A stretch of 64,000 bases of DNA, from assembly GCA_010356995.1 (NCBI GenBank), contig ML996692.1, forward strand, positions 693,933-757,932. The letters run 5' to 3'. Positions within the stretch are counted from its first letter, which is position 1. Each line of letters starts with the position of its first letter. This document shows, piece by piece, positions 1 to 64,000 of this stretch. The notes under the pieces are model-generated. The model ran no database searches. It had not been told where the DNA came from and worked only from the letters and a program-made list of their open reading frames with translations. The DNA is from Trichodelitschia bisporula (Eukaryota; Ascomycota; Dothideomycetes; Phaeotrichales; Phaeotrichaceae). Made by a program: the position numbers and the translations under genes.

Positions 1-3000
1 CGCCGAGGATATTTTCGAAAGCAAGCTTGTTGAGGGAATGCTCCACGACAAGCCGCTTGTAGGCTAGACGGGATCGCAGATGTGCCTTGATAAGCAAAGT
101 CGCGCTTTCCTGGGCCTCTTTTGACAGCTCATCATCACCGCGGATAACGACGAGGTTATCCAGCATGGCCTCAACTCGAGTAATGACATACTCAGGGTGT
201 AGATCGCTGCGGCCACGATCCTTAATGCGAAACTTGGTCCTAGCACTTTCGATGACGCGAATGATATTCAGCGGGAGCTGATACTCTTCGTCGTCATTCA
301 ACTGCTCGCGCATAAATTTGCGCGCGTCCTTGAGTCTATCCCATTCTTCATCTAGGTAGCGCTGGACCTTGACATCGCCTGAAATCTCGGTGGCTTGCTC
401 AAGGATGTCGGAGGCGGGCATCTTCTTTGGATCCATGACATCCACGCGGAACATCTTCTCGAACTGGGCGTCGGAGCACTTGATGAAGTCCATACGCTGT
501 TTTTCAATGCGTTGGCCATCAAGGCCGTCCTCGCCATAGACGAACTGAACGATGTCACCGAGTGAGTTGCGCACAGTGCCGTCATACTTAACCGAGACGT
601 CTTCGAGAGCTTTGACGAGACGACGCTGAATGTAACCAGTTTCGGCAGTCTTGACGGCTGTATCAATGAGACCTTCGCGACCAGCCATGGCGTGGAAGAA
701 GAACTCGCTTGGCGTCAATCCGCGAAGGTACGAGTTCTCGACGAAACCACGGGATTCAGGAGAATAATCGTCCTTGGTGAAGTGTGGAAGCGACCGGTAC
801 TTAAAGCCAAACGGAATGCGCTTCCCTTCAACTGACTGCTGGCCGACCAAGGCTGTCATTTGCGAGATGTTGATATTCGAGCCCTTGGAGCCTGAACGAG
901 CCATCTGGACAGCGTTGTTGGCATCTTTGAGGTTTTCTGACGTCCTGGTACCGGCATTGTCACGAGCGCTGTTCAGAGCCTTTGAGACCTTGCTTTCGAA
1001 AGTCTCACGGATGTTCATGCCAGGCAGTGGCTCCAGCTTGTTCGCTGTAGCCAGCATGAGGATCTTTTCAACCTCATCTTTCTGCTCACGGATAGCGTCG
1101 TGAATGTCCTGCGTGGTTTTAGCGTCCGGAATGGTGTCTCCAATACCGATGCTGAACCCATTGTGCAAGAGCCAATGATTGACGATACGCTGAGTACCGT
1201 TGAAGAACGTAACAGTGGCCTCCCAGCCCAAGGTGTTGTAAATAGTGTGCACGACACCACCACCGGAGGCACCAACAGTAGACTTGGCAAAAAGGCCGAA
1301 GAGCAGTTCGCCATTCACGATGAGCACAGCGTCGTCCTTGAGAGGATGGAAGTCCTGACCACGCTGCAGGTTCAACCCTTCAGGCAGAGCCAAGCTAGCC
1401 ATCTGTTTTCCGGTCCAGCGAGGGCGCGGCTTGATAATGGCCGGATGCGGAAAGATACCGTCCCAGCCAGGCACACACATGAGGATTTTCATGACCTCTT
1501 CCTTAGTAAGGAAGGTGTCGCGACGGCAGAGCTTGTAGATGCCGCAGAGTGTGTCCTGCACAATACCCATAAGCGGGCCGTTGCGCTGTGGAGACACAAT
1601 CTGCAGGGGAACCATGCAAAGTTCCTTAACTTCCGCCCTGGTCTCCTCGCTCTGGGGAACGTGCAGGTTCATCTCGTCACCGTCGAAGTCCGCATTGTAC
1701 GGCGACGTGACTGAGAGATTCAGGCGAAACGTCGAATAAGGCATGACCTTAACTCGATGACCCATCATGGACTCCTTATGCAGCGACGGCTGACGGTTGA
1801 AGATGATGAAGTCTCCATCAATAAGATGGCGTTCGACCTTCCAACCATACTGCAAGGTGATTTCGCTAGCCTGTTTGTGATGCCGCAAATCGATGCGCTC
1901 TCCCGTATCGCGGATGATGTACTTGGCTCCAGGATGCTCGTTCGGTCCATTGCGTACATACTGGTGAAGTTTTGCGATGTTGTAAGGCGTGACAGTCTCG
2001 GGGTATGTCAAAATACGCGCTGTGGAACGCGGAACACCGACTTCATCGAGGGACAAGTTCGGGTCACCAGTAATGACCGTACGGGCGGAAAAGTCGACAC
2101 GCTTGCCCATCAAGTTCCCACGCAGGCGGCCTTCCTTGCCCTTCAGGCGTGACCGAAGAGTTTTCAAGGCACGACCAGACTTTTGCAAAGCCTGGGGCTG
2201 ACCAGCGATGTTGTTGTCCATATACGTGGCCACGTGGTACTGAAGCAGCGCCTCGAACTCGGTGACGACATGCTGCGGAGAGCCCTCTTGCTCGCAGCGC
2301 TTTACATTGGCGTTCGCTCGGATGATATCGCCGAGCTTGTGCGTCAAGTCGTCCTCACCCCGGAGACCTTGACCTGTACCGTCTACCGAAACGCTGGGCC
2401 GAACTGGAGGAGGCGGCACAGGAAGAACGCTGATAATCATCCACTCCGGACGGGCGTACTGAGTATTCAAACCGAGAGCCCGAAGGTCCTCATCAGTGAT
2501 GCTCTTGAAAATGTTCAGGGCCATCTGGGGCGTGATGGGCCGCTTCTCGACGTTGCGATCAGTCGTACCCTCTTCCTCGTCGATTTTGGCAGTTTTGTAC
2601 GTCCCGATAAGCTTGAGCCCTTCTTTACGAATCTCTGGCTGCGTATTGCCACAACCGCCGTGGCTCGAAGCCTTTTGACCTTTTTCAAGGGTTCCATCGT
2701 CATTCGCGTTGGGTTCGCAAAGAGTCTTGCCCTTGCAGAGCTTGTGAAGCGCTTCAAACCGGCGCTTACCGTCGCGGAATCTCATAGCTTCGGCATAGCC
2801 AGGATTGGACTAGGAGTACGTTAGCGGCAATTCGAGAGTGCCAACATGTCGCCCTGCAAAGGGCAACTGACATTGTCAACAAGAATCTTCCCGCAGTTGT
2901 GGCACACGGTCTCGAGAATTTTTTGTATCTTGCGAATGTAGCCTGCGACTAGTTAGAAAAGAATCTCACAACATCGTGCCATCATGACGGCCTTACCGAC

Positions 3001-3330
3001 GTGAAACACCGGTACAGCCAATTCGATGTGCCCAAAGTGACCAGGACACTCCTGCATGTTTTCGCCACAAGTCGCGCAGGAAAACGCGCGATCGATGGAG
3101 CCGAGTCTAGTATCGCCCAGGCCCTGCTCGCGAGGACGCTGCTTTTGGTCATCCTATGGAAAGTCAGCTTAAACCATCGTAATAACTATATCGCCACTAA
3201 CCATCGTCTCAGGGTACAGAATATGCACGACGCTCATGCCCTTGACATCTTCAGGCGAGAGCAAGCCGAACTGTATCTCTTTGATATCTCGAGGCTTCGC
3301 GCTCGAGAACGCGAAATTTAGGTTCGCCAT
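1..3330 (-). CDS. RPB1: RNA polymerase II largest subunit, N-terminal part (runs off left edge)
   Basis: Catalytic subunit of nuclear RNA polymerase II, which makes mRNA. The ATG is at 3330-3328. Exons are 3330-3202, 3153-2997, 2942-2872 and 2809 to the edge, giving about 1055 residues in one open frame. The product begins [15 protein letters not shown]. It carries the N-terminal zinc-binding [17 protein letters not shown] region encoded near 3100 and the invariant active-site motif [10 protein letters not shown] (about residues 491-500, encoded at 1696-1667), whose three aspartates hold the catalytic magnesium. Fungal Rpb1 is normally about 1750 residues, so the trigger loop, the foot and the heptad-repeat CTD lie outside the window. 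The three introns sit in the first 530 bp, the usual layout for this gene in filamentous ascomycetes. I see no frame break. Confidence 0.98.
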
Positions 3331-5460
3331 CTTGATGCGCTGGGGATGCCGGGACGACTAGACAGAGTGGTCTGTTGAAAGAGGTTGATGGAGCTGCTGG
3401 TCGTTGCCAGTGAAGATCTTGCGCCTCCTGAACGAAAGACTCTGCAACCAACGAAACCCTCCAAACGCGCCGCTGCTCGTGAAGTATCGAAAATTTCCGA
3501 ATGGAAAAACGCCCTTGGTGATGAAAATGGGTGTGGCAATGCGCTGACCGCGCAGGCCGCCGCGGCGGCGCTGAAAGCAAAGAAGGGCGAGGAGTCGAAT
3601 GGACGGTGGTAAATGGACGGCGCGCGTCTGTCGAGGCTCCCACTGCGTAAGGGGAGATGTACGTGTGGATGATGGCGTCTGTAGACGCTGAATCTATCCG
3701 ATGGAGGAGGGTTGACGCGACAAAGGGTGGCGAGTGGTGGTGATGAAAGAGGTTGGGTGATCGTGTGAAAGGATGCAGGAGAGTGACAAAGTAGTGCCAC
3801 GCCAAGCACCGTAAAGGTAGGTGACCGCATATGGCCTAGCGTCCCTGTAACTTGAGCCGCATCTTGGCAACGTGGTATGTATTTAAAGCCACTCGAACCT
3901 TCTCCTCATCGTGGGCAACATACCCACAAGCCGCAGCACTAACGATTGCACTCCGCGGTCGCACCCTGAGTCCCGCGTTGCTATGGCATCTTAACCCTTC
4001 ATCCGGTTCAACAATCAACGTAACTACTGTAAGAAGCTTCCTACTGACACAACCTAGCCTAGGTACTTCCTGGCAGCGATGCGTATATAAATCCATCCCC
4101 AAATAACTTCAGTTTCCAGGTGTTTCCACATGCTTGTACCCCGCATATGGCCCCACAGCCCGGCTTCTTGTATCTTACTACGGCATATCTACTACGTACG
4201 ACCTGATCTCCACATTGTGTCGACTTGGGATCCTTCAGCCTCCAGGGGCACGCATGATGGGCGTTAAGACGTGTTGAATGGCAATGGGTGGGGTAGTATG
4301 AGCGAGCGCAGTGCGCCAGTTCGAACTCTCCGATAGACATATATGACCTAAGCAACGCGGTCTGAAGCCAGAGGGCCGTGAGTGTTGATGCTGGCACTTG
4401 CCTCAACTAGGCCATCGGCATCCCAGATCTCTGCATCTTGCCATCCTGTTTACTTTGGAGAAGCAGTGCGAAGGGGCTTTGACTTTTAGGCAAGACCAGT
4501 GCGTGATGTGTGACGTCTTCCTCCATACACTCCCCATGCGACACTGATATAGGGCCGGTTCGCCTTCACTTTGCACCTCCATAATTCAGGGTGTTTCTGC
4601 GCCATAAAGACCCGTTCTGGGACAAACCGCAAGGGCGTCTTCACTGACCCCACTCTCTACCTAATGAGAAAAGTGGCACGTTCTTGTTGACTTACATACC
4701 AGTTCAATGGCCTACCCGTATACGGGTAAATACTGACTGTTGCTCCCAGACGCCCTCCATCATTGTAATGCAATTTTTCATATTTTATGCCCATTGTTTC
4801 CCGGTTTCCGACGCCACCCGAGTTCGAAAGGATACAGTTTCCATAAAAGGCAGCTGCCGCCATGGAGACGTCAAAGTCGATTAGCCAGAGTTGGAGAATT
4901 CCTTGTAGTTAAAGGGGAAGGCGGAGACCTCAGGGAAGCAATTAGAGTCAGATTATCAATCTGCGAGACGAATGTTTCCGCGATCCTCAGGAGCCTTTTG
5001 TTCGCCTGGTGCATATGCCTGTAACTAAGAGCCAAATGGAAAGCTGCCGGACATCGCAAGCGGAAACCATGCGGCTCACGGCGGCAGAATTGAGACAGAC
5101 GTCGCAATGTTACACTCAGTCGAAGATACCACCCAGCTACGGAGTTTAGGGCGATATTCAAGACCGGTTTGGTTGGCGTTAGGAGGTTCTATACAAGACC
5201 AAATTGAACGGCGTTGGCAGTGGCTCACAGTAGAACTAGAACTAGTTCTAGAGCAGCAATCTCCACGGACCCGGATAAATTGTTTTCCCACTGGTTAAAA
5301 AAATGGACACCATATCACGGGTTAACGCGCCAGCGCAACTCCATGAGCTAGGACTACTGCTTACGCAGTACTCAAGTCAAGAGACAAATATGAGCATCGC
5401 AGTCGCATTGATGATTTTACATTCTGACAAGCACCATTTTCTCACGTTTCACCTTCCAAC
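3331..5460. other. Intergenic, divergent RPB1 / SWD1 spacer
   Basis: This 2.1-kb spacer must hold the promoters and leaders of both RPB1 (left) and SWD1 (right). Open frames near 3318-3830 lie in the RPB1 leader, lack coding character and match nothing I know. The only clear structure is the CTAGAACTAGTTCTAG palindrome at 5236-5251, about 210 bp upstream of the SWD1 start. Confidence 0.6.
5236..5251. repeat. Perfect 16-bp palindrome CTAGAACTAGTTCTAG
   Basis: The sequence is its own reverse complement and consists of two overlapping CTAGAACTAG decamers. The same decamer recurs at 7274-7283, 21317-21326 and 40661-40670, always between genes. No function is known to me. Confidence 0.8.
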
Positions 5461-7092
5461 ATGAACGCCTCGCTCATCGACCCCGCGCTGCTTGCGCAAG
5501 ACTGCCCGGAAGCGTTGACAGGAAGCCTGCGTACGATTTTCCCTGGTCCTTCAATTCAGAACATCTAACTAACCTAAGTTCCGGATAGGTAGCGGCCACT
5601 CCACGTGCATTCGCTTCAGTCATCGCGGTGATCTGCTCGCTTCGGGACGCGTATGCCCCTCGTCTCATACATCTGAACCCACCTGACGATTTACAGTTTG
5701 ACGGCACAGTCGTGCTCTTCGACCTGGAAACGAATGGTCTGGCACGCAAACTTCGGGGTCATACAGCACAGATACAGTCCCTCAGCTGGTCATCAGACGA
5801 TCGATACCTGCTCAGCTCGTCGCAAGACTGCAAGGCTATACTCTGGGACCTGAAGGACGGCTCGCGCGTACGAACGGTCCGCTTCGAGGCGCCCGTCTTC
5901 ATTGCAGACTTGCATCCCAAAAACCAGTAGGTTCTGGGGCAAACACGTCACGGAGATTGATCTGATAAACCCCCATAGTCTCCTCTTTGTAGCGGCTCTA
6001 TTTGAGGAGCAGCCAGTGCTCGTCGACATATCTACGCCCGATCCTGTCAAGCAGGTCCTTACGTCCGCGCCCCACAGGTCTCAAATTGAGCGCGATAATC
6101 AAACTGAGAAGCAGGCGGCGCAAGATGCGAAGCAAACGACGACAGTCATCATCTTCTCGGCATCTGGAGCCCACATTATCGCAGGCACGAACAAAGGATG
6201 GGTGAATATTATTGATCCTAATACTTGCCAAAATCTGTACTCGGTTCGCCTCACGACAGGTGTGGTCATTCTCATCCGCCTTACCGCCTCCGGTAAGGAC
6301 ATGGTGGTGAATTCGAGCGATCGCATCATCCGTACCATTCCCTTGAGAAACCTCTCCAGCCCCGAGCTGGACTTTCACAATTTCAAACTGGAAGTCGAGC
6401 ACAAGTTCCAAGACTTGGTGAACCGCCTGTCATGGAACTGCATCTCTTTCAGTAGCACCGGTGAGTACTTGGCGGCCTCGACATGGATGAACCACGACAT
6501 TTACGTGTGGGAACGCGGGCACGGAAGCTTGGTTAAGATTCTTGAGGGTCCTAAAGAGGAGCTTTCCATCATTGATGTACGTATACATGTGCTCCTTTCA
6601 CGAGACCCAATTTGACCCCCGTAGTGGCACCCTCACCGCCCTGCCGTGGCCGCCGTAGGCGTCGACACTGGTCGCGTGTACATGTGGTCGATCCTCACGC
6701 CCCAACGTTGGTCCGCACTAGCGCCAGACTTCGTTGAAATCGAAGAGAACCTCGAGTACATAGAACGTGAAGATGAGTTCGACATCCAGCCACCCGAGGA
6801 GCTTCACAAGCGGCGCCTGGACCTGGAGGACGAAGAAGTCGATGTGCTCACGATCGAGCCGATGAAGAACGAGCACGAGCCCGGCCAGTTCCTCATGCCT
6901 GTCCTTCTGGACGTCCAGAACAGTGATTCAGAGGACGACATCGTGGCGGTGGGCACAGGGCAATTCCGCCGCAAGACGCCGGGCCAGGAGTGGCTTGACG
7001 ACAGTCAGGTGCCTGGCAGCGGTGATGAGGCGAGGAGGCAGACCAACGGTGCTAGCTCGAGTGCTCAGCCTGGACCGAAGCGGAAACGCTGA
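5461..7092 (+). CDS. SWD1: COMPASS (Set1 complex) WD40 subunit Swd1 / RbBP5
   Basis: Nuclear WD40 propeller subunit of the Set1/COMPASS histone H3 lysine-4 methyltransferase, the fungal counterpart of RbBP5. Exons are 5461-5530, 5589-5650, 5697-5926, 5979-6576 and 6625-7092, which sum to 475 codons in one frame. The start MNASLIDPALLAQDCPEAL matches the Swd1 opening (MNxxLxDPxxxxxxxPExL). WD-type blades follow (for example WSSDDRYLLSSSQDCKAILW, near residues 75-95), then an acidic linker (YIEREDEFDIQPPEELHKRR) like the RbBP5 hinge that contacts the rest of the complex. The last 50 residues are a low-complexity tail ending in KRKR. All four introns are 46-58 nt. It converges on DMC1, with 591 bp between the stop codons. 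Confidence 0.93.
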
Positions 7093-7683
7093 GGGGCACA
7101 TTGAGTTCGGGTACCTTGCATTTTATGGCGTACGGCGATGGGATGAGATATTTGACCCGGACATTGGCGAAGGCTGGCCTGGTCGATATTCACGAATATC
7201 ACATTATGCTCGAACGCATGGCTGTGGCGTTGTGCGCGGTTTGCGGTACTAGGACATGTCTGAAATATCATATCTAGAACTAGGGCTTCCTGTTTGGGCG
7301 CTAAGGACGGGTGTCATCATAGCTCAGCATGGGGTGTTCTTTGAAATACTCATGTACGCTTGTCGGCATCACCAATCTAGCCTAGCATAGTTCTCGTGGT
7401 GGCTGGAACAAACTGAAGTGGATTTAAACGTGCTTCACTCATAGCCGGTTAAATTGTAGAGCTAGTAAGGTTGGCGGAGCAGGGCGAAAAGTACGATGTC
7501 GTGTTGCTCAGCGTCCGTACCCTGATAGGCCCGAGTCATCATTTGAGGTCAAGAGACGGGCCTCTTCACAGCATTTGATTTACGTTTCTCAGATTCCTAG
7601 GAGACCCTCATGCTTCGCCTTCAGACAAGATCGGGGCCGTGGTATTCTCACGCAAAGCCTCCTTCCGTTCACCCCGGAGATAG
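7093..7683. other. Convergent 3' spacer SWD1 / DMC1
   Basis: A 591-bp region between two converging stop codons, presumably two 3' UTRs. It holds one CTAGAACTAG decamer at 7274-7283. No open frame in it looks coding. Confidence 0.6.
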
Positions 7684-9561
7684 CTAAGCCTTGTCCGGAT
7701 CATTGATCCCACCAGTCGTTATTACATAGGTCGCTTCCTTTTCAGGCATGTCTATCCGCTTAGAACTTGCGCATTTGGTGAAATAGGAGTGGTACCTGGG
7801 GAATCCTGCAACTTGGCCACTCGCTCATCACCACGTCCCTTCCGAAGAAGCAATCTCGTGGCCGAAGCATGGGCAAGAACATGGCCGCCGACAGGCTTGC
7901 GGCCATCAGCGCTAGCGAAGAGAGCACTCGCTCCAGGATCGCTCTGAACTTGGTTTGTCTATCCCCGTTAGCGCCACTTTGCTCACTGATGGAGTGCTCA
8001 ATCGTACTAAGAAGACGCAGATGTTGAACTCTTACTGGAGTGAGTAAGCGCTACGCATTTGGCACGAGGCATACCGTTGGCAATATGGTTCAATCGCATC
8101 AGAAATTGGCCCAGCTTCTGCTGCCTCTCAGACAACTCTCCACGGCCGACGTAGTCAACACGGAAGCAGGCCATGACGCTGTCAATTATCAGTAAGCGAT
8201 ATTCGCCTCCGATGAACTGTGAGCAGAGACTCTCGAGGAGCTCCAGTTGGTGCTGTCATATATGAGAAGGTGATTTCATGGTGTGGCCGAGGTGACTCAC
8301 TTCACTATTGACGCATCGGGCATACGTGATGTTCTGCTGGGCTGCCTCCGGATCGACTTTGCGACATAAGTATTTCGTATCAGCAATGCGCCCAGTACTC
8401 ACGCCCGAAGCGGTCCGCTATTTGAGCGATTCTGGCCGAATTAGCAACCCCCTACGGTGAGAAGCGTGGCGGAAACCTTGCCTCTCAGGCCGAAAGGTTC
8501 CTTCAGTATCTAACGGCCGTTAGCAAAGAACTACACTCGCGATCGCTAGAGCCTTGCCGATATAAGCAGCTTTGCCTTCAGCACCTCCCATGTCCTACAT
8601 TTGTGAGCGGCCCATCCCCGCAATCATGCCGATTTCGCAATCACCTTCGGGAGCTACCATACTCAGCACATATTCCACTCTCGTCAGTGATTGCCCTTAC
8701 CTGAGTAATGACACACATTGTGTGGCACAGCTGGGTTTTTCCACATCCTCAATACATGTCAGCCTGTGGGTAGCTGATGAGTGCTGAAGTGACGAATCTT
8801 ACGGAATTCACCGTACACCTGGAGACTTCGTGAGTAGGAAAATCCTTCACTCTGGACGACTTCTACGGCTTACCTCGCTGATGCTCATGCTCTGAAAGCC
8901 CCTGGGAAGATCAGCAGCATGTTCCGGAGTGACCGACGGGACGAACCCTCCGAGTATGGCATCAAGTTGCTTGCTCCCCGTCGAAATCTTTATCACCTTC
9001 TTCCGCATCTGTCCAAGCTCATGTGCTGTCATGAAGCCGTTCCCAGCGGGCTGCCATGCCAGCATGTGTGAGCCTATACCTCAGGACTGACCAAGAGATG
9101 CGAAAGCAAGCGCAGCAGCAACACTCAACTCCAAGACGGACACGCACCTGGCACTTCTTCACGGCCTCCTTGATCTTTTCGACTTTGATTTCACTGAAAC
9201 CCTTGATGTTTTCGAGTCTGCGACGCGTGGCTGCATGGACCGCCTAAAGGATTTGCGTTATTCGTCTGCTGGAACGGCCGCCCAAGCAGATAAGTGGATA
9301 GGCGTACAGCAATAGTGTAGTACCCATTCGCTTTCAGCTTGTTGATGTCCACAGCACCGATTCCTAACGAGATAAGTGCCTGGTCATCACTGGTGCGTTA
9401 CGCCAGCGTCCCCCAAGAAAGAACTCGTACCATGAGCCTGGAGGGTGTCGATGTCAACGATGAAGCCGTCCTAACAGAGCTTCAGCGACGAGTTCATGTA
9501 ATGAAGCCGGAGAGAAGTGGCATACATCCTCAAGATCATCCGAAGCCGCGGAGCCAGGCAT
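7684..9561 (-). CDS. DMC1: Meiosis-specific RecA-family recombinase Dmc1
   Basis: Strand-exchange ATPase that pairs homologues in meiosis. I resolve 17 exons: 9561-9526, 9470-9431, 9363-9308, 9243-9148, 9050-8947, 8901-8874, 8818-8803, 8747-8701, 8653-8645, 8594-8558, 8509-8482, 8431-8403, 8356-8301, 8252-8075, 8030-8008, 7958-7796 and 7751-7684. They sum to 337 codons plus stop, the normal Dmc1 length. Family marks are the N-terminal helix-hairpin region ([14 protein letters not shown]), [20 protein letters not shown], Walker A GEFRCGKT (123-130), Walker B LLIIDS, the DNA-binding loop region [14 protein letters not shown], and the ending GGINDPDKA. The ninth exon is 9 nt (CTCCCGAAG, Leu-Pro-Lys 142-144). 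The introns at 8557-8510 and 8481-8432 start with GC instead of GT. Rad51 is excluded by the Dmc1-type N-terminus (DGFIVDID) and the length. Confidence 0.95.
8645..8653 (-). other. DMC1: 9-nt microexon of DMC1 (exon 9)
   Basis: CTCCCGAAG encodes the Leu-Pro-Lys that precedes DMGG in Dmc1 proteins. It is flanked by a 47-nt intron (8700-8654, GTAAGG...TAG) and a 50-nt intron (8644-8595, GTGATT...TAG), both phase 0. Joining the neighbouring exons directly keeps the frame but drops three residues conserved in the family. Confidence 0.85.
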
Positions 9562-10613
9562 GTTGGGTGTGAGACCTCACGAGCCTAGAAGAGAGGAAAG
9601 ACGAGACTAAGATGCCCTTTGGCCCTTGAGGTAAGTGCGAAATTTGCTAATAGTACAGCAGATGACGGAGGATGCAGAAGAGTGCCCCCGGATGAAAAGT
9701 GAAGAATCCAGATCTCCCAAGGGCCGGAGCGAAACTGATGCAGAAGGAACGACCCCTACCACCAACGCTATGGCGTCATCCGGTAACCCCTTCTATAAGC
9801 AGTTGCAATTCCTAAACCTGACCAACAGGATCACATACCCATTCCAAAAGGTCTGCTAAGAGGACCACCTCATACAATCAGGCCATTTACCATCTTACAC
9901 TCTGGTCGACGCAGGATCCCCGCCTGAAATGTTAGCCGGCCGTATTCTCCCTATCCCTTTCCACAACCAAAAAAAAAGATGACGGCAACCCTCAGCCCTC
10001 AGCCTCTCAAAGAGCAAACAGATGCAGCCAAATGCGGATCGTGGTATTCAACTTCGACTACCATAATTGAGCACGCAGCCAAACGTTGCCATTCGGGAAG
10101 CACATAAAAGAACCATCAAACAAAGCCACAGAGCGGGTACCTGAATTGTCCTAGCTCTGACCGACAACATAACCACCACTACCCCCTCTCCCTCAACCAC
10201 TACTTCTCAGCCCATCTTTCCCTCGCAGATATCTTTCAGCCTCCGCCTTGAAGCTCTAGCCGCCCAGGTCTCTGTTTTACTCCATATGCCCAGAATCGCG
10301 CAAGACGTGGACGGGTGTTGCTTTCGACCCCTCGAAGAGAGGTGAACATTAACAGGGATGCAAAATGTGGGTATCGGGATCTCGTGAAGAACTTTTTCGC
10401 TAGGTCGTGTAACGTTACGTTTGTCGGCGCCAGAGGGGAAAAAAGGCAGCCGATGGCGTAATGATCGTAATGCGAGGCGAACCAACAAAACAAAGGAAAG
10501 TAGGGACCATCAGGATTTGAATACACAAGCAAGAGAAGGTAAATGTCGCATGCGCCGGCCGAAAAACTAAGATTCCGGTTTACTGGCCCAGATGGAGCAA
10601 GATGTTCTCGAGA
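9562..10613. other. Intergenic, DMC1 promoter / GIS2 3' region
   Basis: A 1.05-kb spacer between the DMC1 start and the GIS2 stop (tandem, both minus). It should hold the DMC1 promoter and the GIS2 3' UTR. No convincing open frame, RNA gene or repeat is visible. Confidence 0.6.
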
Positions 10614-11600
<987 letters not shown>

Positions 11601-14600
11601 GTTAGTTTCCGTCGGTTGAATATACGACATGTACGGTGGTGCGATTTGCGCGTGGTGTGGTTGTGGAGTGGGGGTGAAAGTTTGTGGTTTGCGTTTGTGG
11701 GAAAGTATGTGTGTGCAGGTTGTGTGTGTGCGATGGCGGGAAGGCGTGGGACTGTGCGAGGGGGGAGGAAGGGGTGGATGAGGGTCTCGCCAGCCACGCC
11801 GCCCTAGCAAGTTAAAGTGCACAAAGCTCTGCACTTCCGGACCTGGGCGAAGGGAACACGGCTAGGTGCGCGAAGAGCCTTCCTTGCAAACGCAACAGAC
11901 AGGAGAGCGCATATAAATTTTGGGAGGGATGTGGGGTGGGGAGGGGTGTTAGGAGGGTAAGGGCAGCCAACAAAGCGGAGGATTCAAAAGGGTGGCGGTA
12001 CCTCCCGACATCTGCGAACAGAGAACCTCCGATTTTCCGGAATCCTTTTCTTCGCAGCAGGAAGATGCTTGATCAGCGCAAACGCGGCCTGGCGAACCCG
12101 GAAGCTTCAAAAGACGGGCGAGAGAGGGGCGAGTGGATTGGGGCGAGCCGACGGGAGGGGGGGGAGGGGGGTGTGGGTTGGTGTTGGTGAATTTGAAGGG
12201 GGAGAGGTGGGCGGATGGGTGGATGAGAACCAGAAAGCGAACTTACACAATACAACAACAGCTTTCAAACAGCTCAACTCCTTGAACCGACTTTCCGACA
12301 CAGACCTATCCGACCCTCAGCTTCGCAACGCTTCCGACCCACCGAAACACACCTTTCCAACAACCGAAGGAAGGAGAACCGAAAAGGGACGAGAAGGACG
12401 AAGTGCGATGCAGTGATGAGGTTGCGGGAGAAAAAGCAGGACGAGTGGAGGTGACGGTGTGGTTTTGCACGGGGCAATTTTGCTGCAGTTTTTTTTGGGA
12501 TGGGGGGGCCTTTCCCTGGTCACTCGATCTGGCCGAAGGGCGTTGACTGCGGGCGCTCTGCAGCAAAGTCGCTTCCTTTTTGCTTCCTTTTTCCTGATGT
12601 CGTTGCTCAGAAAGGTAAGTCGCTCATTACCCTGCAGGAAACTTCGAAAAGAGAGTGAGAGAGTGAGAGGGGCGTGCAGTTTGCAGTGGTTCTTCTCTTC
12701 AGACTTGTCGATATTCTTTCTTGATATCCTCAAAATTTGGTGAATGGCCCGTAATCATCCGTATGTCTCTTCACCGCTTCACTTCACTCGCTCGCTTGCC
12801 ACCATTGATTTACATTCCTCCGCTATTCGCCTCCCCGCCTTCGAAAATGAACCGTAAAGAGAACATAAGACGATGGCACGGACCCCCTTCAACTGCTTCA
12901 GCAGAGCGAAGGTGGGCGCACGGTGGCACGGACTTTATCCCACTAACCGAGCAGGGGAAGGTGAGGAGGACGGGGGAATATGCAAGGCCGTCAGGCATTC
13001 AAACCTTTCTTAACGAAAATTTCTCATTTGCTTTCAACTCGAGTCGTAAATGGACCAATTACGGACGTTGAACGCCGCATTTCTACCCCTCCATCGCCAA
13101 TCTCACCAAGTCTGTCGAGACATGACACCGCAGCGAGCCAAACCCGCCCGCAGAAATGCTGCATAAAAGCCCTCCCAACATCTTGCCTTTCCCCTCCCTT
13201 CATCTCAAATGCCTGCACCACTCCCCCTACCACATGCTAACCTAACCTGCAACTCAGCAATGGTGCGGCGCGCGCGCTACCGCCCTGGCTGCAGAATGGG
13301 CCTTGGGGTCTGCGGGAACACAGACACGTTTCGTTTGGCCGAGGATAGCTACGTAGTACTGCGTACTGGTAGCCTTCTTTGACCTACCTGGCGATTCGGA
13401 TTGGAGGATCGGCTCGGCATCCAATTGCGTCTCTCGGCCTTTTATTGTTCGCCTTCAGCTCTGCGGCTACGATGATGCATCATAAATGGACGGCCTCTGC
13501 CGAGGAAATGCACTCCCCGCATGAGATTGGGTTTGATGGCAGTACGGTAACCTGTAAGCAAGTCTGTCTCCGCCGCTCATTGCATTCCAGACGGATTGTG
13601 CCACACCATTTTCCTGTCTCACGGCAACGGCTCGCCCCGACCCCAGCTCCAAAGGCAGCCAACGGCGACATGAATGCGTCGGCCGACGGCGAGCGAGACT
13701 GACATACAGTAAAAACTGGGCCCACGCGGCACCCCGTCCCAGGTTAGCTCCCGGCAGCCTCATGAGCGGTCACGAGGCTACAGCTGCTGCATACAGGGCG
13801 CCCGCTCGGCAGCAGTCGGCTGCGAAACCATGTTGCGTGAGCTACGTACCGCCGAAGACCTGCATCGACGGCACAAGCCGCAGGCACCGCAATCCACCGC
13901 AAATTTGGAATGAAGTCCCCGCAGTGTCCAACTGCTGCGTATTCCATGCCTCCAATCGCTTCAGCGCATCCAACAGTAACGATGGGCGAGGTTCAACCGC
14001 CCATGAGTTCGTGCCCATGTGCGGAGGACGTTTGCATCCATAGAGTAACCAGATCCGAGTTCCAAGCCACATTACCTCCCCAGCATGATTTCCCAGGAGA
14101 TTTGCCGATGATGGGATTCGGGATTCGAACCCCACCATTCACCGTTCGCGTCCAGGATGATCTCTGAAGGTCCTGGCTGAACGCGGGGGTGGAGGCTGAT
14201 CGCGGGGTCGTGCGGGGCGAGCCACTTACTGTACCTTTCCACGGTCGACTGCCGATGCACAATGCATTCCAGCCGCGCTTTCCAGTCTCATAATTAATGG
14301 CCAGGGCGCGTGGGCCCCCGTTCGCCATTGCTGCCCATCCCCCGGGTTTTCCGCTGCGCGCTGCAATTTAAATCGCAGCCCAGCTCGCGACTCGACTTCT
14401 GCTGGGCTGCGGTCGTGTCTGGCCTCCTATCTCCAGTTCCGGCTTCACCCAACACCCCCTTGCTGCATGCGGCGATCGGGATGGGCGTAATCAATTCAAC
14501 CATTCCAACAACCTATCTAGCTGCAGGCGAGCCCTATATCCGTACTGCGAACGTCACTGGCTGTCAAAAGCTACCCTTATGTGGGGAGCTATTATCTCTC

Positions 14601-14773
14601 GCACAAGGGGACGGCGAAAGCGGCGATCACCTACTGCTATTCCCACTCGCAACCAGAATTGAACTTTTGTTTAACGGCTGAAGCCGCTCCAGCAATGCTG
14701 TCTATGCTGTCTACTCTGTCGTACAAACTAAATGGGAGTGAGAGTGATGGTGCTCTCCAACCATTGCGGCGGT
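11601..14773. other. Intergenic, GIS2 upstream region and UAP1 3' region
   Basis: A 3.2-kb spacer. The first 1.5 kb is strand-asymmetric (long G-rich and C-rich tracts, for example 11640-11800 and 12100-12240) and is probably the promoter and long leader of GIS2. The rest has no frame with coding character. A stretch at 14121-14131 resembles a tRNA B box, but no tRNA can be folded around it. Confidence 0.55.
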
Positions 14774-16452
14774 TTAAATATCCTTTTCAATGACAGCAGG
14801 CGCCTTGATCTTTTTGCCGCTGATGAATTCGAGGCCCTCTCCTCCCTGTCTTAACGTCAGCATCGACTCTCATGTTAGGATGGAACGTTTCATACGTAGC
14901 TGATCAATGGTGACACTTCAACTCCGGTCTTGTTGCCATCATCCTCGACTACACAGCCTGCAGCTTCGATCCACTTCCTGCCCTGGTCCATGATATCGCG
15001 GCGGCTGGTATCGGGATCGTCCTCGCCAGTGCCTGTATCCATATGTCAGCTATGTTTGCAACACTAACGAGATAGCCGCGTTTACCTGGGGCATTTTTGA
15101 GAGGCGAAAACTCATCCTCCCTCCGCACTTCCATGCACGCGAACTTGTCCATGGTCAAGAAGGGGAAGCAGTCAAACACAAACTGCTCCATTTTGATGCC
15201 ATTAGGCTTCTCCGGCTTTACTGTCTGACCCGACTCTGTATCGCAATAAGGAATCTTCTTGCGAGCAACGTGATGCGGAAGACGATTGCTCCATTGGGGA
15301 ATACTTTCGAGGAAACCATACGAGTAGTAGTGGTTGACGATGTTGGCGGCCCTGAACTTGAGCAGGTCGGGGTTGGTGGAGTCTTTGGCTTCGGCAGTGG
15401 CGCTGTCGATCTCGGAGTATTCCACAACGTCGGGCTTGCCGTTCTTTTGCAAGATCAGGCCAACGGACTCCTTTGCATTGCGTTTGCGAACCACCTTGGT
15501 GGCTATGTCCACCGACTTCGATGCGGAGAAGCCGATGAAGGTGGGGTCAGCCACCCGGACCAGGCAGTTGTCTACGCAGTACGCATGGATATGCTTGATG
15601 CCACGCTTCTCCATGTCTGCCACTGCCCCAGAGGTAATCAACGCCTGGTATATGCCGCCATTGCCATCAGGAGCGACAGCGACCTGATGTTATCAGTAAC
15701 CTGGACGGACAGGTGCGGGCCGGGTCGCTGGCTCGTACCTTCGACTTGTTCTCCAGCAAGATCTTGCCGTCATTGGATATGCACGGCAGTACACCCTGCT
15801 CAAAGATGAAGACATTCTCCTTCTTCAACCCAAAATACCCATTTTTCTCGAAAAACTCCTCTGTGGGCACGCGCGTAGGGCCACTGGTCATGACGTACCA
15901 CGGCACCACCACATCATCCTCAGACCTCTCCGCCTTCTTCGCTCCCAACCGCTGCACCTTGAGTATCCGCTCGCCCTGTAACTGGAACAGAGACTTCTTA
16001 CTCGGCAGTCCGATGTCGTAGCAACCCTTAGGGGCCGAGCTGCCCAGTCTTGTGCCCTGCCCGCCCGCCATGAGCACCACGCCCACCGTGTTGGCTGCGA
16101 TCAGGTCGAGACCTGCCTCATACCAGCTCTTGAGGTCGGTATCCTTGGAGTCGAGCACGGATGACGTAGCCGACGTCGGGAGCGGTTCGAGGGTCGGGGT
16201 GGCGGCCGCAGCGGTCTCGGGCGGATTGAGGACCTTCTTCACCAGGGTGTTGATGTGGGCAGGGTCAATGGTAGAGAGTTGCACGTAGAGCGCTACCTTT
16301 TCAGCATCGTTTAGGTTATCGAAGAAGGAGAATACATGACCCTGGCCCGCATCGTCGTAAGTCTTGCGTAGAGCTTGGACGTCTTCCGAGCTGGGAGGGG
16401 TCGTCTTGGGCCTGGAGACGTATTGCCCGACGGCTTGCTTGACTTTATCCAT
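14774..16452 (-). CDS. UAP1: UDP-N-acetylglucosamine pyrophosphorylase
   Basis: Makes UDP-GlcNAc from UTP and GlcNAc-1-phosphate in the cytosol. The product feeds chitin, N-glycan and GPI-anchor synthesis. Exons are 16452-15739, 15683-15086, 15032-14896 and 14845-14774, giving 506 codons, the usual size for eukaryotic UAP. The uridine-binding signature [20 protein letters not shown] (about residues 125-145) is intact. [12 protein letters not shown], the [21 protein letters not shown] block and the C-terminal [16 protein letters not shown], which binds the sugar nucleotide, are also present. The product ends [11 protein letters not shown]. All introns are 50-55 nt with GT-AG ends. It is in tandem with the SPRY gene and ACR3, but spacings of 380-480 bp suggest separate promoters. 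Confidence 0.97.
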
Positions 16453-16934
16453 GGTGATGAGTGTGGAAAGATATTCTAAGTGCCGGAGAGGAGGGAATGA
16501 AGACGACGTGGAGACGGGGAAGCTGGAGGTGGGGCGGGGAAAGTGGGGCGGGGAGCTGTTTTAGCTGCGAGTGAGCTGACTGCTGCTTTCCTATGTACGT
16601 ATATTGAGCTTTTTGGGTCTGCGCTGGGCGTACGTGCTGACAGGACTCGAGCAGCCAATCGCTGGTGAATAAAGGACACCGCTCCTATGTAGTCGACGGC
16701 TATTTGCAGATTTCATGTTTAACCTCAGCCGCACAGATCACCCGAAACCCTGCAGTACCTTCCTTCACCCAACCTTCTTCAGGAAGAAGAGTTGCCTCCT
16801 GAGACTTCTAGGACGAATGAGGGGACTCAAGCGACTTCAGGCCATAGATAGAGTTCATCGAGTAATGGGACCGAACGCTAAACCTGGTATGGTGTGATAT
16901 CAACCTCTGGAAGGCGACGGTAGGATGTTCCAGC
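16453..16934. other. Spacer UAP1 promoter / SPRY gene 3' end
   Basis: A 482-bp region that should carry the UAP1 promoter and leader. No further feature is seen. Confidence 0.6.
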
Positions 16935-18062
16935 TCAGGTCATACCAGGTCTATATAACCAGTCCAACTCCCGGAATTTCACTTCAAAGTCCACCCCACC
17001 GAAAACACCCACCGCAGCAAACATATCACTTTCACCTTCGAGTCCGTGAATGTCACTGTCCGCCACATCTTTCTCTTCGTGAAGATCCCACCCTCCAACT
17101 CGGCTTCCATCGCGCGTGAAAAAGACTTCAACGTCCAAGGGACGCCGTGTTGATCCATATTCAGGTGGCAGGTGAGGAACCCGGAAGGTCATACCCAATC
17201 CCAACGTCTCACCCACACGGAAAGGTTCCGTAAAATCGTTCCCGCCGTCCGTATCGCAGACGTAGCGCCGTCCGTCGTCCGAGTGGACGCCTAGACTACC
17301 GCGCTGCCAGCCCGGAAGCCGGAAAGGCGGGTACGGCGGGGCAAAGAAGCCGAGTGCTATACCGGCATCAATGGTCGCGGATTCATCATGATGGGCAAGA
17401 TGGCCCAATATGCCGGATTTCTTCCAGTTGGAAGTGCCATTCCGGCCGATACCGAGAATTTTGAGCTCAAAGTAGATGGTCTTAGGAACTTCGGTTGCCA
17501 GCGGTGAATCAGCCAAGGCAGAATACAGAGGTAGATCGGTATGTAGGAGGGCATCCGGGCAGCGCGCCCAAGTGCGACACTTCCAGATCCCGGGACTTGG
17601 GTCGTCGGGCAGCAAGTCCCCGACATAGTACGGGCTCTTGATGATAGTGAACCTGTGGGTGTGGATGGCGTTGAGTTGTTCCCAGGAGAGCTGCTGTGCC
17701 CCCCAGATTGGATTGCTGGCACACCACTGCTTTGCGCGCACGGCATCTTCTTCAGATGCGTTCGCAGCTGGCGAGTAGTCGTGAGATAGGACGGGTGGTG
17801 GAGGGAGGAGAGCGGTGTCAGGAATCACAGTCCAGTCATGATAAGGTGGTGGAGCTTCGGGCAAACCAGGAGGAGGGCCCGGAGGCGGTTCATACTGTTG
17901 GTTAGGTGGAGGGCCGGGAGGGGGCTGGTATTGTTGACTGGGAAGAGGACCTGGAGGTGATTGATATTGTTGACTGCTTGACTGCGAGCCATAGGACGGG
18001 GGTGGCCCGGGTGGGGGTGCAAAGCCTTGGTTTGACTTGGATAATTTGGAAAACAGCCCCAT
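16935..18062 (-). CDS. SPRY-domain protein with proline-rich PPxY N-terminus
   Basis: Intronless 375-codon gene. Residues 1-75 are low-complexity Pro/Gln/Tyr with three imperfect QQYxxPPGPxP repeats and two PPxY motifs (PPSY 21-24, PPPY 71-74), the classic ligand of WW domains in Rsp5/Nedd4 ubiquitin ligases. Residues from about 130 to the end resemble a fungal SPRY/B30.2 domain (SPYYVGDLLPDDPSPGIWKC, GSLGVHSDDGRRYVCDT, LGLGMTF, EVFFTRDG). Yeast Ssh4 and Ear1 combine SPRY with PPxY motifs and bring Rsp5 to endosomal cargo. This protein has no membrane segment, so it may be a soluble relative. The start MGLFSK has Gly-2 and could be myristoylated, but Ser is at position 5 rather than 6. The adaptor role is inference. 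Confidence 0.85.
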   Translation of the reverse strand: MGLFSKLSKSNQGFAPPPGPPPSYGSQSSSQQYQSPPGPLPSQQYQPPPGPPPNQQYEPPPGPPPGLPEAPPPYHDWTVIPDTALLPPPPVLSHDYSPAANASEEDAVRAKQWCASNPIWGAQQLSWEQLNAIHTHRFTIIKSPYYVGDLLPDDPSPGIWKCRTWARCPDALLHTDLPLYSALADSPLATEVPKTIYFELKILGIGRNGTSNWKKSGILGHLAHHDESATIDAGIALGFFAPPYPPFRLPGWQRGSLGVHSDDGRRYVCDTDGGNDFTEPFRVGETLGLGMTFRVPHLPPEYGSTRRPLDVEVFFTRDGSRVGGWDLHEEKDVADSDIHGLEGESDMFAAVGVFGGVDFEVKFRELDWLYRPGMT

Positions 18063-18440
18063 GACGGAGAGGTCGAGATGTACTGCGAGGCGAATGTGTT
18101 GTTGTGGTACGTTAACGTATCTATGTGATGGATGTAGGGTGATGACAGGACGTCACCAAAAGTTGGCGGAAGGTGAGGTCCGTGGCTGGTCGTCCAGACC
18201 CCGCGTGCAGACGTCAGCACCAATGATGCACCGCCTTCAGAAATCCACTCACGCCCGCCTGCAGTCAGGCGTCCAATATCGCTGAAGAGATTCGGACTCC
18301 AATCACGTTCAGTAGCCACTCACATGGAAGCGAACATTTAACCTTCCCTAGCCTACATGCGTATTTGACTTCACTGACTTTCAAGGAGTATCCGACTGCC
18401 TCCATAAACCGTTTGCTGTATAACAATCTCAACATCGCTA
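18063..18440. other. Spacer SPRY gene promoter / ACR3 3' end
   Basis: A 378-bp region holding the SPRY gene promoter and the ACR3 3' UTR. Nothing else is recognised. Confidence 0.6.
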
Positions 18441-19789
18441 CTAAGAATTCCATTTGACCTTCGGCTTGAACCACTTCAGAACGTAAACCAATGCAACAAG
18501 CACTGGGACCTCTATCAAAGGTCCCACAGTGCTGGCTAGGGCTTGACCGCTTCCGGCACCGTAAACAGCGACAACGACGGCAATTGCAAGTTCGAAGTTG
18601 TTGCTGGCCGCCGTGAAGCTTTGAGTACAGGTATGCTTGTACGAAAAACCAAGCTTCCATGCAATGAATACCGTCACGCTAAATATGACGAAGAAGTAAA
18701 CCAGCAAAGGCGCACAGACTCGAAGAACAGATGTGATCTGCTTGACGACGTGAGCGCCTTGGGAGGCGAAAAGCACAATGATGGTGTAGAGGAGGCCGAC
18801 CAAGGACAGTGGGCTGATGAAGCGGATGAAGTAGCACTGATACCTGTGGTCGCCGATACACGATCGAAGCACCAGGCGTGTGATGATCGCGGCTCCTAGT
18901 GGAATTCCTATCGACGCGTAAGCATGTTCCGACCATCGGATGGGGAACAAACCAAGGAATACAGCCACACTAGTTGCTACTTTGCTGTAGCTTACGTGAA
19001 TATCGTTGCTCGAATGACTGACAATCTTGATGTAGAAGACGGCGAAGGGTGCAAACAGGACAATTTGAAGGATAGAGTTGAAAGCCACAAGTACAGCGCA
19101 GTACTCGGCATCCCCGTTGGCAAGCTCATTCCACACCAGCACCATTGCGATACAACGCGCAATGCCGACAAATATCAACCCTTCTCGAAGGTCTTGTCGA
19201 TCGGGCAGGAATGCCCAGGCCAACCCGACCATGAAGAGCGGGGCGACGATCCAGTTCGCCACGAAGGAGAAGATAATCTGCTTCCACAGACCCTTTTCCT
19301 GCAGGAGGAGATGCAATGTCTCATAGCGTACCTTGCAGAGAATCGGGTACATCATGAATAGGAGGCCAACCGCTAGAAGAGACATCAGCCGGAATCAAGC
19401 CCGTCGACGAGGTTGCTTACCGATCGGCACACTCACTCCAACGAAGGTTCCTTTTTGCAAAGTTGGTCCTGTCGAAGGGACGGTGTTGCCCAATACAATG
19501 CCGATGGCCATGGCCACGATGATCCAGACAACCAGGAAACGATCAAGAAACGACAAACCTCTGAGAGGCGGAATCTCGCTGCTCTGCGGACTGGAGCCTA
19601 CGGCCAATGAGTCAAGCGTACGATAATGATAAGACGTGCCAGAGCCATACCTTCAGACGAAGTGATCTTGGAGCCATGTTCCAGGTCTTTTCTCAACGAC
19701 GAATCTGCGCCTCTTCCATCCAACTCACCTCTCTTTTCCACCACCGGATCAACCGAATGGCTCGTCGGAAGGCTGTTGTCTCGTTCCAT
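18441..19789 (-). CDS. ACR3: Arsenite efflux transporter Acr3
   Basis: Plasma-membrane arsenite (and antimonite) exporter of the ACR3/BART family. Exons are 19789-19651, 19597-19421 and 19372-18441, giving 415 codons. An acidic N-terminal tail of about 65 residues is followed by ten hydrophobic segments. Family motifs are the first helix block LDRFLVVWIIVAMAIGIVLG, VPIAVGLLFMMYPILCKVRY (formed exactly across the second intron), GIARCIAMVLVWNELANGD with the essential cysteine of helix 4, and QSFTAASNNFELAIAVVVAV with the conserved glutamate. No arsenate reductase, arsH or regulator lies next to it here, so it stands alone rather than in an ars cluster. Introns are 53 and 48 nt. Confidence 0.97.
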
Positions 19790-20420
19790 GATATCATGGA
19801 TTCAGTCCAGCGCTTTTCATTCGAGATGCGTTATCCCGAGGAGATTTATATATGCCAAGCTGGTTGCCATGATAGGATAAATGCTTGTCACAAATTGGTG
19901 CTGATTGGTCGAGAGGGCGACCCTCTTTTTCAGAGACGCCACCCGCTGTGGCTGATCCACGGGTTTCCTTGTTGCCAGCATACAGTACAATCCGAGTGGA
20001 GGCCGAGATCAAACTTGAGGTGTGAACTGCATCCATCCCGTAAGGTTGGATGCCGCCATTGCCGATCGTCGGAAGAAGTTTCTGTGAAATATGGTAAGTT
20101 TGAGACAATGGCTTCTACTCCAATTAAGCACTCCAACTCGCCCCCGTTGCACTACATCCGCTCGCAGGTTCCGGGTAGTAAATTTCTCACCCATAGGAAG
20201 CTTCGTACGCGCTCAATTGTGATGTCAAATGGTCGTGACCCATTTCCCCTTCCCGACCTGTCTCGGAGAGGTGTACGCGCTCAGCGGCGGTACGACCACA
20301 GATCAAGGGCCGGCATCATGTCCGGAGCCGACCGCACTTTTATTCCGATTGGATTCAATTGGTTGTTGTTTTCGAACTACAGACCTCGCCAGCTCCCAGA
20401 TCAAAGTTCTACGGTGCAAA

Positions 20421-20439
20421 GTACGGAGTACATCCGTAC
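20421..20439. repeat. 19-bp dyad GTACGGAGTACATCCGTAC
   Basis: Seven-base arms GTACGGA/TCCGTAC flank GTACA. The dyad joins one TACGGAGTA and one TACATCCGTA copy, the two forms of a motif repeated across the intergenic regions of this window. Confidence 0.75.
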
Positions 20440-23424
20440 ATGTGACCGTGACGACACGGCTCAGGTACCCCTCGACTTATCTCAGAGGCGAGGGTGAGGC
20501 GTCCGCAAACGCCGCGTCCGTGAGTCGCTATCGTCACCTTACCGTTGCGGGGCGCAGGTTGACGCCCCATATGCCGTGCGACCAAAATAACGCGGACAAG
20601 GAACGCACGACAGGACTCTCTTCGTGGCTATTCCTTTCAAGTCTGCCTTGTACAATGTAATTTGAAGAGAGTGTACCACCGTGTTTCGCAAGATTGAAGG
20701 TCGAAGTTCATGATGTCGGATAGTTCGCACCCTACGTCCCCGGACCTCCCACATCTGACCGGGCATGGTATGAGGCGTCTGTGGCTTCAAGGTTTCCACA
20801 TGACGGTTTTTGCTCCCCTTTTTCCGCAGCCGTCGTACTTTTGGGACCTCCGGAACCTGCGCCTTCTTGATTAGGCCCCTTCTCGAGACATGAAGGCTTG
20901 GATCCCGTGCGACAATTGGCCTGCGTGTCACAAACGTCGTCGCCGCCATGTGCAAGCCGCTCGCCTGCGGGTGTCGCGTCTGTGCCCCATGCTAGTTGCG
21001 ACGTCGAGCCGTGCCTTACAAGCTTCGCATAAAGGGGATTGAATTTGCAATGCGATGTCCTTGCTGCATACAATCAATGCTGCGGTTTAAAGGAGTTGAC
21101 GAGTCCAAGGCGCAGACTGGAAGATGTTGTCCCTATCCTGGTTGCGGTGTATCCCGTGCGGCTCAGCAATGAAATGTCGAAAGCAATCCTACGCAACGTA
21201 CAGTACTCTCGCGTCGCAGGGGACGTCGAGGCTGTCCTCGGCATATCGGCTAGGAGCGGTCAGATGAATCTTCGAGGCCAATTGAAAATCCAATGCAGCC
21301 AAGCCGCACGAGAGCACTAGTTCTAGGATTTTATACCGTTTTCCATTCGAGCGGCTGAGGGGTCTTTGACCCCGCACTCGAACTTAACTTCTGCGGGGGT
21401 AGACGCGCAGCGGGCCAGGAGGACTTGGTTTTGTGTAACTTTGCCGATAGTCTTCCTCCGAACAGCGAGACCTCGCCAATATGCCGAGCTGTTTCTGTCC
21501 TCGACGTGCAGTAATAAGAGACTGACATGTGGCTTCGTACGGATTCCGAAGATCGACGCGGTGCATAGGTGCCGGCGTTGTCATCTGCTGTTCTGGTCTT
21601 CTTCTTCCGCAACATTTTGATAGACACCGCTGTCGGTAGTCTTTTCCTCCACCAGACACCTGATCCACCTTCGCGCCCGGTTGATTAAGGAATATGTTTT
21701 GGCCCCTCTTCAGAACCCGACCCCAGTCGAAAATTGATATCACAAACAATAACGGTCATCATCGGCGAGAAGGGCTTTGACTTGTACTTTGTAGACTTTT
21801 GAGCCGCGGGTGCCGTGCCCAGTGGCGGCGTGTATGTACTCCGTACGTAGTACTTCGCAATCCGTAGTGTGGGATGAAGGTATCCACACAACCGGATTAG
21901 GACTGGTGCTAAACGCGGCGGCGCGGCGGAACAGGGCTGTGGGTCCACGCCGTTTGAGCGGAAGGGCGGGAGAGCCGGAGCGCGAGCGCACGCTTGGAAC
22001 ATGATCGGATTAGGGTTCAGATGTCGGGAAGCCAGGCGGGGTTTCTCGCTTCATGATGGAGCTTTTGTGCCCCATCACCGTCCGTTTCTCAACTTCAACC
22101 AGTGGTTTGAATCCAGACCGCATCTGCGGGTTGAGCTTGACTCCATCCACGGCGCTTAATCAAGCGCGCTCTATTGGCCAGTGCTTGGGGAGGGGGCTGA
22201 ACAACTGCGCGATCCTGTCCCTCTAGTGCGCCTCCGCAGACACAGGGGGCCAGCCCCCTCTATGCTCTCCCTGCTCTTTCAACTGGATGTGCAACCAATT
22301 GGGCGTTTCCGTGTTTCGAGACCTCTTCTGGAGAGTACATCGATGAATGTATCTCCATATGAGAAACACGCTCACGAGCAACTCCAATAAACAAACAGAC
22401 CCCGGACAGAATAATGGCAAAACACACTCGCCTTACCATTCGTAGCCTCATGGCATGCTGTAGTTCGATGGAATAATAGGCCACGAGAGGCACCTCGAGC
22501 CGCTTTGTATATCGTCTTTCTGGGGTAAGGGCGTAGTTCTAACTGCTACTACATCCGTAAATAAGATCGAACAGTTCTCGTGCCTCACAAGACTCACAGC
22601 CGCGACGCCGTGGCCCGAGCGGTAGGTGCGTCTGGCTGTAATGTTGGTTGTGTACTCCGTATTGAAGCGGTGGCAGAGACGCGCTTCCCACGCTTCCGCT
22701 GTGCTGTGGCATTGCCCTCAGGAAGGCCCCCATCCCCCCCGTCGTAGAGGCACAAGCCCACTATCCGCCGCGCCGCATCAATTCGTGGTTCACACTGGAA
22801 AAGAGGAGAGAGCCTTTATTATGTGTGACAATCCGGCTTCCTGTTTTCATTACTAGCCTTTGGGCCTTCATCTCCTCTTTCATATCTATTTCCTCCGTAC
22901 CCTACTTGCATTGACTCCCTCCAGAGTGTATTCATCCCCATTCATCCGGCTGACGTCCGTCTGCTGCAGCTGTTCACGATATCCAACCCCCCCTCGCTCC
23001 CAGTCCACCCAGATCCTCCAACACCAACCCAGCAAGTACTGCGTAGCTTCTTCTCTCGCTCTCGCCCAAAGCAACTGCTGGCGAGCATATGGAGTAGAAA
23101 GCCTGGCTCCCCGGCCCATTGTACGCTTCTACGGGCCAATCGCAGCGACTGACCGGCAAAGCCTCATCAGCTGCAACGCACAGCCGTGCCGTCAGGCCCT
23201 CCCTCTGGACGGTGAAGCCCTCCCGCAAGCGCAAGGAGACAGAAAGTGAGGAAGACGGGGGAGAGTTGACGAAACTTGACTGGGGCGTTGGCTTTCGTCT
23301 CCCAAGGCCATCGGCCCAACCTCTCCAGTCAAGCTCCTACTCTTGTTTCCTCCATCCTCTCCATCACTTTTGCCTTTTGCTTGCTTTGCCGCACCTTCAT
23401 CCCCCTCCCTACGGCTCCACGCCC

Positions 23425-23460
23425 NNNNNNNNNNNNNNNNNNNNNNNNNNNNNNNNNNNN
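23425..23460. other. Assembly gap (36 N)
   Basis: A run of 36 N about 390 bp upstream of the next coding start. It probably lies within a C-rich 5' leader. Confidence 0.99.
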
Positions 23461-23850
23461 CCCACCCACGCCAGCCCGCCCCGTCCGCCCATACCCCCCT
23501 CGTCCTTGGTATCGACTATCTCTTCGCGCAATTTCGAGCAAGCTCCAACGCGGGCTTGTACAGCTGCCTTCCTGCTCTCTTCTTCTCCAGGAAAAAAAGG
23601 GCTCCCCCTCATCCGTAGAAGGCATGGCTTTGACCACAACACTGGTAAGCTCCCCGCGCAAGTCCCCTCCACCACTCAACAACACCCTACACCTTCTCAT
23701 ACTCTCACCCACCCCTCCCCTCCGCCGAGTGCTATGTCCTAACTTGCATGGCCGACGTAGATGCATAGCCCAACGTTCAAGTCTGCCTTCTCCCCCTACA
23801 CCGACTCACCCTCCTCGCCCGCACCTTTTTCTGTATCGTCGCTACGAGCG

Positions 23851-26341
23851 ATGAATAGGTCAGTAGCTCCGCGCGCCCCGTCGATACCCACTTTTCCATC
23901 GACATCATGCCACGGCGCGTTTTATCATGGCTAACGTAGCGCGCGTCTCTCAGGGCATCTGGAGGCTCCGACAAGGAATCTTTGGCTCCCCCGCCGTCAC
24001 CGTATCCCGCTACCGTCGATCCTTCTCCCGTCGAGTCGATCGACTCGACAAGCTCGCAGTCCACCGACGTGACCGACATCGACCAGGATCAGAATAACGA
24101 CAATGACTCCTTAGGCGACATCAAATCGCCCGACATAGAGGTGCTGAGTCCTTCGGGAAGTGGGAGTGGGGTTAGCCAAGATGCGGAACAGGTGCTTAAC
24201 CTTTGAAAAACATGGAATTCGTGCACTGAGACTCTTAGGGACTACCGCAAATCGACATCATGGCTGCAAGCCATCATCGCGTCTTGGAACCAGATGAGGC
24301 GCCTCAATCAGTCATCCACGCGCCCGCCGGCTTCAAATCCTTCATCGGTACGCGACCAGTTTCCATGCCTGTATCGCAAGCAGAGCTGTACTCCCGCGCG
24401 CAAGAAACCAAGCGATCTCCACCGGTATACCGGGACCGGGCGATGTCCACGCCTTCTGAACAATCAGAGCAGTCGGAAGCCGTGTCCGAACCCACCGTCG
24501 TGTCACCGAGCACGCCGGAGAGCAACATGATGCCGGATTTTAAGGGGGTATGAAAAGCGCATTCGACCATTGTGACCTGTTAGCTGATATGGATAGCACC
24601 GATCACCTTTTCAAGACGCGACTTCTCACAACGCAAAGGCGCCGCCTGGTGCCCCCCGTCACGGTCCCGGTGGAACGCCCCGGGTCTCGGCCACGGCCAC
24701 GCAAGAAGCTGAGCGCAGATTGAGGATGAACAGCCGCAGCCTTGAAGGTAAGTGTGCTGTATAAAATGTTGTGATGGCACGCTGATCAACTTTACAGACA
24801 TCGCCGAAGCCGACGATCGACACGAGCAGATCAACGGCACCAGCGCTGCAGAGGACGGGGACGCATACGGCATCGCGCAAACCCTGGAGGGGCTTAATAG
24901 TAATGCAGAACAAGAAGTCGCTACGCTCAAGGCAGCATTGAGCGAATGTTGGACGCTTTGCAACACACTCGCTGGCTTGAGCTCGATGCATCGCGAGCGG
25001 ATGTTCAGCTACGCGGGGTCCGGCGATGTACAAGAGAATGCTTGGAAGAGCTGCTGGAAGCTGTGTCAGAAGCTCTACGAAGGCCGAGATGAGGACCACA
25101 CATCTCAGGTCCGCCCGCTTCTCGAACTTTGCCGAGATTTTTGTCAGTCGCTATTTGAAGCGCGGATGCGTAGCGATCCGATCACAGATTCCATCCTTCG
25201 CGTAAGCTTCGAGCTCAACAACCATCTTTACAACACCCATGACCGCAACCTCCCAGATGCATTCCGGGAACGGACACTGGACTTTTACCTCACCCTTTGC
25301 CACCGATTAATGAAGCAGCGCACATCTCTCCCGGAGGAAACGGACTCCTTGCTCCGTGCTTGCTGGACCCTTACCGAAATGCTCTTCAGTTTACGGCAAA
25401 ATAAGCTCACAGACCAGAGGGTAGATGAAGAACTCCTGGGATCCGCTGTTCAGGCCTGTTGGGAGCTCTGTGACCTCTTCCGCGAAGGTTGGACACAAAT
25501 TAGGCCGGATCGCGGAACCCCAAAACCATCACAACATGTTTTCCCCACTGGAGTACAGCAACAACAACCACCCGTCACGTCGCGCCCATCATCCTCCCTT
25601 TCCAGCACTTACCACTCCGTCTCCTCAAAACCCGTAACGTATAACCCGGAAACCCCAACCACCATTTTCGATGAGCGTGACGAGCTCTCGCCCGGTGAAA
25701 TGGTTGTGCCTAACATTTTGGTTCTTGGTCCCGATCCGAATGGCCAGAGCCAGTCTACGGCGCGGAAAGATCCGAATCGCTGGTCTTCGGCATCCTCGAA
25801 TACGGATTCCATGTCTGGTTTCTCCGAAACATCGTCCCAGCGGACCGCCACCTCGGTCGGCCGCTCCGTCCAATCCGGCCAATCTAAACCACATTCCAAG
25901 GTTTCACAAAGCACGGGGAGCGCTATCTCTTCGACTGCAACTCCCATCGCCGCCGGACCGCCGGAGCCAGAAAACCCGAACCTAACCTACATCAAAGCGC
26001 TCATCCTCAAGGCAGCCCTGAACGTAGGCTTCGCGCGTCAATCTCCGTCTTCACTTCCCACTTTCGTCAAGACTTTACCGCCGACGGCGTTCGGCTCTGC
26101 CCCATGGCAGGTCGGGCTACTCGACTCGTATCGCAAGCTCGTCATGACAGATCCCACGCTGCGCGGTGAACGTGTCGGCATTCCGGTTGGTCGGAAGCTT
26201 AGTGCGGCGGAGATTGGCAAGGCGGTGCTTTGGATGGCTCGCGGTGAACAGTTCAACTGGCTGCGGGAACTGTACAGGTTCGTGTTTGGGTTCGAAGCGG
26301 GCGATGTGGTGGGCAAGAAGGGCGTGTTCATCACGCTTTAA
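23851..26341 (+). CDS. Conserved fungal protein of unknown function with CWxLCxxL helical repeats
   Basis: Not recognised by name. Five exons (23851-23858, 23954-24191, 24239-24547, 24597-24747, 24798-26341) join in one frame to 749 codons. The first coding exon has only 8 nt (ATGAATAG). Residues 1-230 are Ser/Pro-rich and disordered. Residues about 280-470 (24940-25490) hold at least seven copies, 24-34 residues apart, of a helical motif: ECWTLCNTL, SCWKLCQKL, LLELCRDFC, SFELNNHL, FYLTLCHRL, ACWTLTEML and ACWELCDLF. A second Ser/Thr/Pro-rich stretch (500-640) leads to a compact C-terminal domain (TYIKALILKAALNVGFARQS ... LPPTAFGSAPWQVGLLDSYR ... EQFNWLRELYRFVFGF). It resembles proteins annotated only as domains of unknown function in Aspergillus relatives (memory, unverified). 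A scaffold role would be a guess. Confidence 0.82.
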
Positions 26342-27170
26342 ACGTTAGGAAGTAATGTTTGGGCTTTCTTTCTCCAGTTGGTGCGGGATGTAGGCCTTGT
26401 TTTAATGCTTGTAGGGAATTTTGGCCGGGTTGCTAGGGTTGGGAGTCGCATGAAGGAGGTTGGATGCAGTTGCTTCCCAGGTCGGACAGTTCGCTATCTC
26501 CAGCGACGGATTCACGGGGGCTGGGTATCGGCGGGGTTCTGGAATGGCTGGTCTTGGTTTTCTCATGGAAATCCCTGTGGCCCGTTGCCACTTCGGGAGA
26601 CGGTGACGAGATGGTGGCACGCATGAGCGTCATCGGCTGCCTACGCGAGGTAGACACAAGGGGGTTTCGACTTGTCTGTCCTTGTCGCGTGTTATATACC
26701 CCCTATTGACGTTCTTTTTGTTGTCTTAGGCATGGCCTGCCATCTGGTTTACTCTCCTGTCTAGTTGGCACTCATGGCATTGGCGTTTGTCGGAGCGAAT
26801 GGCGTCTTTTGCTCTACTTTAGGGAGGCGACTGGTGGTTGTGGGAAGTAGTTGGAAGAGCATGGGCCATCGTCTCGCTGTGGGATCTGGATTCCGGAGGT
26901 TCAGACAACAATGATTAGAACGGGGCTGCTTTTGTACACATTCTACGCTGTTGGGTGTTTGGAAGACGTCGACCGGCTCACAGCCCTCGGTCTTGTTATC
27001 TCATGTCCCATATGCTGGAGATATGTCTACCTCAGCTGAACAAGGTCCAGCACCTCAAGCAGACCCACCGTGATTGTACGCCGCCAAAGCCTTTTCACCC
27101 AATGCCGCCATCCCAAAACGGAAGTCGCACGCTCTCATGCCTCATCAATACGTCTCTAGCAACCCCTCAC
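26342..27170. other. Convergent 3' spacer
   Basis: An 829-bp region between two converging stop codons. Short open frames on both strands overlap one another and look random. No terminator or repeat signal is clear. Confidence 0.6.
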
Positions 27171-28693
27171 TCACCGCGTAAACTGCTTTTGCAAGCTCTT
27201 CGCAATGGTCTGAAGCTGGATATTGCTGGTGCCCTCGTAGATGGCGCCAATCTTGCTGTCACGCCAGTACTTCTCCGCCAGGCCCTCGCGCACGAAGCCC
27301 ATGCCGCCCATCCACTCGATCGCCGACCCGCTGACCCGGCCGGCGACCTGGCTCGCCAGGAGCTTGGCCATGGCGGCGTCACGCACAAAGTCCTCGCCAG
27401 CCTCCTTCTTGCGCGCGGCGTTGTAGACAAGGGCGCGCGCGGCGCTGAGGTCGACCCACGCCTGGGCCATCTGGTGTTGCATGCCTTGGAATTCGCCGAT
27501 GAGCTGGCCGAATTGCTTGCGGTCATTGAAGCAGTAGCTGTCATCAGGGTTAGGGTGGGTTGCTTGATTGAGGGTATATGTGGACTTACGAAGCTGCGTT
27601 CTCAAAGGCGCCGAGGGCGAGACCCGTCATTTGCGCGGCGATGCCGATGCGCCCCTCGTTCAGCAGGCCGATGGCGATCTTGTAGCCTTTTCCTTCCTCG
27701 CCGAGGAGGTTGCCGTGCGGGATGTCGACGTCGTCGAAGGTGATGACGCAGGTGCTCGAGGCTTTGATGCCAAGCTTCTTCTCCTTCTTGGCGATAGAGA
27801 AGCCCGGCGTGCCCTTTTCCACGATGAAGGCCGTGATACCCTTATAGCCCTTAGAGGGATCTAGGTTGGCGAAGACGATGAAGAAGTTCGCTTCCATACT
27901 GTTGGTGATCCACATCTTGCCGCCCGTGATCCTGTAGCCCGACTCCGTCTTGATGGCCTTGGTGGCTAGGGCAAAGGCATCGGAGCCGGATATGGGCTCG
28001 GAAAGGCAGAAGGAGCCTGTCATGTCAGTAAGTTCCGCGTTAGCTCTTACTCCCTTCATGATCACGTACCGACAGTGTCGGTCGCTAGTCTCGGCAGCCA
28101 CTTCTGCTTTATCTCCTTGCTGCCATACTTGAGCACAGCCGTGTTGACCAGCGTATTGTGCACATCGACCATAACGCTGACGCTCGGATCCACGCGCCCC
28201 AGCTCCTCAATCGCCACAATCGCCGACGTGAAGTTCATGCCAGCCCCGCCGTACTCTTCGGGGATCTCGATGCCCATGAGACCCTGCTCGAACAGCTGCT
28301 CCACCACAGCCGGGTCCATGGCCTCAGCCTCGTCCATCTCGCGCACCTTGGGCAGGATGACCTCGGATGCAAACTTGGCTACCGATTCTTGCATCAGGGA
28401 TTCCGTCTCCGAGAAGTGGGTGATTGGCGTCGGTGGAATGTCGGTGATGTCCACGGCGTCATCGCTGCGGCGGGCGAGGGTTGTGGAGAAGGTGCGGGCG
28501 GATATGGCGCTGTGATACGTTAGCTGCTGTGCTATCTGAGCTGCATACGAGTCCGTATATTGGAAGAGTCAGTATAAGACAGTGCTACTCACCCCAATGC
28601 AGAGCTCACATTACCCCTCCGCGCACGCGGCGCCCGGACCTGCGCGCCCGCAGCACGTACAACGGGACGGATAGCACGAGCAATGGAAGCCAT
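27171..28693 (-). CDS. Mitochondrial short/branched-chain acyl-CoA dehydrogenase
   Basis: FAD-dependent dehydrogenase that puts the first double bond into acyl-CoA, probably in branched-chain amino-acid or short-chain fatty-acid breakdown in the mitochondrial matrix. Exons are 28693-28593, 28509-28070, 28016-27590 and 27537-27171, giving 444 codons. The N-terminus MASIARAIRPVVRAAGAQVR continuing to ARTFSTTLARRSDD is a typical matrix-targeting presequence. Family blocks are IPEEYGGAGMNFTSAIVAIE, the flavin loop CLSEPISGSDAFAL, KMWITNSMEANFFIVFA, and IYEGTSNIQLQTIAK with the glutamate that serves as catalytic base in the short/branched-chain group. The closest remembered relative is ACADSB (2-methylbutyryl-CoA dehydrogenase); substrate choice cannot be settled by eye. 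Introns are 83, 53 and 52 nt. Confidence 0.95.
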
Positions 28694-31600
28694 GACGAGA
28701 GGAGGTGTTCGAGAGAGCAAAGGCTAGGATATCGAGAAGAGAATTGAGGAGTTGAAGAGCGTGTAGGGTTCGGGCGGATATGAAGCGCTTCGGCTTTGGG
28801 ACGTGAGCATTCCCCACGTCCGCGCCTTTGCTGCTCGCCATGTGACGTTGTTGCTCCGCAGCCGAACGTGCCGGGAAAGGCTCGGCTTGCGTCGGTCTGC
28901 CGGCATGGACCAAAGGAAAGCGGCAAGTCACGGGGGGATATGGGTGAGATGCATGGCAGACCGGGAGAGGGGTACGTACTGTATCACAGTCAAAGTCACG
29001 GGATGTACCAGTTGACTTCAGCGGTAGACGACACCTGAGTGATGTTTTCGGCCATATGCCCTCTTCCGACCATTAAACTATCGCAGCCATCATGTTCGGC
29101 GTTACAAGGCTTCGGTCCGGGCTTTATTACTGCCCCTCGTTTACGGATGTACTTCCTCATCTCAGTGCTCCGTATGCGGGAGAGAGAGATGTGCCTCGTA
29201 CGGAGTACTATCCGTCTACTTCCTCGCCGAACAAGGAGGACGTACCCCCGTATGGATACGAAGCACTTTGCAATGCAATTTTCCAGGAGGTAGCTAAGGA
29301 TGATTGCCATGCCGTGAACGGGAAGCGCTAGGCTAAGGGCCTGGAATTACCGTAAGGGAAAGTCGACCAGTCACAAAAATGGCAAATCTTCGTCCCTTTT
29401 ACCGGGTAGCACTTCGCATTCCCCATGGAGTTCCCCGGATTAGGCTTAGTCCAACGGCGCTTCGAGCGCTGAGACACTACAAAGTACCGTAATGTACCGG
29501 CTTCCCGGGAGGAGGGGATGAAAAGCATCGGTTAGTATAGGCAAGGATGTTGTCCGCATCAACTTCCCATCACCACCTTTATCACCACCTTAGCCAAGCT
29601 AGTCCAACAACTACCATCACCCCCCCCCCCCCGCAGGTCGGGCCTGCCATCCGACAATAGTTGCTCGGCAGGACGCCTCCTCCGCACACTTCACACCTCG
29701 CCTACCGTACCGTACACTGGCAGCTTAGGGGGAAACAAAAAGCAAAGCTCCTCCGCCCCCTCCCCCCAGAGGAACCCAAAGGGCGGCCATCGGGAAAGCC
29801 ACACGAACCACATTGACCCAACCGCCTCGTAGTCTGAAAGCCATGCACCATTTTACCTTCACACCCCTCCGGCATTCCCTATCCTCAAATCCCAATAATT
29901 CGCCCGCCACCCGAATCATTCAGCCTGCGCCTCCCAGCCAACGAACGGTCAAAGACCATGTATAGTGTACGCCCCAATTCATCAGGAGCCACCCCCAATC
30001 GATCCTTCAGCGCTTTCTGTTGGACGGCGAGTCCTGACGATGAATCCTCGTGCCGATTAGGGCGGCTCGCCTCGCTAAAGGCGCCAACGTGGAAAACAAG
30101 GCCGCTAATTGCAGTCCAAAGGAACTCAGAGAGGAGGATCAAGCCGTCAGCAGCCGAGCCAGGCGCCGCCCGCGCGTGAAGAAAATAAAAATGATTTCCG
30201 AATTGTCGCTTTCCTGGTTCGCTACCACACCCCCAGAACCTCAGATCCCTGACCCCAGATCCCCACGGCTCGGCTCATCACACCTCCAGTTCAGCCTCGG
30301 AACGCTCGCAGCTCGCCCAAATCCACACTCTGGAGCCAGGATCAAAGCAAGCAAGGCCGCGCCGTGACAGGTCGCCTAAGCCATGGCTCATCGGAAAGGA
30401 CCCCCATCCCATGGCCCCAATTCCCCCCCAACTCCGGATCTTTAGCCGCCATTGTAGTAGCCAAAACTAGCCTCTAGGACCCATACATCGTCGCCCCGAG
30501 CCGGCATGATGCAAGTCTGATGCGCAACGCGCGGCTTCGCACTCATGCCAGGCCCAAGCTTTCGATGCACTCCAAAATACCATTACGGTGCATAGGGCTG
30601 CTGCTCGCTGATATGGGGTGCCTGATAGATCCACTGGCCTCCACCGTACTACCGGGCATCATTGCGAGACGGCCAACCAGCGAACACCCTCAAGTCGCAG
30701 TAAAAAGACGCTATCACAACCTCCCACCACTCCCGTGCATCCCGCACACAACGGCACCAGTGCCCACCTTACCTCACCTTATCCCCCCCACAACCCTAGG
30801 CCAGCGCCGTGTCTGCTGCGTGTGCGCTTTTACCGTACGGTTGGTGCCACCCACGCGGGGCCAATATCGGTTGCCTGAACCGGCGTGCTACTAGTTGCCC
30901 ATTCCCCACACCCACCGCTACCCGCTCACTCCCCCTCGCGCGACTCCCGTCTGCGTCGCGTACGTCGTGCCACGATGTGCTCGCTTGCGTGCAACGCCTG
31001 TACTACCTGTACAATGGCCGCGAAGCCGGAAGGGGTAGAGCGAGGGTGGCTGGAGTGACGAAGCGGGGGCGCGACGCTAGGAAGCACACTCATGCGCGGC
31101 AATCTGAGAAGCAGAGGAGGGGTTGCCGCGCGATGCGTCCAGCGTCATGGCCTGAACCGTCCAGGTGCCGTGCCGGCCGGACCTGCCCTGAGCATCAATG
31201 CCCCGGCGCAGCATAGAACGAGTCCGAGCAGCCGTTGCATGACACGGCTATCTCGGAGTCAACTCCTCACCTACGTTGCTTGCTGCATGCCGCTAGCGAA
31301 TGTCCCCGCAACCGTGTACGCGACGTCTAGGGATTCCTGCGCGACGCACCGGAAGACGGTTAAGCAAAGGGGCCAAGACTGCGAGGGAAGAAAGCTGGTT
31401 TGATTTTGGGCAGTATGGCTAATCTCCTTTTGGGATGCACCCCCCGCAGCGCTCTCCTCATCCTTTGGCCCCTCCATATCCACGGTCGCCAGCATGCCAC
31501 TTTTTCTCTTTCCCGACCCAGCCCAATCCAGTCCACGCCTCAGTTTAGACCCTTTTGCCCTCCCAAAAGCACTACCATACTGACCTGAACCGTGGAGCAG

Positions 31601-32529
31601 CGCCATCGGCTTGCAGCTCATCATCAGATCCCACGCCGCGCCCCATCTGCAGAATGCATCCTTACCCTACCACCAGAGCATACCGGTTCGGGAGAGAAAT
31701 AAAGTAAACTAAACCCCAGGACTTGCCGTCATCAAACGGGACAGACTAGCCACACATCGAAGAACAAGGGTACCAACAGAGAGGAAGAAGAAAAAGGAAG
31801 GCATATGGAAAGGACATGAACGCAAAGCCCAGCTGCGGTATCCCCGACCCAGTCCAATCGCGAAGTGCAATTGAGCGCCGACAAAACTACCGCCCGGCCG
31901 ATGATGAAAAATAGCATGCATGAGTTCCCAGGGACCCCGTCATAATATTAAGTTTGCACCTGGAAAATAGAAAGCAGAGAGAAAGGGGACGTGTTCTGAC
32001 ACCATGCATGCACATACCGCCGGCTTCTTGGAGTCAACACCGAAGGGGTAATACCACAAACGCCCGAAGCAAGGATGAAGACCACGAATTCCAGAGTTTT
32101 CTCGCTCTGGCCAAGATAGTTTCAGTTGCAGATCGGTTGAGCGTGTCGCGCTGGTAATGCCCAAGAATATCAATTCGCTGGGAAGCGAGCGGGAACCATG
32201 GCAGAAATCGATGGCCGTGCTTGATTAAGTCTTATAGGCAGTCCGATGGAGGGAACCAGAGGCCGAGGGAAGCCGTAATTGCGGACAGGGTATAGGCATT
32301 GGGGGTTCGGATAGCATATACTGAGGAATGCGGCATCGGTGACGAAGGGATCCCTGAATTTTTGCTGGAGTGGAGGGGTGTCTGTGCAGGTGTGTGATGT
32401 GGAGGTGTTTGCTGAACCAGCTACACTCCAAAGTGTACGGGGTATTTTGCGGTCAACACTCAGCATGACCCGTATGGCTTCGATTCAAGGGACCTGGACT
32501 GCATCTAAATTGCAGCCAAGATCGTCCAT
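28694..32529. other. 3.8-kb intergenic spacer
   Basis: Upstream of the acyl-CoA dehydrogenase and downstream of the LaeA-like gene. No frame has coding character. Visible items are TACGGATGTA at 29142-29151, TACGGAGTA at 29198-29206, a 13-base C run at 29620-29632 and TACCGTACCGTAC near 29702. A small unrecognised gene cannot be excluded. Confidence 0.5.
29620..29632. repeat. Poly-C tract
   Basis: Thirteen C in a row, directly after ATCA. Length in the assembly may be inexact, as homopolymers often are. Confidence 0.8.
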
Positions 32530-34232
32530 TCACTGGACGGGTCGGCGGGCCACCCAAATATGGCTACATCTCGTCAACATCGCTTACATACCGATGGGCA
32601 AACGATGAAACTTACATGTTGTTGTAGGCATGCACCTTGGATTTGTTGATCTCCTCCTTAACCTGACTTAAGAGAGGCCGAATATGCTGATCGGCATCCC
32701 AGCGGTATACACGAGTCAAAGGCGCCAGGCTAAGAGCTTCCAATCCATCAGTCAGGCCAAGATTGTACCATCGTCCTATGGCCTTCTGGTGTTGGTCGGC
32801 CGACCAAGGGTTGATGGGCGCGCGAATGATTGTCTCGCGTATATCGATGAACCCAGCAGCCTGCAGCATCTGACGTGTATTTTGCTGGTAGGCGATTGGG
32901 CGGTCGGCGCGGGCGGTAGCACCGGCAAGGTATTCGTACCACTTGACAAGCGGGGAATCAGGGAGAAGGGTGCCATCGTCGCAGCGAGGGGTGAGGTCAA
33001 TCTCGACCTGCTCGATCCAACCGAAGCCCGGTTTTAGGTGGCTAAAGTAAGAATTAGGAGGAGAAAAGGCGCGCGAGGCAGGTGGGACGAACGTGTAGAT
33101 TTTTTGATAGAGCTCCGGCCAGCTCGAGACACTACCAGAGGCCATTTGAAGGTGGATGAGGTCCCATGAGTCTTCCCCTAGACTCCATATGCTCTCATAA
33201 TCGCGAGGAACACGAAACCGAAGGTTTGGCGGAATTCTAGACACACCGGTCAGCATCTGCGCCATGTACAAACAGATAGCATTTACTTTTCGGGTTGTAT
33301 GTTGACCAGGTCTATTCCGACGACCTAGTTGGCAATCGCCGTCAGCGCCACTGCTCCGGGTTCTGGGGTGCACAAAATGCGCAAAAAATTGCATACCTCT
33401 GCGGTTTGGTAGCGGCTAAAGATAGAACGCATAAAGTCAGCCCAGGTACAAATAGATTGGAAAGCGGCGCGTGGGCGGAGGGTTGCCCAACTGGGAACTG
33501 TGCACATACTCGGCCATATCGATCGCCCAAATACCGGTTCCACACCCCAGATCTAGTATGCGCGGGGGTCCAAGTGGGTCATTCGCCGCCTCGTTAATCG
33601 GAGCCTCATGCAGCTTTCCACGCGCAACTTCGAGGATTTTGTGGTAGATGTCCATGCGATCCTTCTCTTCCTGCAAAAAGGCAATGTTAGCGATTCGTGT
33701 CGCGCATGACGCAGCAGGCCGCGGAGTGCCGACAAGGATGCCAGGCGTCTCGGGGAGAAGCAAATGAGGGGAGGGGCAAGGAGTGAGTACGGGAGAGAAT
33801 TAACTCAGCTAAACTTACCTCGTCACACGGATACATGTACAAGCCGCGCCGAAATCCATGGAAGAGTCGTCCATTTTCTATGTAATTTTGCGGAACAGGT
33901 GTTGCTAGCCTATAATTCCAAAGAAGAGAGTCCGAGTGTCAGCGTTGAACGGATCAATGTGAAAAGACAGCGCCCGAAAAGATGCCGAAAGGCGGAGTAA
34001 AGCAGAGGCCGACCTGCACAGGAGCAGAGCGACAGTGGAGATTCAGAGAAAACAAGTGCACGGGGTGGTGGACGAGGCAACTTAGGCGAGCAGCTGAGTT
34101 GCAGCTGTCCACCGTCGCTCTAAAACCTCAGGGTGCGAACCCCGCCTGATTATGCTCTCTGCATGCGGAGAGGCACAGCATTGCGAATGTAGTGAACGAG
34201 TAAACTCACCCGTGTGATGCCATTGTGACCAT
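32530..34232 (-). CDS. LaeA-family SAM-dependent methyltransferase
   Basis: Member of the nuclear LaeA/VipC/Llm methyltransferase family. LaeA itself binds velvet proteins and controls secondary metabolism and development. Eight exons: 34232-34210, 33909-33819, 33670-33510, 33415-33397, 33324-33287, 33236-33093, 33041-32616 and 32563-32530, giving 311 codons. Marks are [20 protein letters not shown], motif [83 protein letters not shown] and the ending [16 protein letters not shown]. The tail depends on the last intron (32615-32564); without it the frame stops after HAYNNM. The first exon (MVTMASHG) is my weakest call: it fits frame and donor, but the 300-nt intron after it is long for this genome and could hide another exon. 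The protein lacks the long disordered N-terminus of A. nidulans LaeA, so it may be a LaeA-like paralogue. Confidence 0.86.
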
Positions 34233-35290
34233 TGGAGGCGAAGATGCGACGAGGGTTTGAAGCCCGGGGTGGGGCGGAGGTGTTTTTTTTTTTTGGTGGT
34301 GAGAAGGTCCTCGTGGGGATTCGCAGAAGAGAGGCAGAAGAGTGGTTGAAGGCCAGCTTATAGCTGCGTGCTGGTCATGGGACGGCGTTAGGTGGCACCG
34401 GGTGGGCGTTCGACGGGGCAACAAGGCGACGAGGGTTTCCGGCGGCGTGGTCGCTTTTTGGACGCGAGGGACCGCAACAGGCGGGCGGGGAGTATTGGCG
34501 GGTACGGGTTGGTGGTTGACGGGACTGGGGTCGGGGGTCGGTTTTGGACTTGGGGGGGGATGAGGAGGGGGAGGGGGTGGAAGAGCGGAGAGGTGAGGAA
34601 GGGTAAGGTAGAAAAGTGAACGTGAGGAGATGGGAGGAGATGGGAGGGGAAGGAGCAGGCGCGGGGGTGATGAAGGTGATTTGGCTGTCTTTGGGGGGTT
34701 GCGAGTTGTGTTGCGACCCCTTATATACTTGGTGAACCTCGTGGAACCTTTTTTTTATGATGGTGATTCTGGTTTTCGGCGGGATGTGGGGGACCCAGTG
34801 GAGAAGGGTTATGTGGGCTGTGGGTTACTGCGGGAAGGGGTGAGAGGAGGGTGGATAATTTGGGTGGAGATGATGGGTTAGGCGGGGGGGGGAGGTTTCA
34901 ACAGAAGCAGATCCAGAGAGGTTAGAAAATGTCGAGCAGGAATACGTCGTATTTATACTCACAACCCTTTCTCACACATCAAACCCCACGAGAGACACAT
35001 AAATGGTGAGAAAGGGAACTCAAGGAAGGGGAGATGCCTTGACCTGGCGCATGTGGATCAAAGTCTTTTTTCATGGTCGGTGGACGTGGGCGACAGGCAA
35101 GACACGCATACGCATACGAAGTAGCTAGGTACGCACATACTCTCTCACACACAACACGCCCGCAAGCCCACTCTTTTTCCAATCCTCTCACTCGATCCAC
35201 AACTTGGGATGGACCAGGGCGGTGGGGGGGATGGGTGGAATGGAGTGGGTGGGTTATAGAGGAAGAAGGGGTGGTGGTTGTGAGATTTTG

Positions 35291-35300
35291 NNNNNNNNNN
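35291..35300. other. Assembly gap (10 N)
   Basis: Ten N in a non-coding region. A run of exactly ten is often a placeholder for a gap of unknown size. Confidence 0.99.
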
Positions 35301-35667
35301 AACGACCTGAACTCCATCGTACAGTAAATTATGAAAGGTTGGGGGTGTGCAGATGTACGGTAAGCGCCTTTTTTGCTTCTGAGAAAGTGTGGTGTGGAGA
35401 GAGGAAGGAGGAGGGGCTGAAGCGCGATGTGGTCGAGCGGGAGGGAGGCAGATACGGGCCGAGAGAAGAGCGGAGAGATGTTCAGTGCGCGAGCGACGAG
35501 CTATTTGGAGAAGCGCCATCGCCGTGCCGTCTTCTCCATTCTTTGACGATAAACCCCACCCGAGCCTGTTTTATTTCAAGTCACCACGCCCCCATCTTGA
35601 TAAAGAGTTTGAAGGAGAGACTGAGGGTGAGTGATAGATGAGCAAGCGACGTACGTTGTGCGTGTAT

Positions 35668-35700
35668 GAGAGAGAGCGAGAGAGAGAGAGAGAGAGAAAG
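35668..35700. repeat. GA microsatellite
   Basis: A GA dinucleotide run with one GC interruption, ending in AAAG, in a G/A-rich non-coding region. Confidence 0.9.
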
Positions 35701-38700
35701 TGGAGGGGGTGCTTTGAGGTTGCTGGCCAGAAACGGCAGCCGTGGCTGGGTTCCCAAGCGTTCCGCTCGCCTCCCGATGGCGCTGCTTCCTGGAGGACTG
35801 GCACTGAGCTAACCACGTTGGCCCCACAGGCCCTTTACTCTGGGGGGTGGTGAAGAGGAACAGCCAGGAGCTGCTTGCATTCCCGCCTGGTGCACGTTGC
35901 TAGTGCCGCTGCTGCTTTCTCACCCCTCTTCTCCCCTCCGCTCCTCTGTTCTGCCCCGCCGGAGCAGCCTAACCAGGGTCGAATCGCGTGGGACCGGGGA
36001 ATAGGAACATCCTTAGAAATTACCTTTCCTCTCCGCTGTAAGCACTGCATCCTTCGCATTACTCCGTGCAGGACCGTGCCTCATCGCTGCATCGCCGCAT
36101 CGGTTGTGCGTCTCGTCCTTACACGCTGCCCAATTGCTCAAGGGCCCCTCCTACCAGCTTCGTCATCCTTCGAAGCCACACATCCTGACGGCTTGCACAC
36201 AGCACTGGCCCGATGATTTTCGGCCACAGTAGTAGAATGTGGAGTGCGCGCCGCTGACGGGAGACGGAACCCCCCCCCAGGAGGTAAAAGTGTGTTGGAC
36301 ATATTGTCTACCCACAGAAATGTGCGCCATCATGCCATGGTTTAAGCCAGAACCGCCTGATATTTTCCCATGGGTTTGGCGGACGTGAGCGAGCGTACGG
36401 GGTCGGCGGTACACATGCAAGGTTGGTGTAAGTAAATAGTACTGTGTAGGTTAGGTTAGGTTGGTGCCGGAGCCGGGCTGGCGGGCCTGCAGCGCGAAGG
36501 CCATTTTTCTTCTGTTGACCAGCGGGGAGCGGGGGACTGAAGGTGAGTGAGGGGGTTGGCCACTGAGTGAGGACGACGCACAACTAATAAAGCAAGGGAA
36601 GACTGTTGGGCCTTGGGAGGGGGGCCACGAACTGTTACACGCCCTTCTAGTCTCCGCTGCTGGGCTGCGCAAGAAATGAAGTTTAGTTGCATGCCTGAGC
36701 AGCGCGTCCGACCCTTGGGATGGGGATGGTTCGTGGATTTGGTCGTGGGTAGGCGCACAGCGTCCAGGGTACCGCTTTCGCCAGCCGCACTGAAGAGGTA
36801 GGCGATAAAAGGGCACAATGAGTTAGGACTTTGAGCGTCGCTGTACGCCCGCCGGTCATTGTGTGATGCAGGACTAGAACGGGATGTTGGAGGAACCTGG
36901 TCTTGTTGATGTCGCGTTCACTCTGCGTCGGTTTTTCTCCAGTTTCTCATCCTCTCGGACTTGGGACTTGCCGGCCGGGGTACGTACCAAAAAAGAACAA
37001 GCAGAATACCGTACGCGAGGTGTGAGAGGGGGGAAGGGGGGAGGTGGGGAGGTAGACGATAAAGAAACACCTTACTCTCCACTAAGGAGGTGATAGGGCC
37101 AAAGCACCCCCTCCCCAGACGGGATGACCCAGCTGCATTGGCCCACTGGCGGACGGTGCGGCGCTTTGGGAAATCGGCCCTCCCAGCAGTCCGGCCACCA
37201 GCCCGCTTTTCCCGACCACTTGGATAGGCAAATAATGAGGAGGAACGAGCAGTCCCGGTTTGGCGGTAGCCTATCTGGAGATGAAGGCGATCCTCGGTCA
37301 GTGTACGGCCCGCAACCTCCCCAAATCCAACAAGGGCCTCTCCACCGTTCATTGGCACGGGAACTTTTTCGTTACCCACTTCCTTTTGTCTGGCAGGCGG
37401 TCAAAATATTCTTCACCATACGATTTTTCCATTTCCATAGGATATCCTCGATGGGTTGCGCAGAAACGCCCACATTCCTCGATCCTCAGTGCTTACAGCA
37501 TATATAGGTGCACCATCAGCACTGCACTTTTCCAGTCTCTCACTGTGTCGCCGTCATCATCCTCAGGCCTCTCGCAAAGAAGGCCACTTCGTGAGTTGCA
37601 ACATCAGCCCGGACCTTTCTTATCCGCATCGACTAGGATAGGCTACACGCCGGTGGCGGGGAACTACAACCGGCCAAGTGTGCAAGCGGAACTACCGTAC
37701 GGTAGTCGTGGTCAATGCTGGCGGTTAGCAAGCATCACAGCGCCATTGTACCGACCGGCCGGAGTGCCTACGGAACAGTTTCAGCCTTCAGGGACGCGTG
37801 GGCCGTTATTCCCACCAGCTGTGGTCGACTATGTACCTACCCATTTTCCGAGCGCCGTGATCGCGTCGCCAGTCAACCCCAGAGCGCAAGCCGAGCCCAC
37901 GAAGCTGCGAGGCGTACGCACTACATGCTGGCGGGTAATTTCAAGCAACCCAAAAGCCCCCAGTGAGGTGCTGAATGCCTGCGACGATACCCTTTTCAGG
38001 AGTGCGTTGGCTTGTCTGCAATAATTGTGCAAAGACCGAGATACGTTGACCGCATAGTTGCCGCATCGCATTGCACGAGTGTATGTTGGGCCTCTTAATG
38101 CGCTTAGGGCTACAAGACGTGTCACGGTCTGATCAATGAGGATGGATAGTGTCTTGATATTGGGTCCGTCATGTCAGCGCTGGCGCGCTGTTGTGTGCCA
38201 GAGCACTGCAGGCGCGTCGCAAATCCGCGACCCATGGAATTTGGTCATGATCCTGTGACCTACCGCGGTCTCGCCGAGAAGGAGGCTTCATGCTAGTTCG
38301 TTGAACAAGCGTTGCATTTTGCCATGTGTACGCTGCAGCGACGAAGGAGGCCAGGATAATCCGACGACGCGGTAGAAAGGAAGCGCGATCCAGGTACCGT
38401 ATACGGAGAACATGAGGCGCAGGAGGCAAAAAGTGAATGCCGCGCCCTATGCCTGCCAGTCGGCCATTTGAGATTGCTTGACCAATATTTTGTGTAAGAA
38501 AATGCGACGCCGTCGGGCATCAGCGCTGCATTGTATGTCATGCGAGTGATGCGAACTGGCACGTTAGATAAAGTTGGCGCATTGGAGGAAGGCCATGAAG
38601 CCGTGACGGCGAACAAGCGCCAAAGCAGTGACCAACATTTATGGTGATGGCGGGACCTATGACATCGCATGTCAAGTCATCGCGGCCCGTCGGGCGGCTT

Positions 38701-41700
38701 TCTCCGGTAACCTTAGCCAGACGTGCACCAAGAAATTTTCGAGAGGCCGCCTTTGGACATGCGGATTTAGTAAGATGACATACCGTGGGATTATTAGAGG
38801 TTTGACCGAGACCACTCGTGTTGACATTCATCGTGCCCGTGTTGCATACCGTCCGTAGATGCACTTGTTATCGCATTGACAACAAGCAACAGTCAGCTTG
38901 CAATGCTTATTCGTCTACACGGATTACGGCGAGATGCCCCGCGCTGCGCGCATCCCGAGTATCTGAGCTCAGCTGCCTGACTGCCATATCGGCGAACTGG
39001 GTTCATTCTCGAGGTGTGAATGCTGTCGCGGTGCTGAAAAAGGGCGTTGCTGTGCCGGCGCCAACGTTGCAGTGGCCAGCAGGCGAAAGGTATCCGCAGA
39101 TGAGCTGGCGTTGACTTGGGCGAATTAAGGCGCAAGAGACTGCCCCGATGCAATGCTGATCGGATGGTTGACACTGGACGACTCTATGCCGGCGCTGGCC
39201 GAACTTCACATGCTAACTGTACGAGGTCGGCAGCTCGGCTTCTAAGGGACCGGGGAAGCCCGCGGAGCTGGAAGCATGGTGGTTAGAGGAGCATCTTAGC
39301 GCCGCCCGCTGTGACATACGGTACCAAGGGGAAGCAATACGGAGCGCTCATTCGGATCTGGGGCCGGGTCCGGGTCGATCCCCAGCCACAGGTCCGTGCC
39401 GCAAGGCATCTACGGATGTAGTCAGAATTAGCGGATCGTCGCGGAGGTTTGCTCACGTCGAGACATGGAGAATTATCGCATGGGTGACGGCACGATGACC
39501 CGCGAGATCGAAAGGATGGCATCGATAGATGAGAAGATTTGGGGGGACAAGAAAAAGTCGCTGCACTCCCATTTAGCAACGGGCCGAAGTGATGAGGCGC
39601 GATTGCTCCCGTACTGCGGTAGAATTCCTGACGGCAGACGGCAATTGAACGGAAGGCTTGCAGACGCTAAAACGATGACCCAACTCGCATTAATAGGACG
39701 ACAAGTACGAAGTTCTAATCCATCACTCTACTCCGTATTTACCCCAGTACCGGTATTACTGTAGCACTAGCGGAGTTGTAGCCAATGCTGATAGCAATAT
39801 CATTCCACCAGGATGGATCCCGCTACTTGGGGGGCGGTCCGTCCGAAGCAACTAGCCAGGTACCTAGTCGAGAGAGGTTCGTTCCACTTCGCACTCCACA
39901 CTCCACGCGGTAAATTCCCTCCCTTTGATCCTCGATAATCCAACTCTACCCCTACCAACACCCTTAAAACCTCACCGCCATCTTCTCAGGAGCGATGCGT
40001 GGCAGATTGGATAATGGCAGCCAGTCTACCGCCTTCCTCTCGTTTCACTAGCCGCTGATCTCGCCTTTCCGCCGCACATGCTCGTCTGGTATGCTTCACC
40101 AAAAGTTGCTTGATCCACGTCAAAGCTTCAGTATGTGCATCATTATTTCGCCCGACATACCCACTCCATCCTTCTCGAACGTGGCCCCGCACCAGCTCAA
40201 GGATCATCGAGGGAGGTTCGTGGAGCCTTGCTGCGCGGTGCAGCTCTGCTGGAATACTTGGAAGCCGTGGGCCAGTCCCATGTGTCGCTCGCCACACCGG
40301 CATGCGGTGCTTGCGGGAACATTCCCAGGATTAGGGTACCTACAGGACGCGACCTGATGGCACCGGTGTGCGTGCCGAAACAGACGACATCCGCTGAAAG
40401 CGGGTGGCCGCGCGACAGCTATATCATCTGATTATCACCTATCGGTTGCCCTGCAGGGCGCGACGAGCCTTGCAGCTTGCACCAGAATAGAAGGCTGACG
40501 ACAGTCCGCTGTTGCATCCTACAAAGTTGCAACCACAGACAGCATCGACGCCTTTTTTACAGCTATGCACCTTCGCCCCGCCTCATTTCTTCATTTCAAG
40601 TATGTCTCCAGATCCCCTCAGGATAACAGTTTCGAAGCTCTCTTCCGGTTGTTACATCCACTAGAACTAGCGGGGTACATTGCATTGGCACCTTTGCTTT
40701 CCACTTACTGGCCTTCGAGCACTTGATCCTGCCACGCCATGCTGAAGACCCTTCCGAGGAAATCTAAGCCAGACCAGTCCACATTGCTCCTCACAGGAGC
40801 TGCAGGGCATGTTAATAATCCAACTTGTGCCACCTTACGGATGTAGATTTCGTCGCGACTATCCGGCACATCCCTTTCCTCTCCGGTCTGCAAAAATCGA
40901 GCATGGCGGCGCAGTGAACCGATTTTGGCGGAACTGCAGCCAATACTAACCCCAGCTTGGTAGGTTGCCAATGACTGACGGCTGAAGGCGCTGCTGGGAT
41001 GAGGGTCACCTGCCCTCTGATGCTGGGCTAGCATTCAAGAATCCTGCGGCCGGATGCAGAAAGAGTTCACTCGCAAGGCTGTTACTCAACTGTGATGGTT
41101 GGAGGGGCGCATGAACTGGCCGCATGGTGAACTCATACCTGATGTCCAGAAGCTGCGCCACAGTAATCTGGGTCGCCTCACCAAGCTTCGCTAACCTCCA
41201 ATATGGGTTACAAGGTACAGTCAATCTCGCGAAGGTAGCCTTCTCCATACCTCCCAGCGCCTGGCCCCAGCAGTTTCAGGAACGAGGCTTACTAAAGTCA
41301 TCACCCAGCTCTTCATGACGGGTTCGAACAAGCACCGGGGTCTTGCAGGCCGCTGCAGGGGTTTACCGGGGATCTATCTGATCCTGGGTGGTATTTACCT
41401 GTCAAGCGGCTCGGATAGGAGCGCCGAGTACCGCAGGCCGGCCGGCGAACCGACCCGGCTGCTGTACCTGGCTCCTATTCCTCCAATCTTCCCTTGTTCT
41501 CCGTTTGCACATGGCGTACATCGCAAATCAACAACACTTTACGAGCGTTGTCAGCCAACTTCTATCACGTCCGCGGGCTCTTTGAACAAGCATGTCGGTC
41601 AGCTTTGAACCAGTAAGTCGCTCTGCGCTGTCATAGCCCGTGCTGAGGGGCGGAAGGCGCTGGGGCCAATCCAGATCTTGGGGTCCGCCAGCCTTACTTT

Positions 41701-44185
41701 TGTCTCCGTGCAGCGGCCTCACGCGCTGCGCGGACCCCTCCGAGGCCTTAACGCTTGAACCCCCCACGTCCAACGCAAGCATCACCTTCTTGTTGGGCCC
41801 TTAAGAACAAAGTAAGTCTATGTCAAGCGCATCTCCCCCTTGGGTATTCCTTTATACACCTGCCTCTTTCGTCTCCGACGTCTCTTTCTGCCAAGTCCGT
41901 CACCAACGTCGTCACATCCAACACCCATTGGGTCGGACTCCAATGCACAAAACCATGTTCATCACATTCACATCCATCTTGCAGTCTGCATGGCCGCCTT
42001 GGCTCTTCCAATCGATGGCAATCGCCTCTGACGTAGCCAGTCTTAGTGGCGCTCATATGTGGTACGTAGAGACAAATTCTCTCCATGTCATGCCAAGTCA
42101 CTATACGCCGAACAAAAAGGGATGTCGCTCACGTAGCAAACCCTCATAAACGAGAGGACCAGGTGGACATGAGCCGCTACCCTCCTGTCTATAAAATGAC
42201 AAGCAACTCTCGCTTCGGCTCAACAACCAGCTACGCAGTATCCTCGAGCTTGCGGCTCCGCAACGACTCGTTCGTGGGCAGAAGCTAACCCGAACCAATG
42301 AAGAAGCCCCAGTATCAACGTTCGTTGGCTACTGTCCGGAATCTGCGCGACACGAGGGTTAAGGGCTAAACCAACAAGTATCCTCCTCTGTGTGGTGCTT
42401 CGAAGTGTATTCACATTCACCGCCCTTCTATTGCTTTGCGAAGTCGACGTCCCACGTCTTGCCATGGCTTCGCATGTGCAGGACAGCTTCATACGACTCC
42501 ATGCTTCGATGCCTGACCAATGGTTGGGATCGTACAGCGCCAGCTCCATTCGCTCGGGACAGGAGCGTTACACATTCACGGTACATTGTAAACACCTGTG
42601 GGTCGCTTTCCATTAGTCCTTAACTAGAAAAGGGCTTAATTCGTGAACTTAAGTGCATAGCTGCTCTCTCAATCGCCCGATGGATGATGCTCGTATTAGT
42701 TCGAGGCCCCAGTGTGATCATAGGTCACATATCGTACGTTTGGGAGATCTCATGTGTTTGACCACGCTCTGGGTTCGTTAGAGTCCTTACCCACCAATGA
42801 AGGTCTGTGGCTGGAGAATTTTCAACCGGCTGGCGATTGGTCTGCAGCTGGTGGAGATGACTTTGCGTCCTGGGAGAAAGCGACGTGCTTGCGATGCCGA
42901 TCTCCATGCCTTGGGTTTTACGGTAGCTTTATCCGAAGCTGAAGTCTCCATAATCTAGCGCCACATGCGCGTGGAGGCTGGCGCGCCGTTGCTCTTCAGC
43001 GCGTAGACTGCCTCCAAGGCAGTTCGAAGCGACCCACATAACTGGTTTTGTCACTACATGCAGACCAGAAGCCACGCGATCTGCGTTGATTTCTTGCTTC
43101 CCAACGTTTGTAGACGCCATCTTCGACCTCATTACGTTCCAGCTCAAAACATGAATGTAAAGTTGTGGTTATGATCCTTAGGCAGAAACCGGGCTTTGAT
43201 TGAGATATGGAATTCTGGTATTCTGGGTCCAGTTTCTCAACCCCGAAGAACGATGAAGATGTTGCCTGCTGGCCCTTAACGGTATCGAAGGGCACCCCGC
43301 TCCGCCCCAGCCACTTCGAGTAAGTTTCCAACCTTCAGGGCGCCATTTGAAGTTGCTTTGCATATACTTGCGCTGTGGTCGCAGACTTAGTGCTTTATCT
43401 CGCCTACGGTATGAGATACGTCCGTCGCCCTTGGCTGCGGCCTCGACTCGGTCATGACACTCCGTCAATATTTGATATCTTTTACCATCTTGGGAAGTCT
43501 GATATCTGAGGTACAGTAGACACCAGTACTTCTTAGCCAATAACCCCTTCTGTAGGAAGCATCTCAACGTTTACGTCAATCCCAGGCTCGGACCTCCCCC
43601 CACGGAGATCTGCAAAGGATATTCACCACTCGGCCTCCCGGTCGCTGATCTATCATAAACCGGAAATTTCGACTTTACAGTTAAGACCAGTGAATATGTA
43701 GGATACTGCCGATGAATGCTCGCGAATGGAATCGGAATTTCGTGCCCCTCTTTGCGGTATCGTAGATGGGATGGAATAAAGGGTTGAAGTTGTTCCAGAA
43801 GCCCTGCTTACTGTGATATTGCCCAAACAGTGCGAGAATTGATGAACTTCTTTGACTAAGTCAGTGTCTGCCTATTCAAATGTTCCATTGACCACCGCAC
43901 ATCTCCATTTCACTCGGATGTACCGTAGATATAGCTTTCATGCCTTCGATGCTATCCTACTATGCGGCAGCGGGTGAAACAAGTGAGCCAATGGAACGGC
44001 GCCAACGATGTGCGCAGAACCCAAACCCGCACGCACGGACATCTACGGCAAGCAACGCCGAGTGCACGGACCACCCATGGCTGCCCAACTACGGTATTAG
44101 CGCCTCATTTTCACGTGAGTGCACTAGTGACGCGAACGCGCCCTGCGGTAGTCTATCCTAGCATGTCGCGACGCTCTCCATAATC

Positions 44186-45568
44186 ATGTCACGTATCGAT
44201 CGACTCCGAATGCCCCCACCTGCTCTCTCGCATTTGCTTACAACGTCACGACTGGATGACCCTTCGGATCAACTCCATAACGATATCCATGATGCGCTAA
44301 CGCGTGCTCTACCGACGCGTCGCCCGATTCTGCACCATCTTGAAAGTGGGTGGCTCCTTCAGATTCCCAGACCGCTGGCTGCGACTCGACGCGGAGGGCG
44401 GGTATACTATAATGTTCTGGTAAACCTCGGACTTGAGAGGCAGTGCCTGAAGGAGAAGTGGTGGTTTGGCTGGCGGAGAACTGCGGAGGAGAGGCACAAA
44501 GAGGATATTGAGGTCATAAAAGAGGGGGTTTGGGGGATTGAGGAACTTGCGGGTGGAGAAAGCGATGGCCGGGGAGATGCATGGCTGGATGCAGTGGTAG
44601 TGGGATGCGACATAGATAACACTTACCACGAGGTTCTCACGAAGCTGGGACGGGAGGTGCCTGTCTTTGCGATCGATGTGAGTTGACATAGCTACCTTCA
44701 ACGCTTGATGCTAATAGTTGTCCAGGCAGCTCTCGAGCGCATACAGTCCTGGTTGTACTTCCACACAGTAACGGCAATCCCTCCTATGGCCGGTCCCCGC
44801 TTCGACTGGAAGACCACCTCGCAGCTGCCCCTGCCAGATTGGCTTGGAATCTCACACGCCATCTGTGAAACAGAACAGCCGAAGACACACCCCTCCATCA
44901 TTATCACTTTCGGGACAGCGCCACTGCCTCCCTCAGGCGAGGTGAGGGCCCGGCCGCGCAGATCCAATGGCCCATTTCCTTACGACTCCCCAGAACCCGA
45001 ACCACTGGCCGAGTGTGTGGTTTTCGCCACCCCTGAAGTCACTGCGGCAGCACTGATTCCAATCGACCAAGCCATTCCGCCTATCCACACGCTCTGTCTT
45101 GTCCAGGAGTTCCGCGACTGGGCTGGCAGGGGGTTGCGTTCTCATATGGGGACGTCAAACATCTTGCAAGTGCGACAGCTTGATCCGAAGATCTCGAACA
45201 ATATCCAGACACAACAGCCTGATTTGGAGACCTTGAGTACCACCCAGTTGCATCAGTCTGATCGGAAGGCCTTGCACGGTTTCCAGGCACAGCAGGTACT
45301 GAAACCCAAATACTTGATTGGGTTGAAGGACGATATCAAGAAAGATGGCTTTGCTTGGATCTTTAGGCACATGCCGTGGGCAGCATTTGGAGGGGTTCTG
45401 CAGTCAGGTAGAGCGGACAGCAAGGAGGTGAGCTCACCGTCACTTGCGAAGGACCTGCAGGAGCAGGACAGACCGAACAGAGGGAGTGGAACTCACAACA
45501 CCTACATGCAATGCGTGAACTCCAAGTACGAAGAGCTCAGGCATGGGATCAGCAAACTGTTGGAGTAG
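44186..45568 (+). CDS. Metallo-beta-lactamase-fold-like protein with degenerate metal motif
   Basis: Two exons (44186-44677 and 44726-45568) give 444 codons. The layout follows a fungal family of metallo-beta-lactamase-like hydrolases: LHNDIHDALTRALP near residue 32, HHLESGWLLQIPRP, YYNVLVNLGLERQ, then a block DAVVVGCDIDNTYHEVLTKL, VPVFAIDAALERIQSWLYFH, LPDWLGISHAICETEQPKTH and the C-terminal KPKYLIGLKDD. Where I expect a His-rich metal site of the type SHExxDHxH, this protein reads GCDIDNTYH, so metal binding is probably lost or changed. Residues about 313-363 (45120-45290) form a Gln/Asp-rich stretch with three loose 14-residue repeats (RQLDPKISNNIQTQ, QQPDLETLSTTQ, HQSDRKALHGFQAQ) not expected in the fold. 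Family placement is from memory and moderate; a catalytic role is doubtful. Confidence 0.6.
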
Positions 45569-45911
45569 TGCAAGACTGCGTTTGGAGTTCAATACCCCTT
45601 GAAGCATTTATGGAGTATCAGGAGCATATGGAAAGGAGCATTCATGAAGGTCCATCTTGCACATAGTTTTCACTTGGCATATCTTGAAGTCGATTGAGAG
45701 GCTGTTGCGGCAGTCTGTTGCTGTCGTCACTCAGGACCCTCCCATATTACTACGGGCTGAGCCGAGACTCCGGCCTTGGCACCTTAAACCCTGGATCCGA
45801 TGACAAAAGGTCGAAAGGCTTCAACCTGCCATTGACCAATTCGCGCCCCCCACCCACATATGCTGTAACAGAATCCTTTTCCATATCTTCTCTCCCTTCC
45901 CTAAACCTGTA
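45569..45911. other. Spacer, MIA40 promoter
   Basis: A 343-bp spacer between co-oriented genes. The pyrimidine-rich stretch just before the MIA40 start (45875-45905) is a typical fungal leader. Nothing else is seen. Confidence 0.6.
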
Positions 45912-46891
45912 ATGATACCTCTACTTTCGCGCCCGGTCCTCCGCGCCGGGACCGCCACCAGCTCGCCCTGGACGCACTCTGCGCGCCGCCTCCTCAGCAC
46001 CGCACCCACAAAAAGTCGCGGGACGTGGAAAGGCACCGCGCTACGCTGGGGCCTCGCCGGTGCTGCAGTCTACTACTATAACACGAGCGATCTCTTCGCA
46101 GAGCAGCCTAGGCGTGCGTAGCCCTGCTTAACTACGAACTCAACTCCAGCTAACCATGCGCAGACGTCTCCATTCCCGCACCGTCACGAGTCGAACCCCT
46201 GCCTGAGCCGTCGCTTCCCACTGTCGAGGACCTAGTGTCGCAAAGACGGGCGCAGCATATCAACGAGGCTGCTGCGGCGGCGAGCGAGGGCGGAGTGGAA
46301 CCTGGATCGCCTGAGGCGCTGCAGCAGGAGGCTGACAGCCAGGGTGCGTTCAATCCCGAGACCGGCGAGATCAACTGGGACTGTCCTTGCCTGGGAGGTA
46401 TGGCGAGCGGGCCGTGTGGGGAGGAGTTCAAGGCGGCATTCAGCTGCTTTGTGTACAGCAAGGAGGAGCCAAAGGGAGTGGAATGCATAGACAAGTTCAA
46501 GTAAGTCGTATTGTACGATTTAGGTGGAATAACTACTGACTTGGGCAGGGGCATGCAGGATTGCTTCAGGAAGTATCCCGAGGTTTACGGGGCTGAGCTG
46601 GAAGAGGATGATGACTACGAGGGCTCGCCGCCGGCTGATGCAGACCAGACGGAGAAGAAACAAGCTTCGAGCGAACCAAAGAGCTCATCTGCCTCCGAGG
46701 CTTCAGAAGCAAAGCCTAGCGAGGCCCGAGAACGCGCGGAGAAAGTGGTGGACAGCAAACCCTCCACTGACCCGGCCAAATACAAGAAGCAGGAGCGGGC
46801 GAAGGTGGCAACCGAGCAGGTCAATGCGGAGCATGAGCTCGAGAGTGAAAGCGATGCGGTTGTGCCGAATGCGTGGCATGATGCAAAGTAA
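45912..46891 (+). CDS. MIA40: Mitochondrial intermembrane-space import receptor / oxidoreductase Mia40
   Basis: Oxidoreductase that traps cysteine-rich precursors in the intermembrane space by passing disulfides to them, working with Erv1. Exons are 45912-46113, 46164-46500 and 46549-46891, giving 293 codons. The N-terminus ([13 protein letters not shown] ... [15 protein letters not shown]) is a presequence. It is followed by a single membrane segment ([15 protein letters not shown], about 43-57), as in yeast and other fungi. The catalytic CPC is at 141-143 and the twin CX9C pairs are C152/C162 and C175/C185, all present. The C-terminal hundred residues are acidic and Glu/Ser/Lys-rich. The second intron falls inside KFKGMQDC between the two CX9C segments. 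The next gene, also plus, encodes another mitochondrial membrane protein. Confidence 0.96.
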
Positions 46892-47565
46892 GGGTAGTTG
46901 GAGGGCTAAAATCTCGCGCATGTATTACTCTGTACAATAGTAGAGCTGCATAGAGCATACTGGCGTTTGCTCACTGTAGACTATGGGTTGATGTTTGACG
47001 AAGGGCTAAAGCATCTTCGCTCCGGATAGAGTAATTGGGAGCTGTTCAACGGAATGGTCTGGCTTGCTGATTCCTAATGAAGTCGATGTGAGGTAGATAC
47101 TTGTATACACTTCCGCACGTCCCCGACCCTTTGCCGGGTAAAGGCGAGGAGTCTCACATATCAGCGAAACCCATTGATGACATCGTCCCATCTTGCGGTG
47201 AGAACGAAGATATGATGAGGCTCAGGAGAAGTGGAGCTTCTCTCATGGCGAGAACCAAAAGTGGACTAGCGTCATCGGGGATCGCTGCCTGAGAGCCTCA
47301 CGTTTTTACCACCAGGCAGATAATGACGCATTTTTCACCTTGGCGGGAGGCTTTTTGTCTCGCCTTGGAACATGTGAGTAGCAACGGAAGCCTCCAGAGT
47401 CAATCGCACAGCTTGATTTGCCGAGTGACCGTATGGTATATACCTCACACGGCCTGTCCTCGAAGTTCCTTCAACCTCAACCAGCACTTCCCATCCTCCA
47501 CCCTATCGTGCGCTCCTCAGTCGAACACTCTCCTCACCCTCACCGCCACCATCGAATAGCTCATC
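46892..47565. other. Spacer, MIA40 3' region and OM14-like promoter
   Basis: A 674-bp spacer between co-oriented genes. A pyrimidine-rich leader (47460-47560) precedes the next start. No other structure is recognised. Confidence 0.6.
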
Positions 47566-48212
47566 ATGGCATCCTACGCTGACATCGCATCAAAGGGCCC
47601 TCAGCAGTCTGCCGAGGAAGTAAGTTTTGCCTTCACAGTACCCCCACCTCAAGCACTGACATGAGCCAGGCGTAAGCGAACCCGACCACAGTCATATCCC
47701 CCACTAACCTCTCTAGCCGTGCTCCCGCCCTCCCGCAAGTCGAGCGCACGGAAGATTCGCCTATCTCGCTCGTCGACGTTGACACTCCGCACGTATCCTC
47801 CGTGCCTTCGACGTTCTCTTCGCAGGACATCCAAACAACGACGCAAGCGGACCGGCTCGAGCGCGAGGCAGCTGCCGCACAACGCGAGCGTGACTCCTAC
47901 GACGCGGCCAAGGCGAAGGCTAAGAGCAAGAAGGACAAGGCGAGCCAGCGCATGCGGACTGGTGCTGAAAACCCAATCGTGCTGGGCAACGCCGTGCTTG
48001 TCGGTCTGCTTGGTACGGCTCTGGGAGTTGGCGCCTATCGTAAGTGGACGGCGGGTCAGTTGTCGTGGAAGGTTGCGGGGGCCTGGGCTGGCGTTGTTGG
48101 CTTGTTCGCGGCAGGAGATTACTACGTTAGCCAGTAGGTTTTGTCAGTGCATTGGGAGACGCGCGGCTAATTGGTCAGGTTCCTGTTCAGGAAGTACCCG
48201 CAGAACAAGTGA
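47566..48212 (+). CDS. OM14-like mitochondrial outer-membrane protein
   Basis: Small protein resembling fungal proteins with an OM14 C-terminal domain. Yeast Om14 is an abundant outer-membrane protein that helps dock ribosomes. My model has four exons: 47566-47619, a 2-nt exon at 47670-47671, 47717-48133 and 48179-48212, giving 168 codons. The product starts MASYADIASKGPQQSAEEAR, matching the MSYADxAxKGPxQSxEE opening I remember from relatives. A conserved ISLVDVDTPHVSSVPS segment, a charged coiled stretch (ADRLEREAAAAQRERDSYDA ... KSKKDKASQRM), and two hydrophobic segments (NAVLVGLLGTALGVGAY; VAGAWAGVVGLFAAGDYYV) follow. It ends FLFRKYPQNK. Without the 2-nt exon the first exon is out of frame with the rest. 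Confidence 0.78.
47670..47671 (+). other. Proposed 2-nt microexon (GC) of the OM14-like gene
   Basis: The dinucleotide GC sits between an acceptor (CTGACATGAGCCAG, intron 47620-47669, 50 nt) and a donor (GTAAGC, intron 47672-47716, 45 nt, branch site CACTAAC). Both flanking introns look complete. GC supplies two bases of an alanine codon (GC+C), which brings exon 1 into frame with exon 3 and gives SAEE-A-RAPALPQ. A single large intron (47620-47716) would leave exon 3 in a wrong frame, and the other acceptors I tried give stops or the wrong phase. Confidence 0.65.
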
Positions 48213-49116
48213 GGTGACGACACTACGGGTGTAATGGCTTGATGTTTCTTTTGTGCGGTCTCTCCTCCTGGCACATGGTGGGCAATGGACTGGGCGGCTT
48301 TATCGGCGCATACTTCTACTGGTCACGGCTTTGATGGACGGATGGACTAATTCACGACTTATGGCTTGGGTGATATCGAAGTGGAGGATGGTGGTTAGTG
48401 CCACTTCTCAATCCAAGTTATCCGAAATCCAAAGCCATACGAAAGCCAAACTCTTGTTGAATGTATTCGCAAGCTCTCCCTTTCTGCTGTCTAAGTACAT
48501 GTGGTAAGGCCGAAGTGGCGATGGAATTTCCACACTTACCTTCCGCTTCCCTTTCGCATACGCAAAACCGCATCGAGGAGTTTGATGCGCCAGTTTACGT
48601 GGAATAACACAATCATTCTCATCTGGCATATTGCCCAGCACCACGCCCCTCCATCCCCAACCCGAACGGCATGCCCTCCTTATCCTCTCCGGGCACAAAA
48701 AACGCAACGGGAATATTGCCCTCCACCTCCCCGATCAGCTCGCTCCCAAGCTCATTGGGCTCGTTCACCACTCCACCAAACCGTCTTCCCAACTCTCCTA
48801 CCCCGGCAAGCGATGCCGGCGTAAGCTCCGCATCCGACACCAGCCCATCAAGCGCCCGTACTGGATTTCTGTGGTACCTCCTCGTCTTCAACCAAGACAG
48901 CCATTATCGACAAGCCGGGAACGGAGGGAGAAGCCTATGAGCCGACGAGCGACTGTCTCATTAACTGCCCGTTAACGTCTGGGTAGAGTTGTGAGTGAGG
49001 CACAACACCAGCTCTGGCATGATCTCTAACCAGGGGTCAGGGGCGGTTGCCGTGCTGCGGATATCGTTCCGTTGGTCCTACGGGGGCGGAAGCTCAAAGA
49101 TAATGGGACGGGTTGA

Positions 49117-49314
49117 TGTGGTTATGGAAGTAGTATCTTATGTAAGCAGGGACGTGATGTAATGTGAGTATGATAGAAAGGAAGGAGCAAAGGAGGATAC
49201 TTCGCATCGTGTATTTATACCTCGAGAGTCTCTGACTCTCTGACGCTCTTCGTCTTTTATCAACTCTTTCACAATCACCATATTGTACACACATGCCAGT
49301 AAGCCTATACTACA
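49117..49314. repeat. Left long terminal repeat of the fossil
   Basis: About 200 bp. It shares with the right copy a conserved 3' third (CTTTTATCAACTCTTTCACA followed by ATCACCATATTGTACACAC) and a CTCGAGAG/ATCGAGAG hairpin-like core. The exact right border could be 49314 or 49317. Confidence 0.6.
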
Positions 49315-49519
49315 ACAATGGTAGCTAAAATTCAAAAGATTACTATCCTCCTGTAAGCTCTTTTCACCCACCTACCCTCTTCCGCCCTTCTCCCTACAAG
49401 GCCCAACGGCAGCAGTAGAGTTGTTCTGTCGCCCGCGAAGCCTAACGGCACGCGGACGATATTCAGCCAACCCTTTCCTAACCTAAACCGGAAGGCCCAA
49501 CAGCGCCGTATTTAAGTAA

Positions 49520-49740
49520 TACCCTCTTCGGCTTGCCGGCTTTACCGCCCATACGATCGAATTCACCTACCCTCCCATCACGATCTAGCCCGACGGCAGA
49601 CGATCAAGATACCCTCCTCGGCCTGCCGGCTCTACAGTCCACGCGGTCGAGCCTACCTACTTTCTCGACTCGGTTCGCCCCGCCCAGCAGTACAGCAATC
49701 GAAACACCCTCTTCGGATCGCACAGCCCAACGGCCCATCG
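49520..49740. repeat. Degenerate tandem repeat, about 90-bp period
   Basis: Within the fossil's interior, TACCCTCTTCGGCTTGCCGG at 49520 recurs in altered form at 49610 and more weakly near 49704. The units also share CGATCGA/CGGTCGA ends. The strand is C-rich. It may be expanded element sequence or a separate tandem array. Confidence 0.5.
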
Positions 49741-49959
49741 ATCGGAACCCTCCTTCGATCCGTCGGCTCGCCAACCTATCTCCTCCCTTCGCTCACAGCT
49801 GTCTCTCTCCCCCCTTCGCTCGCAATCGTCTCTTTCAGTCATCGTCAATCGACACCTTTACCACCAAATGCCGCCCTAGATCAGCTCAGACCCCCCCTAC
49901 CAGCTCTCCTACAATAAAGCCACCGGGACGGAGGCATTTTTTAAGGTGTGGGAGACTAA

Positions 49960-50157
49960 TGTAGTTATAGAAGGAGGATTCTTATATAAGCAGAGATATG
50001 ATATAATGCGAGTATGATGGAGGAAGGAGCAGAGGAGGATACCTGGCATCGTATATTTAAACATCGAGAGTCTACGACTCTCTTCATCTTCTTCGTCTTT
50101 TATCAACTCTTTCACAATCACCATATTGTACACACGTGCCAGTGAGCCTGTGCTACA
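49960..50157. repeat. Right long terminal repeat of the fossil
   Basis: Direct copy of 49117-49314 in the same orientation, clearly related along its length and richer in A/T than the left copy. Confidence 0.6.
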
Positions 50158-51320
50158 ACGCGGGTGTCATGGTTCTGGCCATACACGGTGTGATGCCTCA
50201 GGCCATGATGTGGTCTGGGTGGCAGCACAGTACCGAGGTGACGTATGGGGACTAGCGCAGTCATGTGACTGGCGCCAAGCCCCCACACTGCGGTTATGCT
50301 TTCGCACACCCATCCCTGTAGATTACTTCTCCAACTCTTTATCATCGTCTCGAAGCAATCCATGGTTTTTGCACCGCTCTTCGCTGGCACCGTGACAGCG
50401 GGTGACGTGAGGATACCCCCGACCCGAAGGAGAAGGTAGAACTAAATTGGTGCGACTATTGGCTTGAGACGCCTTCCATCTGCCATGGTATGAGCTCAAT
50501 GTCTAAATGTGAGAGGGACAGTGTCATACTGCTATATCAACTCCTGCGGCGATTTGAACGCCTTCAAGTGGAGCGTGATGCGGTCTCCAGTTGCGAAGTG
50601 CCTGATACCGATTGCTCAATAGGCAAGTGCATGCGGTCCCCAGCCTGGGCCAAGACGCGGACCGATCTGGCGATGTTCGGGGGAATGAACCCCCGACTCG
50701 GGCACCGTCTGCCCTGGGCTCTAAATGCTAGGAAGTCATAGGTCCGTCTTGTAACCTGGTTCTACGGAATGAAGGGCTACGACTTTCATAGGCTGCTGCC
50801 TGAGGAGGGCAGTGCGGAGACCACCAACGTACATCATCCCATCGCCACGGGTCAGTTTATCGGCCCGCAGGCAAGGAAGGAATATGAATTCAGCCGCAGT
50901 CATGACACGTTTGGTACTCTCCAGGTATGGTGCTACAACACTCCGTTGGAAGTCTGTCATTCCGAAAGCGAAGTCGTGGGAGAACTATCCACCCGCTTAC
51001 GCTACGTCTGCGATAACACACGGGCTAGGCCACATTACTCCGTAGCGTATGTACTATGTGCATCACCATGAATTGGTATGCTGATGCCTGGAAGCGAGGT
51101 CAGCTATAAAAGGGAATAACTCTGCACGATGTAGAACCAATTATCAGCAAGAAGACAAACACGTATATAAGCACGAACAGACTTTTACTTCAACTCCTTC
51201 AGCCCCCGCACTTTGTCCAACAGCCAGTGCCAAAAGCTTACCGCTAAAGCTCATCCATCGATAACCTTAACCCCAAAGTCAATTCATCGTCAAATTGCCT
51301 GCTCTCACCTCAACTCCAAG

Positions 51321-52181
51321 ATGACTAGCACGAGCACGCCCACCCAGATCGCCGTCTTCGGCGCCACTGGCGGCTGCGCCGGCACAGCTACTGCCCACGC
51401 CCTCAAAGCCGGCTACAAAGTGACGGCCCGTGAGTCCTCTTATCTCTCCCATTTGAGAAAAGCCTTCCTAACCACCTCAGTTGCCCGAACGCCCTCTAAG
51501 CTCCGCGCCTTCCTGGAAACCCAGCACACCGTCCCGGCCGCCACCCTAGACAGCAACCTGACCATTGTGGAAGGCGCAATCCAAGACGCGCCCGCCGTTC
51601 TCGCCACCCTAACCCCGGCCCCTAGCACCATCCTCTTCGGCATCGGCGCCATCCCAAAACTCGCAGCAAACCGCCACCTCTTGAAACTCGACGACCCGCA
51701 CATCTGCAGCAACGGCATAGAAGCCGTGCTCGCCGCCCTCCGCACCCAGCAAGCCGCCGACCCGTCCACGCCCCGGCCCTTCATCGCCGTGATATCGACC
51801 ACCGGCCTCAGCGCCAGGCGCGACGTCCCCCTCCTGCTGTACCCCCTGTATCACGTCTTCCTCGCGGAGCCGCACGTCGACAAGCGCGCTATGGAAGCCG
51901 CCGTTGCGCGGGCGAGTGTCGCCCCTGACTCGCTCGTGCGCGGGTTCGTGGTGCTTCGCCCGACGCTGCTGACGGATGGGCGCGGGGTTGGGACGGCGAA
52001 GGTGCGTGCTGGGTGGGAGCGGCATCCCGATGCGCCTGGCGCAGCTGAGGGGGAGGACCCGACGCCACCGGCTATGGGATATGCGATTTCCCGCGCGGAT
52101 GTGGGCGCGTGGATCTGGGAGGAGGTCTTGAGGGATCAGGGGCAGAAGTGGGCGGGGAAGTGTGTTTCCTTGGCATGTTAA
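51321..52181 (+). CDS. NmrA-like NAD(P)-binding oxidoreductase (atypical SDR)
   Basis: Cytosolic Rossmann-fold protein of the NAD(P)H-binding/NmrA-like group. Exons 51321-51429 and 51481-52181 give 269 codons. The nucleotide-binding motif is near the N-terminus (IAVFGATGGCAGTATAHALK, about 10-29). Splicing creates the expected YKVTALARTPSKLRAFL second strand and helix. Later blocks include TIVEGAIQD, TILFGIGAIP, FIAVISTTGLS and VVLRPTLLTDG. NmrA-like proteins either sense NAD(P) or reduce small carbonyls; the substrate is unknown and no pathway partner is adjacent. The 51-nt intron is a multiple of three and free of stops, so unspliced RNA would still be translatable with 17 extra residues. 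The ATG at 51321 is the first in a good context (CCAAGATG). Confidence 0.86.
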   Translation: MTSTSTPTQIAVFGATGGCAGTATAHALKAGYKVTARESSYLSHLRKAFLTTSVARTPSKLRAFLETQHTVPAATLDSNLTIVEGAIQDAPAVLATLTPAPSTILFGIGAIPKLAANRHLLKLDDPHICSNGIEAVLAALRTQQAADPSTPRPFIAVISTTGLSARRDVPLLLYPLYHVFLAEPHVDKRAMEAAVARASVAPDSLVRGFVVLRPTLLTDGRGVGTAKVRAGWERHPDAPGAAEGEDPTPPAMGYAISRADVGAWIWEEVLRDQGQKWAGKCVSLAC

Positions 52182-52980
52182 TGCGGGATTTGAGTCCCAA
52201 GGACTGGCCTCAAAAGGCATTGCTCGATAGAAGTGCCGATAGATAACCCGCGCGTTCGGCGCCGTCTTCTCTCTACGTCGTTATGTATCTTCAATTATAC
52301 TATAGATCGCACCGTAATATTTATAGCACACCCCATTTTTTTACAACTGCATGACGTGCATAAGTCACCGAGCCGAGATGGGAGATCTCCTGGACGTACG
52401 AAAGGTGTCAAGTGGAATACATGAACAGAAAATGGTGGCAAGGGATGATGACAGCAGATACCAAATGGCGAGGCGAGAATCGCCAACTCGATCACACATT
52501 TCTCGCATCTTGAGCTTCCTCTTCAGGTGCGAAAGTATTTCGTCCATAATCCAGCCTCCCAAATGAGGGTACAGATAGGCATCTACGGCTGAAATAGCTA
52601 CATTACCCTCAGCTCTCTAAGCAAAGCTACCGTGGCATCGAAGCGGTAGTCAGCCTGACGAACGCGCAAAAGCCGCTGATATGGCGCAATGTGGAGACGA
52701 AGGACTAGCTTCCGGCCACTCCCCCGGATCCCAAGTCTAAGACCCTAACTAGCGCTCGTTGGTGGGCCGCTATCATGACATCCTAACTCCAATTGAAATA
52801 GCGCCTACGGAAATAACTACCGTACATGGTGGGGGTCCAAGGCTGAGGCGGTACGGTAAGCCATAAGAAGGGAACGAACGATGCAGATAGTACACATCCT
52901 CTGCAGAGTTACGCATATTTCCCCCTCCAGAGTCTCACTCCAATCGCTGAACCCCATCTCTGCCTTTACACCTCAAGCAA
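52182..52980. other. Spacer with GFA-gene promoter
   Basis: A 799-bp spacer between co-oriented genes. A TACCGTAC-type motif appears near 52821 and GTACGGTA near 52851. No open frame is convincing. Confidence 0.55.
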
Positions 52981-53529
52981 ATGGCCTCCAACCGGACCGG
53001 CGGTTGCCCCTGCGGCACCGTCCGCTACACCCTCACCGCACCACCCTTGGTGGTAAACTGCTGCCACTGCAACCTGTGCAAGAAACAAACCGGCGTCGCT
53101 TTCACCACCAACATCATTATCGAAGCCAGCCACTTCGTCCTCGACCTCAGCACCCCTCCGCTCCTCTCCGTCGCGGTAGATACACCCTCCGGTAACGGCC
53201 AGCTGCGCAAACACTGCCCCAAGTGTCTGACCTGCGTTGTGAGCGAATACGGTGGCAGCTTTGGGGGACCGTTCATTCAGTATGTGAAGATTGGGACACT
53301 GGATCCGGAGTTCCAGGCTGGGATAAGGCCTGATGCTTTTGTTTTTGTCAAGGAGAAACTGAACTGGATTGGACTTCCGGAGGGAGCCAGGGCTTTCCCA
53401 GAGTTTTATGACTTTGCGAAGGGCGGTGTGTGGTCGGAGGAAAGCATCAAGAGGAGGGAGAAGCTGTTGCCTCAGATCAATGAATGGGTGGAAAAAGGCG
53501 AAAAGTTCAAGGTCGGGGAGATATACTGA
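52981..53529 (+). CDS. GFA / CENP-V domain zinc protein
   Basis: Intronless 182-codon gene of the glutathione-dependent formaldehyde-activating (GFA/CENP-V) family. The zinc-binding cysteines are in place: GCPCG (C9, C11), NCCHCNLCKKQTG (C27, C28, C30, C33) and HCPKC (C79, C82). Fungi often carry many paralogues of this fold, and most have no known substrate. The bacterial Gfa enzyme speeds the joining of formaldehyde and glutathione, but that role cannot be assumed here. The C-terminal 60 residues (LNWIGLPEGARAFPEFYDFA ... NEWVEKGEKFKVGEIY) are charged and probably helical. No signal peptide or membrane segment is present. Confidence 0.9.
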   Translation: MASNRTGGCPCGTVRYTLTAPPLVVNCCHCNLCKKQTGVAFTTNIIIEASHFVLDLSTPPLLSVAVDTPSGNGQLRKHCPKCLTCVVSEYGGSFGGPFIQYVKIGTLDPEFQAGIRPDAFVFVKEKLNWIGLPEGARAFPEFYDFAKGGVWSEESIKRREKLLPQINEWVEKGEKFKVGEIY

Positions 53530-53934
53530 AAGGTGAAGCTCTTAAGTAGATAGCTGCGGACAGTCATCACCCAAAAGTCATTCATTTTAAGGGGCACTCA
53601 TTGTATTTATCTAATTACAAGCCGGTCATCGTCGACCAGACACCCGTGGACAAAACAAGAGACGCCAGTTCGCCAACAGACAAGCCGTGTACGCAGAGAG
53701 ATCATCAGGCCGTGAATCGTAGACCATCACCGACACCTGAAAACCAGACCGTATCAGAGCAAGGGGTATCTCAAACCGAGACTCCAAACTCCTCATTGAA
53801 ACCAGTCCTCGCAGACATTAGTAGCCGCCGTGAGGGCAGAAAGCACATGGGTTAGTAGTACATCCGTCATCCATCCCGATCAAACGCCGATCCATTGAAG
53901 TTCAGTGCAAAGCCGAGCACAAATGCCGACGAGT
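53530..53934. other. Convergent 3' spacer GFA gene / CDC20
   Basis: A 405-bp spacer between converging stop codons, presumably two 3' UTRs. A TACATCCGTC sequence near 53858 is one base off the repeated motif. Nothing else is seen. Confidence 0.6.
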
Positions 53935-55700
53935 TTAGCGAATTACGGAGGACGACATGATGTCGTTCTCCTTGCGCGCACTCATCACCAGGCTAGGCGC
54001 ACCAGCCTTCTTCTCAAAGATCTTCCAGAACTTAAGGCTCTCGTCCGCGGCCGCAGTGGCGAGGATCTGGCCATCGGGACTTAAGCTGGAGTGAAGGACG
54101 CGGCTCTCGTGGGCCGGAATCTCGATGTTCTTGACAAGAGTCGGGTACTGCCAGATGGAAATGCTGTTATCCGGGAAGCCCGAGGTCGAAGCAATCTCCT
54201 TGTAGCTGGTGCTCCAGCGGAGGCTGGTCACCTGGCTGCCTGTATCGATAGAGTTGACGCGAGCACCAGTGGTAGTGTTCCAGAAATGGATCTGGCGATC
54301 GTGGCTACCGCCACCGGTGGCCAGGAGGTTGTGCTGCCACGGGCACCAGGAGAGGGCCTTGACAGCGGCGTTGTGGTTCGTCTTCTGGAACTTGGGGGCC
54401 TGCAGGGAGCGAGCATCCCAGATGGACACGAGATTGTCGTTGCCGCCCGAGGCAAGCTGGGCGCCGTCGCCGCGCCACTCCAGACCGCAGATCTCGCCGG
54501 TATGCGACTCGAGAGTGCCGATCTTGTGCTGGGCAATACGAACGTCATGGTTGAACAGCCAGCCGTTGCGAGCGCCCGTAGTGAGCTGATGCTTGTTCCA
54601 GCCTTGAAAATGTTAGACTGATATAGTGAGCGGTTGGAAGAAAACTTACTCATGGCGCTGACACGAGTCTCATGGCCATACATGCTCCGGAGCTTGGTCT
54701 GGTCCTCAACGTCCCAGATCTGAACCTCACCAGTGCCAATGCCAACGCTGACGTAGGCGCCATCGTTGCTCCACTTGAGGGAGGAGACGTAGGTATCAGC
54801 CGAGGTCTCGAAGAGAGAGGCGACATTGCCAGTGTCGGCCGACCAGATGTAGACGGACTGCCCAAGGCCGATTGCGACCTGGTTGTTGCAGGACCAGTCA
54901 AGCAGGTTCAGGTAGTAGTCATCAACGAGGTTGGGAGCATCTAAAACACGGTCTGGCGAGGTCAGGATGCGGCGCCTAAACTGCGCGTTGAGACCGGCCG
55001 GCTTGAGCGGGCGGCTGTATTGCGCGCGGAGGTCGACAGGTCGGCTCGACTCGGGAGGCGCAGGCTTAAAGGCGAGAATGCGCGTGTTGAGATTGAGACC
55101 GCAAGCTTGCGCAACACTCGACTCGTAGGCCTTGGTGTTGGGAGACTTCTTTTCACTGGTGTTCTCCTCCCGATCGATGCTGAGGCCGTCAATGCCCCGG
55201 CCCAAGAGATCATCGCGCATGCTGATGTCGAAGGCACTTGATGCAAGGATAGACGAGCCTTCCTGGACTTTGGACGAGCTCGACTTGGGGCGACTCTCCA
55301 CCTTCCCGGTTCCGATGTTGCAGATGGCCTCGCTGGCGCTGCGGTTGGGGACGAAGCGATCTGCAGCGTTGTACGCGATGCGCACACTCGACTTCTGGGG
55401 ACGCGAGCGGTTGTTGCGAGACTTGACCGGCGTGCCGGTGCTCGTCAGAGCAAACTCGGATAGATCGGAGTCAAGGCGTTTCGGAGAGGCCTTTGCAATG
55501 TTCGACTTTCCGATCTTCTTCGCGGCAGACTTCGAGCCAGCCGTTGCAAAGAGCGGCGTGGTGTGGATGGATGGGACGTTGGAGGTCTGCATCGGTGATG
55601 GTTTCGGTTTGGGTGAGGGTGTCAATGGCATACGACCTCCAGCCATGCGAGTGGAGAAGACTCTACCCTTGGTGGGAGTGCAGACGTCGACAGAGGCCAT
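53935..55700 (-). CDS. CDC20: APC/C activator Cdc20 (Slp1)
   Basis: WD40 co-activator that brings securin and cyclin B to the anaphase-promoting complex and is the target of the spindle checkpoint. Exons 55700-54650 and 54602-53935 give 572 codons. The N-terminal half is disordered and Ser/Pro-rich, with the C-box DRFVPNR at 114-120. The propeller starts near RVLDAPNLVDDYYLNLLDWS. Cdc20-type signatures include VRIAQHKIGTLESHTGEICG, ASGGNDNLVSIWDAR and ASTSGFPDNSISIWQYPTL. The protein ends in Ile-Arg, the IR tail that docks on the APC/C. A KEN sequence lies only about 12 residues before the end (SARKENDIMSSSVIR). Cdh1/Fzr1 is excluded by the propeller sequence. It is divergent from GPH1, with about 2 kb between starts. 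Confidence 0.95.
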
Positions 55701-57654
55701 TGCTAGTACGTTGCGAGACCGATGGATAGCGGTTGTGTTATGGGAATGTGTGGAAAAGTGCTGGCAATAATGCTAACTTAGATTTGGAAGCGTGATGAGA
55801 GTGCTTGACTGGGGAGCAGCACTGAGAAAGGTGTAGGTGGAGAGTTGAGTGTGGAGTTTGGAGTAGCAGTATGAGGACGTGAAGGTGCCTTTAAATCCGT
55901 TGTTGGGCAACACTGGTTGCCAGGGAAGCAGCAATGGCCTTGTCCCCAGCCCCGCAGCGGCATCGGCGGAAGCATGTTCCGATGGTCCCAGCCACTGGTG
56001 GGAGGGGCAACGGTGGCGCATGTGGGTTTGGAGCTTGGACGCCAAGCTGAGCTGTGCTGGAACACACGGTAACGACGTTTTAGCGCCGCAAAAGGCACAA
56101 AAGCATCCTGCACGATGAGAACGTGCGCGGGGCTAGGCGTGAAAAAGTGCCGGAAGCTATCACAATTGGAGTAGCATGTCTCTCGCGTTGCTAGGATACA
56201 ATGGTGCAGTAGTCGCTCGAAAGTCGGACCTCCTTGTGCGGAGTCCCGCTTGGATATTTCCCCATCAATGCAAACTCTGTGCGGGATACAGGCACCAGGA
56301 CATCCGTACTCTCGTCCCGTTTGAAGATGTGCTGTAAGTGCCGTGATCTCTTGTTATCTAGCTTGGATGATATGTGCCTCACTCCTCCTCATGACATTCC
56401 TTCTCCGTATGCAGCAAGGCCATGTCGTCTCATCGTCGATGCTTATTGGCCGCATGCGGAAACTCAAGAGCTGCGGCCGAATTTAACAGCGATAAGCATG
56501 CATCGATTGACGCTCGAAGCCAACCGCCAGACCTCCCCCAGCATCTCGAGCTAAGGACGCCGTTGAAGCTCCGGTCTCCAGCAAGCTTTATCGATGATCC
56601 AGACTCCCTCTTTCCATACCACTTCAGCTCAAGTGCTTTTCGTAACCGTATGCTCCCCCTCCTAAAGCCTCTCGTCAACGCGTTTGGGTACCGTAAGCTT
56701 CCATTGCGTCGTCGCTGCATCCTGCATCTCTCCACGGTCACATGCAAGTCAAACCGTACCGTATACGGATGTACTCCAGGCAAGTGGCATCGGCTACTCG
56801 GCCACACGCCAACCTGTGCCATGACGTTACTCTACAAAACTTGGAATTGGACCAGATGGAAAGGCGGGAAAGGAGGGGGCTTGTACGGATGCATGCCAAG
56901 TAGGACAAGGGAAACCGAGCTGCCCTTGAAATTGTTCTGCTAGGCAAGCACGGCAAGGTGGGGTTTTCCCCTCTCGCTACGGGGTAATTGATCTAAAAAC
57001 TCCTACATCCGTAGCTCCACAGCAGGCTTAAAGTTAAGGTTAACAGTTGTTCTCACGATTGCTGTTTATCTCCCCGTCGAAGTCAGGTTAAAATACCGCT
57101 AACCTGACTTCGACGGGAACAATCGTCTTCTTAAGTGTCAACCTGAACTTAAAACCTGCTGTAGTCAGCCGTCCCCCCAGGCTTGCTGGCTTATGACACC
57201 ATGTGCGCAACGTATGAGCGGGAGGATTTGGAGCTGAATGGAAAGTGGTTTGCATGCGTCCAGGAATAATACCGTATGACCTGATGGCTTGATTGGAATG
57301 CCCTTCGAACTACCCACGCCACCCTGTTCGTTCCTGCCCCGAGACGCCTAATTCCTCCCTGTCTGTTGCTTCCGCCGGACCACCTCTAGGGTGAAAGCCC
57401 CTCCTTTGTGTCAACCCTGGGCTTTACCGTGCTTTGACTTTGCTCTGGTGTACTACGTATGCCGCAGCCAACCCCACATTCCCAATCGCCATTCATAACG
57501 TTGCCCGCCCCTCCATTTTTCCATTTCCCCTCTTGGTCCCCTCAATCCCTCTCTGATCTTCACTTGCCAGTTACCTTTTGACTCTCTCCTGGACCCTTTT
57601 GTTCCTTTCTTGTGAATCCGACGATCCAGAGCTACCCCTCACCCTACCCTTACC
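55701..57654. other. Divergent promoter region CDC20 / GPH1
   Basis: A 1.95-kb spacer that carries both promoters. It contains TACGGATGTA at 56764-56773, TACATCCGTA at 57004-57013 and, directly next to the latter, the foldback repeat 57019-57162. The last 130 bp before GPH1 are pyrimidine-rich, as expected for a fungal core promoter. No gene is supported. Confidence 0.6.
57019..57162. repeat. 144-bp foldback (inverted repeat) with perfect 18-bp core hairpin
   Basis: The two halves are near-complete reverse complements. The core arms CCCGTCGAAGTCAGGTTA (57073-57090) and TAACCTGACTTCGACGGG (57100-57117) match perfectly around a 9-base loop. Outside them, ACGATTG/CAATCGT pair. The outermost parts begin ACAGCAGG and end CCTGCTGT, with several mismatches between. 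No coding capacity and no clear target-site duplication. It may be a small MITE-like element or a hairpin with a promoter role. Confidence 0.8.
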
Positions 57655-60600
57655 ATGTCCACTTCTGAAGAGCGGAGACCTCCCGCTCTGCGGGAGCGGA
57701 GACCGTCGATGAGTGCGCCGGTGTCAGACATCTATGAGCATGTTGGACCGACTTTCACGAGGCCGAAGCACAAGAGAACCGCGACTGGATTTGGCGCTTC
57801 TGAAATCAAGGCCGTTGAAGCTGCCATTCCCGAGCCTCAGCGGGCCGCGTAAGTGAACTCAACTTTCCGCAAACTTCACAGCTGCTAATAGCGGACACAG
57901 ATGGATCAAGCATGTCCGTCTCGTCCATTGAATGTAATCAACATTACCCTGACTAGAACAGACTCCCAAACCTTTCAGCACTCCCGAGGAGTTCGAGGTG
58001 AGCTTCAACGTCCGCGCGGTGTCGAGTACCAGGCTGAGACATGTGTAGAAAGATGCGATTAGGCATATCGAGACGACCCTCGCGCGGTCGATGTACAATT
58101 GCGATGAATTGTGAGAGATTGTCATTCCCCTTATTTTCAACACTAACTGGAAAGGGCCGCATATTCGGGAACTGCACTTGCGTTTCGTGATCGCTTGATC
58201 ATGAGCTGGAACCAAACGCAACAGCAGCACACCTTTGCGGACCAGAAGAGGGTCTACTGTAAGGAAAACCCTCTGTCTATCCATATGCGCGACTAATATG
58301 TAACAGACCTCTCGCTAGAATTTCTCATGGGGAGAGCATTGGACAATGCCATGCTGAATGTTGGGCAAAAAGACGTGGCTGCAAGTGTGTATTCCATACC
58401 CTGGCGGCAACACTTAATGCTAACAGCTATGCAGAGGGCCTTGCCGATCTCGGATTCCGGATAGAGGATATCATCAACCAGGAACACGACGCTGCACTCG
58501 GAAACGGCGGTCTCGGGCGCCTTGCAGCGTGCTTCTTGGACAGCTTGGCTTCGCTCGACTTTCCTGCTTGGGGCTACGGCCTTCGCTACCGCTATGGTAT
58601 CTTTAAGCAAGAAATCATCGATGGCTACCAAGTGGAAGTCCCAGACTACTGGCTCGATTTCAATCCCTGGGAGTTCCCGCGTCACGATGTCGCCGTGGAT
58701 ATCCAATTCTATGGTCATGTCAACAGGTACCAGTATGTGTAAGCTTGAAATACCTGATGGCTCTTGCTGACTGCGCCTTAAGAAATGATGAAGGCAAAAC
58801 AGTTTCCCAGTGGGAAGGCGGCGAAATCGTACGTGCTGTAGCATATGATGTGCCGGGTAAGCGAGCCCTTTCGCGTTGCCCGTCCGTGATACTGACTTGA
58901 CGAAGTTCCCGGGTATGGGACGGAAACTACCAACAACCTTCGCTTGTGGTCCAGCAAGGCTGCCAGTGGAGAATTCGACTTCCAGAAGTTTAACTCCGGA
59001 GAATATGAGAGCTCCGTGGCAGATCAGCAACGTGCTGAGACCATCTCTGCAGTTCTTTACCCTAACGACAAGTAAGAAGCAAATTCCTGTGGTTTGGCAA
59101 AACTGACCTATTCCCAGCCTTGACCGCGGTAAAGAGCTTCGCCTCAAGCAGCAATACTTCTGGTGTGCTGCTTCTCTCCATGATATCGTCCGGCGCTTCA
59201 AGAAGGGCGGCCATGCTTGGAAGGACTTTCCCAACCAGGTGGCAATCCAGCTGAACGATACTCATCCCACTCTCGCCATTCCTGAGCTTCAGCGGATCCT
59301 TGTTGACGTCGAGGGTTTAGAGTGGGACGAGGCTTGGATCATCGTTCACAAGACGTTTAGCTACACCAACCACACCGTGCTTCCGGAAGCATTGGAAAAG
59401 TGGTCCGTTCCGCTGATGCAACTTCTACTCCCCCGCCACTTGCAAATCATCTACGACATCAATCTCCAGTTCCTGCAGTTTGTTGAGCGTACCTTCCCCA
59501 AGGAACGCGAGGTCCTTTCCCGTGTTTCGATCATTGAAGAATCTCAGCCCAAGATGGTCCGCATGGCCTATCTTGCCGTTATTGGATCGCACAAGGTGAA
59601 CGGTGTGGCGGAGCTGCATTCCGACCTCATCAAAACGACCATCTTCCAGGACTTTGTCAAGATCTATGGACCTGACAAATTTACCAACGTCACCAATGGC
59701 ATCACTCCTCGTCGCTGGCTTCATCAAGCCAATCCCCGTCTTTCAGCGCTCATTGCCTCGAAACTTGGCAGCTATGACTTCCTCAAGGACCTGACGCAGC
59801 TAAACAAGGTTGAGAATTTTGTGCAGGATCAGGAGTTCCGGAAGGAATGGCGCGAAATCAAGTTAGCCAACAAGGCTCGTCTTGCTAAGCATATCAAGGA
59901 TACCACGGGTCTTGAGGTTGACCCGAAGGCTCTATTTGACATCCAGGTCAAGCGGATTCACGAGTACAAGCGGCAGCAGCTGAACATCTTCGGCGTCATC
60001 CACCGCTGGCTCGCGCTGAAGGCCCTGAGCCCGGAGGAGAGGAAGGCGACGGTCCCTCGCGTATTCATTTTCGGCGGCAAGGCCGCACCTGGCTACTGGA
60101 TGGCCAAAACCGTTATCCATCTCATCAACCAAGTCGGCAAGGTCATCAATGCGGATTCTGACGTCGGTGATCTTCTGAAGGTGGTTTTCGTCGAGGATTA
60201 CAACGTCAGTAAGGCTGAAATCATTGTGCCGGCGTCCGACATCAGCGAGCACATTTCCACTGCCGGTACCGAGGCGAGTGGTACCAGTAACATGAAGTTT
60301 GTCCTGAACGGCGGCCTCATCATTGGGACGTGCGATGGTGCCAACGTAAGTGATGTGTTCCGGCAGCGCAGCCGAGCTAACTGGGGTGCAGATAGAAATA
60401 ACTCGCGAGATCGGTGAGAACAACATTTTCCTCTTCGGTAACCTTGCCGAGGACGTCGAGGAACTCCGCCACGGCCACCTCTACGGCAACTATCAACTGG
60501 ACGAGGGTCTGGCGAAGGTATTCGACGAGATCCGCAACGGCAGGTTCGGTGATGCGCAGGCGTTCACTGCGCTCATCAATGCTATTGTCGATCACGGCGA

Positions 60601-60817
60601 CTACTACCTCGTGTCCGACGACTTTAACAGCTACTGCAAGACCCAGGAGCTGATCGACGAGGCTTACAAGGACCAAGAGGAGTGGTTAACCAAGTCCATC
60701 ACCAGTGTTGCTAGGATGGGTTTCTTCTCAAGTGACCGTTGCATCGAGGAGTATGCGGAGACGATCTGGAATCTCGAGCCTCAGAAGCCGAAGGAGTCTG
60801 CAGCGCTTGATGCGTAA
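57655..60817 (+). CDS. GPH1: Glycogen phosphorylase
   Basis: PLP-dependent cytosolic enzyme that releases glucose-1-phosphate from glycogen. Eleven exons: 57655-57848, 57901-57913, 57962-57997, 58049-58110, 58155-58258, 58307-58384, 58435-58732, 58783-58856, 58906-59071, 59118-60345 and 60392-60817. They sum exactly to 892 codons, the normal size. Signatures are [80 protein letters not shown], and [15 protein letters not shown] with the PLP-binding lysine near 735. The N-terminal tail ([20 protein letters not shown]) has RRPSM, a possible protein-kinase-A site like the one that activates the yeast enzyme. Ten introns, nine of them in the first third, isolate a 13-nt second exon. The donor after it is GTCCGT, so the exact edges of exons 2 and 3 need RNA support. 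Confidence 0.96.
57901..57913 (+). other. GPH1: 13-nt microexon of GPH1 (exon 2)
   Basis: A|TGG|ATC|AAG|CAT encodes Trp-Ile-Lys-His, the segment that precedes the KPFS block in fungal phosphorylases. It follows a clean acceptor (GCGGACACAG) and precedes a weaker donor (GTCCGT). Confidence 0.78.
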
Positions 60818-61661
60818 TGGAAGCAGACGGATACATGGCTGTATCTTAATGGGAAGGACTGCTTTGGATGAAATTGCAATTCGAGAGTACCTGTGATGTT
60901 CGTAGCGCTCAATTTCCATCCTGAAGCATGAGAGAAGGAACAGGGGCAAAGCAAGCAAAGTGTCAACTGTGGAATCCAAATGTCCAAATTACATCGTACA
61001 TGAAGTTTGGTAGTTCGTGGACGAGTGTCGTGAGCGCATAGCCCAAGGGCTCCAAAGGGCTCAAACGATCAAGGGCCTCATGATAAATCATGGCCGCTGT
61101 TTCTCTGCACAACCGTACATTAGTGTATGCAACAACTTTTCTGCTCCGTTGTACCTTCCCGAAGGAGTCACGGGCCTTGGGCGGGTCGGGCATAGGAAAA
61201 GCTTGGTATTTCGCCTCCAGTTGGTCCGAGCACTCCGTCCCACCCCGACCCCACACATTAGATTTGGGTACCACTCAGTGCCGCTCTGTCCGCTGTCCAC
61301 GACACATTGCTCCTCCATTCACCCAGCCAACCTTTTCCCCACTAAATTTTCGAAAGTCCCCATCATCCACGCCACCCTGGAAACTACCTGCAACCTGGAA
61401 ATAGTGCGTACAAGCCAAACTTTTGAACTTGCCGGGTTTTCATGAATGTCTCTCGCTGTCAAAGCACACTACCCTTCCGTACCGCCTCCACCACTGATAC
61501 ACCCGCTCCCGGACCCAACTTAGCTGCTGGTTTCTCACCCTCCATTTTCTCGCGCACTTTATTGAACGCGCCTTAAAATCACGCTAACCGGAAAGACTTC
61601 TTACCAAATCGTCTCACAGACCTACCCCACCCTCGCGAGCAAACACACCCAACGACGCAAG
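60818..61661. other. Spacer GPH1 3' region / eIF5B promoter
   Basis: An 844-bp spacer between co-oriented genes. The last 300 bp are C/T-rich (ACCCCACCCTCGCGAGC-type leader). No other feature is recognised. Confidence 0.6.
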
Positions 61662-64000
61662 ATGGCTCCCAAAAAGAAGGGTAACAAGAAGGCCCAGGAC
61701 GACTGGGAAGCTGATCTCGGCGAAACGGTCGACCCCATCGCCGCTGCTACCCAACAAGCGAAAGCCGACGATGAGGCACAAGATGCTGAAGAGGGTACCG
61801 CCATGAGCGGAGGCCTGCTTGCCGCCTTGAAGAAGAATCGCGGGCGCAAGGCTAAGAAGGGCAAGGTCGTCGAGGACTTTGTTGAGGGCGAAGATCCCGC
61901 TGCTGATGGAGAGGCTGTCGCTTCTCCTGCGCCCGTGGATCTCTCAGCCAAGGCTCCTGAAGAAGCGACCTTCGACGATGACGTGTTCGCGCAGCCGACC
62001 AAGAAAGGCAAAGGCGGGAAGCCAGCGCCTGCGGCAAAGGTGGCTCAGCCTGAGAAGGATGAGGAGGAAGAGGAGCTGACTGCCGACGGGCGGGTGAAAA
62101 CAAAGAAGGAAAAGGAAAAGGAGAAGAAGGAGAGAGAAAAGCAGCGCAAGAAGGAACAGGTATGCTGATTGCTGCCTACCGTTTGATTGCATGCTAACGA
62201 TGTTGCAGGCCGCAAAAAAAAAGAGTGTTGTTCCCCCACCCGAAGCAAAGAAGGCTGAGCCAGCGAAGGTCGTCGAAGCAGAGCGACCGACCGCTGCCGC
62301 CCAAACTGAGCTGGCGGCGGCTGGCGGCAAGAAGAAGAAGATCAATCCTGCACTTCTCGCACTTCAAAAGGCCCAGGAGGAGCGCAAGCGCCTCGAAGAG
62401 GAGCAAGCTCGCCTGGAAGCTGAAGAGCGGGCACGGATCGAGGAAGAGGAGAAGCTTGCTACTGAGGAAGCTAAGCGCAGGGAGGAGGCTAAGCAGGCTA
62501 AGAAGCTCAAGGAGAAACAAAAGATTGAGGAGATGAAGAAAGCGGGCACCTACAAGACCAAGGCCCAAAAGGAAGCCGAGGCCCGCCAGCAGGCCCGCCT
62601 CAAACAGATGATGGAAGCTGGTGGTGTGGTGGTTGGTGGCTTGCAAGAAGATGCTGCGGACAAGAAGGCCAAGCCCACTTATGACCGGAAGAAGAAGGGC
62701 AAGAAAACTGCCGGGGAGGCTCAGAAGGAGAAGGAGGAGGCTGACGCCGAGGAAGCACGTAAGAAATTGGAGGAACTGAAACTCGCCGAGGAGAAAGCAG
62801 TGAAGGCCGAAGCTGAGGCTGCTGCTAAGGCTAAGGCTGAAGCTGAGAAGGCTAAGGCCGAAGATAGCGACGAACTTGAAGATTGGGAGGCTCAAGCAGA
62901 CGCCGCAGAGGGAATCAAGGAAAGCTGGGACGCACTTTCCGAAGACGAAGAGCCCAAGCCTAAGCTGGCGTCGAAGGCAGCTGCCAGCGACAAAGACTCG
63001 ACTACGAAGACCAACGGCAAGACCAATGGTAAAAACGTATCTTCAGAGGAAGAATCCAGTTCCGAAGACGAGTCCTCAGAGGATGAGGATCAGACTGCTG
63101 CAAAGCGAGCTGTGGCAGCGCGGAAGGCCGAGGCTGCAGAGCGTCGGAGAAAGCAGCACGAGGAGGCCCTTGCGGCTAGGTCGAAAGACGACCTTCGTTC
63201 GCCAATCTGCTGTATTCTCGGTCACGTCGACACCGGGAAGACCAAACTCCTTGACAAGATTCGGCAGACCAATGTTCAGGAAGGTGAGGCCGGTGGTATC
63301 ACACAACAGATTGGCGCCACGTACTTCCCGGTGGAGGCCCTCAAGAAGAAGACCAATGTGGTCAACCAGGACGGCAAGTTCGAGTTCAGGGTTCCTGGCT
63401 TGTTGGTGATCGACACCCCTGGGCACGAGTCTTTCACAAACCTTCGGTCTCGTGGCTCCTCGCTGTGCAACATTGCCATCCTCGTTGTCGACATTATGCA
63501 TGGTCTCGAGCCCCAGACTCTCGAGTCCATGCGTCTTCTGAGAGATCGCAAGACTCCATTCATCGTCGCGCTCAACAAAATCGATCGTTTGTTCGGCTGG
63601 AAGAAGATCGATAACAATGGCTTCCGTGACAGTTTCGCCATGCAGACTAAGGGTTGCCAGAATGAGTTCCGTGACCGTCTCGACAAGATCAAGGTCGCGT
63701 TTGCCGAGCAGGGCTTCAACTCCGAGCTGTTTTACGAGAACAAGTCCATGGCTCGCTATGTCTCCTTAGTCCCTACATCCGCTCACACCGGCGAGGGTAT
63801 TCCTGACATGTTGAAGCTGCTCATTCAGCTCACTCAGGAACGTATGACGAACGCGCTTATGTACCTTTCCGAGGTTGAGGCTACCGTTCTCGAGGTAAAG
63901 GTCATTGAGGGTCTTGGCACGACTATTGACGTCATCCTTTCCAATGGTGTACTTCGCGAAGGCGACCGTATCGTTCTCTGTGGTCTGAATGGTGCCATTG
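61662..64000 (+). CDS. FUN12: Translation initiation factor eIF5B, N-terminal and GTPase part (cut by right edge)
   Basis: Ribosome-dependent GTPase (the eukaryotic IF2) that joins the 60S subunit to the initiation complex. Exons 61662-62159 and 62209 to the edge give about 763 residues. The first 480 are a lysine/glutamate-rich, low-complexity coiled region with two [23 protein letters not shown] basic patches, as in other eIF5B proteins. The G domain starts near residue 495 ([18 protein letters not shown]): G1 GHVDTGKT, switch [19 protein letters not shown]3 DTPGH, G4 NKID and G5 SAHTGEG are all intact. Domain II begins before the edge ([20 protein letters not shown]). About 300 C-terminal residues (domains III and IV) lie beyond the window. 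The single 49-nt intron falls in the charged region. Confidence 0.97.

Follow-up and report, generated by a model that had tools for sequence, protein, structure and literature searches.

In the CYP621A P450 genes of Fusarium, a one-nucleotide exon was described in 2026 from 20 genes and 18 RNA reads, and the authors call it the first known from a fungal gene; the same report gives exons of 2-5 bp as known in Arabidopsis, Drosophila and humans (PMC12940212). One-nucleotide exons are also described for the plant genes APC11 and VPS55, where they are reported to have been shown with reporter constructs and reads (PMC4674806, PMC8831610). Adjacent short introns in fungi are represented by the stwintrons of the Pezizomycotina, defined in these reports by an internal intron that interrupts a signal of the external intron and so forces an inside-out order of removal (PMC5639578, PMC6616335). 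Here, we describe an OM14-like gene of Trichodelitschia bisporula that probably carries a two-nucleotide exon, GC, between two ordinary U2-type short introns, a reading to which we assign a probability of about 0.85. The gene lies in a 64,000-nucleotide stretch of a 25.65-Mb, 30-contig assembly, hereafter the window, which was analyzed together with 100 kb on each side (264 kb).

Like the CYP621A exon as reported, the candidate exon is an ultra-short, frame-required exon between two introns of a filamentous ascomycete, and the Fusarium exon is likewise said to have been overlooked by annotation (PMC12940212). The two differ in length (2 nt versus 1 nt) and in the gene concerned. The Trichoderma Xlr2 microexon, another short exon of a filamentous fungus, is described as regulated in its inclusion (PMC11121469), and the Fusarium exon is backed by orthologues and reads (PMC12940212), whereas the OM14-like exon is predicted from the sequence. 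The exons of APC11 and VPS55 are, by their descriptions, also shorter than a codon and needed for the frame, but occur in plants, and that of Arabidopsis APC11 lies within a 422-nt interval (PMC4674806, PMC8831610). With the stwintrons, as characterized, the locus shares adjacent short introns, a fungal host and, as proposed here, consecutive intron-definition reactions; it differs in that both OM14-like introns are intact and leave two coding bases between them (PMC5639578, PMC6616335). A search of open-licence papers by wording found no paper that speaks of a two-nucleotide exon.

The gene is encoded on the plus strand. Exon 1 (47566..47619) consists of 18 codons from the ATG in an open frame, encodes MASYADIASKGPQQSAEE and ends in phase 0 with GAGGAA. 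Intron 1 (47620..47669, 50 nt) runs from GTAAGT through CACTGAC (CTGAC at 47656) to AGCCAG, and intron 2 (47672..47716, 45 nt) from GTAAGC through CACTAAC (CTAAC at 47704) to CTCTAG; the candidate exon GC between them (47670..47671) would supply bases 1 and 2 of an Ala codon. Exon 3 (47717..48133) reads C CGT GCT...AGC CA and gives CCGTGCTCCC from 47717. The initial annotation had given the same coordinates for exon 1, both introns, GC and the start of exon 3, all of which match the sequence, and had called SAEEARAPALPQ the protein stretch expected when GC is included. Its account of the 3' part of the gene has to be revised. It had ended the gene at the TAG at 48135-48137, with a protein of 158 residues, and overlooked a third intron (48134..48178, 45 nt; GTAGGT...GGCTAAT...CAG; 18.6 bits) that leads on to a last exon (48179..48212), which encodes the end of ...SQFLFRKYPQNK and a stop at 48212; once this intron is spliced out, the protein has 168 residues.

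Coding potential supports one frame on each side of the candidate exon. A hexamer coding model trained on 51 long ORFs of the 264 kb scored exon 1 at 7.4 in frame, against -5.4 and -11.5 in the other frames, and exon 3 (scored over 47718-48137) at 43.8, against -79.2 and -86.9. These two frames are incompatible unless bases are added between the exons.

Splice signals were scored with a model built from 38 introns of the same 264 kb, which were required to end in YAG, carry a CTRAY branch motif, lie between coding flanks and be no longer than 90 nt; none of the OM14-like gene's own introns is in this training set. A larger set of 105 introns was dropped in favor of the filtered 38 since some of its members were false, such as one lying antisense to a lipase-like gene. 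The 38 reference introns are 42-84 nt long, with a median score of 21.3 bits. Introns of the T. bisporula assembly are short and, in our judgement, ascomycete-like. At 19.4 and 19.2 bits, each at the 16th percentile of the reference set, introns 1 and 2 are ordinary for this genome but not among its strongest, and the donor, branch site and acceptor that had been claimed for each are present. The base before the donor of intron 2 is C, where G is usual. When all one- and two-intron models leading from the ATG to the exon 3 frame were enumerated (introns of 38-130 nt, GT-AG or GC-AG), 180 kept the frame, and only the model with the two-nucleotide exon had both introns above 19 bits; its weaker intron scores 19.2 bits, versus 12.5 for the runner-up. 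That GC is needed for the frame, as first proposed, is borne out by its being part of the only well-scoring model.

The alternative that survives best, although we consider it unlikely, is a single 97-nt intron (47620-47716) combined with an error of sequencing or assembly, or with a genuine frameshift of recent date, close to where exon 3 begins. With frame ignored, the whole stretch read as one intron scores 21.7 bits, more than either short intron and at the 63rd percentile of the 38; exon 3 also opens with a C-rich stretch, in which errors of length would arise easily. This explanation, however, leaves the internal CTGAC-CAG-GC-GTAAGC to chance. To estimate the chance level, the interior of the 97-nt stretch was shuffled while its donor and final 20 nt stayed unchanged; a success was an acceptor and a donor inside the stretch, spaced 0-14 nt, that kept the right frame and gave two introns of at least 19.0 bits each. 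Such a pair arose in 15 of 100,000 shuffled interiors; when the interior was instead drawn at random from the genome, 14 of up to 100,000 draws gave one (draws containing N were skipped and not counted). The spacing was exactly 2 nt in 4 and 9 of these cases, respectively. A length of 97 nt would also exceed what is observed, the maximum in a strictly chosen set of 26 introns being 78 nt where up to 110 was allowed, and a second nearby gene, the lipase-like gene discussed below, seems to use the same two-nucleotide solution.

We give far less credence to one intron that keeps the frame through a weak alternative site, for example 47607-47716 (...GPQHRAPALPQ) or 47624-47691 (...EEVIISPTNLSSRAPALPQ). 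Both products are open and in frame, but the introns score 12.5 and 7.0 bits with donors at 0.3 and -3.0, and the GTAAGT donor, at 9.5, would sit unused beside them. Decay of the gene into a pseudogene, with a genuine frameshift, would account for the clash of the exon 1 and exon 3 frames under a single intron but appears slightly more remote still: exon 3 has a strong, stop-free coding frame, and intron 3 extends the match to the Pfam profile OM14_C to position 67 of 70. Least credible is a stwintron, in which an internal intron would interrupt the donor or acceptor of the external one. Two short introns do stand almost back to back in an ascomycete-like genome and had been likened to nested twin introns, but a donor or acceptor is interrupted in only 4 of the 174 nested models that keep the frame, the best of these scores 6.2 bits against 19.2 for the two-nucleotide model (12.5 for the best nested model of any kind, a split branch site not being counted separately), and the defining split signal is absent because both introns are complete. 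As for their origin, the alignment of introns 1 and 2 is no better than that of shuffles (2836 of 5000 reach it); the introns are dissimilar, and an origin by duplication is therefore unsupported.

Under the two-nucleotide exon reading, each short intron would be recognized by intron definition, that is, by pairing of its own two ends. One of the two, in either order, would be removed first, which would free the neighboring site so that the other could be spliced, and the mature mRNA would read GAG GAA GCC CGT and encode the 168-residue OM14-like protein. It had been proposed that intron 1 must go first, yet each intron leaves the signals of the other intact, so that either may do so; because no splice signal is split and both introns are complete, the order of removal is not forced. 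Simultaneous occupation of the two inner sites looks sterically unlikely. Since these sites lie 2 nt apart and are probably not bound together, removal is likely to be sequential. This exon and the second candidate discussed below would offer a compact natural test of whether the order of use is fixed when adjacent splice sites can hardly be bound at once.

All four mis-spliced mRNA forms that were checked stop early. Skipping of GC (47619 joined to 47717) gives a stop after 39 residues, retention of intron 1 after 32, retention of intron 2 after 19, and retention of both introns after 32. Because skipping GC or keeping either intron leads to an early stop, only the two-step splice product would be productive. 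What the analysis establishes directly is the sequence, its frames, the splice-signal scores, the chance level and the early stops; use of the GC exon by the spliceosome, its constitutive inclusion, the order of removal and the decay of faulty products are what we infer.

A second gene, lipase-like, seems to need a two-nucleotide exon as well, in this case GG. It lies on the minus strand at C6:617752-617596, ~124 kb upstream of the OM14-like gene and ~76 kb left of the window start, and its reading frame breaks at the catalytic motif. A model with two very short exons, GCACAGCATG of 10 nt and GG of 2 nt, and three introns of 46, 50 and 49 nt (18.5, 19.3 and 19.8 bits) yields SVNIIAHSMGGLDSRYM and restores AHSMGG. 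By intron scores alone, this model is fifth of 283 in-frame models; the four above it (19.8, 19.3, 19.0 and 18.6 versus 18.5) include a single in-frame 157-nt intron. Among the 14 best of the 283, AHSMGG appears in the model with the 2-nt and 10-nt exons only. In Pfam, that model matches DUF676 at 32.2 bits (cut-off 20.3) and PGAP1 at 30.8 bits (cut-off 24.3), whereas in the three of the four higher-scoring models that were scanned DUF676 was unlisted in two and reached 16.4 bits in the third. The model also matches 34 solved sequences, and in the 3 lipase alignments inspected among them the motif is free of gaps. In yet another gene, located ~77 kb to the left of the window, a candidate exon of 10 nt was dropped by eye; it is not needed because one frame stays open through the site.

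Another very short exon is predicted within the window, in a CCHC zinc-finger gene on the minus strand (11414-11290) that we take to be GIS2-like. The gene has introns of 53 and 60 nt (21.6 and 21.9 bits), and its 12-nt exon GCAAGCAGCCTG (11361-11350, minus strand) completes a CCHC zinc knuckle; the joined piece matches zf-CCHC at 44 bits in two stretches. A 4-nt exon considered for this gene was rejected, as it used the wrong acceptor and the exon is 12 nt long.

Both strands of the 264 kb contain 157 intron-like stretches of at least 19 bits. At this threshold there are 5 tandem pairs spaced 0-6 nt apart, at 3 loci, namely the OM14-like, lipase-like and GIS2-like genes. Shuffling the 264 kb 8 times gave 0 such pairs in every version, although the shuffled versions were also poorer in intron-like stretches (41-60 each). 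When the threshold was relaxed to 17 bits, there were 6 pairs with a spacing of 0-6 nt in the real sequence, and 3 of the 8 shuffles had one each. When the 264 kb were screened for tandem introns spaced 0-30 nt with coding sequence on either side, 2 loci passed, with 3 pairs in all, and the OM14-like pair clearly ranked first at 22.5, ahead of 10.1 and 4.2 at the other locus; the lipase-like and GIS2-like pairs fail the coding-frame filter of this screen. A further 60 kb, from contig C1, was screened for tandem pairs with the same 0-30 nt spacing at 17 bits or more and yielded 0.

Very short exons thus seem to recur in the T. bisporula genome, with a length of 2 nt in two candidate cases. The lipase-like gene, with its candidate inside a catalytic motif, offers the best support for a recurrence of 2-nt exons. 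With two candidates in 264 kb, exons shorter than a codon may be commoner in short-intron fungi than has been assumed. The broader idea, that T. bisporula has a recurrent class of two-nucleotide exons rather than a freak and that inclusion efficiency could set OM14-like output because the mis-spliced forms that were checked stop early, is one we hold to be doubtful; its recurrence part draws on one case outside the window in 200 kb of flanks and none in the further 60 kb. Gene finders and read mappers, as the cited reports describe, readily overlook exons shorter than a codon (PMC12940212, PMC8831610), and the genes that carry them are therefore misannotated or taken for pseudogenes.

The protein was called OM14-like in the initial annotation. 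It matches OM14_C (PF17304) at 15.1 bits before and 18.6 bits after the last intron is added, over profile positions 4-67 of 70 in the latter case, but the match is weak and remains below the cut-off of 26.1 bits. Hydrophobic C-terminal segments are present: hydropathy over 19 residues peaks at up to 1.98 within residues 102-126 and at 1.26 within 134-156. We therefore use OM14-like, in the sense of a mitochondrial outer-membrane-type protein, as a fair label and not as a proven assignment. The PDB gave no meaningful match to the protein (best E 0.47), and neither viral contigs, scanned with a 55-residue C-terminal piece, nor bacterial and archaeal genomes yielded a relative, as expected for a fungal gene. 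Adjoining the OM14-like gene, at ~45910-46891 of the window, is a CHCH-domain gene (Pfam PF06747) with an ordinary intron at 46501-46548, and we take its product to resemble the import factor Mia40.
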